Source of the DNA: SAR202 cluster bacterium
GTDB taxonomy: Bacteria > Chloroflexota > Dehalococcoidia > Lucifugimonadales > Lucifugimonadaceae
Assembly: GCA_016872495.1 (NCBI GenBank)
Contig: VGZT01000020.1
Coordinates: 1 to 39,316 of the forward strand
Reading direction: 5' to 3'
DNA length: 39,316 bases
Shown here: positions 1 to 39,316 of the stretch, one piece after another
How positions within the stretch are numbered: the stretch's first letter is position 1
Layout: each line of letters opens with the position of its first letter
The notes under the pieces: model-generated
Database searches by the model: none
Told to the model about the DNA's origin: nothing
Seen by the model: only the letters and a program-made list of their open reading frames with translations
Program-made: the position numbers and the translations under genes

Positions 1-48
1 TTTCACCCGCTGAAGATGGCCTAATGCTCTGATCGCAATGGAGGCAAG

Positions 49-175
49 GTGAAGGAAACGAGTCTCCAGGCAATACCTTGCCGCGCTAGCTGGATGCACT
101 GGACTTTCGTCAAGTTCACGACCGACGGGGGCGTCGTCAGGTGAGGGGACGCAACCGAGTGGTGCGCGTAAAGGC
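49..175 (+). pseudogene. Remnant of an enolase-superfamily (mandelate racemase/MLE-type) N-terminus
   Basis: From a GTG at 49, with GGAGG at 40-44, the frame reads VKETSLQAIPCRASWMHW followed by TFVKFTTDGGVV. This matches the start of the N-terminal capping domain of enolase-superfamily sugar-acid dehydratases (compare MKITDLK... TDEGIEGLG in the intact gene at 13687). A TGA at 142-144 interrupts it. The same frame then gives GDATEW, where intact relatives have a G-E-A-T-x-E-W-like stretch, and a TAA follows. No barrel domain is recognisable downstream. It is a decayed 5' fragment; the family call rests on motif resemblance only. Confidence 0.55.
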
Positions 176-499
176 TCACATCGCCGTCATGCAGGACCCG
201 TGCGCCGCTGGTGATTGGGGAGGGCCCTTCGAATACTGGTTGGACGAACGAGCCGCACCCTGACCAGGCTCCGACCGTACCCGCCCCCCTCTCTCCGGTG
301 TGGGCTTGAGGGGTACGCCGAACGATGATTCAAGGGCGTGCCCGGTGGAAGGCCCAACGTCGACAATGCCTCTCAGCGCACTGGAATGGCAGCTGGTGTT
401 GATCGGCCAGCCTGCGGGTGCTTAGCACGGGTACAGGAAGTGGTGTTGGCGGCACGCGCCGAGCTGGAGAAGTTTCGCCTTACCGACGAGATGGTGCGG
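176..499. other. No gene recognised between two gene remnants
   Basis: I see no convincing coding frame, RNA or repeat here. Open frames on both strands are short and have compositions typical of GC-rich shadows. The flanking remnants suggest that this is eroded coding DNA. Confidence 0.4.
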
Positions 500-612
500 C
501 GAACAGCCACGGCCAAGGAGCTGTGGATCGTTCCTGGAGCGGGTCACGTGAACAGCTTTACGCGGACGCACGCCGGATATGCGGGCCGCGTGGCGCTCTC
601 CTGCGCGAGCGC
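500..612 (+). pseudogene. Remnant of an alpha/beta-hydrolase C-terminus
   Basis: The frame gives TAKELWIVPGAGHVNSFTR followed by THAGYAGRVA. This is the typical last strand and catalytic-histidine loop (G-A-G-H) of small alpha/beta hydrolases. The nucleophile elbow, acid and lid regions are absent upstream, so only the C-terminal tip survives. It lies 3' to 3' with the propeller lipoprotein gene that ends at 649. The family is inferred from the loop motif, and the remnant is too short for a substrate guess. Confidence 0.45.
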
Positions 613-648
613 CCAGGCCAGGCGGCCCTGACTGGCGTGCGAGCAGGC

Positions 649-1956
649 CTACTCCCCGGTCCGTAGTACCGCGAGCTTGTCGGTCCCCGACTGGGGGATC
701 CATATCTCACCCGGCCTGCCGAGAATCTGCCTGACGTTCGCGCCGGGGCTGGGTATCGGGTGTGACGTGAAACGCTCGGTTTTCGGGTCAAAGCTGACAA
801 GCGCGTTGGAGGTCCACTCACTGACCCATACGATGTCCCGGTCGTCGACGAAGACTGCGTAGGCCTTTGGACCTGGCCCCGGGAGTTTCCATTCTTTCCA
901 TTGGCTGGAAGCCGGGTCGTACATTCCGAGCTGTCCAGCGTTCCACTCGCTGACCCAGATACGTCCTTTTGAATCCGACCACACCCTGCGAGCGCCCTGG
1001 CCGGCTGTAGGCGGTTCGATCACCGTGGCGTCACCTTCGGTCGCCGTGTCGATCTTCGCGATGTGGTTGCCCGCCAGTGAGGCGTAATAGATTTCGCCTT
1101 TTGGAGTCGCAGCGATCCCGTATGGGCCGGCCCCGCGTGGGGCGTCGACGACGAACACGCTGCTCTTTTCGATGTGGACGTGTCCCAGAATCCCGCGCTG
1201 GCCAGTGAACCAGAGAATTCCGTGGGCGTCGAAAGCGGCGGTATTCAGGTTCACTGCAGGCCTGTTCGCGGGTAACTTGAAGACTCCTACGGCCTCCGAG
1301 ACCGGATCGACGCGCACGATCGCGTTCAGACCGCCGTCGGTGACCCACGCGGCCCCATCGGGGCCTACGATCACGCCGTGTGGCGCTGATCCGGGACCCA
1401 ACGGGATGTGCTTCCACTTTCCGGTTGCGGGATCGAGCCGCCCGAGGGCTCCAGCTCCCTGTGCGGTGTACCAGACAGTGCCGTCAGGGGCGGGCGCGAC
1501 GTCGTGGGGGGCAGACCCCGGACCGACAGGAAACTCCTTGATTACGCGAGTTGCAGGTGGCGTGGCGGAAGCGGCCGGAACCGGCGTCGGAGACGCCGTC
1601 GGCGCGGTCGCCGTGGGTGGGGCGGTGGCGGCTGGCGACACCGGCTGTGCGGTCGCCGTGGGTGGGGCGGTGGCGGCTGGCGACACCGGCTGTGCGGTCG
1701 CCGTGGGTGGGGCGGTGGCGGCTGGCGACACCGGCTGTGCGGTGGTGGCAGGGGATGCGGCAACCGGTGGGGTCGCGGTAGCCGCTGTTTGCCCTTTGGG
1801 TGCAGGCGCGGGGGTCGCTACCGGGATGGGCGTCGCGGTGGGCTGATGGATCGCGGGCTCTGTTGACCCGGCGCAGCCCAGGGCCGTCACAAGGAGTACC
1901 GCGGTGAACATTCCACTCAAGTACCGTGGGCCAAAGAGTCTTGCTCGCGCTTTCAC
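649..1956 (-). CDS. Secreted lipoprotein with Pro/Thr/Ala-rich linker and streptogramin-lyase-like beta-propeller
   Basis: This 435-residue protein has a hydrophobic signal segment (residues ~13-27) ending in a lipobox-like L-G-C-A. That suggests lipid anchoring outside the membrane. Residues ~35-140 form a low-complexity Pro/Ala/Thr linker with three exact 15-residue repeats. The rest is a propeller of about seven blades with recurrent APDGTVW, GPDGAAWVTD and DSKGRIWVSEW motifs, as in virginiamycin B lyase (Vgb)/SMP-30-like proteins. The start is GTG at 1956, with GAGG five bases upstream. True Vgb opens streptogramin lactones, but most environmental homologues have no known substrate, so I call only the fold. 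It is transcribed alone, with the amidohydrolase gene upstream on the same strand. Confidence 0.8.
   Translation of the reverse strand: MKARARLFGPRYLSGMFTAVLLVTALGCAGSTEPAIHQPTATPIPVATPAPAPKGQTAATATPPVAASPATTAQPVSPAATAPPTATAQPVSPAATAPPTATAQPVSPAATAPPTATAPTASPTPVPAASATPPATRVIKEFPVGPGSAPHDVAPAPDGTVWYTAQGAGALGRLDPATGKWKHIPLGPGSAPHGVIVGPDGAAWVTDGGLNAIVRVDPVSEAVGVFKLPANRPAVNLNTAAFDAHGILWFTGQRGILGHVHIEKSSVFVVDAPRGAGPYGIAATPKGEIYYASLAGNHIAKIDTATEGDATVIEPPTAGQGARRVWSDSKGRIWVSEWNAGQLGMYDPASSQWKEWKLPGPGPKAYAVFVDDRDIVWVSEWTSNALVSFDPKTERFTSHPIPSPGANVRQILGRPGEIWIPQSGTDKLAVLRTGE
1607..1741. repeat. Three tandem copies of a 45-bp unit inside the lipoprotein linker
   Basis: Units at 1607-1651, 1652-1696 and 1697-1741 are identical or nearly so at the DNA level. 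On the minus strand they encode the 15-residue period A-Q-P-V-S-P-A-A-T-A-P-P-T-A-T. The in-frame period means copy-number change would lengthen or shorten the linker without breaking the gene. Confidence 0.9.
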
Positions 1957-2064
1957 ATGTTCCTCTGCCGTCCGGGTTGGAAGGCCGCGCCGGGCCAGGA
2001 ATTCGGTTGGGGGGAGCGTTCCGGTAGATCGCCGCTCCGTCTTAACGGTCTGCTACACAGCATC

Positions 2065-3240
2065 TCAGGCAGTAGGGGTAGCGGGTTGAACCAGCTTGCC
2101 TGCCTTGAAGGTTGCCACCGGCTCCCACACCGGGCCGAACCTGGTCTCCTTCTGTCCGTCGCTGAGAAAGCCGTTGGCCTTGCTTGCTCGCAGGAACGTC
2201 AGATCTGCAGGAGCGCCGGGCGCGATCAGGCCGATCTCGCCTCCGAGCCCGAGGACCTTGGCCGGAGTAGACGTGATGCGAGGCCAGCACTGCTCCGGCG
2301 TCATGCCTGCTGCAATGAGCTTCGACACGGACCTCGGCAGGTCGTGAGGTTCCCGGTGCGCCACGTGGTATCGGTAGAAGTCGGAAGAGATCGTGTCGGG
2401 TAGAAACCCTTCCGAGATTGCCTGCTCGGCTACTTCGAAACCAAACGCCGCGGTCCCGTCCCCTAGGTCGAACAATACCCCGCGCTCCCGTGCGTCCCAC
2501 ACGCAGTCGATGACGCGGCCTCCCTGGACTATGCTGCCCTCGCCGGCGTGGAAACAGTAGGTCATCACGTCGCCAGGGCGTAGCAGTTCAAGCTGATCTC
2601 GCAGAGGGACAACCGCGCTCTTGGTGGCCCCGAACATCACGGGGCGAGAGGTTTGCTCGGCGGCGAGTACTCCTCTGCGCAACACTTCGAGCGGATGAAT
2701 GTCCCTGCCGCGGATGTAGGCGATGTTCACGGAAACGCCCCAGATATCGCCGCCACCCCGGTCGATGGCCCGCGCGCACTCCTCGACAGCGGCCTCGTCC
2801 AGCGAGAAGAACCGGCCCAACGGATTGCTTTCGCCGTTGGCGCAGAAGTTGATCGCCAGCTTCACGCGTGTCTTCGCGGCCCTGATCGTGTGCTGCCGGT
2901 AGGCGTCGAAATTCCGCGCCCCGGCGTCCCCTTGCGACAACACCGTGGTGGATCCCCTGGGCAGGAGGTACGCGTCGGGATCGATGCCAAATCTTGATCC
3001 GTCGTTGGCCGGATGGGCATGCAGATCTATCAGTCCCGGCAACAGGATCCCATCGCCGAGCGTCAATACCTCCCTGGCGGGCGGCAGCGAGGCGGGGGCT
3101 GTGCCTGTTCCGACAAACGAGAACGTGCCATCAGTCACCCCGACTGCGGCCGGACCGTCGATCCCGGTGTTCGGGCAGACGACCCTGGAGGCAATGAGCA
3201 TCAAGTCGATTTCGCCGGCCATCGTGGTTTGGATCCTCAT
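2065..3240 (-). CDS. Amidohydrolase/deacetylase-family metal-dependent hydrolase
   Basis: The protein is up to 391 residues and belongs to the amidohydrolase superfamily (TIM barrel with a composite beta-sandwich). A small N-terminal sandwich leads into GILLPGLIDLHAHP, whose H-x-H (about 74 and 76) is the first metal-ligand pair. A lysine in the MFGATKSA strand is the likely carboxylated ligand. Later YCFHAGEG supplies a histidine and TISSDFYRYH the final aspartate. The C-terminal LGLGGEIGLIAPGAPADLTF is the usual return to the sandwich. The ATG at 3240 has no clear ribosome site, and the in-frame ATG at 3222 is an alternative. Relatives include dihydroorotase-like and N-acyl-amino-acid deacetylase-like enzymes; the substrate is unknown. 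The cupin gene lies upstream on the same strand. Confidence 0.82.
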   Translation of the reverse strand: MRIQTTMAGEIDLMLIASRVVCPNTGIDGPAAVGVTDGTFSFVGTGTAPASLPPAREVLTLGDGILLPGLIDLHAHPANDGSRFGIDPDAYLLPRGSTTVLSQGDAGARNFDAYRQHTIRAAKTRVKLAINFCANGESNPLGRFFSLDEAAVEECARAIDRGGGDIWGVSVNIAYIRGRDIHPLEVLRRGVLAAEQTSRPVMFGATKSAVVPLRDQLELLRPGDVMTYCFHAGEGSIVQGGRVIDCVWDARERGVLFDLGDGTAAFGFEVAEQAISEGFLPDTISSDFYRYHVAHREPHDLPRSVSKLIAAGMTPEQCWPRITSTPAKVLGLGGEIGLIAPGAPADLTFLRASKANGFLSDGQKETRFGPVWEPVATFKAGKLVQPATPTA

Positions 3241-3413
3241 GATTCGGACGGCAAGGTTTGCCGGCCCGGCGTCGCCGCTACGGTTGCAGGAGGGTCAGCT
3301 GCCCAGCATGCCCTGGCTGCCGCCCTCGTTTGACTTCGAAGGCGCCGGTGGCTCGACGCACCCATCACGCAGCTTCTCCTGGGACTTCGCATACACAGGT
3401 TTCGGCCTCGGTT

Positions 3414-4082
3414 CTACTCCTGCAGGTACACGAGGCGCGCCGCTGCCAGGGCTTGCAGGCGCCAGCTTGAACCGCCGCGCATTAGGGCCACGTCGCCCGG
3501 ATGAAGTTCGAAGCTGAGCGGCGCAAGAGTCAGAGTGGCCTGGCCATCCAGCACCAGCCAGTGTTCGTTGCTTTGTTCGGCGGAGTGAGCGACCTCCTCG
3601 CCGGCGTCCAGGCGAACGACGCGCAATTGACTGAGAGGACAGCGGGGGCCCCGCCGAGGGAAAGGTCCGGCATTGGAATCGCCCGGGACGACGAACCCGG
3701 GAACGGTCGGTTCAGGGGCGCCCTCTTCTTCGACCAGGATGTGGGCTTTCCGCTTCTTGCGTTCCAACCTGGTGATTACGGCGACAACCTCGAAGTCGGT
3801 ATGCATCAGGAACTTGTGGACGACCCCCATTGGCGTATAGGTCACCGAATTGGGTCCGACTGGCAAGTTCTTGCCGTCGAGCCAGACTTCACCACGCCCT
3901 GTGACCCAGAACCAGAACTCGTCGTTGTCGTGATAGTGGGGCTCCACGCCGCTGCCCCGGGGCCGCGGTGGGAAGCCATGAATACCGGCCACCGGTGTCC
4001 ATTCCGGGTAGAAATCACCCGAGTAATACTCGGAGTTCGAATTCTTCGAGATGATCTGGTAGTCCATCCCACGAATGATCAA
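3414..4082 (-). CDS. Two-domain cupin protein
   Basis: This 222-residue bicupin starts at TTG 4082, where AGGAG lies eight bases upstream. An in-frame ATG at 4067 is the alternative. The N-terminal cupin has GVEPHYHDNDEFWFWVTG (H-x-H and E metal ligands), then GEVWLDGKNLPVG and a P-M-G-V-V-H motif with the last histidine. The second, more degenerate cupin (~residues 140-222) has AHSAEQSNEHWLVLDGQA and HPGDVALMRG. Such proteins are usually metal-dependent sugar/polyketide isomerases, dioxygenases or sensors; no specific reaction can be assigned. The TTG overlaps the TGA that ends the broken SDR frame (TTGA), so the two were probably once translationally coupled. The amidohydrolase gene follows downstream. 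Confidence 0.8.
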   Translation of the reverse strand: MIIRGMDYQIISKNSNSEYYSGDFYPEWTPVAGIHGFPPRPRGSGVEPHYHDNDEFWFWVTGRGEVWLDGKNLPVGPNSVTYTPMGVVHKFLMHTDFEVVAVITRLERKKRKAHILVEEEGAPEPTVPGFVVPGDSNAGPFPRRGPRCPLSQLRVVRLDAGEEVAHSAEQSNEHWLVLDGQATLTLAPLSFELHPGDVALMRGGSSWRLQALAAARLVYLQE

Positions 4083-4801
4083 CTGTGACTCTCCTTCCAG
4101 GTCCCCATGGTGAGCCGGACCGCAACCTGCTGCGATCCCAGGCGAACGGCGGGTTCGAGCTGCCGAACGCATCGATGGCGGTGCCGGTGATGACCCAACT
4201 CTCGTCGGATGACAGGAACAGGGGCACCACGGCGATCTCCTCCGGCAGCATCATCTCCGGGTCCTTCACGCCCGCGGCTGTGGAAAGCCGCGCGGTAGCC
4301 CTCGGTATCGGTGGCCGAAGGGCAGATGCAGTAGACGTTGACGCCGTACTTCCGGACCTCGGCCGCCAGCGTCTCGGCAAGGCTAATCAGTCTCGCCTTG
4401 CTGACCCGGTAGGCGCTGCGGCCCCAGCCGCCCTTGCGACCGCCGATGCTGGAGATGCTGATGATCTTGCCGTAGCCGTGTTCGATCATCCCCCCAGGGA
4501 TGGCCGGGGAGAGCAGGGCGACTCCGGTGATGTTCACATCTGGCGCGCTTCGCCACATGGCGGGCTCCAACACGACCAGCCGGACGCGGGCATGGATGGC
4601 CGTTAGCGAGTGCTTCCGGACCGGCAGCCCGCACCTGCCGGGCGACTGCCTCAATGGCTTCGGTCGAGCGGCAGTGGCGATGACCGTGAACGAGAGAGCG
4701 ATCGCCTTTCCGATTCCTTTCGAGGCACCGGTAACGATCGCCGCAGGTCCCGATAATCTGCCTTGCTCCACGACACCCCCCAGGTGTCTGCTCGACCACA
4801 C
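4079..4801 (-). pseudogene. Broken short-chain dehydrogenase/reductase (SDR) gene
   Basis: Recognisable SDR pieces are spread over three stretches. The cofactor motif TGASKGIGKAIALSF is at ~4732-4685. A helix reading STEAIEAVARQVRAAGPEAL lies in another frame (~4667-4600). After a gap where the N-N-A-G strand should be, the first frame resumes with GKIISISSIGG and the catalytic Y-R-V-S-K (~4564-4290). The C-terminus, LPEEIAVVPLF then DESWVITGTAIDAFG, is in yet another frame (~4269-4160). So there are at least two frameshifts and a deletion of some tens of residues removing N-N-A-G. The encoded enzyme cannot be functional. An open 240-codon frame still spans the locus and would mislead an automatic annotation. 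Confidence 0.8.
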
Positions 4802-4842
4802 CCCGTGGCGACGTACCGTACACCTGATTCGCAGGTTGCGAA

Positions 4843-5280
4843 ATGCAAAGGCGTCAGGCGGGCTACCTGTGCAACCTGTCGCGTGGGATCGGTTTCGGGA
4901 AGGTCAAGCCAGCGATGGAAGTGGCGCAGCGACTTGTGACCAGTATGGTCGAGACCCGCGCTCCAGATATACGTCCGTGCACGGTTGCCAGCGGTATCAG
5001 GAGAAAGGAGCTGGAGATGTTCGAAGGAACCGGGTACAAGCCGGTGGTCCCGTACACGGGTCACGGTGTTGGGCGCGCCGTCCACGGGCCGCCATACCTG
5101 TACGAAAAGGATTCAACGGTCCTCGAGCCCGGCATGGTGGCGACCCTGGAACCGATGATCACGCTTACGTCAAGCGGAGACCTCAACAGCTCCATCGCAG
5201 ACCAGTACGTGTCGACCGAGCCGGGCAACGAGTGCCTGACCACCGGGGCGCCGCAGGACATCCATCTCCAGGAGCGAGCC
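4843..5280 (+). pseudogene. C-terminal fragment of an M24 metallopeptidase (Xaa-Pro peptidase/creatinase type)
   Basis: The frame contains GYLCNLSRGIGFGKVKPAM, YTGHGVGRAVHGPPYL, STVLEPGMVATLEPMI and ADQYVSTEPGNECLTTGAPQ. These are the distal half of the pita-bread fold. The N-terminal domain and the segment with the two aspartate metal ligands are missing. The usual H-E-P-P is H-G-P-P, and the terminal E-D-Q-Y glutamate ligand is A-D-Q-Y. The frame runs on to 5394 as unrelated sequence. With three of five metal ligands absent it is a non-functional remnant. It lies head to head with the SDR pseudogene. Confidence 0.7.
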
Positions 5281-5557
5281 GGACGGCGACCGGGTATGAC
5301 GCAATCAAGACTGGGTTGCCGCACTGCTACCGGCGACATCTGGCGGCGGATGGGCATCGTGGCGCGGAATTCCAGGCTGCGCGGATCCCCGTGACCGAAC
5401 CAGCCCCTGAACCCTGGAACCCGAGGCCGAAATGCCGCCCCGTCCCCCACAGCAGGCCTGCAAACGGGGCTTAGTCCCGGCTGGTACGATCCCGCCGCAC
5501 AGGCGCTCGTCGGGCACGAGCGATAAGCCGTTGCACAAAGCGGGAGCTCGATCTGAA

Positions 5558-6673
5558 TTGAAGATCACCAACCTGTCGGTTGCGATAACCGAGCGGGCCA
5601 CGCAGCCGTGGCGCGGCACCGGCATGGGGAACGTCGACACCTCCGGGGTCGCTCAGCTGGGAATCGTGACGATCTCGACCGACCAGGGCGTCCAGGGTCA
5701 CTCGATGGTCGGCGGGTACCAGATCGGTGCGGTGCAGGCGGTGAAGCCGCTCACATTGCAGGTGAAGCCGTATCTGATGGGGCGCAACCCGCTCGATGTC
5801 GGAGGGATCTGGGCCGACCTGGTGAGACGCGTCAGGTCCTGGCAGCTGGACTACGCGGTGATCGGCGCGGTGGATGTCGCACTCTGGGACATCGCGGGGA
5901 AGGTCGCCGGGCTGCCGGTTCATCGCCTGCTCGGGACTTGCCGCGACCGCATCCCGGTCTATGTCTCGTCCGCGAACCTGCCGACCCCGGGCCAGTACGG
6001 CGAAGAGGCCGCCAGCTACCGCAACCGCGGCATGCACGGCTACAAGATCCATCCCCACGGCCATGCGCAGGAAGACATCGCGATCTGCGCCGCAGTGCGC
6101 CAGGCGGTCGGACCCGATTTCAAATTGATGCTCGACCCCGCCGCGCGCTACAACTACACCGATGCCATGCGCGTCGGCCGTGCCATCGAAGAGCTCGACT
6201 ACTACTGGTACGAGGAGCCGATGCTCGAGACCGACCTCTACGGCTACACAAAGCTGGCACGCGACCTGGATATCCCGATCCTGGCGCCGGAGACCTCGCC
6301 GGGCGGCTTTGCGACGGTGGGGCAGTGGGTGACCCAGGGCGCTGCGGACATCCTCAGGAGCGACGTCGCGCGCAGGGGTGGCATCACCGGGATGATCAAG
6401 ATCGCGCATCTCGCGGAGGCGTTCGAGATGAACTGCGAGGTCCACACCGGAGGCAATTCACTGACGAACGTGGCCAACCTGCACGTGATTTCGGCGATGC
6501 CCAACACCGAGTTCTTCGAGCTGATCCTGCCACCCGAAAGGCACCAGTGGGGGGTCGTGGCCGACCTGACACCCGGCAAGGACGGCTATCTCGTTTCGCC
6601 TTCGAAGCCGGGCCTTGGCGTTGAGCTGGACGCGGCGCTGATCAAGAAGCACACGGTCGCGGTCGCCGAATAG
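5558..6673 (+). CDS. Enolase-superfamily enzyme, mandelate racemase/muconate lactonizing subgroup
   Basis: I start this 371-residue protein at TTG 5558 because GGGAG lies just upstream and the product then begins M-K-I-T-N-L, matching the paralogue at 13687. An ATG at 5432 would add 42 residues that resemble nothing. The N-terminal capping domain is followed by a beta/alpha barrel. Predicted active-site residues sit at nearly the numbers of mandelate racemase: Lys163-x-His165, metal ligands Asp193, Glu219 and Glu245, and an Asp269/His296 dyad. In mandelate racemase the first pair is K-x-K, so the His165 variant implies other stereochemistry or a dehydratase. It is convergent with the ThDP enzyme gene, whose stop is about 14 bp away. 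The substrate, probably a hydroxy or sugar acid, is unknown. Confidence 0.88.
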   Translation: MKITNLSVAITERATQPWRGTGMGNVDTSGVAQLGIVTISTDQGVQGHSMVGGYQIGAVQAVKPLTLQVKPYLMGRNPLDVGGIWADLVRRVRSWQLDYAVIGAVDVALWDIAGKVAGLPVHRLLGTCRDRIPVYVSSANLPTPGQYGEEAASYRNRGMHGYKIHPHGHAQEDIAICAAVRQAVGPDFKLMLDPAARYNYTDAMRVGRAIEELDYYWYEEPMLETDLYGYTKLARDLDIPILAPETSPGGFATVGQWVTQGAADILRSDVARRGGITGMIKIAHLAEAFEMNCEVHTGGNSLTNVANLHVISAMPNTEFFELILPPERHQWGVVADLTPGKDGYLVSPSKPGLGVELDAALIKKHTVAVAE

Positions 6674-6687
6674 CTCGCCGGGAGCGA

Positions 6688-8415
6688 CTACCCGGCCAGG
6701 TGGAACGGCTTTGCCGCCTTTCCGCCGGCGGGCAAGCCTCTGGGTAGCCGAACGTCGAGAACGTACGGGCGGCCTTCCTTCTCGACCAGGTCGAGCGACT
6801 TCTCGATCTCCTTCTGGACCGCCGGCTCCTCGGTCACCTTGTGGCCCTCGACGCCGAAGCCTTCCGCGATCTTCAGGGGGTCGATGTCGTCGAGGACCAC
6901 GCCCGAGTATTCGCCCGACTTCTTCATCGTGCCGCCGAATTCGCCGAACGCGCCGGCGACGATGCCGTAGGAGCCGTTATTAGGGATAACCCAGAGCGCC
7001 GGGACGCGGTGGTGGACCGCGGTGTAGAACGCCGAGTCGTGGTAGTACACGGAGCCGTCGCCGACCAGTCCAACGACCGGCTTGTCGGGCGCCCCCAGCT
7101 TGGCGCCGATCGGGGCGCCCATGCCGAAGCCTTCCGAGTTGCCGGCGGGCCTGAGCCAGGCGACCTTGCCGCCGCCCGGCACGGCGCTTACCGCCTCAAG
7201 GGGGGCAGCGAACTCCTCGGTGGTAACGATGCCGCCGCCAGCCTTCTCAAGAGCGTTCTGCAGCGAGTCGAGGAGGACGGATGGTCGAACCCGCCCGGCT
7301 TCCTTCCGTTCGGTCTGCAGGCCCTTGCGCCGGTTCTCCCGCAGTTTCGCCGCAATCTCGAGCGCGGCCGACCGCCGCTGGTCATAGCGAGAAGGCTTGT
7401 GCTCGCTGGCGACCATCGCCTCGAGGCGGTCCATCGATCTTCGGATATCGGCCATGATCGAGAGCTCCAGCCCGGGCAGGTTGGAGAAATTTTCGACGCC
7501 GTCACCAAGAGAGATGATCCGCTTCGCCTCCATGAAGGGAGCGTAGTCTGCCGCTACGCCGATGCCGCCGTGGCGGGCTCCGATGCACACGATCAGGTCC
7601 GGCTTGACGGCGGATGCCGCGGCCCGGAACTGGCCGCAATGCTGGGGGTGGGAGATCGGCACGCCTCGGAGATCGCCCGTGGCGCTGGAGACGGCCGCGC
7701 CGAACCTTTCCGCGAGCTTGGTCACCTGCGGTTCTGCGCCGCTCTTCCAGACGCCGTCGCCCACGTAGATCAAGGGGCGCTCCGCCGAGTGCAGGGCGAT
7801 CGCGAGTTTCTCGAGGTCGCCGTCATCAGGGTACCCAAGCCGCAGGTCGGGTATGCCGCCCTCGATGATGTGAGAGGCGTACTGCTTGCTGCCCAGCAGG
7901 CGATCGTAGATGGCAAGGTGAACGGGACCCACCGGAGGCGTCTTGGCGACCCTGATGGCCCGCTCGACCGCTGCCGGCAGTCCTTCCGGTTCGACCACGG
8001 TCCAGCTGGCCTTGGTGAGGGGCACCGATAGCGACTGTGGAGGGGCGTTGTGCCCGAGGTCGAGGACGATGCGGTCGGAGAAGCTGCCGGTGTCCCCGTG
8101 GAAGGTGAGGACGACGACCGGAAGGCTCCCGTACCACACGTTGATCAGCTGGCCCATGCACTGGGCCAGTCCGGCCCCGAGGTGTACCAGCATCACCGCC
8201 GGTTCGCCCCTGGCCTGTGAGTAGCCGCCGGCGACCGCGGTCACGATGCCTTCGTGCAGCGACAGGATCCCGTGCACGTTCCTGTTTTCCTGCAGGGCGT
8301 CGAAGAACGGCGCTTCGCGTGATCCGGAGTTGTAGAACACGTACTTGATCCCGGAAGCGGCGAGCTGTTCAATCATCAGCTGTGACGGATTACCGGTCAT
8401 CGGTCTAATCGGCAC
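6688..8415 (-). CDS. Thiamine-diphosphate-dependent enzyme (benzoylformate decarboxylase/acetolactate synthase family)
   Basis: The protein has 575 residues from GTG 8415, chosen because AGGAGG precedes it by six bases. An ATG at 8400 is the alternative. It has three domains. The N-terminal PYR domain carries SLHEG, with Glu55 positioned to activate the ThDP aminopyrimidine. The central domain has IYVGDGVWKSGAEPQ. The C-terminal PP domain has the GDG...NN ThDP motif at ~452-480. The family includes 2-oxo-acid decarboxylases and carboligases; the product specificity is not visible. It is the last gene of the minus-strand run from 11776, after an Ldh-type and a D-2-hydroxyacid dehydrogenase, so a 2-oxo acid made by those enzymes is a plausible substrate. 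Confidence 0.87.
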   Translation of the reverse strand: MPIRPMTGNPSQLMIEQLAASGIKYVFYNSGSREAPFFDALQENRNVHGILSLHEGIVTAVAGGYSQARGEPAVMLVHLGAGLAQCMGQLINVWYGSLPVVVLTFHGDTGSFSDRIVLDLGHNAPPQSLSVPLTKASWTVVEPEGLPAAVERAIRVAKTPPVGPVHLAIYDRLLGSKQYASHIIEGGIPDLRLGYPDDGDLEKLAIALHSAERPLIYVGDGVWKSGAEPQVTKLAERFGAAVSSATGDLRGVPISHPQHCGQFRAAASAVKPDLIVCIGARHGGIGVAADYAPFMEAKRIISLGDGVENFSNLPGLELSIMADIRRSMDRLEAMVASEHKPSRYDQRRSAALEIAAKLRENRRKGLQTERKEAGRVRPSVLLDSLQNALEKAGGGIVTTEEFAAPLEAVSAVPGGGKVAWLRPAGNSEGFGMGAPIGAKLGAPDKPVVGLVGDGSVYYHDSAFYTAVHHRVPALWVIPNNGSYGIVAGAFGEFGGTMKKSGEYSGVVLDDIDPLKIAEGFGVEGHKVTEEPAVQKEIEKSLDLVEKEGRPYVLDVRLPRGLPAGGKAAKPFHLAG

Positions 8416-8554
8416 GAGATGCCTCCTGCGGCACTTGGCAAGTGAGGTCAGGTGAGCCTGCGGATCATACTCGACCGTCGGCCGCCCGCAGCCGGGCATG
8501 CGGCAAGCCAACGGGAGGAGTTCGGCGGATGGCCGGCGTCCGGCGTGAGTCCCC

Positions 8555-9640
8555 TTACCTCAGCGGTGCCTTGATGCCCGTCTCAGCGCAGTAGGACTCG
8601 AACCAGTCGACTACCTCGCGGTGATAGGGGATCCCATCCCGGGAACGGCTGACGAACTCCTCGTGCTCAGACAGGCCCGGGTAGAGCACCCGTTCGAACC
8701 CCGGAGCGGGCGGACAGTTTGCGCACTCCTCGAGCATCCGGTCCATGTTCTTTTTGAACTCTTTGAGGTCGGTGAAGGCCTCGATCGAGTAAGCCGCAAA
8801 GAAGCTGCCGCCGGCGTGGTCGAGCAGGGGGCCGGGGCCCATACCCGACAGCTCGTTGCACCAGATCTCGTTCATCAGAGCGATGCCGTACGCCTTGTGC
8901 GAGCCGTTCTCGCGCGTGCCACCGAATGGCAACATGTAGTAAGTGCCGGCGGGCGGCGCAGGAACCTCCTCCATTATCGGCGTCCCGTCCTTCTTCGCGA
9001 TCCATCCCGGGTAGAGCGTGGCGCCGACGCGCCTGGCCAGTTCTATCTTGTTGCCCGCCACCTGGGTCGTAGCCACGTCAAGGAGATAGGGAGGCATCTT
9101 GCCCGCAGGCGCGGCCCAGGCAACCGGATTGGTGCCAAAGAGCGGCTTCGCGCCAAAGGTCGGTACCGTCTGGTGGCCGCCCCCGGCGGTCATCATGTGG
9201 CCGAGCATGTCGTGCTCGGTAGCCATGTACGCGTAGTAGCCGCAACCGGCCAGGTGACCGGTGTTCTTGAGCGAGACCGCGCCGACGCCATGCGCGCGCG
9301 CCTTCTCGATCGCCATGTTCATGCACCAGATGCCGACCTCGGTCCCCAGCGCAAAGTCGCCGTCGACGCGGGCCGTCGTGCTGGTCTCCTTGAGGATCTT
9401 CGGCTTCGGACGCGGGTTCAGCTCCTTGCTGGCGTACTGCCGCACGTACCTGCGAAGCCCGTTCGATACCCCGTGCGACTCGACGCCCCGCAGGTCGTTC
9501 GTGATCAGGACCTCCGCGCTGTCCTTCGCCCCCCTGGCGCTGACTCCAGAGTGACGGAGGATCGCCTCGGTAGCCGCGCGTACCCGCTCCTGCTGCACGT
9601 AAACACGGTCCTTTTCGGGGACATGGAATCGCTCGAGCAT
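8555..9640 (-). CDS. Ldh-family NAD(P)-dependent oxidoreductase (malate/L-lactate dehydrogenase type 2)
   Basis: This 361-residue protein belongs to the LDH2/MDH2 family (malate, L-sulfolactate and ureidoglycolate dehydrogenases), which is unrelated to classical lactate dehydrogenase. Signatures are LRGVESHGVSNGLRRYV (substrate-binding Arg51, His56), KNTGHLAGCGYYAYMA (His129), a glycine-rich TFGAKPLFGTNPVAWA and LLDVATTQVAGNKIELA. The start is ATG 9640 with GAGAGG seven bases upstream, placed between it and the preceding stop 15 bp away, so it is in an operon with the D-2-hydroxyacid dehydrogenase. Members oxidise L- or S-2-hydroxy acids to 2-oxo acids. Pairing with a D-specific enzyme suggests that both stereoisomers are handled. 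The exact substrate is unknown. Confidence 0.87.
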   Translation of the reverse strand: MLERFHVPEKDRVYVQQERVRAATEAILRHSGVSARGAKDSAEVLITNDLRGVESHGVSNGLRRYVRQYASKELNPRPKPKILKETSTTARVDGDFALGTEVGIWCMNMAIEKARAHGVGAVSLKNTGHLAGCGYYAYMATEHDMLGHMMTAGGGHQTVPTFGAKPLFGTNPVAWAAPAGKMPPYLLDVATTQVAGNKIELARRVGATLYPGWIAKKDGTPIMEEVPAPPAGTYYMLPFGGTRENGSHKAYGIALMNEIWCNELSGMGPGPLLDHAGGSFFAAYSIEAFTDLKEFKKNMDRMLEECANCPPAPGFERVLYPGLSEHEEFVSRSRDGIPYHREVVDWFESYCAETGIKAPLR

Positions 9641-9655
9641 CTGATTACCTCTCAG

Positions 9656-10615
9656 TTAGTTCACAACGTTCTGCGGCTTGCCGTCGAGAAACGCAAGCAC
9701 ATTTTCAACCACTCCCTGGTTCAGCAGCTCCAACCCCTCTGGCGTCATATCGGCGACATGGGCCGTCAGGACGACCTGTTCGCAGCTGGCGATGGCCGCG
9801 CCTTTCGGCAGCGGCTCTTCTTCGAACACGTCCAGCCCGGCGCCCATCAGGTGGCCGGAGTTGAGGGCATCTACCAGCGCGGGCTCATCGACGATCGGGC
9901 CTCGCCCGGTGTTGACGAGCACAGCCCCCCGCTTCATCCGATTCAGCTGTGCGCGCCCTATGAGACGTCGGCTCTTTTCGGACAGCGGCAGGTGAATCGA
10001 AACGACGTCCGAGGTCGACAGCAGCTGGTCCAGTGAAACGAACTCGATCCCAAGCTTCTGTGCCCGCTCCGGACTCGGATTGAACGTCCAGTGGACGACC
10101 TTCATTCCGATCCCCCGGCATAGCTTCGACATGTGCTGAGCGATCGGTCCCGCTCCAATGATTCCGGCCGTCTTCCCCTGTAACAGGAGCATGTCCTTCT
10201 TGACCCAGTTGCCGGCCCTCAACTGATCCGTGGACCAGGTGGCTCGCTTGGCAACCGCGAACATCAGGCCAAAGGCGTGCTCGGCCACCACGGGGGCCGT
10301 CCGGCCCGGCAAGTTGGAGACAGGGATCCCACGTTTCCTCGCGAAGGCAAGGTCGACCGCGTCGGTACCGATTCCGCACACCGTGATGAACCTGAGGTCT
10401 GGGAGGCGAGCGATCACGGACTCAGGCCACTTGACGTAGCTGCGCGAGTTGATCAACGCGACCGCCCCGGCGGCACGTTTGATCTGTTCTTCGACGTTTG
10501 GAACCCGGTCTTTGAAGAGGCGCACCTCTGCGCGCTGTTCGAGTTTCTTGATCCACGGCGAACCCTGGCACTGGACCGGGTCGTCCGACGGAATTACTAC
10601 GATTGGCTTGGTCAA
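9656..10615 (-). CDS. D-isomer-specific 2-hydroxyacid dehydrogenase
   Basis: This 319-residue protein has the standard two-domain fold: a split substrate-binding domain and a Rossmann NAD domain. The NAD motif is GIIGAGPIAQ (151-160), with the last glycine of G-x-G-x-x-G replaced by alanine. Catalytic residues are Arg238 in NTGRGPIVDE, the glutamates of DVFEEEPLP (265-267) and His286 in LTAHVADMTPEG. The aspartate-free FNPSPE end of strand 2 may favour NADP, which is inference. The start is TTG 10615, with AGGAG nine bases upstream; no ATG fits. It sits 21 bp after the enolase-superfamily gene and 15 bp before the Ldh-type gene. It likely oxidises a D-2-hydroxy acid or reduces its 2-oxo acid. 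Confidence 0.9.
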   Translation of the reverse strand: MTKPIVVIPSDDPVQCQGSPWIKKLEQRAEVRLFKDRVPNVEEQIKRAAGAVALINSRSYVKWPESVIARLPDLRFITVCGIGTDAVDLAFARKRGIPVSNLPGRTAPVVAEHAFGLMFAVAKRATWSTDQLRAGNWVKKDMLLLQGKTAGIIGAGPIAQHMSKLCRGIGMKVVHWTFNPSPERAQKLGIEFVSLDQLLSTSDVVSIHLPLSEKSRRLIGRAQLNRMKRGAVLVNTGRGPIVDEPALVDALNSGHLMGAGLDVFEEEPLPKGAAIASCEQVVLTAHVADMTPEGLELLNQGVVENVLAFLDGKPQNVVN

Positions 10616-10636
10616 TGAAATCTACTCCTGGCCCGC

Positions 10637-11776
10637 CTAAAGCACGGCAACGCGCACCTTCTCGAAATACGCCCGATCCCACTCCGCTCCCCATCCGGGC
10701 CCTCCGGGTGGGGAGATCTGCCCCTGCACCGGGACTGCAGGGTTGAGCAGCCCGATCGCCTTGCCTTCTTCGTCCCGCGTCCCGCCCGGGAAGTACTCGT
10801 AGTAGCTCGTATTGGCGATCGAGCACACCACGTGGGCATGGACGATTCCAAAGAGCCCGCCCGGTCCGTTGAACTCAATATTCGTTCCGTGCAGCTCTGC
10901 AAGGTGGGACAGTTTAAGCGCGGGCGTGAGCCCGTGACGCGCGTTCGCCCGCAACAGGTCGGTGGTTCCCGAGATCAGCCACTGCGCTGAAAGGTCGACG
11001 TCGTTCATCAACGTCTCAGCGCTCAGTACGGGGATGTCGAGCCGGCGGCACAGCTCGGCGAGCCTTTCCTGGTGCCGGTCGGGGAGCGGCTCCTCGAACC
11101 ATCGATAGTCGAGGCGCTCGAGCGCCTGTCCCAGGTCAGCGGCTTCGGCGAACGAGTAGTCGCAGCCCGCTGCGTCGTGCATCAGGTCGATAGCGTCCCC
11201 GACCGCGCTGCGCACTGCTTCACACCAGCTGGCGTTCTCGCGCCCGGACCGGTGGAAGTGGTCCTTGATCGCCGGGAACCCTGCCGCGATCGCGGCCCGC
11301 GTGTCCGCGATCACCGCCTCGATCGAGTCGCCGCGGATGTTGTAGTAGGCGGGGGCGGCGTCCCGTACCCGGCCGACCAGGACGGAAACCGGAAGGCCGG
11401 CCGCTTTCCCGGCGATGTCCCAGAGACAGTTGTCGAACGCGCCAAACCAGCCCAGGCCTGTGAACATGTGCCTGGTTGCCCTGCGCAGCCGGGCATAAAG
11501 CCGTTCGCGATCGAACGGGTCCTCACCGATGACAAGCAGGCGAAGTTGCTCGAGGTCGTCGACCGCCAGCGCCGTGTACCGGACATCACCGACGGTGCAC
11601 ATCCCTTCGATGCCCTCGTCGGTCGAAACGTGCATGACGTGGCGCTCGGCCCTTCCGCCGTCGGCCGGTCGTTGCCGCCACCTTCGATTGGCAGACGGGC
11701 CATCCTCGACCAGCCGGAAGCGCCGCGTGACAGCCGGGACCTCAAAGACGGAAACCTGGACGGCGGTTATTCGCAC
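10637..11776 (-). CDS. Divergent enolase-superfamily protein lacking the usual His/Asp dyad
   Basis: The protein has 379 residues if it starts at GTG 11776, which gives VRITAVQVSVFEVP aligned with both paralogues and has AGGA nine bases upstream. A TTG at 11806 would add ten residues. Barrel signatures are CLWDIAGKAAGLPV, AIKDHFH (Lys171, His173), LMHDAAG (Asp201), RWFEEPLP (Glu228) and LSAET (Glu254). So the lysine face and three metal ligands are present. The usual D-x-x-R-x-G-G is L-R-A-N-A-R-H-G, and the barrel histidine is Asn in IEFNGPGG. The second-face general base is therefore lost or altered. A dehydratase or epimerase using only the Lys/His face is possible. It is first of four minus-strand genes ending at 6688. 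Confidence 0.85.
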   Translation of the reverse strand: MRITAVQVSVFEVPAVTRRFRLVEDGPSANRRWRQRPADGGRAERHVMHVSTDEGIEGMCTVGDVRYTALAVDDLEQLRLLVIGEDPFDRERLYARLRRATRHMFTGLGWFGAFDNCLWDIAGKAAGLPVSVLVGRVRDAAPAYYNIRGDSIEAVIADTRAAIAAGFPAIKDHFHRSGRENASWCEAVRSAVGDAIDLMHDAAGCDYSFAEAADLGQALERLDYRWFEEPLPDRHQERLAELCRRLDIPVLSAETLMNDVDLSAQWLISGTTDLLRANARHGLTPALKLSHLAELHGTNIEFNGPGGLFGIVHAHVVCSIANTSYYEYFPGGTRDEEGKAIGLLNPAVPVQGQISPPGGPGWGAEWDRAYFEKVRVAVL

Positions 11777-12098
11777 TTGAATGGGTCCTGCCGGATCAAC
11801 ATCCAAAGCTCAAGCTTTCCAGATACCAGGCGTACGGGAGCGTTTGACCGGCGCCCGAGCCGCCTGCGGGTCGAAGCGCCAGACAAGGCCAGGCAGGCCG
11901 GCCAACCAGCTGCGGCCGTGCTGGCCAGGGACCCGTTCGACCTGGCGCACGCAATTCTCATGCGGTCGGATCACGGTTTCGATCGCGTCAAGCAGCGTCT
12001 CCGATGCATCTGATCGGTCGACGCCATACTACCGCCCGGTCCATGCCCGGGCCGCCCGCATGCCGAGAGCAGTGAGAGAATGCTTGCGAGGTGAAGTT
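11777..12098. other. Divergent intergenic region between enolase-superfamily and pirin genes
   Basis: This region should hold promoters for the minus-strand catabolic run and the plus-strand pirin gene, but I see no clear promoter boxes. On the minus strand a frame at about 11810-12030 stays open with a protein-like composition (DAIETVIRPHENCV, SWLAGLPGLVWRFDP) yet has no start codon before a GTG that would leave only ~47 residues. It may be a fragment of a lost gene; I do not recognise it. Confidence 0.35.
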
Positions 12099-13064
12099 GT
12101 GCCAGCTGTAATGCCACGGGACGTGCTCGTACTCCCGCGCATTCCAAGGCCAGACCGAGCGACCACCAGATTTCGCGCGGTTGAGGGCGTGATCGACGCC
12201 CCGACCACGATCGAAGGCGAGGGGTTCCAGGTACGGCGGCCATTTCCGAACCGCGACTTCCGCGGCGCCGACCCGTTCCTCTTGCTCGATCACTGGGGAG
12301 CGGTCGAATATGCGCCCGGGGAGGCCAGGGGCGCGCCCTGGCACCCTCATCGAGGTTTTGAGACCGTCACCTACGTCATGGATGGCGCGCTTCGGCACCG
12401 CGACTCCCTGGGCGGCGGCGGGGTCATTTCCGACGGTTCGACGCAGTGGATGACCGCCGGGGCAGGCATCCTGCACGACGAGCTTCCCACCGAAGAGATC
12501 GTCATGAAGGGCGGAACCTTCCACGCCGTCCAGCTCTGGGTAAATCTGCCGAGGAAGCTGAAGTGGACGCCGCCGCGCTATCAGGACGTGTCCCCTGGCA
12601 AGCTCGAGCTGCTGGCGTCCCACGATGGCGGAGCCTGGCTGCGCTTGATCGCAGGCGACCTGGGCGGTTTCAAGGGTCCGGGCGTGACCTGGACGCCGAT
12701 CGCCTACGCTCACGCTACGCTGACGCCGGGTGCGCGACTCGAGCTCGGTTGGCGGCAGGACTTCAGCGCACTCGCTTACGTGCTCTCTGGGCGCGGCACC
12801 GCGGGCGAATCCGACCGGCCGATCCGGGAGGGCCAACTGGCCGTGTTCGGGTCTGGCGACGCCCTGTCCGTCGCAGCGTCAGCACAGCAGGACATTAAGA
12901 CCCCGAACCTCGAGGTGTTGTTGCTGGGCGGCCTGCCTATCGGGGAGCCCACCGTGTTCTATGGGCCCTTCGTCATGAATACCCATGACGAGATCGTCCA
13001 GGCGATCGCAGATTACCGGGCCGGCAAGATGGGCGTGATCCCCGCAACTACGATCGGGAACTAG
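12099..13064 (+). CDS. Pirin family protein
   Basis: This 321-residue bicupin of the pirin family starts at GTG 12099, five bases after GAGGTG. The ATG at 12111 is the alternative; an open frame reaches back to 11781, but that part has no family similarity. The N-terminal cupin carries the pirin metal site: His82 and His84 in PWHPHRGFETVTYV, then His126 and Glu128 in MTAGAGILHDE. The C-terminal half has the second pirin domain, LEVLLLGGLPIGEP then FYGPFVMNT, ending in GVIP. Bacterial pirins have been reported as quercetin 2,3-dioxygenases or as modulators of central metabolism enzymes; the sequence does not decide between these. It stands between the two enolase/ThDP gene groups. Confidence 0.92.
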   Translation: MPAVMPRDVLVLPRIPRPDRATTRFRAVEGVIDAPTTIEGEGFQVRRPFPNRDFRGADPFLLLDHWGAVEYAPGEARGAPWHPHRGFETVTYVMDGALRHRDSLGGGGVISDGSTQWMTAGAGILHDELPTEEIVMKGGTFHAVQLWVNLPRKLKWTPPRYQDVSPGKLELLASHDGGAWLRLIAGDLGGFKGPGVTWTPIAYAHATLTPGARLELGWRQDFSALAYVLSGRGTAGESDRPIREGQLAVFGSGDALSVAASAQQDIKTPNLEVLLLGGLPIGEPTVFYGPFVMNTHDEIVQAIADYRAGKMGVIPATTIGN

Positions 13065-13067
13065 ACG

Positions 13068-13590
13068 CGACCGGGATTTCCTCAGGCACCTCAAACCAAT
13101 CGTCGCCCCGACGCACAGCGTCGACCACATCCTGTCACAGCCAGCCGTCGCGCAACGTCTGGTAGCCGGAGTACCCGCCGCCCCGGATATCCGCAACGAA
13201 CTCGCGGGCAAGCCGGGTCCAGGCCGCTGCGTGTCGTCCTTGATCGCCGGCCGGCCCTGGTTGATGTGGGTCGGGACCGGGACCGTTTCTGAATCGCCAC
13301 CCTTCCGGTCCTTCAATTGGAGAGGGCCCTGGGCGCAGGAGCCCGCGCGGTGGATGGAGCCTTACGAGCCGTGGAACGAGACGCGGTCAGATTCGAAGCG
13401 CGGTAGCAACCCGCCGTGGCGGAAGAGGGCGGTTGCCGGTCGCGCTCCCGCCCTGTCGCCGGGCCGCGCGCGGTGCGCGAACACCGTGCAGGACCACTCT
13501 GAGCCCAGCGCGCGCCATTCGAAGGCGCCGAGGTCGGCCGGCGTGGGGGCAAGCCTCTCCCGTTCGCGAAAGTCAGGCACGCCTCCGATT
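13068..13590 (-). pseudogene. Remnant of a Gfo/Idh/MocA-family oxidoreductase C-terminal domain
   Basis: Minus-strand pieces resemble the substrate domain of Gfo/Idh/MocA dehydrogenases. In one frame: VPDFRERERLAPTPADLGAF, then FRHGGLLPRFESDRVSFHGS. A TAA at 13362-13364 falls where G-S-E-G-S-I would continue, and the same frame resumes with AQGPLQLKDRKGGD. A frameshift near 13215 follows. The end, AWTRLAREFVADIRGGGY then DGWL, is cut by a TGA at 13135-13137 before QDVVDAVRRGD. The Rossmann domain is absent. Three independent disruptions make it dead. The family call is by motif resemblance. It is antisense to the neighbouring intact genes. Confidence 0.6.
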
Positions 13591-13686
13591 GGCCGGGTGG
13601 CAATCGCGGACGCAGCGTCGGCACCGTATAGTGTCCGGGTTCCGCGCGACGTCGACGCATGGCATCGAGAAAAAGGGCAGCACTGA

Positions 13687-14877
13687 ATGAAGATCACCGA
13701 CCTCAAATGCGCAATCATCGGCGACTTTCCCGTTGTCCGGATCCTGACCGACGAAGGCATCGAGGGACTCGGGCAGGGTGAGTATCCGAAGCCGTACCTC
13801 AAGCCGCACGTGATGTTCTACAAGGACCTGATCATTGGCGAGGATCCGACCGACGTCGAGCGCGTCATGACCCGCATCCGACGAGTCGGCGCATTCAAGC
13901 CGTGGGGCACCGCCGTGAGCGCCATTGAGGTCGCGCTGTGGGATATCGCCGGCAAGGCGGCCGGCCTCCCCGTGTACAAGCTGCTCGGAGGCAAGGTCCG
14001 CGACCGGGTGCGCGTCTACAACGGCGCGGTACGGTTCCCGCTCAAGGGGCACACCCCCCAGCACTACGCCGAAAACATGCAACGCATGAAGGAGTCCAAA
14101 GAGGGCTTCACGATCATCAAGCAGGGCATCGCTTTCCACGGGACGATGGCCGACTCCATGCCCGGCCTCTACTACGGGGACCCGCCAGGTGGCCCGCGCG
14201 CCACGCAGGGCGGCCTGTTCACCGAGAAGGGCTTCAAGCACACGATGGCGTGTATTGAGGCGATGAAGGAGGTGCTAGGGGACGAGATCGGCCTCGCCCT
14301 CGACTGCGGCCCGGGCTTCACCGTCATCGATGCGATCCGGCTGGCCAAGGCGGTCGAGCCGATGAACATCATGTGGCTGGAAGACATGATCACGGGCGAT
14401 TACACGCCGTACGTGCTCGCCCAGCTCTACCGGGACGTCACCAATGCGTCGTCGACCCCGATCCACACCGGTGAGCAGATCTACCTCAGGCAGAACTTCA
14501 AAGACCTGATCGAGACCCAGGCGGTGCGCGTGATCGGGCCCGACCCGCTGGACGTGGGCGGGATCGCCGAATTGAAGTGGATCGCCGAATACGCCGACCT
14601 GCACGGCATCCAGATGGCGCCGCACGGTACGGCCGACGGATTGATCGGCCTCGCCGCCCTGGTCCATGTCTCGGCGACGCTCCCGCGCAACTACATTGCG
14701 TTCGAGTACCCGGTCGGCAAGCCCGACTGGTGGTATGACATCATCGACGGCCTGCCCGACCCGATCGTGAAGGACGGGTTCATCGACGTCTGGGACACGC
14801 CGGGCCTGGGCGTGAAGTTCAACGTGCCGGCAGCCAGGAAGTACCTCAAGGACGGCGACAAGGACTTCTTCAACTAG
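13687..14877 (+). CDS. Enolase-superfamily enzyme, probable sugar-acid dehydratase (galactonate-dehydratase-like)
   Basis: This 396-residue protein begins MKITDLKCAI, with a GGG-containing weak ribosome site. The capping domain (TDEGIEGLGQGEY) leads into a barrel with VALWDIAGKAAGLPVYKLLG. Predicted residues are Lys145 in TIIKQG, Asp206 in ALDCGPG, Glu232 in WLEDM, Glu263 in HTGEQ, an aspartate in GPDPLDVGG (286 or 289) and His313 in APHGTADG. The E-x-x-x-HTGEQ and M-A-P-H arrangement is typical of the D-galactonate/mannonate-dehydratase-like groups. These remove water from aldonic acids to give 2-keto-3-deoxy acids. A ~30-residue insertion (~150-180, LYYGDPPGGPRATQGG) lies after the barrel lysine. 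It is followed after 43 bp by a ThDP enzyme gene, a likely operon partner. Confidence 0.88.
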   Translation: MKITDLKCAIIGDFPVVRILTDEGIEGLGQGEYPKPYLKPHVMFYKDLIIGEDPTDVERVMTRIRRVGAFKPWGTAVSAIEVALWDIAGKAAGLPVYKLLGGKVRDRVRVYNGAVRFPLKGHTPQHYAENMQRMKESKEGFTIIKQGIAFHGTMADSMPGLYYGDPPGGPRATQGGLFTEKGFKHTMACIEAMKEVLGDEIGLALDCGPGFTVIDAIRLAKAVEPMNIMWLEDMITGDYTPYVLAQLYRDVTNASSTPIHTGEQIYLRQNFKDLIETQAVRVIGPDPLDVGGIAELKWIAEYADLHGIQMAPHGTADGLIGLAALVHVSATLPRNYIAFEYPVGKPDWWYDIIDGLPDPIVKDGFIDVWDTPGLGVKFNVPAARKYLKDGDKDFFN

Positions 14878-14920
14878 ACGAAGACTGATCGAAGAGTCAC
14901 GCGGGGAGACGGAGGCGTTC

Positions 14921-16570
14921 TTGAAGGGACTTGATTTCGTAGCGCAAATCCTGAAGCAGGAAGGCGTCACGTGGCTGGCGTGCTTTCCGGCGAACCAGTT
15001 GATTGAGGCGGCGGCCAGGCAGTCGATACGACCGATCATCTTCCGCACCGAGCGAGCCGGGCTGCACGCGGCCGATGGCTATTCGCGGCTCATGGACGGC
15101 AAGCAGTTCGGGGTCTTCTGCATGCAGCGGGGTCCCGGCGCGGAGAACTCGTTCGGAGGGGTCGCCCAGGCGTGGGGCGACGCGGTGCCGATCCTGGTGC
15201 TGGCCGACGCCGACGTGACCGAGCGCTTCGGAGTTGAGCCAAGATTCAGCGCGACGAAAAACTTCCAGCACATCACGAAGTACGCGGAGGCGATCATCCG
15301 GCCGGACCGGATTGCGCCGACATTCCGGCGTGCCTTCCACGAGCTTCGATCGGGACGTCCCGGGCCCGTGTTGCTGGAGCTGCCACGGGACGTGATGGCG
15401 GCCGAGGTGCCGGCCCACGCCTCCCGCTACTTTTCGCCGAAGGTAGCGCGGCCGACCGCCGCACGGTCCGATATCAAGGACGCAGTGAAGGCGCTGCTGG
15501 GCGCCCAGCGTCCGGTGATCTCGGCGGGGCAGGGCGTCTTCTACTCGGACGCCTGCGCCGAGCTGAAAGAGTTTGTTGAGCTCACCGGGATCCCCGTAAT
15601 GACCACGATGCCCGGCAAGAGCGCCATCGACGAACGGCACCCGCTTTCGCTCGGCTCGGCGAACCGGACCGCGCCGCTCCCCGTGTGGGAGTGGCTGAAG
15701 CAATCGGATGTCCTCTTTGCCGTCGGTTCCAGCATGACCAGGACCGGTTATGGCATCGAAGTGCCGGACGGAAAGATCATCATCCACAACACGCTTTCGC
15801 CGTCGGACATCAACAAGGACTACAACGTCGACATCGGGCTGCCCGGTGACGCAAAGCTGGTGCTGCGGGCCGCGATCGAGGAAGTGAAGGCGGCGAAGGG
15901 CGACAAGCCGGTGGATTCGTCGAAGACGAGGGCCCAGATCGCCGAGATCCGGAAGAAGTGGTTGCAGGAGTGGACGCCGAAGCTGAGCTCGGGCGAGGTA
16001 CCGATCAATCCGTATCGGGTGGTGCGCGATCTCGACGCCACCCTGAACCGCGAGAAGAGTATCGTCACCCACGATGCCGGGCACCCGCGGGACCAGATGA
16101 TGCCCTTCTACACGGCCACCAGCCCGCACAGCTACATCGGCTGGGGCAAGACGACCCACCTCGGGTACGGCATCGGCCTGATGATCGGCGCCAAGCTGGC
16201 AATGCCTGACCGGTTCTGTATGAACTTCATGGGGGATGCGGCCTTCGGCCAGGCGGGACTGGACATAGAGACCGCCGTCCGGGCCGGGACGCCGATCACG
16301 ACCGTCGTCATCAACAACGAGGGCATGGGCGGGTACCCCCAGGGAATGCCCACGGCGTTCGAGCTCTACGGGGCCTCGTCGCTCAGCGGCGACTACGCGA
16401 AGATCGCCGAGGGACTGGGGGCGACGGGCATCAAGGTCGAGAAGCCCGACGGCATAATTCCCGCGATCAAGCAGGCGCAGAAGTTGAATGCCGACGGCAA
16501 GACCTGCCTGATCGAGGTGCGGACTGGCATGGAGAACCGCATGTCGATCTACGGCAAGGACGACCACTAA
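14921..16570 (+). CDS. Thiamine-diphosphate-dependent enzyme (acetolactate synthase-like)
   Basis: The protein has 549 residues from TTG 14921, five bases after GGAGG at 14911-14915; no ATG is in position. The PYR domain carries FRTERAGLHAADGYSR, with Glu44 as the ThDP-activating glutamate, then CMQRGPGAENSFGGVAQAW. The central domain (ISAGQGVFYSDACAEL) has a degenerate nucleotide fold. The PP domain has the ThDP motif GDA (438-440) to NN (465-466). The family includes acetolactate synthase, glyoxylate carboligase, sulfoacetaldehyde acetyltransferase and 2-oxo-acid decarboxylases; I cannot choose between them. Its operon with the dehydratase-like gene suggests that it acts on a 2-oxo acid produced there. 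A long antisense frame covers this gene but is a shadow. Confidence 0.88.
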   Translation: MKGLDFVAQILKQEGVTWLACFPANQLIEAAARQSIRPIIFRTERAGLHAADGYSRLMDGKQFGVFCMQRGPGAENSFGGVAQAWGDAVPILVLADADVTERFGVEPRFSATKNFQHITKYAEAIIRPDRIAPTFRRAFHELRSGRPGPVLLELPRDVMAAEVPAHASRYFSPKVARPTAARSDIKDAVKALLGAQRPVISAGQGVFYSDACAELKEFVELTGIPVMTTMPGKSAIDERHPLSLGSANRTAPLPVWEWLKQSDVLFAVGSSMTRTGYGIEVPDGKIIIHNTLSPSDINKDYNVDIGLPGDAKLVLRAAIEEVKAAKGDKPVDSSKTRAQIAEIRKKWLQEWTPKLSSGEVPINPYRVVRDLDATLNREKSIVTHDAGHPRDQMMPFYTATSPHSYIGWGKTTHLGYGIGLMIGAKLAMPDRFCMNFMGDAAFGQAGLDIETAVRAGTPITTVVINNEGMGGYPQGMPTAFELYGASSLSGDYAKIAEGLGATGIKVEKPDGIIPAIKQAQKLNADGKTCLIEVRTGMENRMSIYGKDDH

Positions 16571-16774
16571 TCGGGGCCCGAGGGGGTTATCCTGAAGGCC
16601 GCCTCCGGCCGCTCATTCCCCCGGTCCACTACGCGGCATTTCTGAAATAGCGTCGCCGATCTTCACCTTCGCCGAGGACGCCTTGCCGTGAAGTTCTTCG
16701 CGTCCAGAAAGGCCGTGGAGCTTCGTCCAAAGGTGGTGAAGCTGTCCTGACCGGCCGGCGGGCTCTTGGAGCCG

Positions 16775-17239
16775 CTACATCCGCGCCTTGATGAACCGAA
16801 GGACCTCGAGAGGGTCCATGCGTCCCAGCTGGGTGGAGGCGTAGAGCGAGGCCGCAATCTCACCGGTGGGTCTGAGCACGAATTCGGCGGGCTGCATGTA
16901 ACCGCGGCCCTGTCGTTCGCCTTTCCAGGCGCCGAGGGCCGCGCTGACCTCCGGCCCCACACTGTGGGCGACCGGGAAAGAGATCCCGTGCTGCGAGGCG
17001 GTCGAGCCTGTGTCACCTTCGCCGTCGGCGTTGGCGGCGACCACCTTGATGCCGAGTTCGTTGAACTGGGGCATCGCCGTTTCCACCTCGGCTAACTGCC
17101 GAGTACAGTACGGTCACCACCCTCCCCGGTAGAAGAGGACATAAGCCCAGAAGCCTGCTACGTCGCGCGGCAGGGCAATCGCCTTGCCTGCGGACACGGG
17201 AAGCCTTATGTCGGGGAATCGGTTTCCAGGTAGAAGCAT
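16775..17239 (-). CDS. Peroxiredoxin-like (AhpC/TSA) protein with in-frame TGA at the peroxidatic cysteine: candidate selenoprotein
   Basis: Starting at ATG 17239, with GAGGA eight bases upstream, one frame gives MLLPGNRFPDIRLPVSAG, then VLFYRGGW. A TGA follows at 17116-17114, then PYCTRQLAEVETAMPQFNEL without any frame change to a TAG at 16775. Cys homologues read R-G-G-W-C-P-Y-C, so TGA sits exactly at the peroxidatic cysteine, codon 42; the resolving-type Cys45 is kept. Length would be 154 residues, normal for this thioredoxin-fold family, and the C-terminal half (YMQPAEFVLRPTGEIAASLY, then LEVLRFIKARM) is intact. A SECIS-like hairpin follows the TGA. The likely role is thiol-dependent peroxide reduction. 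No selA/B/C/D is in the window, so selenocysteine is inferred. A point mutation creating a pseudogene is the alternative. Confidence 0.8.
17077..17113 (-). promoter_or_regulatory. Candidate bacterial SECIS element directly after the in-frame TGA
   Basis: Reading the minus strand from the TGA, CTCGGC (17103-17098) pairs perfectly with GCCGAG (17092-17087) around the five-base loop AGTTA. CCGT (17113-17110), right after the TGA, can pair with ACGG (17080-17077) as a lower helix across an internal loop. Sixteen bases separate TGA from the apical loop, and G is the second loop base. Bacterial SECIS elements lie in the coding region just downstream of UGA, about 16-37 bases to the loop, usually with G among the first two loop bases. 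The fit was made by eye; no folding energy was computed. Confidence 0.65.
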
Positions 17240-17323
17240 GGAAGTTGTCCTCGCACAAGGGGCCATTATGCATCCACGAGACCGCACCGCCGTGTGGCGG
17301 GAGGGCGTCCGAGGAGTCGAGTT

Positions 17324-18922
17324 ATGAGCAGCGTGATCGAACAGGGCCTGGCCACCCTTGACCGGAACAGGACGGTCGAGCGGATCTGGAAGGCCGACCA
17401 CACCGTGTGGAAGCCGGACCCCGCCGGGCTTGTCGATCGGCTTGGATGGCTGACCATCGACGCCCGGATGGCAAAAGAAGCCGCCTCCCTGGAACGGTTC
17501 GGGGAGCAGGCGCGCGCCGGCGGGCTCAGGCACGTGGTACTCCTGGGCATGGGCGGCAGCAGCCTTGGCGCAGAAGTCATCGGCCAGGTGTTCGGCCCGG
17601 CAAGGAACGCGCGCCCGGAGCTCCTTGTCCTCGACTCGACGGTTCCCGCCGCGATCGCGGCCGTGCGGCAGGCGATCGACCCCGGCAAGACGATCTTCCT
17701 TGTGTCGTCGAAGTCCGGCGGAACCATCGATACCAAGTTCCTCTACTCCTACTTCCGCAGCGAGACGGAGGCCGCGATCGGCAATGCCGACGCCGGGAAA
17801 CGCTTCGTCGCCATTACCGATTCGGGAACCTCGCTCGAGCGCCTGGCTAGCGAAGCGGGATTCCGGAGAGCTTTCGGGAACGACCCAAGCATCGGCGGGC
17901 GCTATTCCGTACTCAGCTACTTCGGGCTGGTGCCGGCCGCGCTGCTTGGGATCGACCTGACCCGCCTCTTAGGGCGTGCGCAGGCGTGCAGGGAGTCCTG
18001 CGCCGCGGGGATCCCTCTGCGCGACAACCCGGGCGCGTCGCTCGGCGCGGCGATAGGGGCCTGGGCGGCGGCGGGTCGTAACAAGCTCTCGCTGATCACT
18101 TCGCCACGCCTCGCGAGCATGGGGACCTGGATCGAGCAGCTGGTGGCGGAGAGCACCGGCAAGGAGGGCAGGGGCGTCATACCGGTAGCAGGCGAACCCA
18201 TTGGTCCTCCTGCCTGGTACTCCGACGACCGGCTTTTCGTGTACATGCGCCTGGCGGGCGACGGCGTTCCGGCGGACGAGGCGAAGGTCACTGCGCTGGA
18301 GAAGGCCGGTCACCCGGTCCTCCGGACCGAGCTGAGGGATGCCTTCGACCTGGGCGCCGAGTTCTATCGGTGGGAGTACGCGATCGCGGTCGCGGGCTCC
18401 ATGCTCAAGATCAATCCCTTCGACCAGCCCGATGTCCAGTCTGCAAAGGACCAGACGGACCGCGTGCTGGGGGCGTACGCCAGGGCCGGGGTTCTTCCGG
18501 CGAGGCCCGCCAGCCTGACACCGGCCGCCCTGGTCCAGCTGGCAAAGCCAGGCGGCTACCTGGCGATCACGGCGTTCATGCGCCAGACCGCCGAGACGGA
18601 CCGTTTGATCGCAGTCCTGCGACGCCGGATCATGGAGCGCCATCGGATAGCGACAACGCTTGGCTACGGCCCCCGTTTCCTGCACTCCACCGGGCAGTTG
18701 CACAAGGGCGGACCGGCCGGCGGGCTCTTCCTGCAGCTAACGGCGAAGCATAACGAGGACCTACCGATACCGGGCATGAACTACACGTTCGGTACATTTG
18801 CTGACGCGCAGTCGCTCGGCGATCACCAGGCCCTGGTCGCGGGCAAGCGCCAGGTGGCGTGGTTCGACCTTGGTGGAAGCCCTGCGAAGAAGCTTGAAGA
18901 ACTTGCCTCGACCATCGCCTGA
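17324..18922 (+). CDS. pgi: Phosphoglucose isomerase-like protein (SIS fold, type usually fused to transaldolase)
   Basis: The protein has 532 residues from ATG 17324, with GAGGAG seven bases upstream; a start at 17294 lacks such a site. Sugar-isomerase motifs are VVLLGMGGSSLGAEVI, then FLVSSKSGGTIDTKF. GTWIEQLVAESTGKEGRGVI provides the likely catalytic glutamate region, and KINPFDQPDVQSAKDQTD is the region of the substrate lysine/histidine loop. These match the Pgi half of bifunctional transaldolase/Pgi proteins better than classical glucose-6-phosphate isomerase. No transaldolase domain is present on either side. It would interconvert glucose 6-phosphate and fructose 6-phosphate. It is divergent from the candidate selenoprotein with 84 bp between starts. 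Confidence 0.85.
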   Translation: MSSVIEQGLATLDRNRTVERIWKADHTVWKPDPAGLVDRLGWLTIDARMAKEAASLERFGEQARAGGLRHVVLLGMGGSSLGAEVIGQVFGPARNARPELLVLDSTVPAAIAAVRQAIDPGKTIFLVSSKSGGTIDTKFLYSYFRSETEAAIGNADAGKRFVAITDSGTSLERLASEAGFRRAFGNDPSIGGRYSVLSYFGLVPAALLGIDLTRLLGRAQACRESCAAGIPLRDNPGASLGAAIGAWAAAGRNKLSLITSPRLASMGTWIEQLVAESTGKEGRGVIPVAGEPIGPPAWYSDDRLFVYMRLAGDGVPADEAKVTALEKAGHPVLRTELRDAFDLGAEFYRWEYAIAVAGSMLKINPFDQPDVQSAKDQTDRVLGAYARAGVLPARPASLTPAALVQLAKPGGYLAITAFMRQTAETDRLIAVLRRRIMERHRIATTLGYGPRFLHSTGQLHKGGPAGGLFLQLTAKHNEDLPIPGMNYTFGTFADAQSLGDHQALVAGKRQVAWFDLGGSPAKKLEELASTIA

Positions 18923-19086
18923 TTCGAAGCACAACAACAGAATCGCAACGAAGATCTGATTAACACGCGATGCCCCACGCCATCTTTCCATCGCCCCGGA
19001 TCGGTCGTGACGGCCTGCCTGAGCGCCGCGCGGCATGGCGGGCTGCGCGCGAGTCCCCGGGTTAATTTCGGAGGGGGTTGCCCGCT

Positions 19087-20253
19087 CTAGTTCAGCTTTG
19101 GTGCCGTGTAGGCGTCGGCCGCTTCGACCTGCCCGGGCTGCAGCACCCTGAACCGCTTGCGATAGACCTGCACGCGATAGCGGCCGGCGTCTACGACGAA
19201 CACGCGGAACTGGTCGTCGACCCGCACCGCCGACGGCTTCCAGAAACGCTTCTCCCGGTCGAGGTCAACGATGTGGTCTCGCCAGCGGCACATGTCCGGA
19301 TTCGCCATCAGCTTGTCGGCGCCGCGCTCCGTCATCGGGGCGTCGCCAACGAACGACTCGACGAAGATCCCCCTCGGATTGAACTGGACGACGCGATCGT
19401 TCCCGCGGTCGCACACGTAGACGTCACCATGCGCATCCACCGCGACGCCGCTCGGGCGATTCAGTCGGGGAAGTCCGCGCCCCAGGTGATCAAATGTCTG
19501 GGAATGCTTGCCTTCCGGCGTAAAACGTTGCACCCGGTCGTTGCGCCAGTCCGCCACGAGCACGCTGCCGTCAACCGGGTCGACAGCCACACCCCACGGG
19601 TAGTTAAGCTCGCCAGGTCCGGTGCCGGACTTGCCGAAGCCGCGCAGGAACTTGCCATCCCGCGTGAAGTTCTGGACGCGCCCGTTCCGGCTGTTCACGA
19701 CCCACAGGGTGCCATCCGGGGCGTACTGGATCCCGGCCGGCGCGTTGAACTGGCCCGCCCCGTCGCCCGCCTCGCCCCACCAGCCGGTGGTCTCGCCGGC
19801 GGTGGTCATGACCACGACCTTGTTGGCGTGCTCGTCGGTGAAGAACAGCGTGCCCTTGCGGTCGGAGTCGCAACAGACGGGCGAAGGGAACCGCTCGCTT
19901 CCGATCACTTCAGGTTGACCGTCGACGGACGGCAACAGGTTGCGAGGGAACTCGTCCTTCATGTTGCAGACCGCGAAACGCACCCGCGGATACTGGAGAC
20001 TGGTCACGACCCACTTGTTGAGCACGTAATACCAGTCGTCGCCGCCAATGCCGATATCGAGCGCGCCGTACAGGCCGTCGACTACCAACCGCTGTCCGAA
20101 CACGCCTTCGAAGACATGGCCCATGCGCAGCAGGATCGGATATGGATCGCTCTGCCGCGTGGCCAGCGCCATGCTGTCCGCGTTCCAGCTGGCCGGAAGC
20201 GGCGGCCCGCCGTTGAATCCAGCATGCCCTCGCAGTTCGGTGCTTGAAGCCAT
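19087..20253 (-). CDS. NHL-repeat beta-propeller protein
   Basis: The 388-residue protein starts at ATG 20253, six bases after the DUF1501 stop, so translation is probably coupled. After an N-terminal ~100 residues, NHL blades repeat: GDGAGQFNAPAGIQYAPDG, then GTGPGELNYPWGVAVDP, then LNRPSGVAVDAHGDVYVCDR, each followed by N-x-R-V-Q-x-F motifs. I see no signal peptide or lipobox. Propellers of this kind bind proteins or ligands or carry lyase activity; nothing in the sequence picks one. Operon position behind DUF1800 and DUF1501 suggests that the three act together. The N-terminal DRKGTLFFTDEHANKVVVM may be another blade. Confidence 0.85.
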   Translation of the reverse strand: MASSTELRGHAGFNGGPPLPASWNADSMALATRQSDPYPILLRMGHVFEGVFGQRLVVDGLYGALDIGIGGDDWYYVLNKWVVTSLQYPRVRFAVCNMKDEFPRNLLPSVDGQPEVIGSERFPSPVCCDSDRKGTLFFTDEHANKVVVMTTAGETTGWWGEAGDGAGQFNAPAGIQYAPDGTLWVVNSRNGRVQNFTRDGKFLRGFGKSGTGPGELNYPWGVAVDPVDGSVLVADWRNDRVQRFTPEGKHSQTFDHLGRGLPRLNRPSGVAVDAHGDVYVCDRGNDRVVQFNPRGIFVESFVGDAPMTERGADKLMANPDMCRWRDHIVDLDREKRFWKPSAVRVDDQFRVFVVDAGRYRVQVYRKRFRVLQPGQVEAADAYTAPKLN

Positions 20254-20259
20254 GTCAGA

Positions 20260-21405
20260 TCAACGCCCGGCCGGTTGCAGCATGCCGGCGAACTTCTCAA
20301 ACCTGCCGTTTACGACCGGCTCCGGGGGCACCCCGAACCAGTCTTCGATCACGGTGGAGTAAAGCGACCGGAAGTCGTTGTTGAACTGGAGATCGCCGCT
20401 CAGCTGCGCGCTGGGTTCGAGTGAGGGGTACTCGGCGAACATGCCGCCCTTCACCCGGTCGCCGATCATGAACGCGCCCCCGCCCGAACCATGGTCGGTC
20501 CCGTTTCCGTTGTCGCGGACCCGCCGCCCGAACTCCGTGAAGACCATCATGATGACGTTGTCGGCAGCCTGGTGGGCCCGCAGGTCGCCGAAGAAGTCGC
20601 TGACGGCACGCGACATCTGGGTCAGCAGGGCGGTCTGGGTGCCTGTCTGGGCGCCGTGGGTGTCGAATCCGCCCAGCTGCGCATAGAAGATCCGGGTGCC
20701 CAGCCCCGCCAGGTGCACCTGTGCGATGGCCTTGAGGCTCTGCGAAAGCTGGTCCGTCGCGTACTCGACGGCCGGCTGATATCCGACCGGCGCCTTCTTC
20801 AGCATGTCCACCGCGGTCAGGGCGTCCATGCCTGTCTGGCCGATGTGCTCAAGCACGACGTCCGCCTCGTCGATCTCTTCGGGAACGTACATGCACGTGA
20901 AAGCGGTCAACGCCTGTCGCTGCCGTTCGCCGGGAAGCGAGGTCAGCAAGCCATACCGCTCAAGCTGCGAGACGGAAACTGCGGGCGTCCCCCTCAGCTG
21001 CATCGCCCGTGGCAGGCCGAGGCCGAAGCTAACGCCAGTGCAGACATTCTGCTTCTTGGGATCGAGCTCGCGGATCATCTTGCCGAGCCAGCCTTCTTCG
21101 ACGACCTTCTCGGGCTGGGCGGTGTGCCAGATGTCCATGGAGCGGAAATGGGAGCGGTCCGGCACCGGATATCCGGTGCCCGAGATGATTGCTACATTCC
21201 CCCGGTCATAGAGTGACTTGATCGGTGACAGCGCAGGGTGCAGTCCGAACCGGTTGTCGATCTTCAGCACCTTCTCCTCGGCCACTCCGACCGTCTTGCG
21301 AAAGTCGTAGTAGAGAGGGTCGCCGTAGGGAATGACCGTATTCATGAAGTCGTTCCCGCCCGACAGCTGAAGGACTACGAATACTGGCTCCCTGGTTGGT
21401 GGCAT
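20260..21405 (-). CDS. DUF1501 family protein (alkaline-phosphatase/sulfatase-like fold)
   Basis: I start at ATG 21405, behind GAGGGG; a TTG at 21414 would add three residues. The product is ~381 residues. It opens with EPVFVVLQLSGGNDFMNTV, the hallmark of DUF1501. Later it has TQLGGFDTHGAQ-like YAQLGGFDTHGAQTGTQ, then VFTEFGRRVRDNGNGTDHG and GGAFMIGD. The D-T-H-G and D-H-G aspartate/histidine pairs resemble metal sites of the alkaline phosphatase superfamily. Many DUF1501 proteins carry a Tat signal; this one has none and begins directly at the core strand. The gene follows the DUF1800 gene after 70 bp and precedes the NHL gene, as commonly seen for this pair. Its biochemical role is unknown. 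Confidence 0.88.
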   Translation of the reverse strand: MPPTREPVFVVLQLSGGNDFMNTVIPYGDPLYYDFRKTVGVAEEKVLKIDNRFGLHPALSPIKSLYDRGNVAIISGTGYPVPDRSHFRSMDIWHTAQPEKVVEEGWLGKMIRELDPKKQNVCTGVSFGLGLPRAMQLRGTPAVSVSQLERYGLLTSLPGERQRQALTAFTCMYVPEEIDEADVVLEHIGQTGMDALTAVDMLKKAPVGYQPAVEYATDQLSQSLKAIAQVHLAGLGTRIFYAQLGGFDTHGAQTGTQTALLTQMSRAVSDFFGDLRAHQAADNVIMMVFTEFGRRVRDNGNGTDHGSGGGAFMIGDRVKGGMFAEYPSLEPSAQLSGDLQFNNDFRSLYSTVIEDWFGVPPEPVVNGRFEKFAGMLQPAGR

Positions 21406-21438
21406 CTGGCTCAATACCCCTCAATACCCGTGGAACTG

Positions 21439-21457
21439 CCTCTCCGCGATGGAGAGG
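21439..21457. other. Perfect hairpin between DUF1800 and DUF1501 genes
   Basis: CCTCTCC (21439-21445) and GGAGAGG (21451-21457) pair perfectly over loop GCGAT. A tandem 10-base near-repeat TCAATACCCC/TCAATACCCG (21411-21430) adjoins it. There is no T-run on the minus strand, so it is not a classical terminator. It may be an mRNA processing or stability element in the operon. Confidence 0.5.
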
Positions 21458-21475
21458 GGCTACTTACTGGCTGGT

Positions 21476-22843
21476 CTATCCGAGCTGGAACTCCCGCGCT
21501 GATGAAATGAGCTGGAGCACGTAGCAGACACGATCCGCGAAGGCGGCGTCGGTCTGACCGGTCCCGGCATCGCTGATCTGTTGAAGGATCGCGGTGCGTG
21601 ACTTGTTCGCCAGCGTGAGCGGCCCCATCTCGTAGAGACAGGCATCGAGAAGGCCGTCCGGCGTTTTCGATGACGGCCGCTTCCGCACGCGGTCGATGAT
21701 CTTCTGGATGCCAGGTGCGCCGGAGTTGCCGAATCGCTCGGCCGCGAAGTTGACGCGCTCGATCAGGAATGCCGAGTCGATCCACTCGCGCCCGAGGTGC
21801 CAACCCTCAACGGTCGGCGGATTGAGCAACTCCTGGCCCATCCCGGCCGATGCAGTAGGCAGGCGATCCAGTCCGAACTCGTACGGGTCGCGGTGCTCGC
21901 CAGTCAGGACGATCGTGCCGGTCACCAGTTCGACGGGCCAGCGCACCCGCTTGCCTTGCGACTCCTTGAAAAACTTCGAATTGAACAGGTGTCGAAGGAC
22001 CGAGCGTATCTCGTAGTTTGAATCGAAATACGCCTTCGAAAGCTCTGCTACGGCCGCGTCGTCGACCACGTCCGCGACGAAGAACCGGTAGAGGTTGGTT
22101 GCCACGAAGCGGGCCGTAGCGGGCTGCCGCGCGACGATCTCGACGATGTCGTCGCCGTTGAAGTTCCCGGTCTCTCCCAGGAATGTCTTCTCGCCATCGT
22201 CGTGGTCGTCGGCGCGGTAGACGAAGTTCGTGTCGTACCAGCCGTTCGGGTAGCGGGGGATCGTCTGGTCGATCGTCCATCCGCTGAAGGCGCGCGCGGC
22301 GCTGCGCACGTCGTCCTCGGTGTAGTTCCCACGGCCCATCGCGAAGAGCTCAAGGAGTTCGCGTCCATAGTTCTCGTTGACGGCATCGGCATGGTTGGTC
22401 TGCTGGTCGAGCCACCAGATCATCGCCGGGCTGCGTGACAGGAGCTGGAGCAGCGTCTTGAAACTGCCCAGCCCGTGGTCACGCAACAGCTCGAGATGGG
22501 CGCCCATCATGCGGGCGTTGTTGACCTTCGACGCAGCCGTGGCGAACCGGTTGTGCCACAGCAGCGCCACCTTCTCTTCCAGGGGCCGCGGGGAGTTGAT
22601 CATCCGGAAGTACCAGCGCTTGGCGAACCACTGGTACGACTCCTCGTCGGCATGTTCGAGGTGGAACCGGTCGAGCAGGTCTTCGTCGGGCCGCTCATGG
22701 GCCTCTACCCGGAGCAGGTCCTCGACGAGCTGTTCGTAAGGTCGAGCCGCGAGCTCTTCCAGTTTCCAGGTGGGCGCCCCGAACGCGGCCCGCCTCATCA
22801 GGTGCGCAACCAGCTTGATATCGGTCGCGATCGCAGTTGTCAT
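21476..22843 (-). CDS. DUF1800 family protein
   Basis: The protein has 455 residues from ATG 22843, with GAGGAA seven bases upstream; an upstream extension to 22933 lacks similarity. It has HLMRRAAFGAPTWKLEELA at the N-terminus, then KVALLWHNRFATAASKVNN and NENYGRELLELFAMGRGNY, followed by ARAFSGWTI and TFLGETGNFNGDDIVEIVAR. These are the characteristic DUF1800 motifs. The family is largely alpha-helical, of unknown function, and often exported, but no signal peptide is visible here. It is first of the three-gene minus-strand operon with DUF1501 and the NHL propeller. The 213 bp upstream to the divergent esterase gene should contain its promoter. Confidence 0.9.
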   Translation of the reverse strand: MTTAIATDIKLVAHLMRRAAFGAPTWKLEELAARPYEQLVEDLLRVEAHERPDEDLLDRFHLEHADEESYQWFAKRWYFRMINSPRPLEEKVALLWHNRFATAASKVNNARMMGAHLELLRDHGLGSFKTLLQLLSRSPAMIWWLDQQTNHADAVNENYGRELLELFAMGRGNYTEDDVRSAARAFSGWTIDQTIPRYPNGWYDTNFVYRADDHDDGEKTFLGETGNFNGDDIVEIVARQPATARFVATNLYRFFVADVVDDAAVAELSKAYFDSNYEIRSVLRHLFNSKFFKESQGKRVRWPVELVTGTIVLTGEHRDPYEFGLDRLPTASAGMGQELLNPPTVEGWHLGREWIDSAFLIERVNFAAERFGNSGAPGIQKIIDRVRKRPSSKTPDGLLDACLYEMGPLTLANKSRTAILQQISDAGTGQTDAAFADRVCYVLQLISSAREFQLG

Positions 22844-23057
22844 CTGTCTCTTCCTCTGCCAGCCCCCAGAGCCAGCCCTCAGAGCAAGGACGCCTGGCGC
22901 AGGATTATAGCCCGGCACCTCGACGACGGTCACAGGCCGTCGATCGGTGGTCCATAATTGCGCCCGCGTCGGTCCGGAGCCGGCAGGGTCCGAATGCCGG
23001 GACGCGCTACCGCCTGCGTTACTGCGGGCACACCAGCCTCGCGGGAGGACATGATCG

Positions 23058-24023
23058 ATGCCGCTTACGTTCGATATGCCGCTGGAGAAGCTTCACACCT
23101 ATGGCGGGCGCAATCCGAAGCCGCACGATTTCGACGATTTCTGGGAAGCCGGCCTGAAGGAGATGCGGGCGACCGACCCCGCGCTGGAGCTGCGTCCGGC
23201 CGGCTTCAAGACGGATGTCGCAAACTGCTTTGACATGTTCTTCACGGGCGTTGGCGGGGCGCGCGTGCATGCCAAGTTGCTGCATCCAAGGGGCGGCCAC
23301 TCTGGAAAGCGTCCGGCGGTACTGATGTTTCACGGCTATTCAGGCAACGCGGGGGACTGGTACGACAAGCTTGGCTACGTGGCGCAGGGGTTCGTCGTCG
23401 CCGCCATGGACTGCCGGGGACAGGGCGGTCTCTCGGAGGACCGGGGCGGAACGGTGGGGCAGACCCTGCGAGGTCACATAATCCGCGGGGTCGATGGCCC
23501 GCCGGAGAAGATGCTCTTCCGCCAGATCTTTCTGGATACCGCGATGCTGGCCAGGATCGTGATGGAGATCCCGGAGGTCGACCCGGCGCGGGTCGGGGCA
23601 ACCGGGGCCAGCCAGGGAGGCGGCTTGACGCTCGCCTGCGCCTCGCTGGTGCCGGCGATCAAGCGTGCCGCTCCCGTCTACCCGTTCCTTTCTGACTATC
23701 GGCGCACGTGGGAGATGGACCAGGCCAAGGACGCCTACCAGGAGTTGAAGGACTACTTCCGGCAGTTCGATCCCAATCACGAGCGCGAGGAAGAGCTATT
23801 CGCCAGGCTCGGCTACATCGACGTGCAGCACCTTGCGCCCCGTATCAAGGCAGAAGTGCTGATGACGGTCGGATTGATGGACACGATCTGTCCGCCCTCG
23901 ACCCAGTTCGCCGCCTATAACAAGATCAAGGCGAAGAAGTCACTGGCGGTGTATCCCGACTTCGGTCACGAGGCGCTGCCCCGCAGCCCGGACCGGATCT
24001 TCCAGTTCATGAGCGGACTGTGA
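23058..24023 (+). CDS. Acetyl xylan esterase/cephalosporin-C deacetylase-like alpha/beta hydrolase (CE7 type)
   Basis: This 321-residue protein starts at ATG 23058, behind GGAGG. It has the CE7 layout: an N-terminal PLEKLHTYGG then PKPHDFDDFWE motif, RPAVLMFHGYSGNAGDW with the oxyanion region, AMDCRGQGG, and the nucleophile elbow GATGASQGGGL with Ser185. The catalytic acid is Asp275 in VGLMDTICPPST and the base His304 in YPDFGHE. R-G-Q-G-G and D-x-x-C-P-P are family signatures. CE7 enzymes are cytoplasmic hexamers that remove acetyl groups from short xylo-oligosaccharides and other small esters. It is a single gene, divergent from the DUF1800 operon. Confidence 0.9.
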   Translation: MPLTFDMPLEKLHTYGGRNPKPHDFDDFWEAGLKEMRATDPALELRPAGFKTDVANCFDMFFTGVGGARVHAKLLHPRGGHSGKRPAVLMFHGYSGNAGDWYDKLGYVAQGFVVAAMDCRGQGGLSEDRGGTVGQTLRGHIIRGVDGPPEKMLFRQIFLDTAMLARIVMEIPEVDPARVGATGASQGGGLTLACASLVPAIKRAAPVYPFLSDYRRTWEMDQAKDAYQELKDYFRQFDPNHEREEELFARLGYIDVQHLAPRIKAEVLMTVGLMDTICPPSTQFAAYNKIKAKKSLAVYPDFGHEALPRSPDRIFQFMSGL

Positions 24024-24227
24024 GGCGGGAGGAAGAGGGAAACCAGGAACGGGGCGCCGCGCAGAGGCGCAATACACCGGCATGCGTGAACCGGTCGCGG
24101 CCCGGGGCGCCGGGAAGCTCTTCTCCCGCGCCGGCAGCGCGAAGTTGCGGCCGGCCACGGGGGCGGTCGTCGGGATGGGCGAGCGGGGTCAAGGCGAGAG
24201 GCTCGTCGGTGGCACGGGAAGCCCGGG

Positions 24228-25784
24228 CTATTTCATGAAGGCAGCGATGCGCTCTCCGATGACCATGGCCGTCACGTTGGTATTGGCGCGGATGCAATCA
24301 GGCATGATCGAGGCGTCAACCACTCGCAGTCCTTCGAGGCCATGGACACGCCCCTCCGCGTCGACGACCGCAGCCTTGTCGGAGGCAGGGCCCATCTTGC
24401 ACGTGCTCGAGATGTGATGGCTTGTCCTGACGATCCGCCGCAACCAGTCGTCAAGCGCTGCATCGCTCGCCAGGTCGGCCTCCGCGGGCTGTACTCGTTC
24501 CTGGATGATCTCCCGGTAGGCCTTGCCCTCGGCCAGCTTGAGGCAGATATGAACGGCTTCTCGGAATCGCCGTCGATCCTCCGCCTCTGCCAGGTAGTTG
24601 TAGTCCAGGAACGGTTGAACGTGCGGGTCCCTGGATTGCAGCCTGAGGCTCCCCGACCCCTTCGCCAGGTATAGAGCCACGATCATGGCGACGCCGATGG
24701 CGCTGCCCGGCGAGATCGTGTAGATACCTTTCTCGGGCGCGTAAGACATCGGATGGATGAACATGTCGTTGCGGAGCCGCGAGCCGGCAGCGGTGTAGCG
24801 CAGAGCGACCTGGATCCTGGTTGCCAGCGGCTCCTGCTCGAATCCCGGCCTGGTGCGCCAGAGCAGCTGGATCTGCGGGTGGTCCCGGAGGTTCCTGCCG
24901 ACGCCAGGCAGGTCGAGCCTTACAGGCACTCCGACCGCCTCGAGTTCGGCGGCCGGGCCGACCCCGGAAAGCAGCAGCAGGTGGGGCGATCCGATCGATC
25001 CCGATGCCAGGACGATCTCGTCGCCGAACACCTTGAACATCTCCCCACCGCTCTCGACCGCCACGCCGATTGCGCGCCTACCTTCGAAGATCACTTCGGT
25101 GGCGAGACAGTCCGATCGGATGGTCAGGTTCAATCGTGGCCGGGCCGGCTGGAGGTAGGAAAGGGCGGTGCTCCAGCGGATCCCGTCGCGGTTGTTGAAG
25201 GGCGGCGGCCCTACGCCGGTGGAGTCCGGGTGGTTCTGGTCAGGTGACGCCTGGTAGCCGGTCGACAGGCAGGCCTCGTAGAACGCCCGCTGGTCGGGGT
25301 TCCACTGGGCCTCCCGCCAGCGTCGCACCGGCACAGCGCCGTCTGCGGCGTGGAAATCATCGTGGAAGTCGGGGTCGGCCTCGACCTTCCGAAAATAGGG
25401 CATCAGGTCCCGGTAGGACCAGCCCCGGTTGCCGGCGTCTTCCCAGCCGTCGTAGTCCTCGGGCACGCCTCGCAGGAAGATCTGGGCATTGACCGCGCTC
25501 GAGCCGCCCACCACCTTGCCGCGCGGCACCATCATGTGGGGCGAGGCTTCGGTCGCCCGTGCGTCGAATGCCCAGTTGTGGCGGCTCTTGTGCCCGAAGG
25601 CACGCGCCCAGATATCCCGATCGATCCCGTAACCGTGGCGGATCTCGATCGGGAGCCGCTCAGGTTCCGGATAGTCGGGCCCCGCCTCAAGGAGCAGGAC
25701 TGAGCGGGACGGGTCCTCGGTCAGCCTGGCGGCCAGAATGGCGCCGGCGGACCCGGCGCCCACGACGATCACGTCATAGCGCAT
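24228..25784 (-). CDS. GMC-family FAD-dependent oxidoreductase (choline/alcohol dehydrogenase-like)
   Basis: This 518-residue protein begins MRYDVIVVGAGSAGAILAA with the dinucleotide-binding G-x-G-x-x-G at 9-14. The ATG at 25784 has GGGGTGA just upstream. GMC signatures follow: VPRGKVVGGSSAVNAQIFLR, then EIVLASGSIGSPHLLLLSGV. The C-terminal catalytic pair is the histidine in VRTSHHISSTCKMG and the asparagine in ANTNVTAMVIGERIA. Members oxidise primary alcohols, sugars or choline, passing electrons to oxygen or a quinone. The substrate is not deducible. No signal peptide is seen, so it is probably cytoplasmic. The gene is monocistronic. Confidence 0.92.
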   Translation of the reverse strand: MRYDVIVVGAGSAGAILAARLTEDPSRSVLLLEAGPDYPEPERLPIEIRHGYGIDRDIWARAFGHKSRHNWAFDARATEASPHMMVPRGKVVGGSSAVNAQIFLRGVPEDYDGWEDAGNRGWSYRDLMPYFRKVEADPDFHDDFHAADGAVPVRRWREAQWNPDQRAFYEACLSTGYQASPDQNHPDSTGVGPPPFNNRDGIRWSTALSYLQPARPRLNLTIRSDCLATEVIFEGRRAIGVAVESGGEMFKVFGDEIVLASGSIGSPHLLLLSGVGPAAELEAVGVPVRLDLPGVGRNLRDHPQIQLLWRTRPGFEQEPLATRIQVALRYTAAGSRLRNDMFIHPMSYAPEKGIYTISPGSAIGVAMIVALYLAKGSGSLRLQSRDPHVQPFLDYNYLAEAEDRRRFREAVHICLKLAEGKAYREIIQERVQPAEADLASDAALDDWLRRIVRTSHHISSTCKMGPASDKAAVVDAEGRVHGLEGLRVVDASIMPDCIRANTNVTAMVIGERIAAFMK

Positions 25785-25976
25785 TCATCACCCCGAATCG
25801 CCTCAACGAGAGAGGCAGATAAAGTCCCAGTTTGTGGGGACCGGTTTCGCGGTCCGGCCCGGCAAGACCCATGGCAACAGCCAGGCGCCCATGCCTGCCG
25901 GGCCCGGGGTCAGATGGCCTGGGCTAGAATCCCCCGTGGTCAACCAGCGCAGGGCATCTGATGCGGGAGGTCGAGC

Positions 25977-26483
25977 ATGAGCAGCGAGATGGTTGTGCTG
26001 AGGATTCTACACATCGTTCCCGGGGCCTTCTGGGTAGGCACCGCGATCTTCATGGCGCTGATCCTCGAGCCCGTAGCCAGGAAGGCCGGACCTCAGATCG
26101 AAGGCCCGCTGGTTTCGGCGCTCTGGCGACGCACGGGTCATATCATGACCGCGACCGGGGCACTGACGATCATCATCGGCTTGGTATTGATCGATCGAAC
26201 GCCGGGCAAGGGCTACGACCAGCTGTTTGCCAACGGATGGGGCATTGCGATCGGGATTGGCCTGGTTACGTCCCTGATTGCACTCGTGGCGGGGCTGATG
26301 ATCGAGGTCGCCGCGGCAAGCATGAACAAGCTTGCGGCCGGCTCTAAGCCCGGGACACCGCCCGCGCCGGAGACGATGGCCAGCATGGAGAAGCTGAAGA
26401 CGCGCCTCCGAACCGTGAGTCGCGTGAACGCGGTGATGGTGGTCGTGGCGGTCGGAACCATGGCGGCCGCCAGGTTTGTCTAG
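25977..26483 (+). CDS. Small integral membrane protein (DUF2269/CopD-like four-helix type)
   Basis: The 168-residue protein starts at ATG 25977, six bases after GGGAGG. Four hydrophobic segments lie at about 8-30, 53-72, 87-112 and 146-166. The first contains RILHIVPGAFWVGTAIFM, with a conserved-looking His-x-x-P and W-x-G-x motif seen in haem- or copper-linked four-helix membrane proteins. A soluble loop with GSKPGTPPAPETMASMEKLK precedes the last helix. The function is unknown; similarity to CopD/DUF2269-like proteins is an impression from the first helix. The gene stands alone, convergent with the SMP-30 gene three bases downstream. Confidence 0.75.
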   Translation: MSSEMVVLRILHIVPGAFWVGTAIFMALILEPVARKAGPQIEGPLVSALWRRTGHIMTATGALTIIIGLVLIDRTPGKGYDQLFANGWGIAIGIGLVTSLIALVAGLMIEVAAASMNKLAAGSKPGTPPAPETMASMEKLKTRLRTVSRVNAVMVVVAVGTMAAARFV

Positions 26484-26486
26484 CGG

Positions 26487-27356
26487 CTAGCCGTAAAGCG
26501 GGAAGCCATCGGTCGGGACGTCGTGGACCTCGAAGTTTCCGATTCCCTGCTCGGTAACGTACAGCTTCTTCGAACCCTCCGGCCCGAAGCAGACGTTGGT
26601 AGGCCCCGGTCCGGCGAGCTGGATCCTGTTGATCACCCTGCCGGACCGGTCGAGCACGGTCACATCGCCCTGGTTTACGGCTGCGACGTACAGGTTGCCG
26701 TCCAGTCCGAACTTCATTCCGTCCGGGCCCCGGAAATCGCCGGTCTTCCTGTCATCCCGGATGTTGGCAAAAAGCTTCCGAGGTCCGAGCCCGTCCGCCC
26801 GCACTTCGTAACGCAGGACGTTGCCGTCCTGGGTCGTGGCCACGTAAAGATGATTGTCGGGGCCAAACACGATCCCGTTTGCGAACCGCAGGCCGGCGTC
26901 GAGCCTCTGCACGCGACGCGTCCGGATGTCGATGCGGAAGACCTTGCCATCCACGGTGGCTTTCGCTCGCTCGGCCGGCTTTAACGCCCGCCAGTCGACG
27001 ATCCTGATCCCCGAGTCGGTCATGTAAAGGTAACCGTCCGGGCCGAAAACAAGGTCGTTAGGGAACAGGAACGGCTGGTCGGGGCTCTCGCCCCGGGCGA
27101 AGATCTCGAACTTGCCATCGAGGGTCATTCGAAGCAGCGAAGGCGGATTGACCGACTCAGCCACCCAGAGAACGCCGTTACGGTCGATCGTCAGCCCGTT
27201 TGGCCGCCCCGTCCTGGCGATCACGCGTCTCGACTTCCCATCGGCGCTCAGGTAGAGCACCCAGCCACGGTCTGGGTGCATCTCGACCAGCGCCCAGTTG
27301 CCGTCCGGCAGCCGGACCGGCCCCTCCGGGTTCTTGAGATCACCGACGAAGATCAT
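26487..27356 (-). CDS. SMP-30/gluconolactonase-family protein
   Basis: The protein has 289 residues from ATG 27356, six bases after GGAG. A longer frame to 27569 reads into the response-regulator remnant and is not the real start. Motifs are GDLKNPEGPVRLPDG (metal-binding Glu11), GRPNGLTIDRNGVLWVAES, then FLFPNDLVFGPDGYLYMTDS, RFANGIVFGPDNHLYVA and RGPDGMKFGLDGNLYVA. The spacing of Glu, Asn, Asn and Asp fits the divalent-metal site of SMP-30/gluconolactonases. These open aldonolactones or similar lactones to the acids. That would supply substrate to the sugar-acid dehydratase-like enzymes in this window, though linkage is only inferred. It is convergent with the small membrane protein gene. 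Confidence 0.88.
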   Translation of the reverse strand: MIFVGDLKNPEGPVRLPDGNWALVEMHPDRGWVLYLSADGKSRRVIARTGRPNGLTIDRNGVLWVAESVNPPSLLRMTLDGKFEIFARGESPDQPFLFPNDLVFGPDGYLYMTDSGIRIVDWRALKPAERAKATVDGKVFRIDIRTRRVQRLDAGLRFANGIVFGPDNHLYVATTQDGNVLRYEVRADGLGPRKLFANIRDDRKTGDFRGPDGMKFGLDGNLYVAAVNQGDVTVLDRSGRVINRIQLAGPGPTNVCFGPEGSKKLYVTEQGIGNFEVHDVPTDGFPLYG

Positions 27357-27479
27357 GGCGCACTCCGCGCGGGCAGCGACCATCTCGCGCCCGCAACGGC
27401 GGACATGATGCCAGAACCGGCAGGCCGACGACGAAACGACCTCCGGAACGGGGCCTCGGGTAGCCTCGGGCCGGTCCGG

Positions 27480-28098
27480 GTTGAGGTTGATGGTTGTCTG
27501 GCGCATGAACTCCATTGCTGTCTGCACCCTTCGCGTTCTCGGCGTTCCCTGAGCCGCCCGCCACCTCATTGAGCGCGACGGTCTGCCGTTCGGTGCGCCT
27601 TGAGACTTCGGATTGAACCCGCGGCGGGAGCTGGGCGATGATCACCGGGTCCAGAGTCGCCAGGCCCCGGCTGGAGCATTCGATCGCCCGGGCAAGCACG
27701 TTCGTCTTGTGCAGGATCTACTGCAGGAACTTCGACCATCCGCCGCCACGGCCCTCGGCTACGCTCTGGGGGTATTGCTTGTTCTTATCGGACTAGAGGA
27801 TGACGACACCTAACCCTGGCCTGGCGCTCTTGAGCGCGTTTGCGGCCTTGATCCCGGTCATTCCTGGCCCGAGGTCGATATCCATTACGATGGCGCCGGG
27901 ACGGTGCTCGCCGGCCAGCCGGACCGCCTCTTTGCCGGCGGCGGCAGTGCCTGCGACCTGGCCGGTTGGGTAGGAGCCCAGGGCCGCACGCAAGAGGTCG
28001 CGCATGAGCGGCTGGTCCTCGACGATCAGGACCCGAATCGCGCGCCGCGCCGGGGCGTCTGTTGCCCGGCCGGCCCGGGTGGCCTTCGTCGCTGGCAC
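27480..28098 (-). pseudogene. Inactivated NarL/LuxR-type response regulator
   Basis: From a GTG at 28098 the frame gives a receiver domain: AIRVLIVEDQPLMRDLLRAA, then AIVMDIDLG with the phospho-acceptor aspartate. It breaks at a TAG (27795-27793). The same frame continues after it with SDKNKQYPQSVAEGRGGGWS, reaches a second TAG (27720-27718), then continues ALARAIE-like VLARAIECSSRGLATLDP and SRRTERQTVALNEVAGG, the start of a LuxR helix-turn-helix. Beyond ~27520 similarity fades. Homology on both sides of each stop shows that one gene was interrupted twice. TAG is an ordinary stop in neighbours (13687 and 5558 genes), so recoding is unlikely. No partner kinase is nearby. Confidence 0.8.
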
Positions 28099-28191
28099 AG
28101 CCTCTGATCAGAATGGTGCGCCCGGAGGGCGGCGCAAGACGCGCGTAGAGCGAGCCCTTGATGATTCTTTCGACTCGCGGGGGTGATCCAA

Positions 28192-29802
28192 TTGGCGCAA
28201 GAAAGCAGGAAGACCACAGGGCGGAGCTTCTGGGCGTGGGGCCTTGAGGCCCTCGAACCAACTGCCGCTCAAATGGCTTCTGCCGGCGCCGCGCTCGCGT
28301 CCCGGTTCGGAATGAAACTGACTGGCCAGGCGCCGCCGCGCCTCCAGGACGTAAAACTCCGGCGTCCGAGGCTCAAGCCCCCGGCCACACTGGCCGAATT
28401 CTGCGCTACCGGCAAGTTCGAGCGCGCCCTGCACAGCTGCGGGCACAGCTTTCCGGACCGCGTCAGCAAGTTTCGGGGCGAATTCGCGACTCCTCCCGAT
28501 GTCGTCGCCTTCCCGCGTACCGAAGACGAAGCCGTGGCCGCCCTCGACTGGGCCTACTCTTCCGGGGCGGCCGTCATCCCGTACGGGGGTGGGTCATCGG
28601 TCGTCGGCGGAGTGACCCCGCCGGCGGAAGCGGAGCGGGTGGTGACGATCGACCTCACCGGGCTCAACCGCGTGCTGGAGGTCGACCGCGTCTCGCGGGC
28701 GGCACGGATTCAGGCCGGGGTGCTGGGTCCTGATCTCGAGGCACAGTTGAAGGCTCACCAGCTGACCCTGCGTCACTTCCCGCAGAGTTTTGAGTTCTCT
28801 ACGCTGGGCGGCTGGATCGTAACGCGGTCAGCCGGGCACTACGCGACGAATCGGACGCACATCGACGAGTTCGTCGAGTCGATTCGCATGATCACCCCGA
28901 AAGGCATCTGGGAGTCGCGTCGCCTGCCCGGCAGCGGCGCCGGCCCTGACCCGAACCGGATCGTGTGCGGCAGTGAGGGAACGCTTGGCCTTGTCACGGA
29001 GGCGTGGGTCAGGCTCCAGGCGAAGCCCCGGTTTCGCGAGTCGGCAGGCGTGGCATTCGCCGGGCTCGCACCAGCCGCCGAGGCTGCGCGCAGGATCGTG
29101 CAGGCTAACCTGTGGCCGGCGAACTGCCGGGTGCTGGACCCGGGCGAGTCAGCCACCAACGCCGGTCTCACGGGCGCCCAGGCGCTACTGGTGATTGGCT
29201 TCGAATCGTCAGAAGTGCCGCAGGCGTCCCTGATGCGGGACGCCCTGGACATCGCGATGGAAACGGGCGGCAAGATCGTCGACCGGGCGGGCGACTCCGT
29301 GCCGGGCCCCGTCGCGCCCGGGCCAGTGGACCGCTGGCGGACCTCGTTCATCCAGATGCCGTACAGGTGGAATGAGCTGCTTGGTTTCGGCCTGATCAAC
29401 GACACTTTCGAGAGCGCGATTACGTGGGACAGGTGGCCCGACTTCGATAAGGCTGTCCGCGCGAAGCTCGGCAGGGCAATGAGGGAGGTCGCTGGCAAGG
29501 GCGATTTGAACTGCCGCTTCACGCACGTCTACCCGGATGGCCCGGCGCCGTACTACTCGTTCACGTGCCCGGGGCGCCCCGGTTCGGAGGTCGGAATGTG
29601 GCAGGAGATCAAGGCCGCAGCTTCCGAAGCGATCATTGCGGCGGGCGGTACGATCACACATCACCATGCCGTCGGCCGCGACCACGTCGCAGGCTACGAG
29701 CAGGAAGCCCCGGAACTCTTCAGGGCGGCATTTCGTTCGATGAAGAGTTCGCTCGACCCGAGCGAACTTCTCAACCCCGGGGTGTTGTCAGGCAGCCGCT
29801 AA
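28192..29802 (+). CDS. FAD-linked oxidase (GlcD/alkyl-DHAP synthase-like, VAO/PCMH family)
   Basis: This 536-residue protein starts at TTG 28192, six bases after GGGGGTG; GTG 28183 lies inside that ribosome site. The FAD-binding PCMH domain has VVAFPRTEDEAVAALDWA, then PYGGGSSVVGGVTPP, GLNRVLEVD, FSTLGGWIVTRSAGHYATN and IVCGSEGTLGLVTEAWVRL. The C-terminal cap has LNCRFTHVYPDGPAPYYSFT and GGTITHHHAVGRDH, the triple-histidine element characteristic of alkyldihydroxyacetonephosphate synthase-like enzymes. It ends SLDPSELLNPGVL, typical of the family. Bacterial members oxidise 2-hydroxy acids or have unknown roles; ether-lipid synthesis is not implied without partners. It is a single gene. Confidence 0.88.
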   Translation: MAQESRKTTGRSFWAWGLEALEPTAAQMASAGAALASRFGMKLTGQAPPRLQDVKLRRPRLKPPATLAEFCATGKFERALHSCGHSFPDRVSKFRGEFATPPDVVAFPRTEDEAVAALDWAYSSGAAVIPYGGGSSVVGGVTPPAEAERVVTIDLTGLNRVLEVDRVSRAARIQAGVLGPDLEAQLKAHQLTLRHFPQSFEFSTLGGWIVTRSAGHYATNRTHIDEFVESIRMITPKGIWESRRLPGSGAGPDPNRIVCGSEGTLGLVTEAWVRLQAKPRFRESAGVAFAGLAPAAEAARRIVQANLWPANCRVLDPGESATNAGLTGAQALLVIGFESSEVPQASLMRDALDIAMETGGKIVDRAGDSVPGPVAPGPVDRWRTSFIQMPYRWNELLGFGLINDTFESAITWDRWPDFDKAVRAKLGRAMREVAGKGDLNCRFTHVYPDGPAPYYSFTCPGRPGSEVGMWQEIKAAASEAIIAAGGTITHHHAVGRDHVAGYEQEAPELFRAAFRSMKSSLDPSELLNPGVLSGSR

Positions 29803-29892
29803 CCGCGCACCGGGTTGCTCGATGAAGGCCCGTGTGCGGCCACAGCCGGATGCTGGGATCTGCCAGCTGCGCGCGCCCGCCGGCGCGGCGGC

Positions 29893-30903
29893 CTACTGCC
29901 CGCTCCGGGCGGAATCGGCCGCGGCCGTCAGTGAATCGATGATATGCAGCGGCACGATCGAGTCGTCGTTGGCCTTGAGTCGTGCCCATACGTCCCACCA
30001 TCCGAGTGCCACAGCCGCCTCGTCGACAATCGCGGCCTGGGCGTCCGTCAGCAAGGGGCCGGTGAACACAATCTCGTCGGTGCGCGTGACCGCGCCCGTT
30101 ACCCCTTCAACAAAGTACACCGCAACCGCCGCCCAGCACCGCCGCTTGATCTCCACCTGTCGAACGGTCAGCGTGGTGCAGTCGCGCAGCGAGATTTCGG
30201 ACGGGACGCTGACCATCCAGCCGTACTGGAACATCAAACCGGCGGTCGATTCGACGACGCAGCGGAGGGCGACGGCGTCGGCCCTGTCTGGCGCCCAGGG
30301 AGTCTGAATGGGGCTCAGGGCTCCCCCCGGGATGGCGGCCCGGACCCGTTCGATTGCCTGCGCAGGTCCGACGGACACCCGTACCTCGGCAGGCGCGAAA
30401 CTGACGCAGGTGGAGGGTTGCTTAAGGCCCGCGCGTTTGGGCCAGATCATGGCGCCCTGAAAGGCGGCGGCGGACACCACGCTCCCGGTATGCGCGTCAA
30501 TCGCGACCACCGCGAACCGGAGGGTCACCGGCCGGCCGTCGGGCCGCCATGCGCCTTCGTACTGGACCGCCCAGATCGGCGTGTCCCCGGGCACGGTGCC
30601 GGTTGCGTCACCGAGCGCGAAGCCGTCGACGGACCAGCGCTCAAACGTGGCGAAGCTGGTCAGCCTCGCGATTGGGCTGGTCGGCGGCTGGCGCGCGCCG
30701 CTCGTTGCCGCGCGGGAGTTGAGGAAAGCCCGCGCTGACTCGGTCGCACCCGACTCTGAGATCTCGCCCAGGGAAAGCGGGTCATGCACCACGGCCTCCC
30801 GGACCGGAGTCGAGGCGTTCGTCAGCAACTCATCCGCGTCTCTCGAGCAGGCGCTGCCGAGAAGCGCCAGGACTGCAACAACGAGTACCAGACGGAACCG
30901 CAA
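29893..30903 (-). CDS. Lipoprotein of unknown function
   Basis: The protein has 336 residues from TTG 30903, five bases after GGAGG; a GTG at 30921 would place that ribosome site inside the gene. It begins LRFRLVLVVAVLALLGSACS: a short basic n-region, hydrophobic core and a lipobox-like L-G-S-A-C, with glycine at -3 instead of the usual leucine. The mature part is mixed alpha/beta with paired tryptophans (IWAVQYEGAWRPDG, GWWDVWARLK) and at least four cysteines. PIWAVQYEGAWRPDGRPV followed by FAVVAIDAHTGSVVSA looks like a PepSY/YcdA-type small domain, which is a guess. No family is recognised with confidence. Likely surface-anchored. Confidence 0.75.
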   Translation of the reverse strand: MRFRLVLVVAVLALLGSACSRDADELLTNASTPVREAVVHDPLSLGEISESGATESARAFLNSRAATSGARQPPTSPIARLTSFATFERWSVDGFALGDATGTVPGDTPIWAVQYEGAWRPDGRPVTLRFAVVAIDAHTGSVVSAAAFQGAMIWPKRAGLKQPSTCVSFAPAEVRVSVGPAQAIERVRAAIPGGALSPIQTPWAPDRADAVALRCVVESTAGLMFQYGWMVSVPSEISLRDCTTLTVRQVEIKRRCWAAVAVYFVEGVTGAVTRTDEIVFTGPLLTDAQAAIVDEAAVALGWWDVWARLKANDDSIVPLHIIDSLTAAADSARSGQ

Positions 30904-30974
30904 GTGGCCCTCCGCAATCACTACGTGAATTCGTTTCGTGCCATTACCTCAACGATACAGGTCGGTATCAGGCT

Positions 30975-31730
30975 TCATATTTTGACGTTCAGATGAGTTC
31001 GGGGCTCCCAGCCGAGCAGTCGTTTCGCCTTCGAAAGGTTATGCTCGGTCTGGTCCTCATCGCCGGCAATGAACACCGCGTCGAAGCGGCCATGCCCGGT
31101 CTTTACCGCTTCCAGGGCGCCCAGATAGGCGGCGGCAAGATCTTCTTCGTCGGTCACGAATAGTTTCCCGGTTGGCCGCTCAGGTGGGGAACTACGCTCT
31201 TCGATCCACTGCTGGCGGGTGCGAGGTCCCGTGATCCTCAACGCCACGATGTTCATGTCGAACCAGCGGCAGAAGTACTGGCAGATCAGTTCCCCGAACC
31301 CCTTGGTGAGACCGTAGGCGCTCGGGGTATCGAGCGGGATCGCTTCCTCGGACGGGTACCAGCTTCGGGCGCGATGGTGCACGCTCATGGTGCTGGTGTG
31401 GACACCGCGCTTGATCCCCATGCCCTGCGCGGTGTAGAGCAGCAGGTGGAGCCCGAGCGTATTTACCTCGTAGTTCTCCGTGATGATCTTGATCGACTGG
31501 TCGGTGCTGCTGCCCCCCTGCGGACTCTTCATCACCATGTTGATGAACATGTCCTGCCCCTTGAGCGCCTCTGCCAGCGCCCGGGGGTCGGTTATCGAGC
31601 CCTCGACGTATTCGACGCCTTCATGCCGGGGCGGGCGAACATCCAGCACCCGTAGCTGGTGCCGCCTGCTCAGGTACGGGGTGACGAACGTTCCGACGTG
31701 CCCGGAACCGCCGACCATGAGGATCTTCAT
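30975..31730 (-). CDS. NAD-dependent epimerase/dehydratase family protein (extended SDR)
   Basis: This 251-residue protein starts at ATG 31730, with GGAG seven bases upstream. MKILMVGGSGHVGTFVTPYL has the extended-SDR G-x-x-G-x-x-G motif (7-13). HTSTMSVHH supplies the Ser/Thr, and Tyr139-x-x-x-Lys143 in SAYGLTKGFGELICQYF is the catalytic pair. ALRITGPRTRQQW forms the substrate region, and the tail KRLLGWEPRTHLNV is typical. It is shorter than nucleotide-sugar epimerases (~310), so the substrate domain is reduced. It would act on a sugar or related hydroxy compound with bound NAD. It is divergent from the Yip1-like gene. Confidence 0.88.
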   Translation of the reverse strand: MKILMVGGSGHVGTFVTPYLSRRHQLRVLDVRPPRHEGVEYVEGSITDPRALAEALKGQDMFINMVMKSPQGGSSTDQSIKIITENYEVNTLGLHLLLYTAQGMGIKRGVHTSTMSVHHRARSWYPSEEAIPLDTPSAYGLTKGFGELICQYFCRWFDMNIVALRITGPRTRQQWIEERSSPPERPTGKLFVTDEEDLAAAYLGALEAVKTGHGRFDAVFIAGDEDQTEHNLSKAKRLLGWEPRTHLNVKI

Positions 31731-31827
31731 TTCTGGTTCTCCGACTCGCTAAATCTTCACGAAGGCCGCAGAATGTACGACCGTGCCCGGCACCAAGGAT
31801 GGCCGGAACTAGGGCTGGAGGGGAGTA

Positions 31828-32358
31828 ATGCTTCGAACTATGCTTCGTAGAATGTTTGGCGCAGCCATGTTAAAGGCAGGTACCTTTGAAGAGGTAGAAG
31901 CCGATTCTGGGGCCACAATCCAGGCCGTGCTGATCGTGGTCGCAGTCTCAGTCGTCACCGGTTTTGCTGCGGCACAGATTAACGACGGCGGCATCTCGGC
32001 GATAGGGTTGGGGATACTCACGGCTCTTGCAGGATGGGCGATGTGGGCGGCCATCACCTACCTCATCGGCACCACCCTGTTCAAGACCAAGGAAACCGAA
32101 GCCACCTGGGGCCAGATGGCACGCGTGATCGGGTTCGGACAGACGCCGGGACTCCTGCGAATCCTGGGCTTGATTCCGACCATCGGTAGCGCGCTGTACC
32201 TGATCGCGAGCGTATGGCAGATCGCAGCGATGGTGATCGGCGTCAGGCAGGGCCTCGACTACACATCAACCTTGCGGGCAATCGCCGTCGTCGTGGTCGG
32301 TTTCATCCCGTACGCGCTCTTCCAGTGGGCGCTGATCACCCTGGTTGGTAATGGCTGA
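31828..32358 (+). CDS. Yip1-domain-like membrane protein
   Basis: The 176-residue protein starts at ATG 31828, after GGAGGGGAG. About 30 soluble residues (AGTFEEVEADSGATIQAVLI) precede four hydrophobic segments near 33-50, 58-82, 115-140 and 148-172. The pattern TFEEVEADS-x-A, then ARVIGFGQTPGLLRILGLIP and VWQIAAMVIGVRQGLDYTS matches bacterial Yip1/DUF1282-like proteins. Their function is unclear, possibly membrane organisation. Its stop overlaps the ATG of nnrE by eight bases, so the two are co-transcribed and probably coupled. Confidence 0.8.
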   Translation: MLRTMLRRMFGAAMLKAGTFEEVEADSGATIQAVLIVVAVSVVTGFAAAQINDGGISAIGLGILTALAGWAMWAAITYLIGTTLFKTKETEATWGQMARVIGFGQTPGLLRILGLIPTIGSALYLIASVWQIAAMVIGVRQGLDYTSTLRAIAVVVVGFIPYALFQWALITLVGNG

Positions 32359-33172
32359 GATCCCCTTCGTAAGCGTCGACCAGATGAGGGTGGCCGACCG
32401 CCTCATGGTCGACGCTTACGGGATCACGCCCCTCCAGATGATGGAGAACGCCGGCCGGAACGTGGCCAGGGCGGCCAGGCGTCTCTTCCTTGGTGGCAAT
32501 CCTGCCGGCAAGAAGGCGATCGTGATCGCAGGCGTGGGTGGCAACGGCGGCAGTGGCCTCGTTGCCGCCCGCCGCCTCATCACGTGGGGCGCCCATGTCG
32601 AGGTGTGGCTCTCAGCACTCCGCGAAGACTACGAACGGGCTGCCGACCACGAACTCCGAATCCTGGAGGTCATGCAAGCGCGGATTCGCGGGCCCGAACT
32701 GGCCCCGCGCTTTGACGGAAGCGTCCTGATCGACGCCCTGGTCGGCTACAACCTGAGCGGCCCTCCCAAGGGCAGGGTCGGCGAGTTGATCCGTGCCGCC
32801 AACGCCAGCGGCGTGCCGATCCTTGCGGTCGACGTCCCGAGCGGCGTCGATGCCGACAGCGGCGAAGTCCACGACCCGGCGATCAAGGCGGCGGCGACGA
32901 TCACACTCGGCTTGCCGAAGCGAGGACTGCGCCACGGGGAGGCCAGTCGTTACGCTGGAGACCTCTTCGTGACCGATATCGGGATCCCGCCCGCGCTGTT
33001 CGCCCGCCCCGAGGTGAACGCGAAGGTGGGAAACATCTTCGCGGAACACGAGATCCTTCCCGTTGCTCAGACTTCGGCCGCGCCCGCAAGCCAGGACGCG
33101 ACCCCGCGCCCGCGCGGCTTTTCCAACGGCCAGTCCCTGGTCCCGTCGAGCAGCCGGAAACCAAACACCTGA
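32351..33172 (+). CDS. nnrE: NAD(P)H-hydrate epimerase
   Basis: This 273-residue YjeF N-terminal-domain protein interconverts R and S forms of hydrated NAD(P)H for repair. It starts at ATG 32351, inside the end of the Yip1-like gene. Motifs are MRVADRLMVDAYGITPLQMM, then MENAGRNVARAA, VIAGVGGNGGSGLVAARRL and LIDALVGYNLSGPPKG (catalytic Asp region). AVDVPSGVDADSGEV and ITLGLPKRGLRHG follow, and the domain ends FVTDIGIPPALF. In many bacteria it is fused to the ADP/ATP-dependent dehydratase NnrD; that domain is absent, replaced by ~50 residues of low-similarity tail (residues ~225-273). The dehydratase must be elsewhere. Confidence 0.88.
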   Translation: MAEIPFVSVDQMRVADRLMVDAYGITPLQMMENAGRNVARAARRLFLGGNPAGKKAIVIAGVGGNGGSGLVAARRLITWGAHVEVWLSALREDYERAADHELRILEVMQARIRGPELAPRFDGSVLIDALVGYNLSGPPKGRVGELIRAANASGVPILAVDVPSGVDADSGEVHDPAIKAAATITLGLPKRGLRHGEASRYAGDLFVTDIGIPPALFARPEVNAKVGNIFAEHEILPVAQTSAAPASQDATPRPRGFSNGQSLVPSSSRKPNT

Positions 33173-33177
33173 CGGGC

Positions 33178-33426
33178 ATGCTCGATGTCCCGACACCTCC
33201 CGCGGTTGTCGGATACTGCGAAAAAGATCTCGAAACGCACCGCGGGCTGGGCATCTGCACACCTCTAAACCAGCTGGGCGAGGTCCCGATGGCTGCAATC
33301 GCCTGGCACCTGGCGAGGGCCCGCCGGCCCGTCCTCCAACGTGACGCCACCAATGCGGAGCCAGATCACGGACAGCCCGCAGTCCAAGCGCGCGACGATG
33401 GGTACCATATGTCCCGCCCGGCTTAG
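33178..33426 (+). CDS. Hypothetical small protein or gene fragment
   Basis: This 82-codon frame begins five bases after nnrE. Its first ~54 residues look protein-like (VGYCEKDLETHRGLGICTP, LNQLGEVPMAAIAWHLARAR). The rest (TNAEPDHGQPAVQARDDGYH) looks random. There is no good ribosome site. I do not recognise a family; it could be the tip of a lost gene. The remainder of the gap to 33495 shows nothing else. Confidence 0.3.
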   Translation: MLDVPTPPAVVGYCEKDLETHRGLGICTPLNQLGEVPMAAIAWHLARARRPVLQRDATNAEPDHGQPAVQARDDGYHMSRPA

Positions 33427-33495
33427 CCGCCGACGCGCTCAGCCGGCCCTATGGCCGGGAGCACGCGGCAAGCTCATGATGATCACGTAACGACC

Positions 33496-34221
33496 ATGTG
33501 CGGAAGATTCGTCCTGATCAATTCGTCCGACCTGCGCATTCGCTTTCGCGCCATTGTGCAGGAAGGCCCGGACCGGGCGCGCGGCTTCGACCCCGTTCTC
33601 CCTGGCGACGACCGGTTGGTAGCCCGCTACAACATTGCGCCAACGCAGCCGGTTGTGACGGTGACCAACACCGACGGGCTGCGTCGTCTCGAATGGATGC
33701 GCTGGGGACTGATCCCTTACTGGGCAAAGGCCGGCAGCCTGCCGCGCAACACGATAAATGCGCGTGCCGACTCCCTGGCCAGCTCCGGACTGTGGAAGAC
33801 GCCCCTGAAAAAGACCCGGTGCCTGATCCCGGCGGACGGCTTCTACGAGTGGGAAGGCCCGAAGGAAGCGCGGCGTCCCCGTTTCATCCAACGACGCGAT
33901 CGCGCCCTCTTCGCCTTTGCCGCACTGTACGACAGCTGGAAGGACCCGACCGGGACCGTCATCAGGTCGTGCTCGATCATCACGACCCCGCCAAACCAGA
34001 TGATGGAGAAGATCCACGACCGGATGCCGGCCATGCTCAGCACCGAAGCCGAATCACTGTGGCTTGATCCGATGTCCGAAGACCCGGACCGCCTTGCGGC
34101 GCTGCTGGTGCCGTATCCGTCGGAGGAGATGACCTCCTTCGAGGTTTCCCGGGCGGTGAACTCCGCCGCGACCGAGTCGCCGGAGTGCATCGAACCCGCC
34201 GGCCAGGGGCGTCTAATGTGA
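33496..34221 (+). CDS. SOS response-associated peptidase (SRAP; YedK/HMCES family)
   Basis: The protein has 241 residues if it starts at ATG 33496, which places the catalytic cysteine as Cys2 (MCGRFVL). Removal of Met1 is required in this family, so the start is secure despite a weak ribosome site. Other active-site elements are YNIAPTQPV (Asn46), NTINARAD (Asn88), IPADGFYEWEG (Glu108) and EKIHDRMPAML (His164). SRAP proteins form a thiazolidine crosslink with abasic sites in single-stranded DNA, shielding them from error-prone repair. MRWGLIPYWAK is a conserved DNA-contact segment. No LexA-like box was recognised upstream. A GNAT remnant overlaps its stop. Confidence 0.93.
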   Translation: MCGRFVLINSSDLRIRFRAIVQEGPDRARGFDPVLPGDDRLVARYNIAPTQPVVTVTNTDGLRRLEWMRWGLIPYWAKAGSLPRNTINARADSLASSGLWKTPLKKTRCLIPADGFYEWEGPKEARRPRFIQRRDRALFAFAALYDSWKDPTGTVIRSCSIITTPPNQMMEKIHDRMPAMLSTEAESLWLDPMSEDPDRLAALLVPYPSEEMTSFEVSRAVNSAATESPECIEPAGQGRLM

Positions 34222-34465
34222 GCATCGGCGAAGAGACCCTGACCAGGCCGGCGCGTGCGGAAGACGCGGAGGAAATCGCAGACGTTCACATCCGTTCATG
34301 GCCATGGGCGTGCCGCGGGCCATGCGGCCGGCCTCGAGCGCAACACCCGGGCGAGAAGGTCTTGCGAGGCCGCAGGTTGGCTGCCTGACGGTAAGAACCA
34401 GCAGCTACAGATCGGCGGCGCCGAGCCGGTCGAAGTCAGGTACCAGCATGCTATGGACGCCCTGA
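34218..34465 (+). pseudogene. GNAT acetyltransferase remnant with internal deletion
   Basis: A GTG at 34218 overlaps the SRAP stop (GTGA) and begins SIGEETLTRPARAEDAEEIA then DVHIRSW, the usual GNAT N-terminus. In another frame, ERNTRARRSCEAAGWLPDG and IGGAEPVEVRYQHAMDA (34333-34455) are the GNAT C-terminal N-x-x-A-x-x-x-Y-E-x-x-G-F-like end. The acetyl-CoA-binding middle, roughly 90-100 residues, is missing, and the frame changes. The two ends in the right order identify a deletion derivative that cannot function. Confidence 0.65.
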
Positions 34466-34501
34466 GCGGTGGCGCGGCGCCTCGCCCGGTCAGCGCGGCA
34501 T

Positions 34502-35401
34502 TCAGGCTTTGCTCAGATTGACCCTGGAGCGCTCTTCCTGCAGGAGCCGCACGACTTCTGCTTTTCGGGTCCCCCAGCCGCGATTCATCGCCTCGATCAT
34601 GTTCTGCTCTACGGCGGCGCCAATGTGCAAAGGGACCCCGTACTGACGCCCCATCGCATTCGCCAGTCCGATGTCCTTGTGCGAAAGGGCCAGTGTGAAC
34701 GTCAGGGCGTCTGGCTCGAAGTCGGACGTGACGGGCTGCGTCTTCCAGCGATGCAGGGGCGGGTTCTTGGCACCCGCGCTCTTGGAGATCGCATCGACGA
34801 GGATCTTCAGCGGGACTCCCGCCTTGACGCCCAGGGTAAGAACTTCCGCCGCGCCGTGCTGAATGATGGCGCTGAAGAGCTGGTGAGTCAGCTTGCAGAC
34901 GGTGCCGTTGCCCACGCCGCCGCAGTACACGACCTTGTCGCCCATCGCCTCGAGCACACCCCGTATGCGATCGAATGTGGCCTCGTCGCCACTGGCCATG
35001 ACACAGAGGTCTCGGGAGATCGCACCGGGTACCCCGCCGCTCACCGGGGCGTCGATGAACTGGATGCCCTTGGCTGCGAATGCGGCGTGGAGCTTGCGCA
35101 CGACCTCGACCGAGTTGGTCGAGCAGTCGACCACGACCGTGGAGGGCTCAACCGCCTCGATCAGGCTGCCGCCGCCGAGGCACACTGCCTCGACGTCCCG
35201 GGGCATCGGCAGACACATGGCGACCACTTCCTGGTCGACCGCGGCTTCGGCCGGTGTGGAGGCCCAGCGTGCGCCAGCCTCGAGCAGATTGGTGGCGTTC
35301 TCCCGTCTGATGTCGTGCACGGTCAGCTGGTGGCCGCCCTTGAGCACGTTCGCTGCCATGGGATTACCCATACGCCCAACGCCGATCCATGCGACTTTCA
35401 T
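34502..35401 (-). CDS. 3-hydroxyisobutyrate/2-hydroxy-3-oxopropionate dehydrogenase-family protein
   Basis: This 299-residue beta-hydroxyacid dehydrogenase starts at ATG 35401, with GGAGG six bases upstream. The NAD(P) motif is WIGVGRMGNPMAANVLKGGH (G-x-G-x-M-G). Substrate-binding DAPVSGGVPGAISRDL is canonical. The catalytic lysine is Lys170 in GNGTVCKLTHQ; the usual K-x-x-N-N is here K-L-T-H-Q, so both following asparagines are replaced, which may alter substrate choice. C-terminal FTLALSHKDIGLANAMGRQ (K-D-x-x-L-A) is typical. Arg31-Arg32 after the second strand (HDIRREN) does not settle NAD versus NADP. Family reactions oxidise 3-hydroxy acids or tartronate semialdehyde; it may serve sugar-acid breakdown. 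Confidence 0.9.
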   Translation of the reverse strand: MKVAWIGVGRMGNPMAANVLKGGHQLTVHDIRRENATNLLEAGARWASTPAEAAVDQEVVAMCLPMPRDVEAVCLGGGSLIEAVEPSTVVVDCSTNSVEVVRKLHAAFAAKGIQFIDAPVSGGVPGAISRDLCVMASGDEATFDRIRGVLEAMGDKVVYCGGVGNGTVCKLTHQLFSAIIQHGAAEVLTLGVKAGVPLKILVDAISKSAGAKNPPLHRWKTQPVTSDFEPDALTFTLALSHKDIGLANAMGRQYGVPLHIGAAVEQNMIEAMNRGWGTRKAEVVRLLQEERSRVNLSKA

Positions 35402-35465
35402 GGCCTGCCTCCGGTACCTGAAACCTGCGCCAGGGCGTCTACCGGGGCCAATTTAGCACGGGCTG

Positions 35466-36434
35466 CTACCGCTTCCGCAGGGAAGGCAGTACCTCATTGC
35501 GGAACCGGTGCAACTGCGTCTCCTGCTCGAACGACGCGAAGCGGAGGATCACGCCGTCGGCGCCGGCGCGGGCATACTCCATGACACGTTCGGCGACGCT
35601 CGCCGGTGATCCGAACGGCCCCCAGCGATCGCCCCAGAAGTTGAGCCCGTAGTACGCCTTGATCCAGCGGTCGCTCTCGGCTGCCGCGGCTGCGGCATCG
35701 TGGTTCAGGTTGACCGTCATGTAATAAGTGGACCTGAACACGGCAGGATCCCTGCCCAGCCGTCCTACCTCGTCCAGCACCCGCTTTCGGACCTCACCGA
35801 ATGCGGCGGGAGAGTCGGTGATCGAGATCATCCCATCGGCCAGCTCGGCCGCTCTACGGTACTGTCGTGCGCGTCCCTCACCGGCGTGGCAGGCGAGCAG
35901 GACAGGGATCGACGGTCGCTGAGAGGGGCGGAAGCCGATCGCAACGCCGTCGAGATCAAAGTGCTTGCCATGAAACGAGACGGTCTCTCCCGCCCACAGC
36001 CGTTTCGAGACCGCAACCACCTCCGCCAGCCTGGTCGCACGCCTGGCACGATCTACGCCTGCGTTGGCCCATTCCGCCTGTTGTGCCGGCGTGAACGCTC
36101 CCCCGACGCCCATCGCGAGTGTGAGGCGCCCCTCCGACATGAGATCGACCGTAGCTGCCGCCTGCGCCAGCAGCACCGGATGCCGCAACGCGCCCAGCAG
36201 CACGGCCGTCCCCAGGCGGGCGCGTGTCGTTACCGCGGCGATCGCTGCAAGTACGGAGAGCGGCTCCAACCTGGGTTTCGCGGTGAGGCTGTCACCGACC
36301 CAGATCGAGTCGACGCCAGAGCCCTCGGCCAACCGGGCCAGGTCGAGGAGTTTTCTCGCCGGCGCGGGATCCCCACCCGACAAGAGGATCCCTCTGGTTG
36401 GTAGGACAACTCCGATCTGGAGAGGTGCCTTCAT
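35466..36434 (-). CDS. LLM-class flavin/F420-dependent oxidoreductase
   Basis: This 322-residue luciferase-like TIM-barrel protein begins MKAPLQIGVVLPTRGI. Motifs include LAEGSGVDSIWVGDSL, then ARLGTAVLLGALRHPVLLAQ, SEGRLTLAMGVGG, VSFHGKHFDLDGV and QRPSIPVLLAC. These match F420- or FMN-dependent oxidoreductases of the mer/TIGR03619-like groups. Its ATG overlaps the cofC stop as ATGA, third in the cofD-cofC run. Being encoded with F420 synthesis genes makes F420 the likely cofactor, by context. The substrate is unknown. Confidence 0.9.
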   Translation of the reverse strand: MKAPLQIGVVLPTRGILLSGGDPAPARKLLDLARLAEGSGVDSIWVGDSLTAKPRLEPLSVLAAIAAVTTRARLGTAVLLGALRHPVLLAQAAATVDLMSEGRLTLAMGVGGAFTPAQQAEWANAGVDRARRATRLAEVVAVSKRLWAGETVSFHGKHFDLDGVAIGFRPSQRPSIPVLLACHAGEGRARQYRRAAELADGMISITDSPAAFGEVRKRVLDEVGRLGRDPAVFRSTYYMTVNLNHDAAAAAAESDRWIKAYYGLNFWGDRWGPFGSPASVAERVMEYARAGADGVILRFASFEQETQLHRFRNEVLPSLRKR

Positions 36435-37105
36435 GGCACGGTCCGCGTAGGCAGGGAGTCTTCAGGTGCCCGCGCGAGCGCCGAGGCGCCTTCCCTCAGT
36501 AGCTCTGCGGCCCTGCCAGGGGACCGCTGTTCTAGCACGACGAGGTCTTCTCGAGTGTCGAGGTCCAGTTCAAGGCCCGGTAGCCGTAGCACCACGTGGG
36601 CGATTCCGAGGCCGGTCAAGGATTCGGAGTGCGTCCGGAAGCTGTTTTCACCCAGGCGGAACTGGATCGCGCATTCCCTGCGGACCAGCAGTCCATTCGT
36701 CCCGGCATCGTGCCGATCCGGGACGATGACCGCACGAGCCGAAGCGGCACGCTCAATGAAGGTCTCGATATCACGCCTCGTCACGATGGGAAGGTCCGCC
36801 GGCAGGAATGCGAGGCACTCTGCACCCTCGTGCTGACCAAGGGCGAATTCACGACCCAGGCAGCGATTGAGATCCTGGCCTTCATCGGCCCGCCAGAGCG
36901 CACCGTGGCGGTCGCAGAGACTCCTGACGGCTGGATCGCCCCCGGCCACCACGACGTCGGCGTCCCGAATGTCCCCGAGGATCCCGAGCACGTGGTTCAG
37001 CATCCCGAGGGCCAGCGCGGCGCGCTGTTCGTCGGGGAGCGCGCCCCGCAGCCGCGACTTGCTGGCGAGCAGCGGCTTCATAGGAACGATGACGCGCGTC
37101 TTCAT
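36431..37105 (-). CDS. cofC: 2-phospho-L-lactate (or phosphoenolpyruvate) guanylyltransferase
   Basis: The 224-residue protein (CofC/FbiD family) starts at ATG 37105, overlapping the cofD stop as ATGA. The nucleotidyltransferase fold shows VIVPMKPLLASKSRLRGAL (GTP-binding N-terminus), DADVVVAGGD, DEGQDLNRCLG, LAFLPADLPIVTRRDI with metal-binding aspartate, and PDRHDAGTNGLLV, then LDLDTREDLVVL. It activates 2-phospholactate or phosphoenolpyruvate with GTP, forming the guanylated donor used by CofD in coenzyme F420 synthesis. Which of the two substrates cannot be read from sequence by eye. Confidence 0.92.
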   Translation of the reverse strand: MKTRVIVPMKPLLASKSRLRGALPDEQRAALALGMLNHVLGILGDIRDADVVVAGGDPAVRSLCDRHGALWRADEGQDLNRCLGREFALGQHEGAECLAFLPADLPIVTRRDIETFIERAASARAVIVPDRHDAGTNGLLVRRECAIQFRLGENSFRTHSESLTGLGIAHVVLRLPGLELDLDTREDLVVLEQRSPGRAAELLREGASALARAPEDSLPTRTVP

Positions 37106-38043
37106 GTGCTCGAGGCGATCAGGTCCAGCACGGCGCGGCCCAGGGCGACGCGATCTTCATTCGAATTCATGAGCGTCTGCGCGACCACGGGTGTGATGCC
37201 GAGCCGCCCGATCTCTTCCTCACGGTGCTCGTCCGTCCGATCGATCACCATGTGCGTGCAGAGACCAACGTAACGGCGGGCCACGGCCACGCAGCTGGGC
37301 GGCTCGCCGCCGATCTGGTCGAACAGGCGCGCGGCGGGGCCCTTGACCGCCCTGTCGCCGATTATCGGGCTGATCGCGACCCGGATCCCGCGTATGCCCT
37401 TCAGCGCTCCCGCAACGCCGGGTATCGCCAGGATCGGGTCAACGCTCAGGAACGGATTGGAAGGTGCGATGACCAGGGCATCGGCCCGCGCTACCGCGAA
37501 CTCGAAATAGGGCGAGGGCGTGGCTCGGCCCGCCCCTTTGAACTCCAGGCTGCGCACCTCGGGCTCGCATCGGTGTTTTACGAAATACTCCTGGAACGAA
37601 AGTTTTTCCGACGGAGTATGAACTATCGTTCGGACCGGGTTGTCGCTCATTGGAACGACCGCGTGGCGCACGCCGAACCTCTCACACAGCTCGCGCGTGA
37701 CCTCGGAGAGCGTATGACCCTCTCGCAGCAGGTGCGTCCTGCGAATGTGAACGGCGAGGTCGAGGTCGCCGAGTTGAAACCAGGTCTCTTCGCCTGCCTC
37801 CTTGAGGCCCTTGAGCGCAGCAAAGGTGTCGCCGGCACGCCCCCAGCCGGTCTGCGGGTTGACCACGCCCGCCAGCGTGTACATGACCGTATCCAGGTCG
37901 GGCGCGACGTGCAGGCCGTGGAAGTCATCGTCGTCCCCGGTGTTCACCACCACGGTCAGCTCATCGGGCGGCAGGTTCCTCGCCAGGCCGAAGGCGAGTT
38001 TTGCCCCGCCGACCCCTCCGGCAAGGGCAACTACTTTTGGCAT
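37102..38043 (-). CDS. cofD: 2-phospho-L-lactate transferase (F420 biosynthesis)
   Basis: This 313-residue CofD/FbiA protein starts at ATG 38043. It joins the guanylated donor made by CofC to Fo, forming F420-0 or its dehydro form. Motifs are VVALAGGVGGAKLAFGLAR (nucleotide loop), VNTGDDDDFHGLHVAPDLDT, VMYTLAGVVNPQTGWG, VVPMSDNPVRTIVHT, ALVIAPSNPFLSVDPIL and RVAISPIIGDRAVKGPAA. Length and motifs are standard. It is first in cofD-cofC-LLM. The Fo synthase and the glutamate ligase CofE/FbiB are not in this window. Confidence 0.95.
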   Translation of the reverse strand: MPKVVALAGGVGGAKLAFGLARNLPPDELTVVVNTGDDDDFHGLHVAPDLDTVMYTLAGVVNPQTGWGRAGDTFAALKGLKEAGEETWFQLGDLDLAVHIRRTHLLREGHTLSEVTRELCERFGVRHAVVPMSDNPVRTIVHTPSEKLSFQEYFVKHRCEPEVRSLEFKGAGRATPSPYFEFAVARADALVIAPSNPFLSVDPILAIPGVAGALKGIRGIRVAISPIIGDRAVKGPAARLFDQIGGEPPSCVAVARRYVGLCTHMVIDRTDEHREEEIGRLGITPVVAQTLMNSNEDRVALGRAVLDLIASST

Positions 38044-38179
38044 TTGGTGACTCTATCATTAGAGGTCGGCCTGTCGTGCCGTCGGCGCCGCCTGGAATGC
38101 CGCTCGCCGGGCAAGAGAGACGGTGCACGCCGGCGGCTTGGCCATTGATGGGCCGCGCAACGTGCCGGGCTTACCCGCC

Positions 38180-38440
38180 TTACATGCGAGCCAGCTCTAC
38201 TCGCGCAACGTCGCAGACCTGCGCGAGCGCGGTCAGGGTGATGGAGGCCCGCAGCGACTTGGAGACTTGCCAGCCGACGATGTAGCGGTAGGAGGCGTCG
38301 ATCACGAACGAGACGCAGGCAATGCCGGACCAGGTACGAACGCAGGGCAGGTCGGCGACCCACAGGCGGTTCAACGCAAGGGCGCGGATACCTGCCCCTT
38401 CTTGCCATCGCTCCATACTCTCAGGGAATGGAGTCTCCAC
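38180..38440 (-). pseudogene. IS3-family transposase (OrfB) remnant
   Basis: The frame contains NRLWVADLPCVRTWSGIACV, then FVIDASYRYIVGWQVSKSLR. This is the first-aspartate region of the rve integrase core (consensus N-x-L-W-V-x-D-L-T-Y-V). The second aspartate, the D-D-E glutamate region and the helix-turn-helix part are missing, and the sequence downstream is unrelated. No terminal inverted repeats are visible. It is a decayed fragment, between cofD and the glutaredoxin gene, and the only insertion-sequence trace I found. Confidence 0.75.
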
Positions 38441-38540
38441 CTTCCCCGGGGCGGTTCAGAACTCACGAATTCGCTCATGGTCCTGGCGGCCCGACCATCG
38501 GCGTGGTGTAACTTGGTAGGCGAAGCGGAGGTCGAACTAA

Positions 38541-38786
38541 GTGACCGCGTCACAAATCACCGTCTACACGTCGAACCTCTGCGGAACCTGCCAGATGGTC
38601 AAGGCATATTTGCGGCTACTGGGCAGGGAGTTCGTGGAGAAGAATGTGTCTTCGGACCTGGAGGGCAGGGCGGAGCTGGTAGGGATGGGGTACTACTCGA
38701 CCCCAGTGACCCGGATCGGCCGTACGACCCTGGAAGGGTTCGACACCGGGCGGATCGACCGGGCTCTGGCCGAGCTCGCAGAGTGA
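38541..38786 (+). CDS. Glutaredoxin-like protein (NrdH/mycoredoxin type)
   Basis: The 81-residue protein starts at GTG 38541, eight bases after GGAGGT. ITVYTSNLCGTCQMVKAYL holds the C-x-x-C active site C-G-T-C. YYSTPVTRIGRTTLEGFD contains the T-P-V cis-proline motif and the glutathione/partner-binding G-F-D. Small single-domain glutaredoxins of this type reduce ribonucleotide reductase or mixed disulfides. The stop is ten bases before the NifU-like gene's TTG, forming an operon closed by a terminator at 39066. Confidence 0.88.
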   Translation: MTASQITVYTSNLCGTCQMVKAYLRLLGREFVEKNVSSDLEGRAELVGMGYYSTPVTRIGRTTLEGFDTGRIDRALAELAE

Positions 38787-38796
38787 GGAGGACAGA

Positions 38797-39042
38797 TTGG
38801 TAGCCACTACATCCGATCCGAAGCTGGACTTTGTCCTCACACAGATCGAGTCGATGGTCGCCTCTGAAGGCGGCAGCTTGAAGCTGCTCGACTACGACGA
38901 GGGCACGCTGCGGATCGAATACACGCCGGGACTCAACGAGGAATGCCCGGAGTGCGTACCGACCCACGACCAGGTCACTCAGTTCCTGACGGCGTCGCTG
39001 AAGATCCACGCGCCGTACGTGGAGCAAATCGAGGTCAAGTAG
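38797..39042 (+). CDS. NifU C-terminal-domain-like protein
   Basis: This 81-residue protein starts at TTG 38797, five bases after AGGAGG. LDFVLTQIESMVASEGGSLK then LLDYDEGTLRIEYTP is the alpha/beta start of the NifU scaffold domain. A C-x-x-C (C-P-E-C) sits where NifU-like proteins bind an Fe-S cluster, and VTQFLTASLKIHAPYVEQIE closes the fold. The canonical C-G-G-C-P is replaced by E-C-P-E-C, so cluster binding is likely but not certain. Pairing with a glutaredoxin suggests Fe-S or thiol homeostasis. Confidence 0.7.
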   Translation: MVATTSDPKLDFVLTQIESMVASEGGSLKLLDYDEGTLRIEYTPGLNEECPECVPTHDQVTQFLTASLKIHAPYVEQIEVK

Positions 39043-39065
39043 AGCCGCTCGGTCTAGCTGGGAAT

Positions 39066-39095
39066 GAAACGGCCCCGGGACACCGGGGCCGTTTC
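39066..39095 (+). terminator. Strong intrinsic-type terminator hairpin
   Basis: GAAACGGCCCCGG (39066-39078) pairs perfectly with CCGGGGCCGTTTC (39083-39095) over loop GACA: a 13-bp stem. The plus strand follows with TGTTAACC, a weak U-tract, 24 bases after the NifU-like stop. It may work for both strands, also ending the minus-strand gene whose stop is at 39113. Confidence 0.85.
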
Positions 39096-39112
39096 TGTTA
39101 ACCGTAGATCAC

Positions 39113-39316
39113 TTACCTACCAAAGCCGCCGGGAGGCGGTCCGAAGCCGCCGCCCCCTCCTCCGCCGGGAGGCGGTCCTCCGAAGCCTCCGCCTCCGCCT
39201 CCGCCTCCGCCTCCGCCTCCGCTGGGCTGCTGTGGCTGCGGCTGTGGCTGCGGCTGTGGCTGCGGCTGTGGCTGCGGCTGTGGCTGCGGCTGCGGCTGTG
39301 GCTGCGACGGCTGCGA
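39113..39316 (-). CDS. C-terminus of a Gln-Pro and Gly-rich protein (partial, runs off window)
   Basis: On the minus strand, a frame open from the window edge to a TAA at 39115-39113 encodes 67 residues. There is a long Gln-Pro alternation (S-Q-P-S-Q-P then Q-P many times, ending Q-Q-P-S), a run of 12 glycines coded by six GGAGGC units, then F-G-G-P-P-P, a second glycine run, and F-G-P-P-P-G-G-F-G-R. The start is outside the window. Codons alternate CAG-CCG and CAG-CCA, so the repetition is at DNA level too. Such tails are typical of surface or cytoskeletal low-complexity proteins; I cannot name a family. Confidence 0.7.
   Translation of the reverse strand, partial: SQPSQPQPQPQPQPQPQPQPQPQPQPQPQQPSGGGGGGGGGGGGFGGPPPGGGGGGGFGPPPGGFGR
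39186..39316. repeat. Two adjacent simple repeats, 6-bp and 12-bp periods
   Basis: Six tandem CCTCCG units occupy 39186-39221. From ~39230 to 39312 the plus strand alternates GGCTGC and GGCTGT in about a 12-base period. Both keep the minus-strand frame (Gly-Gly and Gln-Pro), so copy-number change preserves coding. Confidence 0.85.

Follow-up and report, generated by a model that had tools for sequence, protein, structure and literature searches.

Peroxiredoxin-like (Prx-like) selenoproteins with a UxxC active site have been on record since 2005. A Prx-like UXXC protein from the Sargasso Sea was described by Zhang et al. (2005; PMC1088965), who distinguished such UXXC (Prx-like) proteins from true selenocysteine (Sec) peroxiredoxins, which carry TXXU. 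The family reappeared as 'Prx-like 1' (pfam00578, UxxC) in the 2008 GOS study by Zhang, Gladyshev and colleagues (PMC2398784), and a 2026 review lists it as 'Prx-like thiol:disulfide oxidoreductase' (PF00578, UxxC; PMC13188914). The reports of 2005 and 2008 concern marine metagenomes, in agreement with an earlier note on the DNA analyzed here, made from the sequence alone, which had stated that U-x-x-C Prx-like selenoproteins occur there. Since the family has been reported twice and reviewed, the gene described below belongs to a known kind: it is a member of the Prx-like UxxC family and not a new kind of selenoprotein.

The window, i.e. the whole stretch of DNA analyzed, comprises 39,316 nucleotides of a SAR202 cluster bacterium (Chloroflexota). 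Its reverse strand carries a complete open reading frame (17239-16775) of 154 codons plus TAG, encoding a protein with an AhpC/TSA (Prx-like) fold. The frame is open from ATG to TAG if its only TGA (17116-17114) is translated as Sec. A Shine-Dalgarno-like GAGGA (17252-17248, same strand) is located 8 nt before the ATG. Translation yields the active site RGGWUPYC, in which Sec42 takes the first position of UxxC and Cys45 (TGT, 17107-17105) the second. This is the layout that the earlier note had proposed, with a good ribosome site, a single interruption and WUPYC in place of a cysteine motif. The Pfam AhpC-TSA domain (PF00578) spans the TGA (residues 4-130, E 4e-21, 75.5 bits vs a cut-off of 26), and an NCBIfam search of the window protein returned no model above cut-off. 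The protein starts with MLLPGNRFPDI, without an obvious leader. When readthrough is disregarded, what remains is an initial segment of 41 codons and a frame of 103 aa opening with GTG (16775-17086); a 139-aa frame is also present at 17114-17533. Both the truncated and the upstream frame that had been predicted for standard annotation are thus found, and such annotation would miss or truncate the Prx-like Sec gene.

The source assembly (2.34 Mb, 98% complete) contains matches to selA (441 bits), selB (345 bits, full length) and selD (377 bits, its own frame including one TGA), as well as one tRNA-Sec identified with ARAGORN (70 bits, anticodon TCA). The check for these four genes had been suggested earlier, and it removes the objection that the decoding machinery might be absent. 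Likewise, selB scores above cut-off in all four genomes of the nearest named relatives introduced below. RF2 is also present in the source genome, and TGA terminates 5 of the 15 long open reading frames of the window, indicating that UGA is not reassigned genome-wide: it is a stop codon in general and would be read as Sec by context. It is extremely improbable that reassignment or near-cognate readthrough of UGA inserts a different amino acid here, either Trp (as in code 4) or Cys. No specific point speaks in favor of this alternative, and it is opposed by the presence of RF2 and the use of TGA as a stop, by the use of TGG for Trp in the same protein, by the complete Sec machinery with its UCA tRNA-Sec, and by the homologues, in which the TGA aligns with Cys and the hairpin described below is conserved.

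All genomes used for comparison are assemblies, mostly metagenome-assembled genomes (MAGs). The TGA occurs at the identical codon in the four nearest named relatives (L028-L031, from Chloroflexi and Dehalococcoidia assemblies; 79, 65, 53 and 51% identity), in two further sequences of the same family (L064 and L065; 61 and 49% identity) and in others. The search for the same TGA in related genomes, proposed in the earlier note, thus finds it in six relatives of 79-49% identity. More distant homologues have either TGA or TGT/TGC at the Sec codon, and alignment to the Cys homologues places the TGA on their cysteine. The window gene and L028 differ chiefly in third codon positions, both before and after the TGA, with dN/dS values of 0.26/2.9 in the part preceding it and 0.13/1.1 in the part following it; the ratio of about 0.1 is rough, as dS is near saturation. 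This pattern indicates that purifying selection is acting on both sides of the TGA and excludes decay after a nonsense mutation, the decay in relatives that had been named as a possible counterargument. That the sequence derives from a MAG and that the family does include Cys homologues would fit a Cys gene in which a nonsense mutation or a miscalled base created the TGA. This reading, however, has to contend with independent assemblies sharing the TGA at the exact codon, diverged relatives included, with purifying selection on either side, with a covarying hairpin downstream and with a frame free of any other lesion; we give it next to no credence.

On a phylogeny of 45 homologues, six changes of the Sec label are required, at least four of which are forced by well-supported branches, compared with 14.7 for shuffled labels. 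The window gene is placed in an all-Sec clade of seven (support 100/99). The tree and codon states point to repeated Sec/Cys exchange in the family; one Ser and one Tyr form retain the second Cys. The Ser form is part of a tandem pair of Prx-like copies (L070; G594:C43:47922-48368 and 48459-48905), one with TGA (Sec) and one with TCA (Ser), which may serve as a natural test of the purpose of Sec. Two other homologues are unusual. One (L073; G498:C6:5217-5618, forward strand) combines TGA at the Sec codon with an extra in-frame TAG and is possibly a frameshifted or decaying copy. The other, a distant homologue in a Bacillota MAG (L033, 3001-3450; RGWW[U]PKEQ), has TGA without the second Cys. 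In a tblastn search of plasmids, none of the matches listed exceeded 40% identity, and a scan of viral contigs found no relative of the window gene.

Directly downstream of the TGA lies a SECIS-like hairpin (17087-17103, reverse strand). Its 6-bp stem (CTCGGC, 17103-17098; GCCGAG, 17092-17087) encloses the loop AGTTA (17097-17093), with an invariant G at 17096, and corresponds to nucleotides 14-30 when the T of TGA is taken as 1. The hairpin is the minimum free energy (MFE) structure. Folding of a 27-nt piece gave -11.0 kcal/mol (z -3.6, matched by none of 200 shuffles) and of a 40-nt piece -15.4 kcal/mol (z -2.5). Among recodings of the window gene that preserve the protein and sample codons according to window usage, 0.6% form all six pairs; in the same type of analysis, the stability of the hairpin of L031 is not unusual for its protein sequence. 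Covariation was evaluated in 16 distinct TGA homologues, aligned without gaps (stem columns 14-19/25-30). Paired cells amount to 91.7%, double-sided changes number 17, and the outermost pair is broken in 4 of the 16. The covariation score of 0.453 (vs 0.14 for shuffled data) is reached by none of 500 shuffles, which ignore relatedness; slid versions of the stem score at most 0.18. Stem variants include CCCGGC/GCCGGG in L030, GCGTC/GACGC in L031 and GCCGGC/GCCGGC in L046, next to CTCGGC/GCCGAG of the window. The loop G is invariant among TGA homologues, and Cys homologues in the same register form 0-4 of the six pairs. The loop codons follow the same trend: five of the seven nearest sequences retain TTA for the Leu, although this codon accounts for just 5 of the 550 Leu codons of window genes, and the Gln codon is CAG in 22/24 TGA homologues vs 6/12 others, a count that is supportive only, the sequences being related. 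In the Ser paralogue of the tandem pair (L070_2), a synonymous Gln change has replaced the loop G by A, as expected once a SECIS element is no longer needed. The earlier proposal of a 6-bp stem with the loop-G geometry of bacterial SECIS elements is hence borne out by fold, covariation and the invariant G. It had also included a possible lower helix, CCGT (17113-17110) with ACGG (17080-17077), spanning 17077-17113. This helix forms in the window sequence; as a conserved part of the element it was rejected, being missing from the homologue consensus and different in L028.

Complete machinery, a conserved TGA and a covarying SECIS-like hairpin together support the earlier view that this organism decodes UGA as Sec at this position, and the in-frame stop is almost certainly read as selenocysteine in a small redox enzyme; no other explanation accounts for the observations. 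As the best explanation, to which we assign a probability of roughly 95%, the UGA at codon 42 would be decoded as Sec via SelB and the hairpin, giving a Prx-like UxxC protein that most likely has thioredoxin-type chemistry. SelB and Sec-tRNA would decode the codon under the direction of the hairpin immediately downstream, whose distance from the UGA to the loop and whose loop G resemble those of bacterial SECIS elements. The predicted product is a 154-residue peroxiredoxin-like enzyme of thioredoxin fold with the active site U-P-Y-C. The Sec42 selenolate would attack a disulfide or peroxide, Cys45 would resolve the intermediate as a selenenylsulfide, and a thioredoxin-like donor would re-reduce the enzyme. 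Catalytic roles and substrate are inferred here.

On one point the earlier note was mistaken, namely that the TGA replaces the peroxidatic cysteine. In HMMER alignments with PrxQ/Bcp and 1-Cys peroxiredoxin, Sec42 is aligned with the Thr of PxxxTxxC, three residues from the proposed position, and Cys45 with the peroxidatic Cys; a peroxidatic Sec42 was accordingly rejected. The PxxxTxxC/U motif of true peroxiredoxins is not found in the window protein, in which P and T are absent (RGGWU) and Sec occupies the T position. In an alignment with ResA, Sec42 lies on the first Cys of CxxC. An AF2 model (pLDDT 83) matches Bcp4 best (3hjp, TM 0.88), followed by PrxQ (5iph, TM 0.79), ResA and AhpC; as the matches span all four, the chemistry cannot be deduced from the fold. 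The protein might alternatively be a true peroxiredoxin with an inserted Sec, in which Cys45 attacks peroxide and Sec42 is resolving or activating. The alignment of both residues favors such an enzyme, as does the identity of the best structural matches. The natural Ser (L070_2, TCA) and Tyr (L075, TAC) variants at position 42, which retain their second Cys, point the same way. The missing PxxxT argues against it, however, as does the distant Sec homologue L033, which lacks a second Cys. Moreover, Sec is the usual attacking nucleophile in UxxC proteins. We consider a Cys45-first peroxidase possible, albeit unlikely. A dual peroxidase/thiol-disulfide enzyme, with the roles of Sec42 and Cys45 swapped relative to both parents (Cys45 at the peroxidatic site of peroxiredoxins, Sec42 at the nucleophile site of thioredoxins) and each residue able to start catalysis, is a doubtful proposition. 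Among relatives, residue 42 is variously Sec, Cys, Ser or Tyr, and Cys45 is retained. Thioredoxin-like UxxC chemistry with Sec as the nucleophile is the most likely mode of action.

The source genome, searched family by family, contains further probable selenoprotein genes. A candidate true Sec peroxiredoxin (L085; G000:C15:27518-27898, forward strand) has the TxxU motif HPACFTGG[U]. Two candidate UxxC Prx-like genes encode FYRAWW[U]TSC (L088; G000:C13:14165-14527) and FYRGFF[U]GIC (L089/L080; G000:C16:20977-21327). A TlpA/AhpC-like frame with WASW[U]AC (UxC) resembles the published UGC-type family (L091; G000:C6:4904-5251, reverse strand). One in-frame TGA in a Sec-type context is present both in the formate dehydrogenase alpha subunit gene fdhA (CSRTUHAP; L096; G000:C1:89447-91468, forward strand) and in selD (L023; G000:C38:5060-5983, forward strand). 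A further gene encodes a thioredoxin-NHL protein that is putatively a Sec version of SOQ1/NHLRC2 (L094/L099; G000:C26:26564-28063, reverse strand), with TGA at residue 46 of P0002 and WTYC[U]INCMH vs CCINC in SOQ1/NHLRC2. Among 30 homologues of this protein inspected, 13 have TGA, each followed by a 7-bp hairpin (type CTTCCGC-RGTT-GCGGAAG) that begins about 22 nt downstream; the other 17 carry TGC/TGT and lack it. The 2026 review (PMC13188914) yielded no match for NHL or NHLRC2, and a literature search found no paper describing a Sec form of SOQ1/NHLRC2, which apparently represents an undescribed selenoprotein family. The source genome probably contains about eight selenoprotein genes, and the Prx-like gene marks it as selenoprotein-rich.

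Compared with known systems, the window protein shares with Sec peroxiredoxins (PxxxTxxU) the AhpC/TSA fold and a Sec in the active-site loop, whereas their Sec lies at the peroxidatic position, three residues further on. ResA/TlpA proteins (e.g. 4nmu, 3c71) are its best PDB sequence matches, and their CxxC aligns with UxxC; ResA itself acts in heme maturation outside the cytoplasm, anchored in the membrane, whereas the window protein has no obvious leader. PrxQ/Bcp proteins agree with it in fold and in having the peroxidatic position at Cys45, but differ in possessing PxxxT, which the window protein lacks, with Sec at the place of the Thr. General features of bacterial selenoproteins are present, i.e. 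conserved UGA/Cys exchange, Sec machinery and a downstream hairpin with a loop G. Like published Prx-like UxxC proteins, against which it was set by description, it is a small stand-alone protein with PF00578 above cut-off, UxxC in place of PxxxTxxU, a SECIS element after the UGA and CxxC Cys homologues. In contrast to them, it has a Chloroflexota host and belongs to a subfamily with F-Y-R-G-x-W-U-x-x-C and the loop CAGTT(A/G). The gene thereby adds to the Prx-like UxxC selenoproteins a well-supported Chloroflexota branch with clear SECIS covariation.
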